Source: a virus. Taken from it: a stretch of DNA of 42,077 nt. Positions 1 to 42,077 of this stretch are shown here, in pieces (within the stretch, counting starts at the first letter, position 1; each line of letters begins with the position of its first letter). The notes beneath the pieces were generated by a model that had not been told where the DNA came from, did not search any database, and saw nothing but the letters and a program-made list of their open reading frames with translations. Location: the IMG/VR virus record IMGVR_UViG_3300025889_000246, positions 1 through 42,077 of that record. The stretch is one strand, 5' to 3'. Position numbers and translations under genes: made by a program.

Positions 1-1852
1 TAGTATCATACAAATAACCGCTAAGAGATAAACCTTCTCCGCTAGCAAGAACTCTATCAGAAATATTTAAGACATCTAAATCTGCATTATAATAAGCTAT
101 ACCACTTGCAGTATCACCATTAATGATACCTGTGGTATATCCTGCGCCAGTAACAGCAGACGTAATGTCATTAGAGCTAATATAAATTAAATCACTAAAT
201 GAACCTTTCTTTCCGTACCTATCAATAGGACGTATTTTGAAATAATATTCGTTATCAGGAGAAAGATTATATGAAAAATTAGGCTCGTAATTTGTAGATA
301 TGAACCCAGACAAATTAGTTGCCACTAAAGATCCTGTTATGCCCGTAATCTGTGTAGCGTATCCACTTGATTGTGGACCTGTTGGTCCACTTGGACCACT
401 TGGACCGCTTGGACCACTTGGGCCATAATTTTCATAAACATAATAGCCGCCAGTTAAAGAAGTCGCATAAGTTCCTGTATAAATACCAGATCCATAATAT
501 CCCCCAGAAGGATAAAAATAAAATTGTTTACTATCAGGATCTATTTCAACCCCCAAATAAATCTTGTTTCCAGTAGTATTACCTGCTGCTATAGCTATTT
601 CTGTTACAGGTGATTGACCTGTATAATAACCTCCGGGTAAAGAAGCTTGATTATCCAATATAATTGTGTGCTCTTTCCATTGAATACCTGTAGTATTGTA
701 AACAGAAAATACAGGCTCTGAATTCGCACCGCTATAATAGTAATCTTGACCCCTGAATCTGTCTCCAGAATAAAATAAAGAATCTATCCTATTTTCTCCG
801 CTACCGTGAACATAATATTTAACATTTTTAATCGACTGGGAATCTATTGAAAATGAATCTTCTAGTTCTCTAGACCCACTCTGGAAAACAAAAACTTCAT
901 ATTGAGTTTTGTCCAAAGTAAAATCTTTATTTATTGACGCTTTAAAATAAGGTTTTATATCTTTATTTAAAGAATCTCTTTCTACAATCACTTTACCTCT
1001 AAACCCAGAAGGTTTTATATTGTAATGTAAAGGATCTATTTCAAAAGGTTTTATTGACGAAGGATAAATATAAGCTGCTCCAGTGCCATAAACGTCTTCA
1101 GCGTAAAACCCGTAGTAATAACCTGAATTTAATGGTGGCTGATGCTGGTATCTAAAATTGCTAACATCGCCATTGTCAGGCCTAATTTGCATTTTAGCAA
1201 TTGGATTATTAGCAGATCCTGTTTCTAAAACATCAAAATTAGCTCCAGTTCCTATACACAAATGCAAAGCGTTGACACCTGAATTTTTAGAGAATTCCGG
1301 TAAGAAAACTATTTCTTTTCCTATATAGGCCGATAGCCCCGTGATATCTGGTCTTTCACAGGTCAAAAAGAAAATACCTGTATGTTTTCTGCCATAATAA
1401 TCATTTGAAACTACCTCAAATCTGAACCTTCTTTCATCTAACCCACTAAAATAATCAAAATCATCTTTTAAACTATTAATATCTATCTCATAATAATTTT
1501 TATAGTATCCCGTCTCTAGCGTTGAAATAAGTAGACCAGTTTCATCTTTAATGCTTAAGTCAAAACCTGAGAAAAAATTTAAACTGGATAATTTTTGATT
1601 ATCATAAACTTTATTGTTGGTAGGGTTATATAAGCTCCATTGTATATATGGGTTTTCTCTCCAAAAATCACCACTTGATATTAAAGCTCCCGCAGGTACG
1701 CCGCTTCCGCTGATAAACAACGGGTCAGAAGTTGGCGTTAAATTAGCAACATACGATGCGTCTGCAGCTGAATTTGTTACGGAAAACCCGGATACCTGTA
1801 AAGCTTGCCCAAAATCTTGAGGTGTTTGGGATAGATATTTAGTAAAACTCAT
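1..1852 (-). CDS. Tail fibre / tip-associated protein with collagen-like repeat (3' end missing)
   Basis: An open leftward frame starts at ATG 1852 and stays open to the window edge, giving at least 617 residues; the C-terminus lies outside. The start sits 4 bases after the stop of the J-like gene, so it probably belongs to the same operon. The protein is rich in Gly, Ser and Tyr, with recurring YYSG, YYTG and GYYYG turns. Near residue 477 it has six Gly-Pro-X triplets (four GPS, one GPT, one GPQ), a collagen-like stretch known from trimeric phage fibres. A fibronectin-III-like segment follows, with phrasing such as LSPDNEYYFKIRPIDRYGKK. The position after J and the composition suggest a fibre or an accessory to the tip. 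The exact role and receptor cannot be read from the sequence. Confidence 0.8.
   Translation of the reverse strand, partial: MSFTKYLSQTPQDFGQALQVSGFSVTNSAADASYVANLTPTSDPLFISGSGVPAGALISSGDFWRENPYIQWSLYNPTNNKVYDNQKLSSLNFFSGFDLSIKDETGLLISTLETGYYKNYYEIDINSLKDDFDYFSGLDERRFRFEVVSNDYYGRKHTGIFFLTCERPDITGLSAYIGKEIVFLPEFSKNSGVNALHLCIGTGANFDVLETGSANNPIAKMQIRPDNGDVSNFRYQHQPPLNSGYYYGFYAEDVYGTGAAYIYPSSIKPFEIDPLHYNIKPSGFRGKVIVERDSLNKDIKPYFKASINKDFTLDKTQYEVFVFQSGSRELEDSFSIDSQSIKNVKYYVHGSGENRIDSLFYSGDRFRGQDYYYSGANSEPVFSVYNTTGIQWKEHTIILDNQASLPGGYYTGQSPVTEIAIAAGNTTGNKIYLGVEIDPDSKQFYFYPSGGYYGSGIYTGTYATSLTGGYYVYENYGPSGPSGPSGPSGPTGPQSSGYATQITGITGSLVATNLSGFISTNYEPNFSYNLSPDNEYYFKIRPIDRYGKKGSFSDLIYISSNDITSAVTGAGYTTGIINGDTASGIAYYNADLDVLNISDRVLASGEGLSLSGYLYDT
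371..424 (-). repeat. Collagen-like Gly-X-Y repeat within the fibre gene
   Basis: Six consecutive Gly-Pro-Ser/Thr/Gln triplets are encoded by a near-perfect 9-base repeat (GGTCCAAGT and variants). In phage fibres such stretches form collagen-type triple helices that hold trimers together or act as spacers. The repeat is in frame with the long leftward reading frame, so it is coding and not a non-coding tandem array. Confidence 0.85.
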
Positions 1853-1856
1853 ATTT

Positions 1857-4800
1857 TTAAATATTCAATTGTTCTAATTTGAAATCCTTATCATATACAT
1901 ACACTTTATAACCGTAACCTTTTTCAGGAAATAAACTTCTATTTCCTAAAAATACAGAAAAACTTCTATTATCGCTACCATCTAGACAAAATCTTAAATT
2001 TTTACCCAAAACAAAAAAATCTACCACGTAACCACCAATATTACTTAAGTCTTCAGTGCCAAAATCAAAAGTTACTTCTAATTTTATGTCGTCATCGCTT
2101 TTTTCTTTAACAAAATAAGCATCGTAAATTTGATCATCTATATTTGCGTCAGAAGTAGTGAAACTATCACTTGCAACTGTCTTGGTTGGATAATCAGATA
2201 AACTAAATTTAAGCTCATCTGAGTTTTGATTTTCTTCTATGTTTTTATTTCTTTCTAAGGCTTCAAATTTAGTTGCATTATACATCATTGCTGTAATCAT
2301 AAACTCATTTAACGCTTTTTCTTCCACAGACAACACACGATATTTTATTCCTTTTATATCATATCCTGTATTAGAATTTTCCACAGACCATATTGTTCCT
2401 CTGGTGATTAAATTAAAATCTGGGTCTGTTGTTTCATTTATGGTTACCACGTTGCCGTCAGACACTGATGCTATTGTAAAGTATTTGATTTGCGGGGTAG
2501 TTTGATTGTCAATTTCCGAATCTGTTATCCCTTTATTATTTGTGTTTTGCCTTTGTTTCGCTAAATTAGAAAGATCTTTAGAAGAAGTTGTAGATTTAGG
2601 CACCATAAAATATATTTTTTGACCAACAATATTTTCTTTTATGCCCTTGTCTAAAGTAACGCTTTTATCTCTAAAATTAATATTACTGATTCTACCTCCG
2701 TATCTATTGATTGATTTAAAATTATCTTGTATTAAAATAATATCTCCCGGCAATAAAATACTACCTTCCTGCCCTGTTGAAAACTGCACCACATCAGTTT
2801 CTGTTTGATTTGTATATAAAATCCAATCTGCGATTCTTTTGGCTTGGGATCGTGATGTTGTGCCTATTGCTACTACTTCTTGCTCATTATAGCCAAATTG
2901 CCTCAAAGCAGCAAAATCTTCAGCGTATGCGACTTTAGTTTTAAAATTGTCATCAGCATCGTTGTATCTAACAACAACACTGGAGGTTCTAGATGTTTTT
3001 GCGCTCCCTGTGTAACCAAAGCTACCCCCAACAACATTACTATTATTAAACATCAAAATTGGGTCCTTTAATTTATCTATAGATGGATAAACTAGCCCTT
3101 CATTCCAATAGGTTATACCTCTAAAAACAGCAGCAATATTATTAATAGTATTTAAAGCTTCGTCTTGCCCTGTGAATACAATGTTGCAAGCAAATCTCGG
3201 TTCTAAAATAGGTCTCTCATTTTCATATTGCCTAACTATATAACCAGATGTTACAGAAGAGTTTAAAGAATATGAATTGTAGTAATAATTATAAAAAATT
3301 GCAGACCTACTGTTTGATAAGTAAGATTCTGCTTGTTTATTAATTAACAAATCTATTAGCCATTTTTTAGCGCTCTGAGAAGAATTCCCTCTCTGATAAA
3401 GGTAAGCTCTTTTAAGTTCAGGATAATCAAAAAATATTTTATCCACCCCAAAATCTCTAACAATTTCAAATTTAAATACTAGCCCATCAATCCGTGTTTT
3501 TTTTATTATAGCTCTATAATTCAAATTTACATCTTCAGATGAACTATTTTTTAAATCTAAAAAACAAATTTCTGAGCCCACTTCAAATATAGACTGTAGA
3601 TCCGTCCTTGTGTTTTCACTTGTAATAGGTATGCTAAATATAGCGGAAGAAGAGTCTGTAGAAAAACCTATTGGCGGTTGTAATCCAGTATTACCAGTTG
3701 GCAGCAATTCATCGCAATATTTACCAATAGAATATAAATTCCATTTATCTAGCATAGCTTGCTGAAAAGCATATTTCCCTAAACCATACCTATTGTTAGT
3801 AATGATATCGTACAAAATCCATGCTGGATTATCAGACCATTGTTTATTTGGGGCAAATGTGCCATTCCAGTTTCCAGAATATATTTTTGATTCAGGATCA
3901 TAATTAGAGGGCACATTAATTTTTAAAAGTTTTAAATCATATGATCTTTTTGGTATTTGCCCAAATGCTGAAGCATCAAAAATATTAGCGATTAAAGTGC
4001 TATTCGGATACCTTAGCTTTTCTGATATATTTTCTACTATAGAATTTATAGCCAAACTTTTATCTCCCTGAACAAATGCTGGCCCAAAATCTCTATCAAC
4101 TCTAGTCACTCTAACAAATCTATATTTCGTTCCGCCTGAATCAGGAAGAGGAATGTGATGACTTCTGATATATTCAGAAGAAGCCAAACCTCTAATAGAA
4201 CAAACTACATAACCAACCGAACCACCTTCCCCTAGACTTAATTCATCGCCAACATGCCCCACCTCTATTACAAAAGTTACTCCAGCTGAATAAGCACTTC
4301 CACTGCTAGATTGATATCGTCCTGTATAAGCTACATTAATAACAACAGAATCTACATTATGATTTGTCACAGTATGAACAAAGGGAAATTCTGAATATAT
4401 AAAATCAGGTTTATATATAGTTGGTATAACTGTATCATATGGATAACCACTCCTATTATTATCTCCATCTAAAAATTTTAATTCTTGACCTTTTACTGTC
4501 ACGTTCTTTAAAGCTGTGTCAAAAACATTAGCAAATAATTGAACATTATAATTAAACGTCTGAGATGATTTAGCAAAAGACAAGCCCTGCGTTAGATCTG
4601 AAAAATGTAATTGGTCTTCTGTACCTAATCTTATTTCTGAAAAAGCTGTTCTATAATTATACGTATTTGTTTTAGTATTTTTTACTGGTGTGTCATTTAA
4701 ATATATGCCTTTAAAATAATCGCTATTTTTATTTTGGTCGTTAGATAAAAAGATAGATTGCCCAAAAGCATCACATAAACCGTGAACTTCACCTTCCGAT

Positions 4801-5000
4801 AAAATATCAACAGTTTGATAAAAAGAAGTAGATTCTTTTTTTAAATCTTTATGGTGAGCCACGGCTCTATCTATACCAACCATACCTAAATGTGGGCCTT
4901 GTGTGATAGTTGAAGCAAAAACTACAGATGGACATATTGTTTTAGGCCCTAAGTTATTCCATCGCGATATGAATGTGTCTAATTTTTCTTCGTGGCTCAT
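1857..5000 (-). CDS. Tail tip attachment protein J-like (host specificity, central fibre)
   Basis: This 1047-residue protein has the hallmarks of the lambda gpJ family. The early segment around residues 63-75 (VDILSEGEVHGL) matches the conserved start of the J hub, and residues around 391-430 (LYDIITNNRYGLG, then DKWNLYSIGKYCDE) match the conserved tail-tip block. The length is close to lambda J (about 1130). It lies directly downstream of the gpI-like gene, with one base between the I stop and this ATG, as in lambda K-I-J order. In the virion it should form the trimeric hub at the tail tip, which caps the tube and contacts the receptor. Its C-terminal part shows no obvious glycine-rich tip, so receptor contact may be shared with the separate fibre genes on either side. 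Confidence 0.9.
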   Translation of the reverse strand: MSHEEKLDTFISRWNNLGPKTICPSVVFASTITQGPHLGMVGIDRAVAHHKDLKKESTSFYQTVDILSEGEVHGLCDAFGQSIFLSNDQNKNSDYFKGIYLNDTPVKNTKTNTYNYRTAFSEIRLGTEDQLHFSDLTQGLSFAKSSQTFNYNVQLFANVFDTALKNVTVKGQELKFLDGDNNRSGYPYDTVIPTIYKPDFIYSEFPFVHTVTNHNVDSVVINVAYTGRYQSSSGSAYSAGVTFVIEVGHVGDELSLGEGGSVGYVVCSIRGLASSEYIRSHHIPLPDSGGTKYRFVRVTRVDRDFGPAFVQGDKSLAINSIVENISEKLRYPNSTLIANIFDASAFGQIPKRSYDLKLLKINVPSNYDPESKIYSGNWNGTFAPNKQWSDNPAWILYDIITNNRYGLGKYAFQQAMLDKWNLYSIGKYCDELLPTGNTGLQPPIGFSTDSSSAIFSIPITSENTRTDLQSIFEVGSEICFLDLKNSSSEDVNLNYRAIIKKTRIDGLVFKFEIVRDFGVDKIFFDYPELKRAYLYQRGNSSQSAKKWLIDLLINKQAESYLSNSRSAIFYNYYYNSYSLNSSVTSGYIVRQYENERPILEPRFACNIVFTGQDEALNTINNIAAVFRGITYWNEGLVYPSIDKLKDPILMFNNSNVVGGSFGYTGSAKTSRTSSVVVRYNDADDNFKTKVAYAEDFAALRQFGYNEQEVVAIGTTSRSQAKRIADWILYTNQTETDVVQFSTGQEGSILLPGDIILIQDNFKSINRYGGRISNINFRDKSVTLDKGIKENIVGQKIYFMVPKSTTSSKDLSNLAKQRQNTNNKGITDSEIDNQTTPQIKYFTIASVSDGNVVTINETTDPDFNLITRGTIWSVENSNTGYDIKGIKYRVLSVEEKALNEFMITAMMYNATKFEALERNKNIEENQNSDELKFSLSDYPTKTVASDSFTTSDANIDDQIYDAYFVKEKSDDDIKLEVTFDFGTEDLSNIGGYVVDFFVLGKNLRFCLDGSDNRSFSVFLGNRSLFPEKGYGYKVYVYDKDFKLEQLNI

Positions 5001-5001
5001 A

Positions 5002-5658
5002 TTAAATAGATCTAGCTAAAGCTGATGAAGTAATGTCTATTGAGTCTTCTGATGGAGATTCTTGGGTTATATTGTTAAACAACTTATCATAAAACCCTTG
5101 CCCTGAAGCTATCGCTTTATCTATACTTAACAAATTTACAGATATAACTGTAGATCCCACCTTAAAGCGACCATATCCAACAGGCACCGGAACACCCTGT
5201 CTAGTATTGTTTTCTGCTTGTGCAAAAATATAAGAGCTAGTTGAAGCTGTATCAGGGTCATCTGGAGCCAACAACTTACTCATCAATAAGCTCATCCCAA
5301 TAGCAAAAGCAATATTGATGACTACGGCAGCAATAATAGCCCCAACACTTAATGTGCCAATTGATGTTGCAGTTGCGCTTAAAGCTATCATAAGAGTAAA
5401 CCCCACTGCCCCCATCAAAATAGGCAAAATAACTACTTCTTTATTTTTTACGTTGACTAAATTAAAGTTTTTTTCCTGTACGGCTACGCCATCAACAAAA
5501 ACGCTCATTGATCTTTTTTTATTTCTTGTTATGTAAGATTTAACTTTACCCGTATTAGCTTCTAGGGCAGAAAAGATCTCAGAGAGCTTACAGCAAGCAA
5601 ACTGGTGTGTTTTACCTACTATTTCCCCAAATCGACCATGAATACTAACCTTTGTCAT
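5002..5658 (-). CDS. Tail assembly protein I-like
   Basis: The product resembles lambda gpI, which assists assembly of the tail tip. The N-terminal part (about 85 residues) looks like the ubiquitin-fold segment of the family (VSIHGRFGEIVG near the start). It is followed by a long hydrophobic alanine/glycine segment (roughly residues 80-130), then the typical C-terminal phrase with QGVPVPVGYGRFKVGS. I chose ATG 5658, giving 218 residues. A GTG five codons upstream is also in frame, but it lies inside the AAAGTGTATAATATAAGG element that looks like a promoter, and the family normally starts at the TKVSIHGRFG strand. The gene sits between the K-like and J-like genes in lambda order. The role in assembly is inferred from the family. 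Confidence 0.85.
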   Translation of the reverse strand: MTKVSIHGRFGEIVGKTHQFACCKLSEIFSALEANTGKVKSYITRNKKRSMSVFVDGVAVQEKNFNLVNVKNKEVVILPILMGAVGFTLMIALSATATSIGTLSVGAIIAAVVINIAFAIGMSLLMSKLLAPDDPDTASTSSYIFAQAENNTRQGVPVPVGYGRFKVGSTVISVNLLSIDKAIASGQGFYDKLFNNITQESPSEDSIDITSSALARSI

Positions 5659-5680
5659 CCTTATATTATACACTTTTAAA
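5659..5680 (-). promoter_or_regulatory. Candidate phage promoter element before gpI
   Basis: The leftward strand reads AAAAGTGTATAATATAAGG directly before the ATG. TATAAT (5670 to 5665) ends 6 bases before the start codon. The same GTGTA(T)AATA core stands before several other genes in this window. A promoter here would sit at the end of the K-like gene and give an almost leaderless transcript. The AAGG next to the ATG is too close to be a normal Shine-Dalgarno site. Confidence 0.45.
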
Positions 5681-6074
5681 TGGAAAAATAAACTGACTTG
5701 AACGGATCTGCTCTAAAAAAACAAAAATTTTTATCTTGGACAGAATAGATAAGAGATGAGTGCTGATGATCATAAGCATACTCCACATCACAATCGCTTG
5801 GATCAGCAGATCCAAAAACATGAGAATGCCAAATAAAAAGCACGTTTTCTTTGCTTATAATATTAAAATATTTTCGAGAATCTATTTGAAAAAATAGATT
5901 TTTAATAGGATGTATATTCTCAAGAAAATAAAGATTCTTTGAGGTTGCTATTCCACAGCACTCAAAATCATATTCGCAGCAATAATTTTTTATTTGACTA
6001 CAAAAACCATCAAAATCTATAAGATTCAATAGAGGGAAACCCTCCGAAAGATAATCCTTTTGTATATTCTCCAT
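5676..6074 (-). CDS. Tail assembly protein K-like, JAMM/MPN metallopeptidase domain
   Basis: The 132-residue protein carries a complete JAMM motif: H83-x-H85, seven residues, S93, two residues, D96, with an upstream glutamate in ECCG (E38). In JAMM isopeptidases these residues bind zinc and polarise the water. Lambda gpK has an N-terminal JAMM-type domain and a C-terminal NlpC/P60 domain. Here only the JAMM part exists, with no NlpC/P60 cysteine-histidine segment. The gene overlaps the end of the L-like gene by 65 bases and precedes the I-like gene, matching L-K-I order. The ATG at 6074 is the only Met before the domain. An in-frame TTG at codon 16, preceded by GGAGGG, is a possible alternative start. 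The substrate is unknown. Confidence 0.85.
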   Translation of the reverse strand: MENIQKDYLSEGFPLLNLIDFDGFCSQIKNYCCEYDFECCGIATSKNLYFLENIHPIKNLFFQIDSRKYFNIISKENVLFIWHSHVFGSADPSDCDVEYAYDHQHSSLIYSVQDKNFCFFRADPFKSVYFSI

Positions 6075-7035
6075 AGTGTTTGAATCTTATTTTGCACCCG
6101 TTGAGAGTTTTAGAGCATTGATCTGCTACCCAATATTCTTTTTCATAACGAGGGTCTTTTGCTGTAGAGCCATTATCTTTTATACAAACATAGAAAAAAT
6201 TACATTGATCATCTGTATTTTCCAGTGTGTCACTTAAACCTATTTTGCTTAATATTTTTACAGCTGGCCTCATTATAACCACATCACCTTTAACATAATT
6301 GGTTATAGTTTTATCGTAATCGCCACGAAATTGGATACTTGTTAAATTATAACCATTTTTTTCAAAAAGTAATTTATCCTTATCATCTGCCAAAGGTATA
6401 CCTAAATTACCGTTATTTCCAAAAATAGTTGCAGCTGTTTGCAAACCCAAAATTTTTTGTTCATCAAAATCTGTCAATTGGCCATATCTGCAACCCGCGC
6501 CCCGATATTTCCAAGGGCAATAATTAGCAATCATAACCCTAGCTGGAAGTTTTGCCCCCTCATACTCAAGAGGAGAAATAAGCTCAAATTCAACATAAAA
6601 CTTATTTTCTTGACTTTTTTTATTCACAATAAACTGATCATCAGAAAAACGAGCCTCAGGGTCCGGTATTGCGAAAGGATTAAAATTATTAGGGAAATTT
6701 GCTGCATCAATATATTTCAAAAAAGTTCTTTTTCTGATAAATAAATGACCTACTAAATCTTGTCTTCTTTTTAGTATATCACTCATCAAACCATCTAGAT
6801 TGGCAACTGTTAGCGTTGGACGAGGCATTCGACCATCACCTTTCTTTTCAAACCCATTAGCATCAACAGGTAACGAATAATAGGTTTTACCATCAAAAAT
6901 AAGATTAGAAGCCGAAACTATACCGGGATGAAACCTAAAAAGACCATCTTGTTCGCCTAAATCTAGTTCGTATAATTCTATGATAGTATCTGGCAATAAA
7001 TCTAATAAAGATGCATTAAATGATTGAGTTGACAT
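6010..7035 (-). CDS. Minor tail protein L-like, with inserted carbohydrate-binding-like segment
   Basis: This 341-residue protein matches the gpL family. It has a C173-PWKYRGAG-C182 block and a C-terminal C307-SKTLNG-C314 block followed by FGGFPS. In lambda gpL the equivalent cysteines ligate an iron-sulfur cluster, and these four are well placed to do the same. Between the two blocks (about residues 190-302) lies an insert not expected in gpL. Within it, residues 236-302 read YVKGDVV, then FFYVCIKDNG, then EYWV, a pattern like the CBM5/12 carbohydrate-binding fold. The insert has two further cysteines (C278, C284). The protein should sit at the tail tip between the tape-measure end and J. 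The ATG is preceded only by A-rich sequence. Confidence 0.85.
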   Translation of the reverse strand: MSTQSFNASLLDLLPDTIIELYELDLGEQDGLFRFHPGIVSASNLIFDGKTYYSLPVDANGFEKKGDGRMPRPTLTVANLDGLMSDILKRRQDLVGHLFIRKRTFLKYIDAANFPNNFNPFAIPDPEARFSDDQFIVNKKSQENKFYVEFELISPLEYEGAKLPARVMIANYCPWKYRGAGCRYGQLTDFDEQKILGLQTAATIFGNNGNLGIPLADDKDKLLFEKNGYNLTSIQFRGDYDKTITNYVKGDVVIMRPAVKILSKIGLSDTLENTDDQCNFFYVCIKDNGSTAKDPRYEKEYWVADQCSKTLNGCKIRFKHYGEYTKGLSFGGFPSIESYRF

Positions 7036-7050
7036 GATTTATTTTTTATT

Positions 7051-10000
7051 TTATGATGTTAGCTTAAAGTAACCTGCGAATCCCGTTTCATCTTCCACTT
7101 TATTATTAGAAGTTGTAGTATCAATATCCTCTGTAGTTATTATATTTATATTCATCATAGCTCTTTGTCTAAGATACAAATAAACGGCATTCCTTTCTTC
7201 ATTTTTTAACTGTTTATTATAAATAATAATATCTGATACACTAAAACTTGATGTTCCATTATTTGCGCCAATTATTGGATTTATATCAAATTTGAAAGAT
7301 TCTTGATTTGATAATTCTTTGGCTCCCTTGCTTATATTATTTATAAAGCTTTTATAAACTAATTTTCTTCCATCTTTTGATGCAGCAACATTATAAACAA
7401 AAGCATATGATGGCATTAATTCATCTGCATTTTCAGAAGTACTAGTTTCCACAGAGTAATTATTTCCTCTATTCGGCATACCGGTGGATTCTTTAATCTC
7501 GCTACTCGCGTTATATAAATAACTGACATTATTATTACTATTAAACTTAGTAAAACTCAGATTCTGGCTGCGGATTTTTTTATTATCCGCATTAAATTGC
7601 CTTTTGGAGCCAAATGAATCTGGAAAAACTAAATAAAATATATCAAATGCTTCGGTATTATTAGTTAAAGTATAATCTGTTGAATTGTTATAAATTCCAT
7701 TTATAACTGCAGAAGCTAAATTGTCAAATTGTATACATGGCTTTCCATTGAAGCGGGATACTGCATTGTCACTAGCAGCGACATTGTAAAATTTTGGTTT
7801 ATTAGTAGCATCACCAACAATCTGAACAGCAACAGCAGAAAGCGCAGAATTTTTCGCAGCAGCTACCCACGTTTCCACATCTTGCCCATTTGTGGCATCA
7901 GTTGTTCCGGTGTTATAAACCGTTGTGCTAGCATCCCATCTCGCTATAAAATTACCGATATTTTCAGGTTGAAAATCTGAATTAGGAAAAAACAATGCAC
8001 CAATTAAGTTACTTGTTGTGTATGCGCTACTAGCTGATTTAACAGCAAATCCTCCTCGACCTCCTAATTTCCCTACTTCGTCATTACTTGTGCTACTAAT
8101 TACCGTAAATAAACCATCATCAAAAGAGCTGTCTGGTGCCCTATCTCCATATTGACCAAAAGCACCTCCTGCACCCCCCTGCGAAATTTGATAATTTAAG
8201 TTGAATGACCTGCCAGCTCCAGCTCTTTGTGTATTACCTTTATTTGTTTCGTTCCATGCTGTTTTCTGGTAAGTGTTTATGCCCTGTTGATAAGTTGAGC
8301 CGGGATCAGACTTAAATGATCCTTGCCCACCACCACCAAATCCAGCAGTTTGGATTCCAGCAAAATCACTAAAATCAAATTCTGCGAGCAAAGAATTTTT
8401 TCCACCAGCATTAATATCAAGTATTATTTTATTTTCAGATTTTGTCAAATAAACTGGTGTATTTAGATCAATGTCCCTGTCTTGCTTTGCTTGTCTAACC
8501 TGAGAAGCAGCTCTAGCCGCAAAAAGCCTATCCCCACCTCCACCTCCACCTCCTCCAGCATAAATACTAAAAATGCTTGGTAAATATATTCTAAAATTAT
8601 TTATACCGCTAGCTATCTCAATAGCATTCCCCCCTACACCACCGTCTGTACTTTTTCCGTATTGCGCTGGTTGAATATCAAAACTAATACCGCCACCAGA
8701 AGAAGGAGAGTCGGTCCATACTACTTTAGCTATTCCAGCATTACCCCCTACACCACCAAGGCCAATTATTTTAGCATTGTTTTTTAAATACAGATTCATC
8801 TGTAACTCCGAACCTAAACTAGGACCAACATTAACCACTGCCCCTGTTTTTATAGCTGGGGCTGGAATTTTCGGACTATTACTAAGTAATTGTTCATATT
8901 TACTAGAACCAATAGTGCTATTTTCATCAATAATAAAATGAACACCAGTGTAATAATCTAAGAAATTTGATTTACTTATATTTCTTTTGTTGATTTCTGT
9001 TTCAAATCTGTCTTTTAAAATTACATTTGACTCACCATCTTGTAAATATATTTCCAGTGCGCCTTTTTCAGCAGTTGACAATTTTATTGTGGGATCAGGA
9101 TTATCTCCGGGCTCTAAATTAGTAGACCCGGAAACTAAACCTGTTAAAACATCATTACTAACACTTTGAGAAAATGAGTCTACACCACTACAATAAACCC
9201 AGTCAGAATAAGAAATTAAAGTGCTAGTGTTTGAACTGTCATAATGCTCTCCTCTTATTCTGTAGTAGTAATCTGTGCTTGCTGTTAAATTAGTATCAGA
9301 ATATGTATTATAACCATCAATTCCCGTAGGAGTACCATAGTAAAAAGAATTTAAATACGTTCCACCCACAGCAGGAGGCAATGTTGTTGGGCGATCTATT
9401 TTTGGTATTTCTATCGTTGTTAATGCGCTCCAATTTTGAGTAGCATCAGTAGATCTTTCTATTTTGTATTTTTCAAAATAATAACCCGTCGGAGGATTGA
9501 CCCATCTTAGATCATGATAATAAACACCAAAATCATCTTTTTGTCCGGTTATTCCTAAAAATTTCTGAGGATGAGCTGGAGTTAATTCTGATGTACTACC
9601 AAAATGACCTGTTACATATCCTGTTAAATTGACCCGTATAACGCCTAATTCAGGTTGACCAGCATAATAAGTACGATCTTGAGTTCCATCTATTTCTGAT
9701 ATAAAACTCAAATTTATTGCTGTGTTATAAGAACCAGTTCCTGCTGGACCAGTAATTGGGGATTGAGGACCTGATGTAGACTTTAAGCCATAAAAATCAA
9801 AAGGAATGAATTTAGTAGATCCAGCTAATATAGTTACTCTTCTATCATCATTCACATCATAAGTTCCACTTATAAAATCATAAGTTTGATCAAAGTTATG
9901 GGCAGAGCTATCCAGCTCTAATGTCATTCTTACAGATGTTGTTCCGCTATTTGTTAAATAAAAACCCGTGCGTATTGCAAAACCTGTTTGCACAGCAAAC

Positions 10001-10068
10001 TCCATCCCAGTTACTCCAATGTAACCGGTGCCTTCTGCTCTTTGTGTGACTGCTGTAGGTATACTCAT
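7051..10068 (-). CDS. Large tail adhesin: FN3-like, glycine-rich and LamG-like lectin domains
   Basis: The 1005-residue product has a modular layout. Residues about 170-295 look like a fibronectin-III domain with unusual YY-rich turns. Residues about 430-675 are extremely glycine-rich (a run of eight Gly near 505-512, plus GGGGQG and GGAGGAFG), as in phage adhesins built on polyglycine helices. Residues about 700-985 resemble a LamG/concanavalin-type lectin, with FIARWDAST at the start, KPCIQFDN in the middle and DIIIYNKQLKNEERNAVYLYL at the end. The family pattern suggests binding of cell-surface glycans. The gene overlaps the upstream gpM-like gene by 4 bases (ATGA) and lies just before gpL, a position where lambda has no fibre. 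The receptor is unknown. Confidence 0.7.
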   Translation of the reverse strand: MSIPTAVTQRAEGTGYIGVTGMEFAVQTGFAIRTGFYLTNSGTTSVRMTLELDSSAHNFDQTYDFISGTYDVNDDRRVTILAGSTKFIPFDFYGLKSTSGPQSPITGPAGTGSYNTAINLSFISEIDGTQDRTYYAGQPELGVIRVNLTGYVTGHFGSTSELTPAHPQKFLGITGQKDDFGVYYHDLRWVNPPTGYYFEKYKIERSTDATQNWSALTTIEIPKIDRPTTLPPAVGGTYLNSFYYGTPTGIDGYNTYSDTNLTASTDYYYRIRGEHYDSSNTSTLISYSDWVYCSGVDSFSQSVSNDVLTGLVSGSTNLEPGDNPDPTIKLSTAEKGALEIYLQDGESNVILKDRFETEINKRNISKSNFLDYYTGVHFIIDENSTIGSSKYEQLLSNSPKIPAPAIKTGAVVNVGPSLGSELQMNLYLKNNAKIIGLGGVGGNAGIAKVVWTDSPSSGGGISFDIQPAQYGKSTDGGVGGNAIEIASGINNFRIYLPSIFSIYAGGGGGGGGDRLFAARAASQVRQAKQDRDIDLNTPVYLTKSENKIILDINAGGKNSLLAEFDFSDFAGIQTAGFGGGGQGSFKSDPGSTYQQGINTYQKTAWNETNKGNTQRAGAGRSFNLNYQISQGGAGGAFGQYGDRAPDSSFDDGLFTVISSTSNDEVGKLGGRGGFAVKSASSAYTTSNLIGALFFPNSDFQPENIGNFIARWDASTTVYNTGTTDATNGQDVETWVAAAKNSALSAVAVQIVGDATNKPKFYNVAASDNAVSRFNGKPCIQFDNLASAVINGIYNNSTDYTLTNNTEAFDIFYLVFPDSFGSKRQFNADNKKIRSQNLSFTKFNSNNNVSYLYNASSEIKESTGMPNRGNNYSVETSTSENADELMPSYAFVYNVAASKDGRKLVYKSFINNISKGAKELSNQESFKFDINPIIGANNGTSSFSVSDIIIYNKQLKNEERNAVYLYLRQRAMMNINIITTEDIDTTTSNNKVEDETGFAGYFKLTS

Positions 10069-11249
10069 GATAAGAAAGGATCAATTGTAATTAAATTTAA
10101 AAAATCTACTTCATAAGAAGTATAATCTATAGGCTGTTGTTTAAACTTTACTGATATATCATTATTATCTTTGAATTTTAAAGTGTGAGTCCATGATGTA
10201 CATAAAAACGCTTTTGTTTTATTGTATGGAGCTGGAGGAGTAAATAAAAATTGATCATAACCTCTGTGCTTCTCTAAAAAATGTAGAATAGCTTTAGCTT
10301 CTTTGTCTGACCTGCTTGTGAATGTTATATCTAAATTCAATAAAGATTTATTTAATCCATCTTCTACTCTTACTAAATAATCATTTTGAAAATTTTGCTT
10401 GTAAAATCTTGGCGCTTCATTAAAAGATATGCCTTTATTTATTGGCCAATAAAATTGTTTTTTAGTCCATAGTGTATTGTTACCTATTGGGCCATTGTCA
10501 TTTGTCGCTGTAGTTTCTGCATCTCCTGTGTAATAATACCATCCAGAAGTTGCTATTGTGAAATTAGTTCCGCTGCCATACACAATATCATCTTTTGAGT
10601 ATGTGTTTCCTGCGGCCCAAAATCCACTCGTATTACTAAATGGAATATAAAAATCTTTCCAGTCTGTTGTGGATCTATCTTCATTATGCAATGCTAAGCC
10701 AATATTATTAACATCAGGATATTCTAAAGAGTTATCAAATGTTTCTACAAAAAATTCTAACTCTTGATTGTATGGCTCAAATGGAGTCCAGTATATACCT
10801 GTGTAACCACCACTTGGCTTAGCCCCCTTATTAAATGAGTCTTCAAGTAAATGAATAACAGCTTTAGCTTCTTTATCTGATCTTTTACTGAGAGGTATAT
10901 TAAATTTTGCTTTTATTGCATTTTCAGACTTATTTAAATGGTTGAAATACCCATCTCCATAGTTGATATCATAGTAATGATTTTTAAACTCAACAGAAGC
11001 TCCATAAGATACTTCGTTAAAAAACTTATTTGTCCACGGGCTATTATCACCGGTAGGAGTATTGTGTATTGTTGAAGATGCCGCTGCACCAGTATAATAA
11101 TAGTGTCCTGATACATTTTGTGCAGCAGGATATTCTGTGCTACCAGTTGTGTAGCCACTATAATATACAATATCAAATTTAGAATAAGAATTTCCAAGCT
11201 CAAAAGCTGATACGTTAGCTATATTTGTTTCTCCAGAATTTAAAATCAT
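10065..11249 (-). CDS. Minor tail protein M-like, internally duplicated with CBM5/12-like modules
   Basis: The 394-residue protein consists of two homologous halves, about residues 17-190 and 210-372. Each half begins with a short YSKFDIVYYSG or YSKDDIVYGSG segment, then YYYTG and PWT or LWT, which resembles a CBM5/12 chitin-binding fold. A gpM-like domain follows. Its signature in copy A is INYGDGYFNHL with SKRSDKEAKAVIHLLE; in copy B it is TSRSDKEAKAILHFLE with FLFTPPAPYNKTKAF. Lambda gpM is a single domain of about 110 residues. The gene overlaps both neighbours by 4 bases and lies between a tube-like gene and the adhesin. The duplication is visible directly. Sugar binding is an inference from the fold pattern. 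Confidence 0.7.
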   Translation of the reverse strand: MILNSGETNIANVSAFELGNSYSKFDIVYYSGYTTGSTEYPAAQNVSGHYYYTGAAASSTIHNTPTGDNSPWTNKFFNEVSYGASVEFKNHYYDINYGDGYFNHLNKSENAIKAKFNIPLSKRSDKEAKAVIHLLEDSFNKGAKPSGGYTGIYWTPFEPYNQELEFFVETFDNSLEYPDVNNIGLALHNEDRSTTDWKDFYIPFSNTSGFWAAGNTYSKDDIVYGSGTNFTIATSGWYYYTGDAETTATNDNGPIGNNTLWTKKQFYWPINKGISFNEAPRFYKQNFQNDYLVRVEDGLNKSLLNLDITFTSRSDKEAKAILHFLEKHRGYDQFLFTPPAPYNKTKAFLCTSWTHTLKFKDNNDISVKFKQQPIDYTSYEVDFLNLITIDPFLS

Positions 11250-12061
11250 ACAGCAGCCTTACCTGTTAAATATTCTTGCGAAACAGAAAGAGAACCTTCC
11301 ATAAACCCGTTAGCTGCTGCAGACAAATCATTTTGATAAATTTGACCTGTGCAACCAAATTCTGTCAATGGCGACTCTCCATACACATCATAAATTTTAA
11401 TTACGACTCCCGCATTAGTACCAGTAAAAGATATTGCATTTCCAAAATCTTCGCCTTTTACAGACATATTGATAATAACATTTTCTTTTGTCACCCTGTA
11501 AGGAACCTCATTGCCAATTGTTACTACAGGATTTCTATCTGCTTTTACAGAATAATCAAAAGACATCTGTTTGTTTATACCAATATCATCTCCAGCTAAA
11601 AACGATCTTAAACCATGACCAATTGGAACTTCTTCTTGAATAGAACTGTAAGATTCAAAGTCTGAATCTGATCTACCATTGTCATTTAAAGACCCTAAAG
11701 ATCCGTACAAATCTATTTCTGATTGAAATAAAATAGGTTGAAATGGAGCCACAGAAAAACTCAAAGATCTAACAAATCCGCTTTCAAAACTAAGACCTGC
11801 AAAAGATCCATTAAAAGCTTCTCCGGTATGTTCTATAGCTGTCAAAGGATTTAAAAAATCATGAAAATCACCTGTACAATAATGAGAAAAACTTAATGTA
11901 CCTTTTGTTGGCCCTTGTGGCGCATAACGAATAACAGAACCCGTCACATCTGTAACTGGCTCTAAAGAAGCGCTAAAAGATAAAGTAGCATTCTCAGCAA
12001 AAATACTGGTGTTTGCTATCTTAAGTAACGCTTTTTCGTATTTTATAAATTTTGTTGCCAT
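11246..12061 (-). CDS. Tail-tube-like protein (paralog 3)
   Basis: The 271-residue protein shares a layout with the genes at 13648-14580 and 24923-26302. Residues 27-75 read LSFSASLEP, then APQGPTKGTLSFSHY, then HDFLNPLT, matching the same block in the 310-residue paralog (LSMSYSVAR, EPPQGEISFTRNY, DPLLDLTG). Residues 94-121 (FESGFVRSLSFSVAP and onward to DLYG) match the shared GF-x-T-x-YS-x-x-A-VGS block. It therefore probably adopts the tail-tube beta-sandwich fold and may form a distal tail ring. It is coupled to its neighbours by a 1-base overlap upstream and a 4-base overlap downstream. It could instead be a distal-tail adaptor of similar fold. Confidence 0.55.
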   Translation of the reverse strand: MATKFIKYEKALLKIANTSIFAENATLSFSASLEPVTDVTGSVIRYAPQGPTKGTLSFSHYCTGDFHDFLNPLTAIEHTGEAFNGSFAGLSFESGFVRSLSFSVAPFQPILFQSEIDLYGSLGSLNDNGRSDSDFESYSSIQEEVPIGHGLRSFLAGDDIGINKQMSFDYSVKADRNPVVTIGNEVPYRVTKENVIINMSVKGEDFGNAISFTGTNAGVVIKIYDVYGESPLTEFGCTGQIYQNDLSAAANGFMEGSLSVSQEYLTGKAAV

Positions 12062-13644
12062 TAGGTTATATCGAATTCATAAACAAAAGTAAGACTGGCT
12101 CCATTATATCTACCACTTGGAGCGCACCATGCTATGGTGGCTGTTGATTCAGCAGTAAATTCAAGGTAAGATTCTGAAGAGCTATCAATACTAAAAGTTA
12201 AAATGCAATTATCAGAAGCTGAAGCACTATCAAAAGATGCTGTTAAGTAACCAGCATTAACACCATTATTGCTAGACTCAAAAGACAAACAAGTCGCACC
12301 TTGCGCAGTAGCATCTACGTTGAAATTTCCATAAGCTGCTATTAATTTACCCGCATAAGGCATAACTGATTTCGCAATTTCATCAGAAGTTTCAGGGTAA
12401 GGATTGCCACTATTTGGATCAGTAATAGCAGAATAAGAATCGATTCTAGGATCTATATTTATAGCTGGCATATAAGCCGTAATACCCGTATTATTGAAAC
12501 ATTTTAATGGATGAGTAAAAACTTGGACAAATCTCCCGGTATTATGCCCAGAATTAGTTTTGTTATGAGTGTTGATGCCATGAGCTAAATATGCACACCC
12601 CCCAGTATCAACATAAAACAAATTGTTACAAACTGTAGTATTGTCAAACACAGCATTTGAAGCATTAAGTTGAGCTGTTTTATGATGAATTCCAAAGTAT
12701 TGATTGCTCCCATTTTTAAATGTTCCCGTTATCCAATTAACTCTTTGCGTACTACTTTGACAATTAGAATAACTTAAAACATTAGAATAAGCATTGCTGT
12801 CTGTGTTCTTAAAATATATCCACGAACCATTAGAATTATTACTATAAAAATCTCCAATAAGTCCATTATTTGTTTCTGAAACATTTAAAGCAGCATCAAA
12901 ATCTGTTGTTTTAACCCCTAACTGACCAGAAGCATTAAAATTAATATTAGACGCTCCTCCAGTATTAGCATTACCTAAACTAAATCCTCCAGCAGAAGTA
13001 TTAGAAATATATAAGCTGTTAGTAGCAGTCGTCCCTGAATCTCTTCTTAGTTCTATTACAGCTCCATTAGGATTATTTTGCACAATAGCATCTGATCCAC
13101 TTACAGCGCCAACTATATGAAGAATAGCTCCGGGGCTAGTCTCACCTATACCTATTTTTGATGAACTTTCATAAATAACACTGTTCGTTAAAGTTGTAGA
13201 ATCTGACCATTTAGGAATGTAATTAGCTATTCCACCAGTTAATAATCCACCGCCTCCAATATCAGATGTTGTTATGTTGGTCCAAGCATAAGTATCTGTA
13301 CCTGTTACTTTTAAAAACTTACCTGTAGTACCAGCACTGCCGCCAGTATCATAAATACCTCCTGTTACATGAAATGTTCCATTTACTTGCAGCGCATAAT
13401 TTGCTGTTGTGCCACCAATACCAATGTTTCCACCATCTTTGATAAATAAAGACACATTACTGCCATCATCGTAAAACGTAATGCCGTTTGCGTTGAGTGC
13501 GTAAAATGTCTCTCGCTTAAATAAATTGTCAACAGTGATGTTTTTGATTTCAGGGTTAGTTATAGAAGAATTTTTATCTCCTATAAATAACACATTACAA
13601 CCTGCTGTTGTCGTTAATGTATTGTAGTCTAGTATTTTTGGCAT
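12061..13644 (-). CDS. Tail fibre protein with GIG-type beta repeats
   Basis: The 527-residue product has three copies of the phage-fibre repeat of the form IGIG-TT-P---L-V-G: residues about 73-92 (GNIGIGGTTANYALQVNG), 163-182 (KIGIGETSPGAILHIVG) and 240-260 (QLGVKTTDFDAALNV). Such repeats occur in trimeric fibres and short tail fibres. The C-terminal 100 residues are rich in Ser, Ala and aromatic residues and look like a compact beta domain. No S74 chaperone endosialidase is present. The gene is wedged between two tail-tube-like genes, with 3 bases to the upstream gene and a 1-base overlap with the downstream gene. This placement suggests a structural appendage along or near the tail end. 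Receptor binding is an inference. Confidence 0.65.
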   Translation of the reverse strand: MPKILDYNTLTTTAGCNVLFIGDKNSSITNPEIKNITVDNLFKRETFYALNANGITFYDDGSNVSLFIKDGGNIGIGGTTANYALQVNGTFHVTGGIYDTGGSAGTTGKFLKVTGTDTYAWTNITTSDIGGGGLLTGGIANYIPKWSDSTTLTNSVIYESSSKIGIGETSPGAILHIVGAVSGSDAIVQNNPNGAVIELRRDSGTTATNSLYISNTSAGGFSLGNANTGGASNINFNASGQLGVKTTDFDAALNVSETNNGLIGDFYSNNSNGSWIYFKNTDSNAYSNVLSYSNCQSSTQRVNWITGTFKNGSNQYFGIHHKTAQLNASNAVFDNTTVCNNLFYVDTGGCAYLAHGINTHNKTNSGHNTGRFVQVFTHPLKCFNNTGITAYMPAINIDPRIDSYSAITDPNSGNPYPETSDEIAKSVMPYAGKLIAAYGNFNVDATAQGATCLSFESSNNGVNAGYLTASFDSASASDNCILTFSIDSSSESYLEFTAESTATIAWCAPSGRYNGASLTFVYEFDIT

Positions 13645-13647
13645 TTT

Positions 13648-14580
13648 TTAAATAAAGTTTTTAAATTGTAAATCGATTGCTAATAACCCATCAACAGATG
13701 TAGTTATACTTTCTGACACTAAATTGCCAGACGCTGGTATGTTTCCATCATAAGCCGTGATTCCCCTGCCGTCATCTTGTATAATTGCATTATTATGATC
13801 TCTAATAAACTCAGAATCATGATCTAAAAGTCCATCTAATGTGCCTTCTTCTATCGGGCACCTTATATTTACACTCAAAGATTTATATACACCACTTCTA
13901 ACATTATCTATCATGTTAGCTGTATAATAATCATCTATTTCTATTGTAAAATTGGTTGATAACTCTACAGGTGTTTGAGTTATAACCTGTGTTGGCGCAT
14001 AATAGTTTTGACTTGTTTTTTCTCTTAAATCATAAACAGGTGTTCTTGTTATATTATATTCTTGACTAAACTTAGTAATTCTATTACTATCGCTTTGATC
14101 AACCGATAAAATTATATTATCTTGATTCAGAAAGCATAAATTTGGCAATTCATAGATACCTGAGTAGTCTAACTCTCCACCTCTAACGCCGCTACCTAAT
14201 TGCCCAAATACAACAAAAGTACATCGAACTTGAGGTATAGAGCCCACATCTGCAGAAATAGAATAATTTGTTAAATAACCAGATGTGAACCCTATTACCT
14301 GTCCTGCACTTTCATTCAAATCGCTTGCATATATCAAAGATCCATCTACACCATAATCACCTGTCAAATCCAATAAAGGGTCATTATAAATATAATTTCT
14401 AGTAAAAGATATTTCTCCTTGCGGTGGTTCAGCTAAAATAGGCTGTATATGACCACCACCAAGAACGTTAATAGGGCGACGAGCTACACTGTAGCTCATA
14501 CTAAGATCTGTAATACCTGAGATCCCTGTACCGCCAACATAAAAAATATGCTCGTAACTTGGTGATGCGTTATATGCCAT
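13648..14580 (-). CDS. Tail-tube-like protein (paralog 2)
   Basis: This 310-residue protein follows the tape measure gene with one base between stop and ATG. Residues 97-127 (SGYLTNYSISADVGSIP, ending in TFVVFGQ) match residues 188-216 of the rightward major tail tube protein (NGFITDYSVEAAVGSLP, ending in VEAFN). The N-terminal half also aligns with the 271-residue paralog at 11246-12061. The C-terminal half repeats a beta-rich pattern with EIDDYYTANMIDNVR and LSVNIRCP. I read it as a second tube-type protein, perhaps a distal tail protein or tube-tip ring. Lambda has no such gene directly after the tape measure gene, so the role is inferred from the fold and position only. Confidence 0.6.
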   Translation of the reverse strand: MAYNASPSYEHIFYVGGTGISGITDLSMSYSVARRPINVLGGGHIQPILAEPPQGEISFTRNYIYNDPLLDLTGDYGVDGSLIYASDLNESAGQVIGFTSGYLTNYSISADVGSIPQVRCTFVVFGQLGSGVRGGELDYSGIYELPNLCFLNQDNIILSVDQSDSNRITKFSQEYNITRTPVYDLREKTSQNYYAPTQVITQTPVELSTNFTIEIDDYYTANMIDNVRSGVYKSLSVNIRCPIEEGTLDGLLDHDSEFIRDHNNAIIQDDGRGITAYDGNIPASGNLVSESITTSVDGLLAIDLQFKNFI

Positions 14581-14581
14581 T

Positions 14582-17500
14582 TTACTTTGCTACTTTAGTT
14601 TTACTTAATGAGCCGCCAGTTCTTTGCTCTTCATTGATAACCTGAAGAACAACAGATTTAATTCTTTCTGATAAATCTTTGGCTTTTGTTTTTTGATCGT
14701 TGGAACCACTTTGTTGATTACCATCTGTACTGCTAGAGCCTTCTCCACTTGATCCCATATTAATATTAATACTAATATTATTAGTATTAGAAGAATCAGA
14801 AGAACCTAATTTTTGAGCAGATTCTGCGACGCTTCCTCCTTCTTGATAGCCCGGTATATACCCGCCGTTAATGCGGTTCATGAATCCAAGACCATATTTA
14901 CGCACAGCTCTATTATTCATTACAAATTCTCCACCAGCCATAAATGCAGGAATAGAATCTATATTTCTAGGACCGCTAGAGATATATCCCCCAGCTTGCT
15001 TAACATAACCTGTCTTATACGGACCCATACCAGACGCTGGCACAGGAGGGCCAGCATAACCTTCTGGTAGCTCAGCAGGTATGTCCCCAGAAGCTCCACC
15101 TCCAAATTTACCTTGCATTGCTGCTCCTGCAGATCCTATAACAGCAGAAACAGCAGTTTGAATAATCATGTTCCTTAAAGCTGTTTTTTTAGCTTTCTTT
15201 TCTTGCCTTCTTTGCTCTGCAGCAATAGCAGCGTCTCTCATTTCTTTTAGCAATGGATCGTCGCTAGCATAATACATGCTGCTCATTTGACCGCTGCTTT
15301 TTAAATTTACATCTTGATTTAAAAATGCTCCTCCACCCTTAAATCTTGGAGCCATTCCGAAATTTAATCTATCAATTGCTGAAGGGCCACCTAACGCTCG
15401 CACAGCATTTCTATTTAAAACGTATTCTCCATCTTCAAGTAAAGCTGGGTTTCTATCTCCGGTACGATTACCAGAAATATACATACCATTTTGAGCTTTT
15501 ATAACGCCACCTCGTTGCTTTTTAAATGGCACAGCTCCTAAAGTCATAACTCCACCAACAATATTTTCTAAAGCTTGTCGGCGCATAATACGCATAAAAT
15601 CCATAGCAACATCCGTTAAAGCACTTTTAAGATCTTTTGTTTTGTCTAAAGTAGCTTCCATGGCAGAAGCCATACCATCCCTAAATTTGATAGGAATTTC
15701 TTTAGTCATGCTATACTGGAATGTTTCTAGATCATCTTTAACCTGCCCCATACCTTCTTTAAGACCAAGACCTATACCGCTAGGACCGCGCTTTTGAAGT
15801 TCTCTTAAGAATTTTTCGTTTGTTTGTCTATAGTCTTCATTAAATTTCTCTCTGCTAGCCGCAGCTTGTAATTCAATTTCTTTTCTTTCTGCTTCAGCAT
15901 TGTCTAGGATTTCTTTTTGCCTTGCCACAAAATCATTATAAGCTGCTGAATAATTTGCATCCCCCGGACTAACTTGCCCTAAAGTTTCACGCCTTGCTTT
16001 GGCGATAGCTTGCTCTTGATCCGTGAAAGATCTTTCTAAATCTCTTTGTTCTTTTGCGTTTAAATCACCCACATCAGCTCTAAACCTAGCTCCAGCAATA
16101 GATTGAGATTCTCTTATTCTTTGAGAGCCGGTAAGTCCAACGCTCATATCTAAGCCAAATTCTCTTCTAGATAAAGCAAGATTAACATCAGCTTGCTGTT
16201 TTGCTATTTGCGCATCAGCAATTCTTCTTTGAGCCTGAATGCTAGATATTTCTCTTTGAGCTTCTAATTCTTCTTTTGTGTTTTGAGCTCTAATTTCCTC
16301 AATGCGTATTTTTTCTTGGTTTATTGTTTTTTCATTATTTAGAGTTTTATTTCTTTGCTCATTTTCTTTAACTAATAATTCATAATTATCAAAAAAAGCT
16401 TTAATACTTGGATTAGCAATTATTTCATCTTCGGTAAATAAAGCTCTCATTCTTGTGTCAAAGCCAGATATATCTCCCCCTGACTTTAAAGCAGCCTCAA
16501 AGTCTGTTAGGGCTGCTAATCCTTCTTGGCTTTTGTTTGCTTTGCCAAAAATATCTGCATATTTTGCTGCGTTATCAGCGTAAAATTGATCAGCAGAATT
16601 AACGACTTTATTTGCATAGTCTGCTTCTATCTGGGATTTCATATTGTTGAATTTTTCGATAGGAGCATTGATGCCATCTAGCATAGAATTTTGCAGATTT
16701 GTCATAGCATCAGTAAACTGTTTTTGTATATCTCTATCTTTAATAGATTGTTGGGCTTTTTTTACATCAATAAGTATTCTATCTTTGATAGCTGTAAAAT
16801 TAATTATCTCTTGCTCTTCAGGTGTTAGCGTAGTTTTCTCAGAAGTTGCTTTTCTTTTAGAAGCTTGATTTAGCAAGCTGTACATAAAACGACCTTTTTC
16901 TTGACGATTCATTTCTGCAAAGCCGCCCTGCTTAAAAGCTTTTATTTGATCAAAGTCTACACCCAATAAGCTTTGACCTTGCATATCAAGACTTAGAGAA
17001 GTTGCGTATCCTAATTTTTCTTGAGACATAGCTGCTTCTAATGCTCTTTTCTTGAAACCTGCTTGACCATAAACAGATGGATCTACAAATTCATCTAAAA
17101 ATTGGTTGGCTAATTGATCCATAGTGATATCAGAAGCATTTTCTCCAGAAGCTAACAATCTAGCGCCAATTGATCCAGCAGCTCTATTTTTTTCATATTT
17201 TAGTAAAGATGCAGTCATTTCAGTAATGCTGCCGTTAGCCTCTTTAAAAGATCCATCTAAACCGCTACCACTTTCTTGCAGTTTTTTCATGGCATCAGCA
17301 GCTCTTTTGTTAGCATCTGTTAATTCGTCTTGTGTCAAAGCAGAAGCGATATCTTTTTGCGCTTGAATATATTGCTCTGCTGCAGAAGAATTTGCTTCTG
17401 TAGTTTTTTGATAATCATCAGCTTTTTGCTTGAGCTCTTCTAGAGATAAAGATGAATCATATGCGGCTTTGCCTACACCTATTAAACCTCCAATAACTGC

Positions 17501-20500
17501 TCCCGGCAAACCACCAATCATAGCACCTGATACCGCACCAGAAAGTCCCCCCGAAATCGCTGAACCTGCAAATCTTTGGCCTTGTGTTTGATCGGCCCTT
17601 GATTTCCCGCCGCTAATATATTGTTCCGCAACCCCACCTATTACAGGAGCTAAACTCATAAGCGCGAAACTCCCCCCAACACTTCCTATATTATTTTTTA
17701 TTCCTCGCGCTATAGGAGATCTTTCAAGCATTGATTTTTGCTTTACAATCTTTTTTTGCAAAGTAGATGCGCTAACAGCAACAACATTCATTGAAGCAGT
17801 AGCCTTTGAAGCGCTATTTGATAAACTTTGGAATTTAGGCTCTAAATTTTTTATGGTTTGCGCAGTTAATCCTGAACTTTGAGCTGTAAGCATTAACTGG
17901 TTTTTAATAGCATCTGCAGCATGCCCAGCTTGAGACATATTTTTTATTATGTTTTCAAATCGGGATTGAAGCTGTTTAGCGTTTTGCCCACCCAATCGGC
18001 CACCGCTTTTTGCAGCTGAAACACCAAAAATTTGACCGCTAGCAAAATTCGGCACATAGCCCCCAGCCATAGTAGCGCCTTTACGCATCATGCCAGCCAT
18101 ATTTTGTGGCTTGATACCTCTTCTTGCATTTGTTATCAAATGAGTATCATAAGCAATCTTTTCGCCGGGAGGGCCTTGGAACATTCCCCGAACCATAGGA
18201 CGGCTTAAATTTTCTGAAATAACTCTTCCGGTTTTTAAGGCAGCGGGTGCTTTTAGCTCTCCACCTTTAACTTCCATGACACCTTTTAAAATACCACCTT
18301 CAGTTTTGATTAAATCTACTGCGCTATTGTCATTGCCATACAATTCTCCTCCATGAGCTAATCTGTAGCCCATGGCTTTTATTTTAGGATTTTTAGCAAC
18401 CTCTGCTTCTACTTTGTCTCCATAAACTTTCGGGCTCATCCCCCTCTTCATTACGGAACGAATAGGTAAAGATATATGATTATCGTAACCTGTTTTAACT
18501 AAATCTTCTGGGTGAATATTTGGATTTTGAGCAGATGCACTGGAAATATTTGCAGCTGAAGCTAAGCTGCCTAGGGGCATACGGCCACCAGCTAAATAAG
18601 GTATATAACCATTAGCGCCTTTTACTATGCCAGATGTGTCAGCTGGTTTATTCAAATTTGTTATAAGTAAAGTTTTTACTTTTACATTTTCTCCAGCTGG
18701 AGTCTTAAACATACTACCCACTCTAGGATCAAGTAAATTTTCACCTATGAATCTCGAAGGTTTATTTAAAGTTTGTGTTTTTTCTAAACCTCCACCTTTA
18801 ACTTCCGCCATAGCGGTGATTCTGTTACCTACTATTTTAACAAGATCTATTGCGCTATTATCTTTTCTGTAAAAGTCATGTGCAGATTGCCAGTTTTTAC
18901 CATTACCAACTAAAGAGAACCCAGATAAATTTGTTTTAAATTCATTTAAAACAAAATCTTCATAAGCTTCTCCGTATTTTTTCTTACTTTTATATTGCGT
19001 TTGATCGTTAAATGCAGGAAAGTCCTCAAATCCAAACTCTGCATCATAACCACTTTTAAGCATATCATTTGGATTGATATTTTTATTTCTTTTTGATGCT
19101 GATGCTAAATTCCCTTTAGCTACTTGCGATAATTTAGTATTATAACCATATGCAGCAATAGGTACAGCGCCAGCTGGCATACCATACCTAGAAATCATAT
19201 CTTGATTAAATATGGCACTGCCTCCAGATCCACCATAATTAGGAACCATGACCTCACTGCTATTAGCCACAACCGGGCCAACTTTACCGCCACCAAAAGC
19301 AAAATTAGGAATAACAACAGGATAAGCTCCATTTCCAGCTCCACCAACGCCTCTACTTATCGCGCCTTGTTCTGCGCGAATGCTAGGCATATAACCGCCA
19401 GCTTTGTTTTTTATTTTTTTAGCAGTATCACCTTCTACTCCTGATGAAGTAAGATAAACTCCTCCTGAAGTAAGGTTTTTTGCAATTGAACTGCTAAGAT
19501 TACTTTGCGCTATAAATTGATTTGTTATGCCTTTAGCTCTACTTAAAACTAATTCTAGTTGTTTAGCTTGATTACCTTCTGCTTGGAAAATTTGCTGAGC
19601 TAATTTTGCATCCTGACTTAAAAGTTTATTTATAAATTCTTCTGTTTGTGCTCGTTTTGCAGAAGCTGTAGTAATATTTAATAATACAGGTAAAGCTTGA
19701 GTTAAAAATCCAAAAGATTGTTTGGCAACATTGAATAAAACTTTTAGTGCGCCAACTAATACTGGACCTTGTAATACATTCGCAAATCCTTTTAAAAATC
19801 CTTTTGCTATAGTTGAACCTTCTTTCGGATCTAGCAAATTATTGATTCCGCTTATTACAGAGCCAAAAGAAGAAACAATACTTTTAGCCAAACCTAAAAA
19901 GGCTTCGTCGCCTAAAGTTTTCTGAAGTTTGGCAAACTCTGTACCGGTATTTTGCAGCAATGCAGATAAAGTTTGATTTAACTTAAAGTTAGCTTGTTCT
20001 GCTTCATTGGTAGCATTTTTTGAAACATCTAAAGCTTTAGCTGTAACAGAATATTCTTTATTTAAATCTTTTAAAATCGCAGAGAGAATATTAGCTTGGA
20101 ACACACCGGCAACTTGTTCACGCAAATAAGCTTGAGTAGAATCAGCTAGCTTATCATATTGTGCAGCAAAATTACTTAACACTTGAGTGGCTGGTAATAT
20201 GTTGCCTTGCACATCGCGCACAGTAACGTTGAATCTTTCTAATGATTCTAATGTAGATTCACGCTGCAAGCGTGTAAAAATTGTTTTTAATGCGTTACCA
20301 ATAACAGCGCCACCTCTACCAGTAGTTTGCTGTACGGAGGTAATCAAAGCATTTAACTCGTCAAAGTCTACCTTAGCATCTTGAGCTGCAGATCCAACGC
20401 GGCTTAAACCTTCAACAAGATCTCTAGCAGCAACAGCAAACTTTGTTTCAACAGCAACAAATTTATTAACAGCAGAAGTAGTATCTAAATCTGTAAATGC

Positions 20501-21046
20501 ATTAACAGTAGCAGTTAACAAGCTTACAGCTTTTTCGGCATTGATACCCGTCAATCGCACAAGTGTTAAAGCATCAGATGTTCTTTTTAAAACTTCTTCT
20601 GTTTTTAAACCCTGACGAGAGAACTCTAGAGCAGCTGCAGATGCTGCTTGAAAACTAGAGGCAGTTTTTTGGGCAGTATCAAACAATTGGTTGCCAAATT
20701 TTTCAAACTGATTAGCAGTTAATCCTAATATACGGTTAATATCCGCAAATGCTGCTTCTACTTCAATAGAAGTTTTAACTATGTCTTTTAATACTTTAGT
20801 AACAGATGCTAATACAGCAGTAGACGCACCGAACGCAATCACACGGGCGTTGGCCGCTTCCATCGCAGACTCGAACATATTGACTTGACCCGTGATACGC
20901 CCAAGAGGTCGAGTAAACGATTTTTCATCAATTCCAACTTTTAATTTCGCCTTACTGGCTGCTCTGGCATTAAACTGATTAATGCCCTTCTCAAAGCCTT
21001 GAATCAAATGCTGGATATTAGGATCTACATTAATTTGTATAGACAT
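14582..21046 (-). CDS. Tape measure protein with two embedded PD-(D/E)XK nuclease-like modules
   Basis: At 2154 residues this is the largest gene here. Residues about 55-400 match the TP901-type tape measure core (alpha-helical, with FSRQGLKTEEVLKRT and TTGRGGAVIGNALKTIFTRL). Residues 653-800 and 842-974 are two related PD-(D/E)XK nuclease-like modules. Around them are GYxP linker motifs (GGYMPS 550, VIPNFA 578, NGYIPYLAGG 812, GGYVPNFASG 995). Residues 1125-1195 hold glycine-zipper hydrophobic segments that could insert in a membrane. Residues about 1560-1700 form a charged coiled coil. Two typical C-terminal motifs of the form GEYVLNRNAVRALGG and GEFVMNNRAVRKYG lie near 1875 and 2045. If the whole protein were extended, the usual 1.5 angstroms per residue would give a tail of about 320 nm; globular modules would shorten that. 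It sets tail length and enters the cell with the genome. Confidence 0.92.
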   Translation of the reverse strand: MSIQINVDPNIQHLIQGFEKGINQFNARAASKAKLKVGIDEKSFTRPLGRITGQVNMFESAMEAANARVIAFGASTAVLASVTKVLKDIVKTSIEVEAAFADINRILGLTANQFEKFGNQLFDTAQKTASSFQAASAAALEFSRQGLKTEEVLKRTSDALTLVRLTGINAEKAVSLLTATVNAFTDLDTTSAVNKFVAVETKFAVAARDLVEGLSRVGSAAQDAKVDFDELNALITSVQQTTGRGGAVIGNALKTIFTRLQRESTLESLERFNVTVRDVQGNILPATQVLSNFAAQYDKLADSTQAYLREQVAGVFQANILSAILKDLNKEYSVTAKALDVSKNATNEAEQANFKLNQTLSALLQNTGTEFAKLQKTLGDEAFLGLAKSIVSSFGSVISGINNLLDPKEGSTIAKGFLKGFANVLQGPVLVGALKVLFNVAKQSFGFLTQALPVLLNITTASAKRAQTEEFINKLLSQDAKLAQQIFQAEGNQAKQLELVLSRAKGITNQFIAQSNLSSSIAKNLTSGGVYLTSSGVEGDTAKKIKNKAGGYMPSIRAEQGAISRGVGGAGNGAYPVVIPNFAFGGGKVGPVVANSSEVMVPNYGGSGGSAIFNQDMISRYGMPAGAVPIAAYGYNTKLSQVAKGNLASASKRNKNINPNDMLKSGYDAEFGFEDFPAFNDQTQYKSKKKYGEAYEDFVLNEFKTNLSGFSLVGNGKNWQSAHDFYRKDNSAIDLVKIVGNRITAMAEVKGGGLEKTQTLNKPSRFIGENLLDPRVGSMFKTPAGENVKVKTLLITNLNKPADTSGIVKGANGYIPYLAGGRMPLGSLASAANISSASAQNPNIHPEDLVKTGYDNHISLPIRSVMKRGMSPKVYGDKVEAEVAKNPKIKAMGYRLAHGGELYGNDNSAVDLIKTEGGILKGVMEVKGGELKAPAALKTGRVISENLSRPMVRGMFQGPPGEKIAYDTHLITNARRGIKPQNMAGMMRKGATMAGGYVPNFASGQIFGVSAAKSGGRLGGQNAKQLQSRFENIIKNMSQAGHAADAIKNQLMLTAQSSGLTAQTIKNLEPKFQSLSNSASKATASMNVVAVSASTLQKKIVKQKSMLERSPIARGIKNNIGSVGGSFALMSLAPVIGGVAEQYISGGKSRADQTQGQRFAGSAISGGLSGAVSGAMIGGLPGAVIGGLIGVGKAAYDSSLSLEELKQKADDYQKTTEANSSAAEQYIQAQKDIASALTQDELTDANKRAADAMKKLQESGSGLDGSFKEANGSITEMTASLLKYEKNRAAGSIGARLLASGENASDITMDQLANQFLDEFVDPSVYGQAGFKKRALEAAMSQEKLGYATSLSLDMQGQSLLGVDFDQIKAFKQGGFAEMNRQEKGRFMYSLLNQASKRKATSEKTTLTPEEQEIINFTAIKDRILIDVKKAQQSIKDRDIQKQFTDAMTNLQNSMLDGINAPIEKFNNMKSQIEADYANKVVNSADQFYADNAAKYADIFGKANKSQEGLAALTDFEAALKSGGDISGFDTRMRALFTEDEIIANPSIKAFFDNYELLVKENEQRNKTLNNEKTINQEKIRIEEIRAQNTKEELEAQREISSIQAQRRIADAQIAKQQADVNLALSRREFGLDMSVGLTGSQRIRESQSIAGARFRADVGDLNAKEQRDLERSFTDQEQAIAKARRETLGQVSPGDANYSAAYNDFVARQKEILDNAEAERKEIELQAAASREKFNEDYRQTNEKFLRELQKRGPSGIGLGLKEGMGQVKDDLETFQYSMTKEIPIKFRDGMASAMEATLDKTKDLKSALTDVAMDFMRIMRRQALENIVGGVMTLGAVPFKKQRGGVIKAQNGMYISGNRTGDRNPALLEDGEYVLNRNAVRALGGPSAIDRLNFGMAPRFKGGGAFLNQDVNLKSSGQMSSMYYASDDPLLKEMRDAAIAAEQRRQEKKAKKTALRNMIIQTAVSAVIGSAGAAMQGKFGGGASGDIPAELPEGYAGPPVPASGMGPYKTGYVKQAGGYISSGPRNIDSIPAFMAGGEFVMNNRAVRKYGLGFMNRINGGYIPGYQEGGSVAESAQKLGSSDSSNTNNISININMGSSGEGSSSTDGNQQSGSNDQKTKAKDLSERIKSVVLQVINEEQRTGGSLSKTKVAK
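18125..18523 (-). other. PD-(D/E)XK nuclease-like module, copy 2 in tape measure
   Basis: Residues 842-974 repeat the first module: HPEDLVKTGYD at the start, YGDKVEAEV helix, DNSAVDL with D911, MEVKGG with E925 and K927, ENLSRP and LITN at the end. The spacing from Asp to Glu is 14 residues in both copies. The copies have diverged strongly outside these blocks, so the duplication is old or selection keeps only the core. Confidence 0.6.
18647..19090 (-). other. PD-(D/E)XK nuclease-like module, copy 1 in tape measure
   Basis: Residues 653-800 of the tape measure contain helix YGEAYEDFVLNEF (E693, E696), then DNSAIDL with D734, then AEVKGG with E748 and K750, then a later strand LLITN. The order glutamate helix, Asp, Glu-x-Lys is the catalytic core of the PD-(D/E)XK superfamily, and no key residue is missing. 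The nuclease assignment comes from motif reading only. Confidence 0.6.
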
Positions 21047-21054
21047 AGTTACTA

Positions 21055-21073
21055 GTTATATTTATACACTTTT
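21055..21073 (-). promoter_or_regulatory. Candidate phage promoter before the tape measure gene
   Basis: The leftward strand reads AAAAGTGTATAAATATAAC, ending 8 bases before ATG 21046. It contains TATAAATA (21066 to 21059), identical to the T4 late-promoter core, and the GTGTA prefix seen before other genes. No good Shine-Dalgarno sequence lies between it and the start codon. Confidence 0.5.
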
Positions 21074-21086
21074 TTTGCAGAAAAAA

Positions 21087-22094
21087 TCATGCATTCATAG
21101 CTTTCATTAAATCTTTCATGTCCATTTTGCCACCTTTTTCTTTTAACATGCTAGATAATGATCTACCTTCTGTTTGTTTGTAGCCCAAATGATCGTAATC
21201 TTCCTGTTTTGCTCCGACTATTGTGGATGCTCCATCTTTATCTAGATTCTTCAGAACGTTCTTGGCTTTTTCTTGAGAATTAACGTAATCAATAATTTTA
21301 TCAGGATCTCTTTTGATACCTTCTGGTATTTTAGGGTAGTTCTCAAAAATATTCTTGAACATCCTAGAATAAACTATCAGCTTTACTTGATTGATAGATA
21401 ATTTGAATAATGGCTTATCGTAAAAGTTGCGCACATCCTCGCAAAAGGGCATATACATTTGAAAAAAGTCTTGTAACGTGACTTTCTGAATATTTGTGTC
21501 TTCAAAACATATGAACTTACTATTGTATGTTGATATGACGTAAGTTAATTCTTCTGCATCCAGCTCATCAACGTCGGAAAGATCAAAAAATGATTCCGTT
21601 AAATCAGCGTCCTTATAAAAAGAGCAAATAATATAATGTTCTGAAACTCGTTTTTCCGCGAACTTTTCTGCAGTTTGCCCCATTAATTCGCGTTTTTTGT
21701 AATATAAGATGTTGTATTCTTGGTTAGCTTTTTTTAAATCTTCGTCAACGGAATTAATTTCTGATAATCTATAAAGATTTTTTCTTGTGTTTTGCAAGCT
21801 ATCCACATACTGACGCTGCTTTACTATTTTGGACTCATCATCAGAAGTCCAAATTTCATTATCTGTAATATAAGCAAGGGCCTCCTCTTCTGTAGGGAGA
21901 CCCATAGTCTTAGCTTTGTTGATGAACTCATCACGTATTTTTTCTACGTGAATTTGATCAAAAACAGATAAATGTTTTATGTAAACAAGTTGATTTTCAA
22001 ATAAGAAGCTAGAATAGCCAAAAGCTATATCTCTAAAAACTTCCCTATAATTAACATCATTCTTCTGCGGCTGGCTCTGCTTTTGGTTGCTCAT
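21087..22094 (-). CDS. Putative tail assembly chaperone, second gene
   Basis: I do not recognise this 335-residue protein by a diagnostic motif. It is largely alpha-helical and charged, with a central aromatic-rich segment (FFQMYMPFCEDVRNFYDKP) and a C-terminus ending MDMKDLMKAMNA. It lies directly before the tape measure gene and overlaps the end of the preceding gene by 38 bases in another frame. That is where lambda-like phages have the G/T tail chaperone pair. The ATG (22094) begins inside the upstream gene, and the frame is open only 6 codons further upstream before a TAG, so any ribosomal shift would have to occur within about 60 bases. Separate, coupled translation is the simpler reading. 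A chaperone role is inferred from position. Confidence 0.5.
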   Translation of the reverse strand: MSNQKQSQPQKNDVNYREVFRDIAFGYSSFLFENQLVYIKHLSVFDQIHVEKIRDEFINKAKTMGLPTEEEALAYITDNEIWTSDDESKIVKQRQYVDSLQNTRKNLYRLSEINSVDEDLKKANQEYNILYYKKRELMGQTAEKFAEKRVSEHYIICSFYKDADLTESFFDLSDVDELDAEELTYVISTYNSKFICFEDTNIQKVTLQDFFQMYMPFCEDVRNFYDKPLFKLSINQVKLIVYSRMFKNIFENYPKIPEGIKRDPDKIIDYVNSQEKAKNVLKNLDKDGASTIVGAKQEDYDHLGYKQTEGRSLSSMLKEKGGKMDMKDLMKAMNA

Positions 22095-22893
22095 CGTTAA
22101 CGATTTCTTCTGCTACCTCATCATTATCCTGTAAAAATGCGTCAACATCTTCTTTGCTAAACTCTGTGCCACTAAAGTACCAGTAACTTATAATCGCAGA
22201 TACTTTACCGATAACCTTGAGAAAGAATTCGTCATCTGCTTCATCTTTTTCGTAATAATCATCCATTTTATCCTTAAAGGTTTCTCCTTTAAAGAATAAT
22301 TTATAGTCAGGAATGTTGAGAGCCAAACTTTTATAATATGTCAAATTTAATACATACCACATCATAACACGATTTTGAGCTTTAACATCGGCGGTATGAT
22401 TAAATAAAACACGGTAGTCAGATTCTGTTTCTATGATTTTGCGCTTGATTTCTGCTATTCTAACATCATAGTCTGATAGCTTTTTGCGGAGTTTTTCATC
22501 TTGTTTATCCAATCCTTTAACGGATAAATGAGAAATTTCACGCTCAATTTCAGCAGCTTCTTTGTATAAATTAAGTAGATCTCTTGCTTCTTCTTCAGCT
22601 AAAGCGCCGCCAGTATCAGCGTACTTCTTGGCCAACATGGCTTTGGTTAGAATACCTTTCTTAACACATTCGCTCATACAAATAGAAAATTCTGTTTCGG
22701 CGTCTTCTAATTGTCGGCGTGAAGGCTTCTTAATCAAGACTTCAACTGGTACTTCTTTTTTAACCTTTTTCTTGATTTCTACTTCCTCTTCAACCCCCTG
22801 ATCGTTTGTGCGTTTTTCTTTGGTTGATTCTTCGACTTCTTTTTCAAAGTCTACAGTAAATGTATAAAGCTCTTTTAACATAAAATGACTCAT
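22057..22893 (-). CDS. Putative tail assembly chaperone, first gene
   Basis: This 278-residue protein has a charged N-terminal third (repeated EVEE and KKKVKKEV segments), a predicted coiled coil around residues 105-155 (AAEIEREISHLSVKGLDKQDEK region), an aromatic-rich C-terminal part (MMWYVLNLTYYKSL and IISYWYFSG) and an acidic tail. No enzyme motif is visible. It is the first leftward gene of the tail block, and its start is 61 bases from the divergent rightward neck gene. The overlap with the next gene and the location before the tape measure gene suggest the gpG position. ATG 22893 is preceded by AT-only sequence including AGTGTTTTAATTA, a weak variant of the phage promoter element. A second in-frame ATG follows at codon 5. 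Confidence 0.5.
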   Translation of the reverse strand: MSHFMLKELYTFTVDFEKEVEESTKEKRTNDQGVEEEVEIKKKVKKEVPVEVLIKKPSRRQLEDAETEFSICMSECVKKGILTKAMLAKKYADTGGALAEEEARDLLNLYKEAAEIEREISHLSVKGLDKQDEKLRKKLSDYDVRIAEIKRKIIETESDYRVLFNHTADVKAQNRVMMWYVLNLTYYKSLALNIPDYKLFFKGETFKDKMDDYYEKDEADDEFFLKVIGKVSAIISYWYFSGTEFSKEDVDAFLQDNDEVAEEIVNDEQPKAEPAAEE

Positions 22894-22935
22894 ATATAGT
22901 AATTAAAACACTCTATTTTTCTAAAAAAAGATAAT

Positions 22936-22950
22936 AAAGTGTATAATAAC
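22936..22950 (+). promoter_or_regulatory. Candidate phage promoter for the rightward neck/tube operon
   Basis: The element AAAGTGTATAATAAC has TATAAT at 22942-22947, and the ATG of the first neck gene starts 7 bases later at 22955. That distance equals the usual gap from a -10 box to the transcription start, so the message would be leaderless or nearly so. It sits in the 61-base divergent gap and is the only obvious promoter for four rightward genes. Confidence 0.5.
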
Positions 22951-22954
22951 ATGT

Positions 22955-23404
22955 ATGGCAAGCTTAATAACTGCAGCTGAGAAAAGCGCTTTGAATAGTG
23001 TCATGAATAGTGTTCATGATACTTTTTCAAGATTGATTACTGTATACAAAGATGCGGTACAAACCGTGACGACTCAAAGTACGTCATTTAACTCTATTTA
23101 TGGCAACGCTGGAGCTACTACTAGTATCACTTACACACCTCAAAGCTCTCAAATTTACGCTGCTATTTTATACGCTAGAAGATTTGATGAAGACTATTTT
23201 GCCGATCAACAAGATTCGCAGCTTAAAATCAAAATGCAAGAAGGCAGAATAAGAGTTAAAATAAAAGCATCTGATTATAGCACAGTAAAAGACGGCAAAA
23301 GATTTGAGTTTGATGGGCAACAGTTTTTCAGAGACAGTGATTTTAGAGCGCATGGATTATTTGATGTGCAGTTTTATACGTTTTATGTGAAATCTTCTCA
23401 GTAA
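22955..23404 (+). CDS. Neck / head-closure protein candidate
   Basis: The 149-residue protein begins the rightward island. The N-terminal half is helical (AAEKSALNSVMNSVHDTFSRL), and the C-terminal half is beta-rich with alternating charged strands (KIKMQEGRIRVKIKASDYS) ending in FQFYTFYVKSSQ-type strands. Small proteins with a helix then a beta-barrel at this position, before a gp10-like completion protein and the tube gene, are usually head-tail connector or stopper proteins. No diagnostic motif proves this. The stop is 3 bases before the next ATG. An out-of-frame ATG at 22951 is not used by any long frame. Confidence 0.5.
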   Translation: MASLITAAEKSALNSVMNSVHDTFSRLITVYKDAVQTVTTQSTSFNSIYGNAGATTSITYTPQSSQIYAAILYARRFDEDYFADQQDSQLKIKMQEGRIRVKIKASDYSTVKDGKRFEFDGQQFFRDSDFRAHGLFDVQFYTFYVKSSQ

Positions 23405-23407
23405 AAT

Positions 23408-24004
23408 ATGGTCAAAAAAATAACAAAAAAAGATATAGAATCAACTTTATCTGCGTTACATTTGACCATTCAGTGGAAGAAAGAAGTAAAACGAGTAGCA
23501 GAAGCAGAAATGAGAGAAATATCTCAAGCTTTTTTAAAAGCTTTTATGGAGCATCCTGTTACAAAAGAAATTTTAGAAGGTCCTGATGCAGCAAATACTA
23601 GTGGCACGTTAGGCGGGTATTCTAATTTATATGGTTTTATAGGGTTTTACGAAGGAGATAATCCGATATTACCTTTAGAAAATTTATTAAAAAAATATGC
23701 TGTAAAAGTATACAGCAGAAAAGGCAGCACAACTGTAAATATAGAAGTGCCAACATTAGAAGAAGCTTTTGCTATTACTCCTATGCCTTGGGCGACAGGA
23801 AGATCTTGGGCGAGAGGAATAGAAGTTGGCATATCAGGTTTAGGACAATATTTGGCAATAGATGCTGCAAGTTCAAGATCTGGTGAGGGCATACAAGCTA
23901 AAAATAATCTAAGAGGAGGAAGCTTCACAAGAACGTCTTATTTATCTGGATTATTTAAAAAATACAATGACAGTATTAAAAAATTAAAAAATCAATTTAG
24001 ATGA
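23408..24004 (+). CDS. Tail completion / neck protein, HK97 gp10-like
   Basis: This 198-residue protein has an N-terminal helix, a middle EVPTLEEAFAITPMP segment and a conserved block around residues 125-165 (PWATGRSWARGIEVGISGL, then SSRSGEGIQ). I associate this block with neck or tail-completion proteins of marine siphophages. It ends in a basic tail (KKLKNQFR). The stop TGA overlaps the next ATG in ATGA. The context between a connector candidate and the tail tube gene fits a role joining tail to head. The assignment is moderate because no catalytic residues exist to check. Confidence 0.6.
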   Translation: MVKKITKKDIESTLSALHLTIQWKKEVKRVAEAEMREISQAFLKAFMEHPVTKEILEGPDAANTSGTLGGYSNLYGFIGFYEGDNPILPLENLLKKYAVKVYSRKGSTTVNIEVPTLEEAFAITPMPWATGRSWARGIEVGISGLGQYLAIDAASSRSGEGIQAKNNLRGGSFTRTSYLSGLFKKYNDSIKKLKNQFR

Positions 24005-24861
24005 AACCAGTATTTCAACATGAATTATTAAGTAGTTTTTACTTATGGTTTGATTCTTACCTTATGAGGAAAGGTGAGGCTTACGAAACTTTTACTACCA
24101 ATTTTTATCATTATAGCGATGAACGTATTACTGATAAAGTTGTATTTGGTAGTCCTTACAAACAATTTGTTTACGACGAATCTGTGAATGGAGCGGTGGT
24201 AATAGAAGCTTTGAGCGGAAACGGAACAGAAATAACAAAAGGCACTAGCGGAATGATGATTGACTATGAAAATGGTCGAGTACTTTTTGATAGTGATTTT
24301 GCTACAGGAACGAATATTAGCGGCAGATACAGTGTCAAAAATTTTAACACCTACATTTCTAACCAAAATGAAGAGCAGTTAATTTTAGAAGGCAAATATG
24401 AAACCAACAGCAGATACACCCGTTCTCTTACTTACGTTGCGCCGTATGCTCAAGTTACTCCTGCTGCATTTTTAACAGTAGAAAACGTAAACAATCAACC
24501 ATTTGCTTTGGGCGGTCAAGACAACACAATAACAAATGCTAAAGCTGTTGTGTTTGCTGAAAATATTTATGAGCTTGACGGCATATTATCTGTATTTGCT
24601 GATTCAACTAAAACTTGCTTTGCTAACATTCCTTTTACAGGTGCTCCGCTTGACGAGTATGGAGATGTAAAATCTGATCATTATCCTAACGGGTATAATT
24701 ATACTGGTTTAGCGAATAATTATCAGGATGACATATACATGATACACAACACAACGGTATCGAAATTTTCAGATAGGGCGCGTAGGGTCTTGGAGCCCTC
24801 GTTATATGTGGGATTCATAGATTTTGAAATTCACAAGTATCGCTACCCAAGATCATCTTAA
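24001..24861 (+). CDS. Neck or tail terminator protein candidate
   Basis: The 286-residue product has mixed alpha/beta character, with YENGRVLFDSDFATGTNISG near the middle and a C-terminus rich in aromatic residues (LYVGFIDFEIHKYRYPRSS). I do not recognise a family motif. It overlaps the upstream gene by 4 bases (ATGA) and is followed 61 bases later by the major tail tube gene. In siphophages the gene just before the tube is usually the tail terminator, though most of those are shorter (about 130-200 residues). The 61-base gap downstream is AT-rich and ends in TTAAATATTATGG at the tube start. It has no clear hairpin. Confidence 0.45.
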   Translation: MKPVFQHELLSSFYLWFDSYLMRKGEAYETFTTNFYHYSDERITDKVVFGSPYKQFVYDESVNGAVVIEALSGNGTEITKGTSGMMIDYENGRVLFDSDFATGTNISGRYSVKNFNTYISNQNEEQLILEGKYETNSRYTRSLTYVAPYAQVTPAAFLTVENVNNQPFALGGQDNTITNAKAVVFAENIYELDGILSVFADSTKTCFANIPFTGAPLDEYGDVKSDHYPNGYNYTGLANNYQDDIYMIHNTTVSKFSDRARRVLEPSLYVGFIDFEIHKYRYPRSS

Positions 24862-24922
24862 AAAAACTTCTCAAAATGAGATAAAAAATGTAAATTACTT
24901 TAAAATTTAACAATTAAATATT

Positions 24923-26302
24923 ATGGCAAGAAATAGAATAATTTATCAAAGTCAGGCTTTATTCATAGGCCCGAACTCAACAGGTTACCATTTGCAAAAG
25001 GCACCTGCTGGTACAAGCGACGCTAATACTGCAACTTGGTCTGGCGTAACAGGATTAACTCATGCTGGAGCTGAAGCAGATGCAATTACAAGATCATTGG
25101 TGCTTCCTTTGGAAAGAATACAATCAGCTAACTTTAATTTTTCAATTAACAGAATCGATGTTAATGAATTCGGTAAGTTGGCTCGTCTTGATTCTATTGT
25201 AACTGAAGCTCCAACTGTCGGATTAGATTTTAATTATTACCTTACAGATGGTGGCAACGAAAGAAAATTAGGTTTCAATATCCCAACTACTGGTGCAGCT
25301 AGAGCAAGCGCTAGTTCTTTCTATGACGCAGATGATTTAGCTATGTCTGGTTATAGCGCCTTGTCAGGTCAAATTGATGACACCCAAGGTAACAACTACT
25401 ACATTCTTCTTACTAAAGAAGGTGAAGATGTAGATGGAGATACAAAATCTTCTAGCGCAGATGATTTTGATGTTGTAGCTATTGGTAATGGATTTATTAC
25501 TGATTACTCTGTTGAAGCGGCTGTTGGTTCATTGCCTACTGCTTCTGTAACAGTTGAAGCTTTTAATATCAAGGTTGATAATACAATGTCTGGAGCTACC
25601 AACTACTTACCAGCTGTTGGTCTTGAAAGTGGTATTCAATATACAGGTCAAGCTGCTCCTACTTACAATTACACTATTCAGGGCAATGAAGCTCAAGGCA
25701 CTACCACTCTTGATACTGAAGGATCTTCAGCAATCAAGGCTTTAAGGCCCGGAGATTTAGTTCTTACAATTAGCAATGCTTCTACTTACCAAGGTCTTGC
25801 TACTTTGGATGGCGATGGAAAAGCTCATATACAAAGCTTCACTATCAGCACTCCTATGAGTAGAACAGTGCTACAAAGACTTGGAAATACCTTTGGATAT
25901 GCTAGAGTTATTGACTTACCATTAAACATGGAAGTTTCAATTTCTGCTGTTATGTCTGAACTCAAGAAGAGTAACATTTTCCATACTCTTTGTAATACCA
26001 CAACTCATAATTTCACTCTTGATCTTTATGGTTGTGATAGTGCTACTGGAACCAGAAGCTCAAGCAAATCTCTAAGATTTGAAGTCAAAGGAGCTCGCTT
26101 AGAAAGTGAAACTTTCTCTAGTGCAATTGGTGACAATCAAACTGTTGATATTACATTTAGTTGTCAAATTGGTGGCGCTAATGATCAAAATAACGGCTTA
26201 TTCATGGAAGGTACTTATCCTCTTTACAGATGCTTAAAGTACTTACCTCTTGGCGCAAACAAAGGAGTTGCAAGTTCTTACAACCCACACGAAATCGCCT
26301 AA
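24923..26302 (+). CDS. Major tail tube protein (paralog 1)
   Basis: The 459-residue protein is the best candidate for the major tube subunit. It is the last gene of the rightward island, is followed by a strong terminator, and has regular, more GC-rich codon use than its neighbours, as expected for an abundant virion protein. Residues 188-216 (NGFITDYSVEAAVGSLPT and onward) match the shared block of the two leftward tube-like genes. The C-terminal half (ARVIDLPLNMEVSISAVMSEL, then LRFEVKGARLESETFSSAIGDN) has the beta-sandwich pattern of tube proteins, and the protein could carry two fused tube domains. The promoter may be the element before 22955, or the AT-rich gap upstream. Confidence 0.7.
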   Translation: MARNRIIYQSQALFIGPNSTGYHLQKAPAGTSDANTATWSGVTGLTHAGAEADAITRSLVLPLERIQSANFNFSINRIDVNEFGKLARLDSIVTEAPTVGLDFNYYLTDGGNERKLGFNIPTTGAARASASSFYDADDLAMSGYSALSGQIDDTQGNNYYILLTKEGEDVDGDTKSSSADDFDVVAIGNGFITDYSVEAAVGSLPTASVTVEAFNIKVDNTMSGATNYLPAVGLESGIQYTGQAAPTYNYTIQGNEAQGTTTLDTEGSSAIKALRPGDLVLTISNASTYQGLATLDGDGKAHIQSFTISTPMSRTVLQRLGNTFGYARVIDLPLNMEVSISAVMSELKKSNIFHTLCNTTTHNFTLDLYGCDSATGTRSSSKSLRFEVKGARLESETFSSAIGDNQTVDITFSCQIGGANDQNNGLFMEGTYPLYRCLKYLPLGANKGVASSYNPHEIA

Positions 26303-26316
26303 TAATTAATAAAAGT

Positions 26317-26345
26317 AAAGCCCCCCAGAAATGGGGGGCTTTTTT
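26317..26345 (+). terminator. Strong rho-independent terminator after the tail tube gene
   Basis: AAAGCCCCCC (26317-26326) pairs with GGGGGGCTTT (26333-26342) across loop AGAAAT, and a T run reaches 26345. The opposite strand also ends in TTTACTTTT after the hairpin, so the element may stop leftward transcripts from the convergent gene as well. Confidence 0.92.
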
Positions 26346-26356
26346 ATTACATTAAA

Positions 26357-26429
26357 CTGGTTGCCCGAATCAGGTATCCCCTTGTAGATAGACCCGATCC
26401 GTGCAGGTCTCTAATATAGAGTCAACCAG
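26357..26429 (-). ncRNA. Possible compact structured RNA between convergent genes
   Basis: A perfect 7-bp stem, CTGGTTG (26357-26363) with CAACCAG (26423-26429), encloses 59 bases. Reading leftward, four inner hairpins fit: CTCTA-TAT-TAGAG (26421-26409); ACCTG, 7-base loop, CGGGT (26408-26392, one G-U pair); TATC with GATA (26390-26375); and CCT-GATTC-GGG (26374-26364). The leftward strand fits better because one pair is G-U there and C-A on the other strand. It lies after the stop of a leftward gene and before the bidirectional terminator, so it could be a 3'-UTR element or a small RNA. It is not a normal tRNA. Confidence 0.4.
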
Positions 26430-26435
26430 AAAATT

Positions 26436-26828
26436 TTAAAAACCTTCTATGATTTTCTTAGCTTTTTCATGATCAGGATGATCAGGATGCATAATATCTA
26501 GTTCCTGTTGAAGCACAACAGATCGTGCGCCTTTTGTCACCCTAATAAACTCTTTTTTTAAAGCTTCTTTAAGTCTAGATTTTTCATGGCTAGGGAATAT
26601 ACCAACCTTTTGGCATAATCGCTGTAAATCAGCCAAATTGCTGTCTCTAAGCTTCTCTTCAAAAATATGTGGGTCATTAGTGCCAAATGGATTAACTTGC
26701 TTTATACCTAAAGCTTCTTCAAGCTCTTTGGTCTTGCGAATATCTTCATCTTCTAATTTTCCGCTTGAAAAATTACTAAGATCTTCTACAGAAGTGATCT
26801 TCTTAGTTTGTTTTTTACGTTTTGTCAT
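26436..26828 (-). CDS. Small basic protein with SAP-like helical motif
   Basis: I take ATG 26828, giving 130 residues that begin MTKRKKQTKKI. A longer in-frame start at 26903 would translate through the capsid-gene terminator hairpin and is rejected. The N-terminus is strongly basic. Residues about 59-96 (EEKLRDSNLADLQRLCQKVG, then KSRLKEALKKEF) form a helix-turn-helix pattern like SAP domains, which bind DNA in other proteins. The gene follows the capsid gene but has its own candidate promoter (CTGTAATATATAT) after the capsid terminator. A head-completion or DNA-contact role is possible but not shown. It converges on the rightward tail tube gene. Confidence 0.65.
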   Translation of the reverse strand: MTKRKKQTKKITSVEDLSNFSSGKLEDEDIRKTKELEEALGIKQVNPFGTNDPHIFEEKLRDSNLADLQRLCQKVGIFPSHEKSRLKEALKKEFIRVTKGARSVVLQQELDIMHPDHPDHEKAKKIIEGF

Positions 26829-26845
26829 ATCTATATATATTACAG
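26829..26845 (-). promoter_or_regulatory. Candidate phage promoter before the small SAP-like gene
   Basis: The leftward strand reads CTGTAATATATATAGAT directly before ATG 26828. The TGTAATATA core matches the elements before phoH and the beta-barrel gene. It lies just downstream of the capsid terminator, so the gene would otherwise have no transcription source except readthrough. Confidence 0.45.
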
Positions 26846-26862
26846 TTGAATATTGGTTATTC

Positions 26863-26896
26863 AAATAAAAAAGCGCCGCCCCCGAAGGGACGGCGC
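26863..26896 (-). terminator. Rho-independent terminator after the major capsid gene
   Basis: On the leftward strand GCGCCGTCCC pairs with GGGGCGGCGC across a TTCG tetraloop (26896 to 26873), and six T residues follow (26872-26867). It lies 23 bases after the capsid stop codon. There is no T run in the other direction, so it acts leftward. Confidence 0.93.
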
Positions 26897-26919
26897 AAAA
26901 CAAGCCTCTGAAAAACAGA

Positions 26920-28071
26920 TTACATAATCAAGCCAACTAAAGCTCTGTTGTCGAGGACCATACGGCCTTCTTCAAGAGATCCATAGTAACCGATTCTCTG
27001 CTGACGAGAGGAGAACTGATCGTCTGCGACTAAGTTGAACTCAGAGCCAGTGTCAGAATCAACAGCAATGGCGCGAACTAAGGCGTCACGGCTACGATCA
27101 AGACCAATGATGATTTCTTCTGAAGCACCATTAAAGGCACCAGCAGAACCACCAGTGTGACCAGCGTAAGAAGTTGAACCAGCAACAGTGTCAAACACAG
27201 TGTTGAAACGCTTGCCAACACCCATCTCAAGAACTTCCATAATGGAAACACCGTAGAACTCAGTTAATCCGCTCTGAGAGAAGATTTGAGCTCTAACGTT
27301 GTCAGTTAAAGCGATAGGGTTAGAAGAAGCCCCAACAGCAGAGCCATTAGGAGCAACAGTGTTAACAGGGTTGTAAGCTAACGCACGAATCTGCTCGACA
27401 ACTTCAGGAGAAACCAAGAGATCAGTGATTCCACGGCGAGCGCCAGTAGGAGTACCTCCAACAAAGGAAGCATTGATTCTCTTAGCTTTGGTGAACAATT
27501 TGTTTAAATCCTCTAAGAGGAATCTGTTCGCCTGTGCTGTACGGAAAACGTGACGATTGCTTTCGGCAGTTGTGCTTGTTCCAGTAGAAGCAGCAGCGGC
27601 AGCAGTAAAAAGAAGATTTGCGGATGTTCTTTCTTGCTTTAATAAGACTTCCTGTGCAACACGGGTGAAAGTCTTGCCAACAACATCTAAACGGGAACGA
27701 GAAGCATACTTGCGATCAAAAGAAACAGCTGAATCCAAGTGATAGGTGGTGAACTTCAACTCAGCAGCAGTAGGCTGCACATAGTTGGTAGGAAGACCAC
27801 CAGCCACGGACTGGCTGTAAACTTTGATATAATCCTCGTCAAAAATGTCATGATAAAGGTCCAAAGGAATGGAAGGATTGTCATCAGCGTTGAACTGAAG
27901 AGAAGTAAACAAGTTACTAATCGTAGGAGCATTGTTGATAACCTCTGCCAAAACAGGACCGATGAATTCGGCTAAGGCAACCTGTGCGGCGTAAGCAACA
28001 TCTCTGTTGCGTGAAGCCATAGCCTTAATCAATTCAACTTGTTCGTCGGTTCTTTTAAGAGTAATATTCAT
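26920..28071 (-). CDS. Major capsid protein
   Basis: The 383-residue protein follows the protease-scaffold and decoration genes and is closed by a strong terminator, the standard place for the major capsid protein. It starts MNITLKRTDEQVELIKAMAS and shows a helical N-terminal arm, then a mixed fold with DLYHDIFDEDYIKVYSQ, SFDRKYASRSRLDVVGKTF, LLVSPEVVEQIRALAYNP and YGVSIMEVLEMGVGKRFNT, compatible with an HK97-type coat protein. The coding sequence is clearly richer in G and C and uses more C- or G-ending codons than most genes here, as is common for the most abundant virion protein. It also has a real Shine-Dalgarno site, unlike most neighbours. Confidence 0.85.
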   Translation of the reverse strand: MNITLKRTDEQVELIKAMASRNRDVAYAAQVALAEFIGPVLAEVINNAPTISNLFTSLQFNADDNPSIPLDLYHDIFDEDYIKVYSQSVAGGLPTNYVQPTAAELKFTTYHLDSAVSFDRKYASRSRLDVVGKTFTRVAQEVLLKQERTSANLLFTAAAAASTGTSTTAESNRHVFRTAQANRFLLEDLNKLFTKAKRINASFVGGTPTGARRGITDLLVSPEVVEQIRALAYNPVNTVAPNGSAVGASSNPIALTDNVRAQIFSQSGLTEFYGVSIMEVLEMGVGKRFNTVFDTVAGSTSYAGHTGGSAGAFNGASEEIIIGLDRSRDALVRAIAVDSDTGSEFNLVADDQFSSRQQRIGYYGSLEEGRMVLDNRALVGLIM

Positions 28072-28081
28072 TTTCTATAAA

Positions 28082-28087
28082 TCCTTT
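28082..28087 (-). promoter_or_regulatory. Shine-Dalgarno site of the capsid gene
   Basis: AAAGGA lies 10 bases upstream of ATG 28071. It is one of the few convincing ribosome binding sites in the window. Most other starts are overlapped by the upstream gene or preceded by the AT-rich promoter-like element. Confidence 0.7.
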
Positions 28088-28090
28088 CTA

Positions 28091-28750
28091 TTAAGCAGTG
28101 TAAGTACTGCTGAGAGAGCAATCCAACTGAACTAGAGCGTACTGCGCTGTGCCAGTTCCTGCGAATTGATCGGCCACACCAAGCTGAGAAGTTCTGTTAC
28201 CAGTTCCCAAAATGGTTCCAACAACGGTTTCGCCTGAGGTGCTTGCCCAAGCAACACCAGAGAGCTTACCTGCGTTTGCAGAGATAACAGCAAGATTGCC
28301 GGGAGCAAAATTGGAGTCTTTCTCGTAAGCGTTTTCATCAAAGGTGAATAAACCTTTGGTAGCGACAGGAACAGCCTGACCACTTAAAACAGCCTGAAGC
28401 TCATCGCGCTTGATAGGGTTGTAGATAAGTTTTTCACCGTTCTCGTCGGTTTCGACTGTTTGTCTCAAGGTAACACCGAGAACAGGAGCGTCCTTGGTGG
28501 CAGCAGTAGCTCTCAAAGCAACGGTAGGATACTTGTCTGCGCCCAAGAATGGGTAGTCAGTTTTTCCGAGGTAGCTGCTATCGATTAAATCGATAACGTC
28601 TTTGTTGAGATTGCCGCTCAATACCTTGACCATAACTCCAGCACTGCCGTTTCCGTTAGTGCTAGGCGTAGAGTCAACTGTTTGATTAGCAAACAAATTG
28701 ACTACATCATTGTCAGAATATTGTCTGAATGGTAATAATCTAAGTGCCAT
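28091..28750 (-). CDS. Head decoration protein candidate
   Basis: The 219-residue protein sits between the protease-scaffold gene and the capsid gene, the usual place of decoration (gpD-like) proteins, and shares their GC-richer codon use. The sequence is beta-rich with many Gly, Ala and Thr residues (GNGSAGVMVKVLSGNL, PGNLAVISANAGKLSGVAWAS, GETVVGTILGTGNRT). No catalytic motif is visible. The beta-turn-rich C-terminal half resembles small-barrel decoration proteins. The stop is 19 bases before the capsid ATG, so the two are co-transcribed. It could instead be a minor head protein. Confidence 0.6.
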   Translation of the reverse strand: MALRLLPFRQYSDNDVVNLFANQTVDSTPSTNGNGSAGVMVKVLSGNLNKDVIDLIDSSYLGKTDYPFLGADKYPTVALRATAATKDAPVLGVTLRQTVETDENGEKLIYNPIKRDELQAVLSGQAVPVATKGLFTFDENAYEKDSNFAPGNLAVISANAGKLSGVAWASTSGETVVGTILGTGNRTSQLGVADQFAGTGTAQYALVQLDCSLSSTYTA

Positions 28751-28759
28751 AATGTTTTA

Positions 28760-30370
28760 TTAGTATTTGATTTGAATGTTTTCTTTGTTAAAAGCTTTGC
28801 TGAACTTAGCAAGAAGAGATTCTTCCTGAGAAGTAGCGCCATTATTATTAATGGGGGCTTCCTCTGAAGCTTCTGCTCTGTCCAAAACTTCCTCGACATC
28901 TGTTTCGGAAGCTGTAACTTCTTCTACTGCCTTTTCAGGAGTAGCCGTTTCTTCTGGGGTTGCGATAGAAGCAATGCGTTTTTCAACTTCCTGCTCCACT
29001 CTCTTAGAGAGCTCTTGTTCTTGCTCCAACTTAAAAGCTTTGCTCTTATGATGAAGTAAAGAATTGAGTTTCTCCTGATAAGCTTCGAAGGATGCTTCAG
29101 CGCTATCCAGTGCCTGAACTTCTTTTGCAATAATAGCACGGTCACTATCAGAAAGATCAAATCCTTCGTCGATAGATTCCATTCTACTATTGAAAAGTTC
29201 TTCTGCTTGCTGTGCAGCGATAGAAGACTCAAGATCAGAAATTCTGTCTTGAGCTACTTTGAGGTTCTCTTCCAATTCAACGATAGAAGCTTTTGCTTTT
29301 TCAGCGTCTTCAGCGGCTTGAATCTTCTGCTGCTCTAAGGCTTCGCGTTCCTGTTGGAACTCGACATCCTTTTCTCTAATTTTGTCAGCGACAAAGCTAG
29401 AGATGCTAGCAACAGCCTCTTGCGAGAATTCAGCTTTTTCAGAAAGCTTGCTATCAAGAATTTTCCCGAACTCTTTAATGATTTCTTGGGTATCCATGAT
29501 ATCTGTATTATTATGTGTTTTTACATTATTTTCACTCTTTTGTGAAATTTTTATGCTATTTTCGCTAGAAATTGTTGGCTTTTCTTCAACCTCTGAACTG
29601 TCGCCGGAGTCTTTTAGTGTTATAGTCTCATTTTTTTCAATGAAAACACCTTGAACATCAGCAGCAGGATTAGACGTAAACCCAATACCTAACGGAAAAA
29701 CTTCTCCGGTAACTAACCTGTAAACAGGGTCACCGTTGCTTAACTTACCAGATCCGCCGAAGCTTTTTAGATATTTTTTCATATCTTCAACTTCATTTGG
29801 ATCGGTTATGATTCTTGCTTCATCTAAATTAGTAGATCCAACAGCGATATGATAATCATTGAATCCTAATTCCCAACTCGCAGAAATTTTATTATAAACT
29901 TCGCTGTCTTTATTTCCTGCTTGCAACAAAGCGTTTGCAAAATCAGGATTAACAGTTTTGTATACAACAGCAGCTAAAGAAATGTAATAAGGATCTTTTC
30001 TTGAAACAGCTTCTTTAGATGTAATAACATTATTAGTTTCTATATCTGTAAAACCTGCATTAACAATATGCCCCACTACTTTTTCTTTTTTATGCTCAAT
30101 ATTAGTAGGTTTATAAACAAAGTACTTTAAAATTTCAGCTGCAGTTTCGGAATCAATGCCATCGCCATTTTTATTAAACTTATTTACCACTGCTGCGTTA
30201 AACGCAACGCCCACCAAATCAATATTTTTATCTAAATCTACTGATTTTGGGATCAATGGTTGCAAGTTATCTAATGAAGCACGACTTATGCTAAGATCAT
30301 TCTCAAGATCTGTAGTAGCATAAATGCTAAAATTAAAACTTGTTGTATATTTAAATTTGGATTGATCCAT
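28760..30370 (-). CDS. Prohead protease fused to scaffold
   Basis: This 536-residue protein has two parts. Residues about 15-250 look like a capsid maturation protease: LVGVAFNAAVVNKFNKNGDGI, then KPTNIEHKKEKVVGHIVNAGF with candidate catalytic H93, then ISASWELGFND with S163 or S165 as candidate nucleophile. From about residue 290 (MDTQEIIKEFGKIL) the protein becomes a long charged coiled coil rich in Glu, Gln and Lys, typical of scaffold, and it ends near FSKAFNKENIQIKY. An internal ATG at that junction could also give a free scaffold protein. The order portal, protease-scaffold, decoration, capsid is standard. The catalytic residue assignment is inferred. Confidence 0.72.
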   Translation of the reverse strand: MDQSKFKYTTSFNFSIYATTDLENDLSISRASLDNLQPLIPKSVDLDKNIDLVGVAFNAAVVNKFNKNGDGIDSETAAEILKYFVYKPTNIEHKKEKVVGHIVNAGFTDIETNNVITSKEAVSRKDPYYISLAAVVYKTVNPDFANALLQAGNKDSEVYNKISASWELGFNDYHIAVGSTNLDEARIITDPNEVEDMKKYLKSFGGSGKLSNGDPVYRLVTGEVFPLGIGFTSNPAADVQGVFIEKNETITLKDSGDSSEVEEKPTISSENSIKISQKSENNVKTHNNTDIMDTQEIIKEFGKILDSKLSEKAEFSQEAVASISSFVADKIREKDVEFQQEREALEQQKIQAAEDAEKAKASIVELEENLKVAQDRISDLESSIAAQQAEELFNSRMESIDEGFDLSDSDRAIIAKEVQALDSAEASFEAYQEKLNSLLHHKSKAFKLEQEQELSKRVEQEVEKRIASIATPEETATPEKAVEEVTASETDVEEVLDRAEASEEAPINNNGATSQEESLLAKFSKAFNKENIQIKY

Positions 30371-30389
30371 CTGTATTTATTACACTTTT
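30371..30389 (-). promoter_or_regulatory. Candidate phage promoter before the protease-scaffold gene
   Basis: The leftward strand reads AAAAGTGTAATAAATACAG, ending directly before ATG 30370. The element shares the AAAGTGTA start with those before the tape measure, gpI and neck genes, and contains ATAAATAC as in T4-type late promoters. It lies in the 22-base gap after the portal stop. Confidence 0.48.
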
Positions 30390-30392
30390 TTA

Positions 30393-32363
30393 TTATAATT
30401 TGGAATTTTTATTGCTGTGATACAAAATAGCAGCAGCGTAGTCATCCAACAGATGATTTGCGCTAATTTCTGATACTTCTTTTAACGTATCTAATTGCAA
30501 CATTAAATTGTTGTCTTCCAAACAAGCTTTAGCTTTTTGCTTCCATTCATTTTGCTCTGTAGAGACAATAATACTCTCACAAATACGAGCTAAAATTTCT
30601 TTTTGATCTTTATTTAATCTTTTCTTTTTGAAAGCACTTTTAGCTTCTGCAACCATGTAGGTATAAAGACGGTTTGTTTCATCCACGATACCTTTGATGC
30701 CATCTACAGTATATTGTTCTTTAGCAAATGATTTAGCACCTAAAGGTCTACCTGCTGTTTTAGGAGTAGCATTTTGAGCAACTTCGACTTCTTCTTCACC
30801 TTCGTAAAACGGAATTCCACCAACAATAGGGTTATAAAATCCTTTTTTACGATCCTCAATGAAACGTTCTTGAGCTTTACGAAGTTCAGTTTCTTTAGGA
30901 AATACTCCAGTTTCAATAACCTTAATACCTTCTTCTGGGGGAAGAATGCCAAGTTCCATCATGCGAGTAATAACACGCTGTACTTGAGCAGAATCTTTAA
31001 GATCGATAGTTTCAAACTTTGCAGTAGGAATATCTCTAAAACCAAAATCTTTACATAATTGCTTTATTTCTGGCTGTAAGAAATCATTAAGAAAAGCATC
31101 TCTAGCTTCGTTTAAACGTTGTAAGAACATTTGAGCTTTGATTTCAGTGCTAGCAAACTTTTCTTGATTTAAAATAATATTTTGCAAACCTTCTTTAATA
31201 TCTTGATTTACAACTTCATATTTTTCAGGACCAATAACCTTTTTGAGGTCAGGAATAATAAATTCAGCTTTTGTTGTATAATCACTGACCAAAACTCTAC
31301 CAACGCTTTGATTTTGAAATAAAGTTTGCATGGCGCTGATATTGCGAGGATTAACGCCGCCTTTATCGGGAGTTGTTCCCATTGTGATTAACAACACAAC
31401 GTTTTCAATGGTTCTGCAGATTGACTGATCAATCTTTTTCATTTCCATCTTGAAATTAATATCATCTAAGACGCCAAACCCAAATGGCACAGCGAATGGT
31501 TCATAATCCTGCTTTTTGTAAAAGGAATAGCGCAACTTAGAAGGATCAAGTGCGACTTTCATACCGTCAGTGTAATAGCCACCTTGCTTGATCTTTTTCT
31601 TCATTTCATCGGATAAAGCGTTGAATAACTCTTTATCTTCATCCGTCTTAGGATTTTGAAGACGCTCTAACTCGTATTCGCTCAGTATTTTTTCATAAAG
31701 ACCATTCTCAAAAGAAGTGGATCTTTTAGCTGCCATATCAAATGGATTAAGAACAATATAGCGAATAGGAAGTTTATTGACTTGACCAATCAAGCCAACG
31801 TTTCTTAATTTTGTAAAATCTTCTAAATTAAATTTACCGTTAATAGTATAAAGAAAAACATTGCCACTGCGGTAAAACTCACGGAAAAACTGATCTTTTA
31901 AACTCCAAATCTTAATCTTCTTTAACCAAGCATTAATAAAAGTTCTTGATCTTGCGCTGCCACCCTCCAAATATAAAGTAGAGTTGGCAAAGTCAGACAT
32001 CATGTCTATAGAGTTTCTAAATATAGCAATATTGCAGTATGCTTTTTGACAAAGCTCAATAGCATCTCTAACATTTACTCCGTCAATACCATAATTATAT
32101 GGAGACATTCCGTTACGAATATTAGCGTAAGGAAAGATTTTAGGACCCATAGCGGCGTTATTACGGCGGGAAGCTACATCATTGCCATTTACAGATGTCC
32201 TGCTGTAAGCTTTAGATTCGTAATTATAAAACGGCTCACCAACTAACTGTGGTTCATATTGCTGCGCCGCCTGACTTACAAACATTTCAGACAATGGTTG
32301 CCCTTTATCATTATTGAATTTTTCCCAATAATCAGAGCGTTTAGTATATTTTCTTTTGGACAT
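30393..32363 (-). CDS. Portal protein
   Basis: The 656-residue product lies between large terminase and the prohead protease, the position of the portal. Internal features fit: an N-terminal helical part with IELCQKAYCNIAIFRNSIDMM, a WSLKDQFFREFYRSGNVFLYT strand-helix block that is typical of portal wing domains, a long-helix region around QGLQNIILNQEKFASTEIKAQMF-type sequence, and a C-terminal coiled part rich in Lys and Glu. Length is at the upper end of siphophage portals. It would form the dodecameric vertex through which DNA is packaged and to which the neck binds. The gap to terL contains a weak hairpin and a promoter-like element. Confidence 0.85.
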   Translation of the reverse strand: MSKRKYTKRSDYWEKFNNDKGQPLSEMFVSQAAQQYEPQLVGEPFYNYESKAYSRTSVNGNDVASRRNNAAMGPKIFPYANIRNGMSPYNYGIDGVNVRDAIELCQKAYCNIAIFRNSIDMMSDFANSTLYLEGGSARSRTFINAWLKKIKIWSLKDQFFREFYRSGNVFLYTINGKFNLEDFTKLRNVGLIGQVNKLPIRYIVLNPFDMAAKRSTSFENGLYEKILSEYELERLQNPKTDEDKELFNALSDEMKKKIKQGGYYTDGMKVALDPSKLRYSFYKKQDYEPFAVPFGFGVLDDINFKMEMKKIDQSICRTIENVVLLITMGTTPDKGGVNPRNISAMQTLFQNQSVGRVLVSDYTTKAEFIIPDLKKVIGPEKYEVVNQDIKEGLQNIILNQEKFASTEIKAQMFLQRLNEARDAFLNDFLQPEIKQLCKDFGFRDIPTAKFETIDLKDSAQVQRVITRMMELGILPPEEGIKVIETGVFPKETELRKAQERFIEDRKKGFYNPIVGGIPFYEGEEEVEVAQNATPKTAGRPLGAKSFAKEQYTVDGIKGIVDETNRLYTYMVAEAKSAFKKKRLNKDQKEILARICESIIVSTEQNEWKQKAKACLEDNNLMLQLDTLKEVSEISANHLLDDYAAAILYHSNKNSKL

Positions 32364-32385
32364 TATAAATAATTACACAAAGTAG
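32364..32385 (-). promoter_or_regulatory. Candidate promoter in the terL-portal gap
   Basis: The leftward strand reads CTTTGTGTAATTATTTATA up to ATG 32363, with a GTGTAATTAT core. Upstream in the same 71-base gap, AAAGTTA and TAACTTT (32431 to 32413) can form a 7-bp AT-rich hairpin with a 5-base loop. The hairpin is too weak to call a terminator. Confidence 0.35.
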
Positions 32386-32434
32386 AACAAAAGTTCCATA
32401 TAAAGTATAATAAAAGTTAAAAAGTAACTTTCAA

Positions 32435-34300
32435 CTAATTAATGAACATAGGAGTAAAAGTTTCAAAAACATCGTCAATAGTCTTATCATTTGAGTCGAA
32501 ATGTATTTTTGCCATCCAGTTTCCTAAGACCAAAGCTGAATAACTATCTTTTCTAGCTTTGTCCGGTCCTGTTTGGCGGCGCAAATTAGGAGGCAAATCA
32601 AAAGTTTGTGTACCTTGTGAAGTAGTAGTGATTTGAATTAAAGCGCATTCATTTTTTGTTAAATCTAGCATATCAGCTTGGTGCTCAATAAAATCAATCA
32701 TTTTGGCTGACGGCGCTTGTTTCATATCTTCTTCTGCTCTTAAGAATCTCAGCTTCTCAATAGGTATGCTTTTATTTCTTTGTTTGTTATAAGCTTCATC
32801 TATAGCTCTAGAAGCAAAAAATATGCGCCGGTGCTCAAAGTTAGCTTGTAGCAGCTCGTTTGCTTGCCTAATCCATTTACTGGTAGGTTTTCTTAAATAA
32901 ACAATTTTATTGTCCGAATGATTATATTCCATCCTAAACTTGCGAAGATCAGATTGGTATTCTTCTGGATTATCAAATGGAACATCAATTGTTTTAAGTT
33001 TTTTGTCTTTTGATTGGAATATTTCGCTTTCATTACACGCTTGTATAAATTGAACACCACCGTTATAGTCACCAACTATCGATACAATATTAAAATTATC
33101 TAAACAATATTCAAAATAAATAATATGATATTTTAAAGAAGTGCCCGATAATGCATAACTGTGAACAACGGTTGCTTTTTGCTCGTCTTCATGTAATTTT
33201 AAAATCTGGATAGCGAAATCATCTGAACTTTCTGTTTGCGACCATGAAGGGTCAAATGCCAAAATATATTTAGAATCAGGATCGCCTTTAATTTCCACAG
33301 AAGGATAATCTCCTTCTGGTATGGTACATAACGCCATTTTGCTTGTTTTAAAGTATCCAGAGCTATCATCTGTAAATACAGCGCCAAACTCTCGATCAAA
33401 CTGTGATTGACTCATTGTGGCTTTAGCTTGATTAACAAGATTTTGATCATAAAGCTGACTAGGAGCACAATCATAACTAAACTGCATAATACATCTAGTT
33501 GCTTTGTCTCTTTTATTTTCTTGAGTGATTAAAAATTCAAACTGGTTGTAAAGTTTGTATAAATATTCAAACTTGTAAGATGCAGAAGATAATGCTATTA
33601 ATTTGTTATTAGGCCAAACAAATCTGTCCTCCTCATTCATTTTGCCTTGCTCAATAAGCATAGTCTCAAGTCCATACAGTTCTTGGCGCTGAGTAGGATT
33701 TTCTACAACTGACAAGAACGGCACAATAACCTCATTATAAATTCTTTCTGGCATTAATAAGAACTCGTCAATAATAATTCTTTGAAAACGGAAACCACGA
33801 AGTTTCTCACCGTCGCCCAATGGTAATGCGCGAATACGACTTTGACCTATTTCCATCAGCCACTCATCGTTACTTTTAGAAACTTTTGTAATACATTGTT
33901 TGAAAAACGCAGCTTCAGGTTTAGCGGCAATATCTTCTATCTTTTTGAAAATCATTTTGGACTGACGAAAAGATTTAGATAAAATACCTATTTCTACACC
34001 TTGATTTAGAATAGCATCTAATGCTGCATAAATACCTGTAGAAAAAGATTTAGACATACCACGGCTCCATACGCCCAAAAAATAATCCGTCTCAAACATA
34101 GACTTCACAGCCATATGCTGAAACGGAAATAGCTTAATACCAAAAATTAAATCTGCAGCAAAAGAAATGTTACCCCTTAAAAATTCATAAAGAGCAATCT
34201 TAGCTTCATGTTCTTCTAAGAATCCTTCTAATGCTAACAGTTGTTCGTTATCTCGTATTCTCGACTTTGGTCTGCTCTGATTGCCTTCTTGCCAACTCAT
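32435..34300 (-). CDS. terL: Terminase large subunit
   Basis: The 621-residue protein shows both enzyme parts of a packaging motor. The ATPase has an N-terminal VWSRGMSKSFST segment (about residues 77-88) as a Walker A variant and RIIIDEF (174-180) as Walker B with catalytic glutamate E179. The nuclease part has YILAFDPSWSQ with its first acidic residue, followed by IVGDYNGGVQFIQACNES, as expected for the RNase-H-like fold. The gene overlaps the upstream zinc-finger nuclease gene by 53 bases and precedes the portal gene. It cuts concatemeric DNA and pumps it into the prohead through the portal. Length is typical. Confidence 0.92.
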   Translation of the reverse strand: MSWQEGNQSRPKSRIRDNEQLLALEGFLEEHEAKIALYEFLRGNISFAADLIFGIKLFPFQHMAVKSMFETDYFLGVWSRGMSKSFSTGIYAALDAILNQGVEIGILSKSFRQSKMIFKKIEDIAAKPEAAFFKQCITKVSKSNDEWLMEIGQSRIRALPLGDGEKLRGFRFQRIIIDEFLLMPERIYNEVIVPFLSVVENPTQRQELYGLETMLIEQGKMNEEDRFVWPNNKLIALSSASYKFEYLYKLYNQFEFLITQENKRDKATRCIMQFSYDCAPSQLYDQNLVNQAKATMSQSQFDREFGAVFTDDSSGYFKTSKMALCTIPEGDYPSVEIKGDPDSKYILAFDPSWSQTESSDDFAIQILKLHEDEQKATVVHSYALSGTSLKYHIIYFEYCLDNFNIVSIVGDYNGGVQFIQACNESEIFQSKDKKLKTIDVPFDNPEEYQSDLRKFRMEYNHSDNKIVYLRKPTSKWIRQANELLQANFEHRRIFFASRAIDEAYNKQRNKSIPIEKLRFLRAEEDMKQAPSAKMIDFIEHQADMLDLTKNECALIQITTTSQGTQTFDLPPNLRRQTGPDKARKDSYSALVLGNWMAKIHFDSNDKTIDDVFETFTPMFIN

Positions 34301-35222
34301 GTTCTATAAAGTATTGGAGATCTGTTCTCCATAATTGTTTTCCGTAATATAATATGCGCGGAATGAGAAATTTTGAATTTTTTCTGTTGCCACTAAAAAT
34401 AAATTGGCAGCGACGAGGAAAATCATACATAATATCTCTCATGTTTTTTAATATATAATCAATACTTGCTTTGCGTTTAAAATGTTTTTGTTCTGCGATG
34501 ATCTTGCTTAAAGAAGATTCTACAACCACAAACATATAAGCATCCATATCTTGAGTAAGTTGTATTTCTCTTCTGAATCTATCTAAGTTTGCTTGACTTA
34601 ACGTGCCACAAAAATCAGACGCAGATTTTCTGTCAACAAAAGTATAGTTGTAGCTATCGCCAAACAAAGTATAGTCACCAAAAGATAACTTGTGACTAGT
34701 TGTTTTAAAATCAAACTCTAATGGTTTTTGTTCTCTGGTATCTATCGCAATATCTAAATCTTCTGGTAAATCATTCGTAAAAAACCCATCAACAATATTT
34801 TGATCAAACATTAAATCAAAACTACAAAACTTAGCAAAAGAAGAATAACTGCCAAAAAGTTTTTTGATAATATCTAACTTAGGAAGAAAACAATGTTCTA
34901 ACTCTAAATGAAAAGGCAAAAAGTTTCTTTTTTTGTCGTAAACTCTTTTTAATATTTTGGATTGTACATAATCCTTGGCTTCATCACATTCCAATTGATC
35001 CAGCCATTTATTCATTTGAACTCTGTTGACAAAATCTTTATTAAAATAAGAGTCCACATCTTTAAAAGGCAACAAATCACCTGTCAGCAAATTTCTACGA
35101 GCATAAAACTGAACATAGTATTCTGCTAAATGTAAATCGTGTTGTTTAATGTGCCTGTGCAAAGAACCTAATTTTTCAAACTCTTTACCGCACACTTTGC
35201 AAGTTAATTCATATTGCGTCAT
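34248..35222 (-). CDS. C2H2 zinc finger plus ERCC4-type nuclease
   Basis: The 324-residue protein begins with a perfect C2H2 finger: C8-x2-C11-x12-H24-x3-H28. The C-terminal half has the ERCC4 (XPF-type) nuclease motifs: DTRE (D161, R163, E164), FGDYTL (G182, D183, Y184) and VDRKSASD (D197, R198, K199, D203), followed by a helix that could complete the fold. XPF-type nucleases cut branched or flapped DNA. Here the finger may supply DNA binding in place of the helix-hairpin-helix domain, which is absent. The gene overlaps terL by 53 bases and the upstream gene by 14, so a role in packaging or replication-intermediate resolution is likely but not shown. Confidence 0.82.
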   Translation of the reverse strand: MTQYELTCKVCGKEFEKLGSLHRHIKQHDLHLAEYYVQFYARRNLLTGDLLPFKDVDSYFNKDFVNRVQMNKWLDQLECDEAKDYVQSKILKRVYDKKRNFLPFHLELEHCFLPKLDIIKKLFGSYSSFAKFCSFDLMFDQNIVDGFFTNDLPEDLDIAIDTREQKPLEFDFKTTSHKLSFGDYTLFGDSYNYTFVDRKSASDFCGTLSQANLDRFRREIQLTQDMDAYMFVVVESSLSKIIAEQKHFKRKASIDYILKNMRDIMYDFPRRCQFIFSGNRKNSKFLIPRILYYGKQLWRTDLQYFIEHELARRQSEQTKVENTR

Positions 35223-36381
35223 TTTTGCTTATACCTAAAACTCTAGCTTTCCATTCAGACATTTTTTCCATTTTGTCTGCTTCTTCGTAAACTACTTTTT
35301 TCTGCATATCTGCCATCTGTATCATCAACTTACGTTCTTGTTCATCTTGAAAAAGTTGGACCAAAGAAATAATTGAAGCATTACGTTGATGTTGGTTTTG
35401 AATTCTTTTTGAACGCTCGCCATTTAACTTGGCAAGCATTTTATCTATTCTGTTTGTACACTGGTTATATTCTTCAGCTTTTGTTTTTAACATCTCTGTC
35501 AAACGCATAGTTAAATCATTTTGACCTTCTGTTTCGTCAAACATTTGATTTAGCTTTTGTTTTTGAATCTCAATTTCTCTAAGATTCACATAATCCATAC
35601 AAACATTAATATACAGGTTTAACTCATCGGCTGTCAAATCAGGTTTATCCCAAGAACTACGAATATATTCACTTTCAAATAATTCTCTAGCTTCTTTGGT
35701 AGCATAAGAATTGATAACTTGAATGAATCTTGGCGCAGCTAAATAAGTCAGAAGTTTTTCTAAACATTTTTTATCCTGCATAGAAAGTTTTTCTGCATCA
35801 AACTCTTTCATAACGATTTTGTTGATTTTCTTGACCAATGATGATAACACTCTTGGTGGACTATATTTTTCAACTAAAACGTCGTCTCGTAAATTTATCT
35901 GTTCAAACTCATTGTTGATAAACTCTGACATCAAAACAAACTTTTCGCTTTCAAAAAAGTTTCTGCGTTTAGATTCTTCTGGCCAAATTATTTTAGCAAC
36001 TTCTTTTTTTGTTAAATCTGGAGTGTAATGCCTTTTGATAAAATCTTGCTCTTCTACTGACAAAAAAGCTTTAGCATCAGATTTGCTGTTCATAGGTTGA
36101 GTCTTTACAGGACTTTCTTTTACTACGGGCGCAACAGGTTGGGGAGCTTGCTTAACAGTTTTGATTTTTCTTTCTTTAACTTTTGTTCTGTACTTTAATC
36201 CTCGTTGAATCCAAAACTCTCTTATTGCCCTGCCTCTTGCAGTGGTGCCCTTTTCGGTTGGATCATTCCAAAGTTCACGTATAACTTTGATTAAATTACC
36301 ATTATGCTCTTTAAATAGTTCTAAGCTGCGCTGCTTTTCATCATCAGACAACTCATAGTAAGAAGACATCTCTATACTCAT
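35209..36381 (-). CDS. Hypothetical protein, candidate small terminase subunit
   Basis: I do not recognise the family. The 390-residue protein has two helix-turn-helix-like stretches: residues about 12-62 (LFKEHNGNLIKVIRELWND, then AIREFWIQRGLKYR) and about 107-140 (LSVEEQDFIKRHYTPDLTKKE). A proline-rich linker lies between them, followed by long charged helices with coiled-coil character (about 255-385). A DNA-binding N-terminus with a helical oligomerisation region two genes upstream of terL is what a small terminase would look like, though it is long for one. It starts by ATGA overlap with the sigma factor gene; a second ATG at codon 5 is possible. Confidence 0.45.
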   Translation of the reverse strand: MSIEMSSYYELSDDEKQRSLELFKEHNGNLIKVIRELWNDPTEKGTTARGRAIREFWIQRGLKYRTKVKERKIKTVKQAPQPVAPVVKESPVKTQPMNSKSDAKAFLSVEEQDFIKRHYTPDLTKKEVAKIIWPEESKRRNFFESEKFVLMSEFINNEFEQINLRDDVLVEKYSPPRVLSSLVKKINKIVMKEFDAEKLSMQDKKCLEKLLTYLAAPRFIQVINSYATKEARELFESEYIRSSWDKPDLTADELNLYINVCMDYVNLREIEIQKQKLNQMFDETEGQNDLTMRLTEMLKTKAEEYNQCTNRIDKMLAKLNGERSKRIQNQHQRNASIISLVQLFQDEQERKLMIQMADMQKKVVYEEADKMEKMSEWKARVLGISKNDAI

Positions 36382-37079
36382 AAAAATATATCATTCCTTT
36401 CTAAAATACGCTTGGCTATTTTTTTATAAAGATTTTTCAAATTCTTTATTTGTTTGTAACCAGCTTTACGTCCTTTTTCGTTTGTTTTGTATCCCAATAC
36501 TGCAGCTATCTTTTCTTCATCTAAATGGTCTATAAACAACATCTTGTAAATAATATAGTGACGATCATTTAAATGTTTCTTCATTAAATCATGCAAACTA
36601 TGAGCAGCAGATATAATACAAGCATGATCAGAGAATTTACTGTTTTTTTTGTAGGAAGCGTTTTCGAGGGGTACAGGTACTTTTATATCGTAAGCATTTT
36701 TTTTGCTCTTTTCCCATTTGGCGAAATCTTTGCACTCAGAATCTTGTAGACCACTAGACGTAAAACCGCACAAACTATGATCAGACTCTGTAAAAGCTTG
36801 ATTATACTTGCAGTTCAGGCACGGCCTTGCGAAATTAGAATAATTATTTCGCAAAATATTTTTCATTTGATTAGAAATGATTTTATTGACCCATGGTTCA
36901 ATAGGACGGGATTGATCCCATTGTTCCCATTTCTTAAAAATATGAAGACGAATCATTTGCGAAACGTCTTCGAAGTCAAGCCACGCTAAAGCGTTAAGGT
37001 GCCATTTATAAAATCTTTTTCTTATCTCATTATCTATAATATCCGCTTTATCTTCATATGTGTATTTTTTATTCCCCAT
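36378..37079 (-). CDS. Phage RNA polymerase sigma factor (sigma-70 family)
   Basis: From ATG 37079 the product has 233 residues. Residues about 30-85 match sigma region 2 (LAWLDFEDVSQMIRLHIFKK, then IEPWVNKIISNQMKNILR). Residues about 165-225 match region 4 (DEEKIAAVLGYKTNEKGRKA, then GYKQIKNLKNLYKKIAKRI). Between them is a cysteine cluster, C87-x2-C90, C104 and C116, which could bind zinc and is unusual for this family. An upstream in-frame GTG (37106) would extend it by 9 codons inside the zinc-ribbon gene; I prefer the ATG. Such factors redirect host polymerase to phage promoters, as T4 gp55 does for late genes. The recurring GTGTA-type element in this window is a candidate target. Confidence 0.75.
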   Translation of the reverse strand: MGNKKYTYEDKADIIDNEIRKRFYKWHLNALAWLDFEDVSQMIRLHIFKKWEQWDQSRPIEPWVNKIISNQMKNILRNNYSNFARPCLNCKYNQAFTESDHSLCGFTSSGLQDSECKDFAKWEKSKKNAYDIKVPVPLENASYKKNSKFSDHACIISAAHSLHDLMKKHLNDRHYIIYKMLFIDHLDEEKIAAVLGYKTNEKGRKAGYKQIKNLKNLYKKIAKRILERNDIFL

Positions 37080-37461
37080 CAATGTCTTTAGGACGGCTAG
37101 GGCCACACTCAGCGGTAGACTGATTTAAGAATTCCTCTTTAGACATTTTTTTGTATCCCTTGATTTTGTTGGAGTTATACTGCACATCTTCAGGATTCAT
37201 CGGATTATTGAAAACGTCGCCTAAAGTTATATTAGATTTATTGTATTCAACCTCATAATCTAATTTGGATAAACCACGAAAAGTTTCTTCTTCGTATTCT
37301 TCCTCCACTTCATGCCTAACAACAGGCTGACGCTGTAATGTATTAAGTTTTGCCTTAGCCACCACGCCACCCGTAGGATGACCACATGACTGACAAAACT
37401 TAGGCTTATTTAAAGTATATAAATTTTTGCTACCGCACTCTGTACAAAATAAACTAGCCAT
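37069..37461 (-). CDS. Zinc-ribbon protein
   Basis: The 130-residue protein starts with a two-knuckle zinc ribbon: C6-x2-C9 and C23-x2-C26 (FCTECG and FCQSCG). The rest is acidic, with EVEEEYEEETFRG and a C-terminal part rich in Asn, Lys and Glu, and shows no enzyme motif. The start lies 19 bases after the PhoH stop. The leader includes AAGGATAATATATCAG, which partly resembles the phage promoter element. It overlaps the sigma factor gene by 11 bases, so the two are probably coupled. A regulatory or transcription-linked role is suggested only by this link. Confidence 0.7.
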   Translation of the reverse strand: MASLFCTECGSKNLYTLNKPKFCQSCGHPTGGVVAKAKLNTLQRQPVVRHEVEEEYEEETFRGLSKLDYEVEYNKSNITLGDVFNNPMNPEDVQYNSNKIKGYKKMSKEEFLNQSTAECGPSRPKDIDGE

Positions 37462-37480
37462 ACTGATATATTATCCTTAA

Positions 37481-38200
37481 TTATTTATTTTTTTCAAGTT
37501 TACTGATGATAAACTTAAGAATTTCGCTTCTTAGAATATCTGCTTTATCAAAAGTGAAAACATGAATGCCATTCTTCTTTGACTCTTCATCGTCAAAGAG
37601 TTTTGCGATTTCATTTAATCCACTTTTGCCGTTAATATCTGACTGCATTAAATCACCGCAAATAAAATATTTAGTGTCTTCGCCAATGCGGGTAATTAAT
37701 GTTATTAATTCTTTTTTTGTAAAATTCTGCGCTTCATCTGCAAGAACAATTTTGTTTTTCCAACTAGCTCCGCGCAAATAGTTTATAGGAGCACAGCTAA
37801 CAATACCTTCTTCAAAAAGCATTTTAATTCTATTTTCTTGAATTATTTCTCTTAACTTTTCTTCCAAAGGCATTGCAAAAGGATTGAATTTCTCATTCAT
37901 ATCCCCCGGTAAATGGCCCAAACTTCTTTCTGCGCTCTCAGCTATTGTGCGGACATAGAATATATCATATTCGTTATCCATATTAAATAACTGTAAGGCC
38001 GCATAAGTAGCTATAAATGTCTTGCTACTTCCTGCTGGCCCCAATACAAAGACCATTTTAGTGTCTTTGTCAAATGCTACTTTTAAAAATTGTTTCTGTT
38101 TTTCTGATAAATCAAATTGTTTTAAACTTAATTTATATTTATTCTGTATTTCCAGAACCGTATCTTCCGCACCCTGCGCAGCCTTCTTACGTTTCGTCAT
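37481..38200 (-). CDS. phoH: PhoH-like P-loop ATPase
   Basis: The 239-residue protein has Walker A GPAGSSKT (54-61) and Walker B IVLADEAQ (151-158, D155 and E156), with the PhoH-type spacing and the family segments AESAERSLGHLPGD and RGASWKN between them. PhoH-like genes are common in marine phages; the proteins are ATPases linked to RNA metabolism or stress, but their phage role is unsettled. It is the first leftward gene after a divergent 55-base gap shared with the glycosyltransferase, and it carries an AAGTGTAATATAAAG element before its ATG. The motif match makes the family call firm, while the function remains family-level only. Confidence 0.9.
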   Translation of the reverse strand: MTKRKKAAQGAEDTVLEIQNKYKLSLKQFDLSEKQKQFLKVAFDKDTKMVFVLGPAGSSKTFIATYAALQLFNMDNEYDIFYVRTIAESAERSLGHLPGDMNEKFNPFAMPLEEKLREIIQENRIKMLFEEGIVSCAPINYLRGASWKNKIVLADEAQNFTKKELITLITRIGEDTKYFICGDLMQSDINGKSGLNEIAKLFDDEESKKNGIHVFTFDKADILRSEILKFIISKLEKNK

Positions 38201-38220
38201 ATTTTCTTTATATTACACTT
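38201..38220 (-). promoter_or_regulatory. Candidate phage promoter before phoH
   Basis: The leftward strand reads AAGTGTAATATAAAGAAAAT, ending at ATG 38200. TAATAT ends 9 bases before the start codon. The rightward half of the gap holds TTAATATTATAAAG before the glycosyltransferase, so the gap may fire in both directions. Confidence 0.48.
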
Positions 38221-38255
38221 GAGAGAACCATTTTACACATTAATATTATAAAGTT

Positions 38256-39353
38256 ATGGTTTTTCATGTACTTTCTATACCAATGTATCCAACTCGCAAA
38301 GAAATCACTTTATTTGCGTTTGTTCAAAAAGTATACAAGTTTTGCAAAGAAATGACCGAAAGGGGGCATACTGTATATCATTATGGTCATCCTGATTCTG
38401 ATGTACCATGCACAAAACATTTTGACGTTATAGATGAAGAAACATATTCAAAAGAATATGGCCATACCTCTTGGAAAGAATTTCACGACCAACACACCAC
38501 AAATGAGACTCACAAGCAATTTAATAACAATTCCGCCAAGATAATAAACGAAATCGCTAGTCATACAGATTTTGTTTTAGCTTTTTGGGGCTTTGGCCAT
38601 AAACCTTGCTGCGATCAATTAAAAAAAGGCATCATCGTTGAAGCTAGCATTGGTTATGATTCTTATTTTACTAAAAATAGAGTGTTTGAATCTTACGCTC
38701 AACTTCATCGAATAATAGGAACAAAAGAAAATCCTTCTTTTAGTGATGTGATTATTCCTCCGGGTTTTGAGAGTGATGATTTTGTGTTCTCACAAGAAAA
38801 AGATGATTACCTACTATACCTTGGAAGAATGGTTGACTCTAAAGGTATAAGTTTAGCCCAACAAATAGCTAAAGCAACGCAAACAAAAATAAAATTTGTA
38901 GGACCTCAAAACCAAAAAAATAGCTTAGATAAAGAATGTAAATACTCAGAATTTATACATACTGTGAGTTATGAGGAGCGAGCAGAATTACTATCTAAAG
39001 CTAAAGCTTTGCTTATGCCATCTCTTTATGCAGAACCATGTGGTTGGACTATGATAGAAGCATTCTTTTCTGGCACACCCGTTATATCCACAGATTGGGG
39101 AGGCATGAGCGAATATAATCTTCATGGTGTTACAGGGTATCGTTGCCGTAGTGCAAGCGAGTTTTATTTTGCTGTGCAGCTATCAGAACAAATCAATAAA
39201 AAGTTTTGCAGGAAATATGCAGAACAAGTTTTTAATTTAAAAAGTGTTTGCGATAAATATGAAAACTACTTCAACTTACTAACAAATGGATTTGAGAAAA
39301 TAGATGGAAAATTTAAATATACTGCTTTTGATGCAGCAGTAATAAGAAAATAG
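38256..39353 (+). CDS. Glycosyltransferase, GT4-like
   Basis: The 365-residue protein has the C-terminal domain of GT-B glycosyltransferases: YLLYLGRMVDSKGI for the start of the nucleotide-sugar domain, then EPCGWTMIEAFFSGTPVI with the E-x7-E pair E260 and E268 that binds the donor sugar, then STDWGGMSEYNLHG. The N-terminal half holds the acceptor domain, with HVLSIPMYPTRKEI and DFVLAFWGFGHKPC. Phages use such enzymes to modify their DNA, their virion proteins or host surface sugars. The substrate cannot be read. It is transcribed rightward, opposite to the adjacent phoH gene, and is followed 34 bases later by a hypothetical gene. Confidence 0.85.
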   Translation: MVFHVLSIPMYPTRKEITLFAFVQKVYKFCKEMTERGHTVYHYGHPDSDVPCTKHFDVIDEETYSKEYGHTSWKEFHDQHTTNETHKQFNNNSAKIINEIASHTDFVLAFWGFGHKPCCDQLKKGIIVEASIGYDSYFTKNRVFESYAQLHRIIGTKENPSFSDVIIPPGFESDDFVFSQEKDDYLLYLGRMVDSKGISLAQQIAKATQTKIKFVGPQNQKNSLDKECKYSEFIHTVSYEERAELLSKAKALLMPSLYAEPCGWTMIEAFFSGTPVISTDWGGMSEYNLHGVTGYRCRSASEFYFAVQLSEQINKKFCRKYAEQVFNLKSVCDKYENYFNLLTNGFEKIDGKFKYTAFDAAVIRK

Positions 39354-39387
39354 TGTAAATTTATTAAACTTTAAATATTATAATAAT

Positions 39388-39786
39388 ATGTCACACGTTT
39401 CTGGAAACTACACTTATGATTTTGTCAGATTGGACCCAACATGGGATAATTCAGCTGAAACTGGAATTCAATCTTTAGTCGTTGGCTTGACTTGCGCTTT
39501 CACAGGCGTTGATAGCCAAGGTAATGAAGTTAATGTTAGTCAATACATTGACGGAGCTACAGGATTTTCTCCTTATATTAGTTATGACTATTTAACTGGA
39601 AACATTGAAGATATCGCAAATGAATATGCTTCTGGCCAAAACTGGTGGTACACTTTGCGCGACAATGTTTCTGGTAGAGTAGATCATCCTGTGCCAGTTT
39701 CAAACTTTCCTTATCCTCACAGCGGAGAACCTCATACTCATCCCCCTGCAGACGCAACAGATTACAATGAAGGGCATGACGCTTAA
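39388..39786 (+). CDS. Hypothetical protein, possibly virion-associated
   Basis: The 132-residue product is acidic and beta-rich (GIQSLVVGLTCAFTGVDSQGN) with a histidine-rich C-terminus (PYPHSGEPHTHPPADATDYN) that could bind metal. I recall short phage proteins with a similar N-terminal strand pattern but cannot name a function. It follows the glycosyltransferase gene by 34 bases. The leader contains AATATTATAATAAT directly before the ATG. Its stop overlaps the stop of the convergent gene by 4 bases, with no room for a terminator between them. Confidence 0.6.
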   Translation: MSHVSGNYTYDFVRLDPTWDNSAETGIQSLVVGLTCAFTGVDSQGNEVNVSQYIDGATGFSPYISYDYLTGNIEDIANEYASGQNWWYTLRDNVSGRVDHPVPVSNFPYPHSGEPHTHPPADATDYNEGHDA

Positions 39787-40430
39787 TCATTATTATGATG
39801 ATTATAAAATAAATAAGGACTTTTAGCATACGTCATATCAATATCCTCCGAAGACATTTGATCTTTAAAGATCTTAAACTTCGGGGGATTTTTTTTGTCA
39901 TAAGGAGTGATGAAGTCTGGGTTGTGCCATCTTAATAAATTATTTGGCTGAACGCACATATTGCCGTCATCTAAGCTAATAAAATGATAGCATTTGCTGT
40001 CTTGATCATTCGCGTATCCCACGTTCAGCTCATTTAAATCACCCTCATAGTCATCAATCGTGAAAACATATTTGCCACTGCGGTATTTTTTGTCCCTGCA
40101 GAAAACGTCCACCCTCTTGTTCTGCAAGAAAGCGAAGGTAGTAACGGCGATATTGTTTGCCTGACAGTCCCAAGTTTGGAGAACAGATAATCTTTTTTCT
40201 TCATCATCATAAATTTTGTCGTATTTTTCGTCATTGACAAACGCTGATATTGGCATTTGCCAAAATATGGCCCCTAAACATGACTGAAAATGAAAGTGTA
40301 AAGGTCTGTTAATCATAGACTTAACGCCAAATATATACCCTTCAGTTAACCCCTCATCATCATTATCAAATATGTAAGAATTCCTTATAAAACACCCTAT
40401 ATATGGTGTGTTTGCGTTTAATTGAGCCAT
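39783..40430 (-). CDS. Conserved phage hypothetical protein
   Basis: From ATG 40430 the product has 215 residues. A GTG six codons upstream is in frame but lies inside the promoter-like GTGTATATAATAT element, so I reject it. The protein has a recognisable N-terminal block (EGYIFGVKSMINRPLHFHFQ, then LGAIFWQMPISAFV) that I have seen in uncharacterised marine phage proteins. The central part carries scattered cysteines and acidic residues (TIDDYEGDLNELNVGYANDQ). No enzyme motif is clear. It ends against the convergent hypothetical gene. Confidence 0.6.
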   Translation of the reverse strand: MAQLNANTPYIGCFIRNSYIFDNDDEGLTEGYIFGVKSMINRPLHFHFQSCLGAIFWQMPISAFVNDEKYDKIYDDEEKRLSVLQTWDCQANNIAVTTFAFLQNKRVDVFCRDKKYRSGKYVFTIDDYEGDLNELNVGYANDQDSKCYHFISLDDGNMCVQPNNLLRWHNPDFITPYDKKNPPKFKIFKDQMSSEDIDMTYAKSPYLFYNHHNND

Positions 40431-40447
40431 ATATATTATATACACCA
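40431..40447 (-). promoter_or_regulatory. Candidate phage promoter, leftward side of divergent gap
   Basis: The leftward strand reads TGGTGTATATAATATAT ending at ATG 40430. It holds the GTGTA core and TATAAT, the latter ending about 4 bases before the start codon, so the transcript would be effectively leaderless. Confidence 0.42.
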
Positions 40448-40490
40448 CTAAAGCTCATTCAAAAGAAAAAGCTTGAAAAGGTAAAATCTT

Positions 40491-40505
40491 CGTGTAATAT
40501 ATGCA
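40491..40505 (+). promoter_or_regulatory. Candidate phage promoter before the beta-barrel gene
   Basis: The sequence CGTGTAATATATGCA carries the same GTGTAATATA core as the element before phoH. It overlaps an ATG at 40501, which argues that the real start of the beta-barrel gene is the next ATG at 40510. Confidence 0.42.
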
Positions 40506-40509
40506 ACAT

Positions 40510-41217
40510 ATGAATAAGTTTATTCTATCATTACTTAGTATTGTTGTTTCAGCCAACATTGTGGCTGAAGGTGAATCAAAGCTCAAGGCAAGCGTAAATG
40601 CTGGATATACATCCAACTACATTGTTAATGGTTTGGCAAAGACTGGTTCTCAGACTTTCGCTGGAGTTGACGTTAGCACTCAGTATTATGGCATTGACAC
40701 TTACGTTGGAGCTGTTACGCTAAACTCTGGACAAGGACTTGGCGAATTGCATGGCAATGTGGGAATTGGAAAAGCTCTTAATATTTTTGAAGGCTTTTCT
40801 TTGAGGGGCGATGCTCAAGTATTCCAACATCAAGTTGCTGTCGGGGCTAGCTCTACAGAAGGCAGGTTAACTCTTGCTTTGGACAATAAGTATATCACTC
40901 CTTATGTTGTCGGAACTTATGATCTCGACATTGCAGGAGCTGGTTACGCCCAAAGAGGTTATATCATTGGACTAAAGAAGTCTTTCGATATCGATGGGTT
41001 TTTTACTATCACTCCATCTGTTGAATATGGAAAGATGACTGATTACGATGTCCTCTCAGCTAAAGTGGATGTTTCTAGAACATTATGGGAAAAGCTAGAG
41101 ATTTTCGGGCAGGTTGGTTGGTTTGATAACAACTTTGATGTTGCGAACTACAACTTTGCTGTTGAAGAGTTTACTGGTGATATTGCAGCTACGGCTGGTC
41201 TACGCTGGAATTTCTAA
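40510..41217 (+). CDS. Secreted outer-membrane beta-barrel protein
   Basis: Read from ATG 40510, the 235-residue product begins with a signal peptide (MNKFILSLLSIVVSANIVA, then EGES) with a signal peptidase I-type end. The mature part is a series of amphipathic beta strands (LKASVNAGYTSNYIVNGLA, GVDVSTQYYGIDTYVGAVTL, GYIIGLKKSFDIDGFFTITP) and ends in WNF, the aromatic C-terminus used for outer membrane assembly. The layout resembles the uncharacterised TIGR02001-type family. A virus-encoded outer membrane protein could alter receptor access, superinfection or uptake. It has its own promoter-like element and terminator, so it behaves as an independent one-gene unit or moron. Confidence 0.75.
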   Translation: MNKFILSLLSIVVSANIVAEGESKLKASVNAGYTSNYIVNGLAKTGSQTFAGVDVSTQYYGIDTYVGAVTLNSGQGLGELHGNVGIGKALNIFEGFSLRGDAQVFQHQVAVGASSTEGRLTLALDNKYITPYVVGTYDLDIAGAGYAQRGYIIGLKKSFDIDGFFTITPSVEYGKMTDYDVLSAKVDVSRTLWEKLEIFGQVGWFDNNFDVANYNFAVEEFTGDIAATAGLRWNF

Positions 41218-41247
41218 TTAGAAAGAAGTATTAATATAAGACTTATA

Positions 41248-41280
41248 ACGGTCATCGCTATGCGGTGGCCGTTTTTTATT
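41248..41280 (+). terminator. Rho-independent terminator after the beta-barrel gene
   Basis: ACGGTCATCGC (41248-41258) pairs with GCGGTGGCCGT (41262-41272) with two G-U pairs across loop TAT, and a T run follows to 41277. The T run overlaps the stop codon of the convergent leftward gene. Confidence 0.92.
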
Positions 41281-41857
41281 TGTTTTTATATTTACAACCT
41301 CCGTCTCTATCATTTTTATTGTTGGCGTATTTGACGCCCATGATAGTTCCAACAATACTAAAGCTATTAGTAAGAAGAATACTGAACATATTGCTCCAAG
41401 AAGATTCTACAGTTTTATTTTCTATATCCGTCAAAAGAGTGATTGCGAAAAGTACAGAAGTTATAGCACCGACTCCGCAGATTATCCATAAAGCCACTTT
41501 TACAATCGAACCAACTAATTCATTTTGAGTCTTTTTTTGAAGTACATCTAAATCACTTTCAGCGAGTTGTTTTGCTTTTTCAGATGCTGCCAAAGCTAAT
41601 TGAAGTTCTTTATTTAATTCTTCGTTGTGAGATTTCCATTCCATTAAAGCTTTATTTTGCTCTTGGATGGTTTTTGTGATTTCGAGACGTTTTTTTCTAT
41701 TTTCTCTGTCTCTGTTTATTGCTGATTGGATGTAAGAGTGGAACTCTTCGTTACCGTCTGTATCAATGATTTTAGTGATATTACCCTCCAGAAAAATTTC
41801 TTTTTCGGCGGCTAATTGTATTAAATCTTTTTTTAAATCATCGTTAAAACGTATCAT
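41276..41857 (-). CDS. Coiled-coil membrane protein of unknown function
   Basis: The 193-residue protein has a soluble N-terminal part with a long charged coiled coil (about residues 45-110, RENRKKRLEITKTIQEQNKA onward). Two hydrophobic helices follow, about 115-143 (LVGSIVKVALWIICGVGAIT onward) and about 158-178 (MFSILLTNSFSIVGTIMGVKYA region), and then a short, mostly basic tail (NNKNDRDGGCKYKNK). I do not recognise the family. Its ATG overlaps the stop of the upstream response-regulator gene (ATGA), so the two are translationally coupled. A sensor-side or membrane-anchored partner is possible. A holin-like role cannot be excluded but the long coiled coil is unusual for one. Confidence 0.65.
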   Translation of the reverse strand: MIRFNDDLKKDLIQLAAEKEIFLEGNITKIIDTDGNEEFHSYIQSAINRDRENRKKRLEITKTIQEQNKALMEWKSHNEELNKELQLALAASEKAKQLAESDLDVLQKKTQNELVGSIVKVALWIICGVGAITSVLFAITLLTDIENKTVESSWSNMFSILLTNSFSIVGTIMGVKYANNKNDRDGGCKYKNK

Positions 41858-42077
41858 TTATAAACCTTAAACTGGTTTGTTCTGGATATGTATCCATCGA
41901 AATCTTTTACAAAGTCTTCTAATCTTGGTTCGATTTCATCTGATTTGATGATCCAGAATTGAGCGCCAGCTTTTAAGGCTTTGGCTTGTTCTTGCTCGTC
42001 ATCAGAGCTAGATATAATGCCAATTACAACCCCATCCCCATGTTCGAAGTTAATTCTTCTTACTAGTTCTATGCCGT
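41854..42077 (-). CDS. Response-regulator receiver domain, C-terminal part (5' end missing)
   Basis: The leftward frame enters from the right edge and ends at TGA 41856-41854, giving about 73 visible residues. It reads GIELVRRINFEHGDG, then VVIGIISSSDDEQEQAKALK, then AGAQFWIIKS and DFVKDF. This is the second half of a CheY-like receiver fold: the ISSS(D) strand with the conserved Ser/Thr, the AGA alanine block, and the invariant Lys in IIK. The phospho-acceptor Asp would lie upstream, outside the window. No output domain follows; the protein ends about 15 residues after the last receiver helix. It is coupled by ATGA to the membrane coiled-coil gene. Confidence 0.75.
   Translation of the reverse strand, partial: GIELVRRINFEHGDGVVIGIISSSDDEQEQAKALKAGAQFWIIKSDEIEPRLEDFVKDFDGYISRTNQFKVYK

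Follow-up and report, generated by a model that had tools for sequence, protein, structure and literature searches.

A tandemly duplicated gpM-family distal tail protein with CBM5/12-fold modules from an uncultured phage, probably forming a three-chain ring

Tail gene region

The window analysed here comprises the complete 42,077-nt stretch of the IMG/VR virus record IMGVR_UViG_3300025889_000246. On the minus strand, a tail gene region could be recognised in the order tape measure, 310-aa tube-like protein, 527-aa protein, 271-aa tube-like protein, double gpM protein, 1005-aa fibre-like protein, gpL, gpK-like protein with a JAB domain, gpI-like protein and a 1047-aa protein that is named gpJ-like by its position. 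This layout corresponds to the lambda order H-M-L-K-I-J plus additions. The following genes and matches were annotated:

5002-5673: match to phrog_32
5676-6074, minus strand: gpK-like protein, Prok-JAB, 132 aa
6010-7035, minus strand: gpL-like hub protein (PF05100, E = 8.4e-47)
7051-10068, minus strand: putative fibre/adhesin, 1005 aa
10065-11249, minus strand: double gpM (distal tail) protein, 394 aa (ORF, PF05939, half-versus-half match, model)
11246-12061, minus strand: tail-tube-like protein p271, 271 aa, directly upstream of the double gpM gene
13648-14580: tube-like protein p310, 310 aa
14582-21046, minus strand: tape measure protein, 2154 aa (PhageMin_Tail, PF10145)
24923-26302: tube-like protein ttp459, 459 aa

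The double gpM gene overlaps both neighbouring genes by four bases; on the fibre side, its stop codon lies in an ATGA overlap. The coordinates of this ORF had been given exactly in the original prediction, which left the minus strand unstated. In the gpK-like protein the Pfam search detected the JAB domain only and no NlpC/P60 part, unlike in lambda gpK. Where the flank of a close relative extends far enough, a homologue of the 271-aa protein nearly always precedes gpM.

Internal duplication of the gpM protein

The 394-aa chain consists of two repeats of ~190 aa, each of which contains a module of ~60 aa followed by a gpM domain:

11016-11210, minus strand: N-terminal CBM5/12-like module, residues 14-78 (module profile E = 1.5e-22; model strands)
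10677-11015, minus strand: first gpM domain (N copy), residues 79-191 (PF05939 in two stretches; hhalign to the C copy, E = 9e-19)
10860-10880, minus strand: SDKEAKA helix start, copy 1, residues 124-130
10458-10631, minus strand: second CBM5/12-like module, residues 207-264, joining the two gpM domains (structure match)
10128-10457, minus strand: second gpM domain (C copy), residues 265-374 (PF05939 on the half, E = 2e-17; lambda gpM 8iyk)
10290-10310, minus strand: SDKEAKA helix start, copy 2, residues 314-320

A tandem duplication of gpM with a CBM5/12-like module before each domain had been proposed from the sequence, including the positions of the two SDKEAKA helices, which are found exactly as claimed. 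The duplication was verified by BLASTP, which aligned the N-terminal and the C-terminal half with 34% identity over 184 columns (E = 9e-26), and by profile-profile comparison (E = 5.6e-33), according to which the homology spans the whole length of the halves. The gpM domains also align when taken alone, as do the modules (E = 1.5e-19). The unrelated pairing of a module with a gpM domain gave E-values of 0.5-0.7 only.

PF05939 matched the whole protein in two stretches (E = 3.6e-20, 72.8 bits versus a curated cut-off of 39) and also 28 of 28 aligned relatives. Searched separately, the C-terminal half reached the E-value listed above and the N-terminal half just 0.027; the N copy is thus recognisable mainly via its similarity to the C copy. 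The conserved motifs differ between the copies, with DSFNKG..P.G.Y.G...TPF.PY in the N copy and HFLE.H.G...F.FTPPAPY in the C copy.

Predicted structure and comparison with known distal tail proteins

The protein was modelled as a single chain with AlphaFold2 using an alignment of 28 sequences (pLDDT 81.5, pTM 0.81); a poorer model from 11 sequences (pLDDT 51) was not used. In the predicted model, the C-terminal half matches lambda gpM (8iyk_E) with Z = 10.3 and 1.5 Å over 109 residues (Foldseek E = 1.9e-7), and in a profile search of solved chains lambda gpM was the sole significant relative by sequence. The likeness to lambda gpM (PF05939, PDB 8iyk) comprises sequence family, fold, the gene position between tape measure and gpL and, for the encoded protein, a putative ring position beneath the tail tube. 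Lambda gpM differs as a single 109-aa domain, correctly described beforehand as single and without such a module, which is not fused to other parts and of which six chains in two conformers build a three-fold ring (PMC10721106). A gpM fusion in a cultured phage is the tail protein of Moraxella phage Mcat7 (KR093631), a 765-aa chain with gpM at its N-terminus, although with a single gpM and without a module.

When both gpM domains are considered at once, the model matches the baseplate protein gp49 of JBD30 (8rk3_D: Z = 13.1, 233 residues, 3.2 Å) and the Chi tail-tip protein (8vjh_B: Z = 13.3, 236 residues, 3.7 Å), above all next matches (Z = 10.3 and below). The two predicted beta-sandwich, tube-like domains of the chain are arranged like adjacent ring positions of JBD30 and Chi. 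The identity in the structural alignment is 6% to the JBD30 and 10% to the Chi protein, so that the match is one of modelled fold and arrangement and does not demonstrate homology.

In JBD30 gp49 (PDB 8rk3) two side-by-side beta-sandwich domains per chain each have a small decorating domain. The protein is a known trimer that lowers the symmetry from six-fold to three-fold, the two sandwich domains per chain mimicking six. The tail fibres are attached via its N-terminal part; they are separate proteins, unlike in the fused relatives of the window protein. JBD30 gp49 further differs by the lack of a detectable sequence relation and by its OB-type decorations, which are inserted in each sandwich domain, whereas those of the window protein are of CBM5/12 type and precede each domain. 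The Chi tail-tip protein (8vjh chain B) has the same two-domain arrangement, but is 557 aa long and carries other extra domains. For Chi, a distal ring that bridges the six-fold tail and the three-fold tip was proposed (reported in PMC12724387).

CBM5/12-like modules

In the model, the N-terminal module has strands at residues 27-30, 32-35, 38-41 and 48-52 with pLDDT values of about 82-92. For the second module (residues 208-264 of the model), structure matches were obtained with the CBMs of the Vibrio chitin-oligosaccharide deacetylase (3wx7/4nz1: Z = 5.6-6.0, 2.0 Å over 47 residues, 23-26% identity) and with the Anabaena contractile-injection baseplate protein All3316 (7b5h: 1.5 Å, 29% identity), which was also found by sequence with the module profile (E = 0.007). 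The Z-scores of the CBM5/12 matches are modest and consistent across several entries. PF02839 did not match the modules of the window, and the best relative reached 17.5 bits versus a curated cut-off of 26.2; a single-copy relative gave a sub-threshold match to Pfam CBM_5_12 (E = 0.0042). Taken together, a CBM5/12 fold as proposed is moderately well supported for the modelled modules.

A related module was found inside the C-terminal part of gpL:

6109-6330, minus strand: module in gpL, residues 236-309 (profile comparison with the gpM modules)

It aligned to the gpM module profiles with a probability of 87.6% (E = 3.5e-6), compared to at most 0.4% for 12 column-shuffled controls.

Chitin binding by CBM5 domains uses a Y-W or W-W pair, and this aromatic pair is almost fully conserved, while the binding residue of CBM12 was named as Trp687 (PMC8449059 and its reference list). 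Among the modules of the family, a WW pair occurs in 1 of 146. Trp687 of the ChiA1 domain presumably lies two residues before the conserved Pro, and at this position none of 141 modules has a Trp. Invariant in the modules is a pattern of Tyr, Lys, Asp, Tyr-Tyr, Pro and Trp, of which the initial Tyr and the final Trp are placed like the aromatic pair of the fold core. Fold and core Tyr/Trp are thus common to the module, the CBM5/12 domains and All3316, but the canonical chitin-binding aromatics are missing in the module. For this reason, a structural or docking role is favoured over sugar binding, which is conceivable via other residues, and the up to two sugar-binding sites per chain that had been anticipated find no support.

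Working CBM5/12 domains, six of which would crown the tail tip and bind surface glycans, are regarded as unlikely. They would agree with the fold match, with the sub-threshold Pfam match in the single-copy relative and with the occurrence of sugar-binding-like domains on other distal tail proteins (OB in JBD30, galactose-binding-like in LSH1), yet the residues retained are those of the core rather than of binding, and the related module within gpL fits a structural part.

In one related locus (L019, 10001-11413), a domain of ~65 aa, GTVTQSGNTVTGVGTTW...TSATQMTVTVSQAV, is inserted in the first module of the double gpM. This domain also occurs in the fibre parts of L014, L016 and L017 and thus resembles a mobile domain.

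Relatives and evolutionary history

Relatives were collected by IMG/VR scans, the widest of which yielded 395 tblastn-confirmed relatives, of which 80 were kept; viral scans with a single query returned near copies only. The family is common and its members are uncultured phages, mostly from aquatic metagenomes. In total, 102 distinct gpM ORFs from IMG/VR loci were surveyed, a sample that is biased toward relatives of the double query and in which some ORFs end at contig ends, so that the counts are approximate. Two gpM domains are present in 84 ORFs, of which 56 have the order module-gpM-module-gpM, 19 gpM-module-gpM, eight no detected module and one three gpM matches. The remaining 18 ORFs have one gpM domain, a length of ~186-198 aa when complete, and a module or module-like N-terminus. 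The wider family includes phages with a single module-gpM, so that tails of this kind do not depend on the duplication.

In 50,697 phage records, tblastn detected single gpM stretches only: no double gpM was found and no record matched 80% of the protein. The search of 84,980 genomes for hosts or prophages with two queries revealed no relatives, and searches with the large terminase and the capsid protein no close cultured phage.

In the gpM-domain tree, one branch (support 100/97, recovered in 99% of bootstrap trees) separates all N copies from the remaining sequences, and the N-copy clade recurs in a second tree. The single-copy forms group with the lambda-like gpM of cultured phages (99/89). 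Few columns and long outgroup branches limit a finer reading of the tree; the common clade of the N copies means that the duplication happened once, before the double forms diversified.

Two further observations were made among the relatives. In L004 (4320-5501), the frame of a near-identical double gpM copy stops early although tblastn aligns it over the full length, which may be due to a frameshift, either real or a sequencing error. The major capsid protein of the window (26920-28071) has no relative in the phage collection and a 69% identical one in a 184-kb IMG/VR contig (L205 record) that has a double gpM; the window may therefore represent only part of a large phage genome.

Fibre-like gene and its fusion

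A C-terminal extension of more than 150 aa was found in 46 of the 84 double ORFs. Among the groups most closely related to the window, the extension is a homologue of the window's separate 1005-aa protein and thus represents an in-frame fusion. In L014, for example, residues 9-396 of the fibre-like protein match residues 429-827 of the fused chain (E = 2e-40) and residues 801-1002 its C-terminus (E = 3e-9). The fusion is expected if the ring carries the fibres, as in JBD30 and Sf11. The 1005-aa protein has no Pfam or PHROG match, and three relatives likewise lack a Pfam match; it is considered a candidate receptor-binding protein. It contains a glycine-rich segment (GGGGGGGG, LGGRGG).

Proposed organisation of the distal ring

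The gene product is proposed to be the distal tail (gpM/Dit) ring protein of a lambda-like siphophage tail tip, in which a single duplication of an ancestral one-domain gpM, together with fusion, gave rise to two copies, each preceded by a small module of CBM5/12 fold. From the comparison with JBD30 and Chi we infer that the ring of the virion probably consists, in the simplest reading, of three chains carrying six gpM domains and would be pseudo-hexameric. Each chain would set its two beta-sandwich domains side by side beneath the tail tube, while toward the gpL/gpJ hub the ring would be truly three-fold. Lambda obtains two gpM conformers from six identical chains; here, the two copies would have them built into the sequence. 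A trimer of the JBD30 type is considered the likeliest mechanism. Beside the ring domains, the modules may serve as structural linkers or as docking pads. The probable partner for docking is the neighbouring fibre, which in relatives is part of the same polypeptide. For this joint explanation, i.e., a once-duplicated gpM, a three-chain pseudo-hexameric distal ring and structural or docking modules, a probability of roughly 0.7 is estimated.

The original prediction that the duplication changes the stoichiometry of the ring is thus probably right for the chains, three instead of the six of lambda, yet the number of gpM domains most likely stays at six; two domains per distal tail protein chain are already known from JBD30 and Chi. 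The principle recurs in T5 pb6, whose two-domain chains assemble into trimeric tail rings, but pb6 belongs to another family and is a tube protein rather than a distal ring.

It is improbable that six chains are present as in lambda, with one gpM domain of each in the ring and the other directed outward as a decoration or fibre anchor. The existence of single-copy module-gpM relatives and the stronger divergence of the N copy would be in line with six chains, but the predicted arrangement fits adjacent ring domains of JBD30 and Chi, and a strong, separate conservation is kept in both copies. That the second copy arose recently or by accident, or reflects an assembly artefact, is next to impossible despite the seven exactly identical residues of SDKEAKA, as the double ORFs come from independent contigs and the copies are merely 34% identical and fall into separate clades; a DNA-level artefact as the source of the duplication is ruled out by the independent contigs and the tree.

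A two-domain trimeric distal ring is already known from JBD30 and Chi. New is its gpM-family version, reached by a visible duplication, with CBM-fold modules, with fibre fusion in relatives and widespread in uncultured phages. Proteins of the JBD30 and Chi type share this arrangement, but here they could not be linked by sequence to lambda gpM. The family described is a clear case in which the sequence itself reveals how a two-domain distal tail protein evolved. Single gpM, module-gpM, double forms with one or two modules and double forms fused to a fibre coexist in nature. Furthermore, the protein marks a large group of uncultured phages without a close cultured relative, and the proposal makes the simple prediction of three chains per ring. 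The odds are about even that one duplication froze the two quasi-equivalent conformers of gpM into one chain and that, in the approximately half of the members whose chain carries the fibre, ring, symmetry adaptor and three fibres would be one polypeptide, so that tip and fibres co-assemble with a fixed count of three.

Tube-like proteins and tape measure protein

The tube-like protein p310 is related by profile to p271 (E = 4e-7) and ttp459 (E = 1.7e-7); no solved relative of these paralogues was found. Two of the three come after the tape measure gene and may build additional rings above the distal one. A tail built as a whole on duplicated two-domain proteins found no support, as the N- and C-terminal halves of p310, p271 and ttp459 do not align with each other in profile comparisons (E = 0.01-0.3). 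The paralogues were rejected as an explanation of the gpM duplication, since the single-gpM locus L070 likewise has three ORFs of 276-302 aa that are matched by p271.

In the tape measure protein, two similar-looking segments were noticed at residues of about 680-760 and 860-935, which had no Pfam match and were not paired by BLASTP. Each of them ends with DLxKxxGxxxxxxxEVKGG, and the motif spacing resembles that of a PD-(D/E)XK nuclease.

Follow-up and report, generated by a model that had tools for sequence, protein, structure and literature searches.

The window, the whole stretch of DNA analysed here (42,077 nucleotides), is a 42 kb record of an uncultivated virus, in which a tape-measure gene is surrounded by lambda-type tail genes; the same siphophage-like contig also has a terminase (Table 1). 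The encoded protein, of the kind that determines how long the tail becomes, belongs to the phage tape-measure proteins both by family match (PhageMin_Tail in Pfam, 1.4e-22; the PHROGs tape-measure family, 7e-37) and by its position amid the tail genes. When the whole protein was compared with cultivated phages by tblastn, matches arose only via the N-terminal tape-measure domain. Two genes downstream of the tape measure, a 527-aa gene (12061-13644) shows 52-61% identity to relatives, or 41% in the case of L009, against mostly 80-90% for the genes around it, which marks it as another fast-changing tail gene. In addition, a 1005-aa protein of the tail region (7051-10068) is without any PHROG match, and the gene adjoining the terminase large subunit (34248-35222) matches an ERCC4-type nuclease family (phrog_3490, 1.8e-12).

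Table 1. Window coordinates of the tape-measure gene, its neighbours and the features within it.
Feature	Position	Strand	Remark
Tape-measure protein	14582..21046	minus	2154 aa ORF; Pfam and PHROGs matches
310-aa gene directly downstream of the tape measure	13648..14580	minus	same in phages with differing cargo
Two genes (335 and 278 aa) directly upstream of the tape measure	21087..22893	minus	conserved, 78-83%
IPNFA mark upstream of slot A (residues 579-583)	19298..19312	minus	
Slot A (residues 632-810), exchanged unit	18617..19153	minus	breakpoints vs L007-L009
Module A (residues 653-800), PD-(D/E)XK-like	18647..19090	minus	E696, D734, E748, K750
GYIPYLA mark between slots (residues 813-819)	18590..18610	minus	GYIPNFA in relatives
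Slot B (residues 820-995)	18062..18589	minus	independent of slot A in its divergence or exchange
Module B (residues 842-974), PD-(D/E)XK-like	18125..18523	minus	E880, D911, E925, K927
GYVPNFA mark after slot B (residues 996-1002)	18041..18061	minus	

The first-pass annotation had described two homologous modules within the tape measure, each with the core residues of a PD-(D/E)XK nuclease, and this description held in its particulars. Residues 653-800 and 842-974 are indeed homologous (37% identity, E=1e-28 by BLASTP), with D734, E748 and K750 in the first copy and D911, E925 and K927 in the second at the positions assigned to them, an Asp-to-Glu spacing of 14 in both, and the blocks DNSA, EVKGG, ENL, P.GE and LITN each present once per copy. 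Conservation, on which the annotation had let its claim depend, was complete for the key residues: in A4, an alignment of six module copies with 29-85% identity to module A, E56, D94, E108 and K110 (A4 numbering) are invariant, although the copies other than the closest relative of module A are only 29-38% identical to it. The same alignment places the helix glutamates at E696 and E880, so that the ordered set of helix Glu, Asp and ExK is found and conserved in six copies. The contig L004 carries module A at 85% identity, and more distant copies of module B are present in L004 and L007-L009. Among cultivated phages, no module relatives were found by tblastn; none were found by genome scan, and a scan of viral DNA for the pattern SA[IV]D...EVK[GA]G yielded no contigs beyond those already carrying the modules.

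Relatives of the tape measure were collected by scanning for its N-terminal motif NARVIAFG, which yielded at least about 120 pieces of DNA from environmental phages. Only two genome contigs carry this motif, one from a Proteobacteria MAG (L138) and one from a Flavobacteriales MAG (L139), and these possibly hint at hosts. Marks following the pattern G[FYLWHMV][IVMT]PN[FYL][ASV] were counted in the 78 tape measures above 1000 aa in length among the matches listed: 72 have at least one and 70 have two or more, with 244 marks in total against 0.03 expected in shuffles. The unit to which each module belongs is a slot delimited by such G[YF][IV]PNFA-like marks, and it is wider than the coordinates noted earlier.

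Tape measures that are nearly identical elsewhere have swapped modules, with breaks at the slot boundaries. The genes of L004 and L007 share 95.1% DNA identity over nt 1-1901 (residues 1-634), a stretch that ends exactly at the upstream boundary of slot A; the slot itself is unrelated between the two, and similarity is back from nt 2445, at the GYIPNFA mark. Moreover, L007, L008 and L009 are ~99% identical up to nt 2974, at the mark after slot B, and are divergent beyond it. The contigs were assembled from separate metagenomes, which makes one assembly error an improbable cause. Between the window and L004, dS is 0.26 in slot A but 1.77 in slot B, and the N-terminal and C-terminal parts give 1.52 and 1.14; NG86 values beyond 1 reflect saturation and are read as old. 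Slot A thus lies far below its flanks and moved between the two lineages after the backbone had diverged. A binned profile, which is noisy, agrees with this. Slot A is under purifying selection, with a dN/dS of ~0.32 between the window and L004. In addition, relatives of the L007-L009 slot A occur in tape measures that are distant in other respects (44% in L077; weak in L034, L049 and L091), and these scattered relatives, together with the different divergence patterns of slots A and B, indicate that the two slots have separate histories. This exchange between phages was missed in the first-pass annotation and speaks more strongly for a role of the modules as cargo. A constant carrier with exchanged domains, as expected of polymorphic toxins, is what was found here, and we infer that the exchanged domains are effectors.

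Variation of the slots between phages would also be expected if the modules were inert and served as length filler or decoys, setting tail length or altering the surface that is sensed by host systems such as SNIPE, which contacts tape-measure proteins and which Bas14 escapes by tape-measure mutation (PMC13190303). Such a role is very unlikely, because the catalytic residues stay fixed while the rest of the module diverges to ~30%, and the same residue pattern appears again in distant cargo, as described below.

Searches of the modules against Pfam, PHROGs and PADLOC gave no matches, PDB sequence searches with a single sequence, A4 and A6 gave no credible match, and the modules gave no match at the cut-off of the UPF0102/YraN family (PF02021); with these library searches empty, the case for a nuclease rests on residues and profiles. 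Lectin rows in the PDB search with A6 (E=0.004) covered only ~37 positions and were taken as chance. A UPF0102/YraN profile built from 20 genomes was compared with the A4 profile by hhalign, and the two aligned on G..E, Asp and EVK with P=0.0021, at an hhalign probability of only 13.5%. The score of 23.3, compared with a shuffled mean of 10.8, was reached by none of 300 column shuffles. The Mrr_cat profile showed no signal against A4. As a calibration, YraN and Mrr_cat, which we take to be two PD-(D/E)XK families, reached only P=0.007 against each other at the same setting, and a weak score is therefore to be expected here for a true but distant relation. Considering the 13.5% probability and the absence of a match to Mrr_cat, the link to YraN is support rather than proof, and its alignment on the putative catalytic residues favours a PD-(D/E)XK reading. 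By profile, UPF0102/YraN is the nearest PD-(D/E)XK family and has the order of G..E helix, Asp strand and ExK strand in common with the modules; unlike it, the modules lack a Pfam hit and are embedded in a tape measure. Their additional conserved block, I.ENL..P.V..MF with LITN, was not found in any known family.

Structure models were of very low confidence, both for the single-sequence fold of the two modules (pLDDT 31) and for module A folded with six sequences (pLDDT 36). The elements in the latter model run in the order helix (with E696), strand, strand (with D734), strand (with ExK), helix and strand; this H-E-E-E-H-E order is that of the PD-(D/E)XK core, and Asp and ExK are predicted to lie on neighbouring strands. 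Foldseek returned no significant match for the module model, with BstEII ranked fourth. In a VIA structure comparison, all rows had Z under 5, and more than half of the 50 rows are, judging by their titles, presumably PD-(D/E)XK-type folds, which we assume to include CinB and CidB, Hjc, Cap4, BstEII, N.BspD6I and the R2 endonuclease, as well as cap-snatching endonucleases, Prp8 and splicing endonucleases. The model and these rows may lend weak support to a putative PD-(D/E)XK fold of the modules. If the likeness to nucleases were coincidental and the modules had another alpha/beta fold, fold and family searches without a significant match and an hhalign probability of 13.5% would be natural outcomes. 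We consider this quite unlikely in view of the order of the motifs, their invariance and the alignment with YraN on the same residues.

A related residue pattern extends beyond the modules of the window. The wider pattern G..[FYIM]E - D - (D/E)xK is present in the variable region of 38 of the 78 long tape measures among the matches listed (shuffle expectation 1.5, maximum 5), and one of three Glu/Asp/(D/E)x(K/H)-type cores is present in 44 of them, counts that are descriptive because the wider pattern was written after the sequences had been seen. Across 21 aligned domains of the wider pattern, G, E, D and K do not vary. A third cargo type has G..FE and DF followed by DAH.G.GH in place of (D/E)xK (L007:2842-3306, L077:9327-9860, L049, L034 and L091), and is possibly related to the (D/E)xK type, with His substituted for Lys. 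A profile of the wider FDF-type family gave no significant link to A4, YraN or Mrr, and homology to modules A and B is therefore not claimed; profiles likewise failed to connect the types with one another. A few other slots resemble different enzymes: a tape-measure slot in L042 (4886-6145) contains a cytidylyltransferase-related region (PF16581, 3.4e-8), and one in L081 has a weak SNase match (0.011). The slots L049:4489-5238 and L080:678-1331 resemble by eye a kinase (GHGVESW..VVYKL..DVHSGNF) and an ADP-ribosyltransferase, and Pfam found nothing in them.

The best explanation of the locus, to which we give a probability of about 0.6, is that the tape measure holds two exchangeable cargo modules in tandem PNFA-bounded slots, each most likely a metal-dependent nuclease of the PD-(D/E)XK fold or a close phosphodiesterase derivative. 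Alternatively, domains of this fold might bind rather than cut, for instance by holding the front end of the DNA within the tail or by aiding its passage through the membrane. The PD-(D/E)XK fold includes non-cutting proteins, and the tape measure is next to the genome end during ejection. Nevertheless, such a function is unlikely, as Asp and ExK are retained in every copy and binding alone needs neither, and as slot A was swapped while the remaining ruler was kept.

Returning to the nuclease reading, we infer that both modules have nuclease activity and are delivered into the host. Tape measures leave the tail before the DNA does and extend as far as the inner membrane (PMC13190303, PMC11126660). 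A module would ride inside the tail as part of the tape measure and, with the latter ejected ahead of the DNA, would reach the host envelope or cytoplasm, where it might refold after entry and cut nucleic acid; candidate substrates are the host chromosome, plasmids, rival phage DNA and defence RNA. The quick turnover of modules might then reflect an arms race with host factors, and the PNFA marks could act as linkers or handling sites that allow modules to be exchanged without disturbing the ruler. The producing cell might be safe if the module were kept unfolded or were specific in its substrate. No cargo-linked immunity gene was found beside the tape measure; the flanking genes on both sides are constant whatever the cargo, and therefore the toxin-immunity pair of classical polymorphic toxins is not seen. 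Moreover, a folded domain of 16 kDa may be a tight fit in the tail tube, a point against the cargo reading. For the large, mostly uncultivated tape-measure family as a whole, we see an even chance that it is a polymorphic effector carrier, with enzyme modules, mostly PD-(D/E)XK-like, that would pass from phage to phage as cassettes flanked by PNFA-type marks and would be delivered with the genome.

If this is true, the tail rulers of numerous environmental phages would double as delivery vehicles with a load that recombination can change, which would offer a testable answer to the length and variability of tape measures, as well as natural module boundaries for the study of protein delivery by non-contractile tails. 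In the literature consulted, we found no description of tandem PD-(D/E)XK-like modules inside a phage tape measure or of slots bounded there by PNFA marks, and no mention of such an arrangement in work on polyvalent proteins and polymorphic toxins. A survey of phage domain mosaicism found tape measures to be mosaic by sequence and could not confirm a genuine recent case (PMC10684548); the L004/L007 pair is a candidate for genuine recent mosaicism in a tape measure and would supply the module swaps that were sought there. Polyvalent proteins of phages and conjugative elements are multi-domain proteins injected with the DNA (Iyer 2017, PMC5512222), and tape measures are absent from the main text of that paper. 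For tape measures, and so for this one, injection with the DNA is expected from the literature (PMC11126660, PMC13190303).

Tape-measure relatives with a nuclease and tape-measure-like effectors with variable domains are already known, both from bacterial injection systems. The reconfigurable effectors of the Sle1 type (PMC13277306) combine, as here, a tape-measure-like carrier with a variable functional domain, although that domain is C-terminal and belongs to bacterial contractile systems, unlike the phage modules described here. In Tme of the Streptomyces davawensis contractile injection system (PMC11126660), a tape-measure relative carries a nuclease domain, for which activity and phenotype were demonstrated. 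The Tme nuclease is a C-terminal, EndA-type domain, non-specific for DNA and RNA, in a bacterial effector, whereas the modules here are internal, PD-(D/E)XK-like and phage-borne, and would represent the phage-side counterpart to the nuclease effectors that bacterial injection systems have derived from tape measures.
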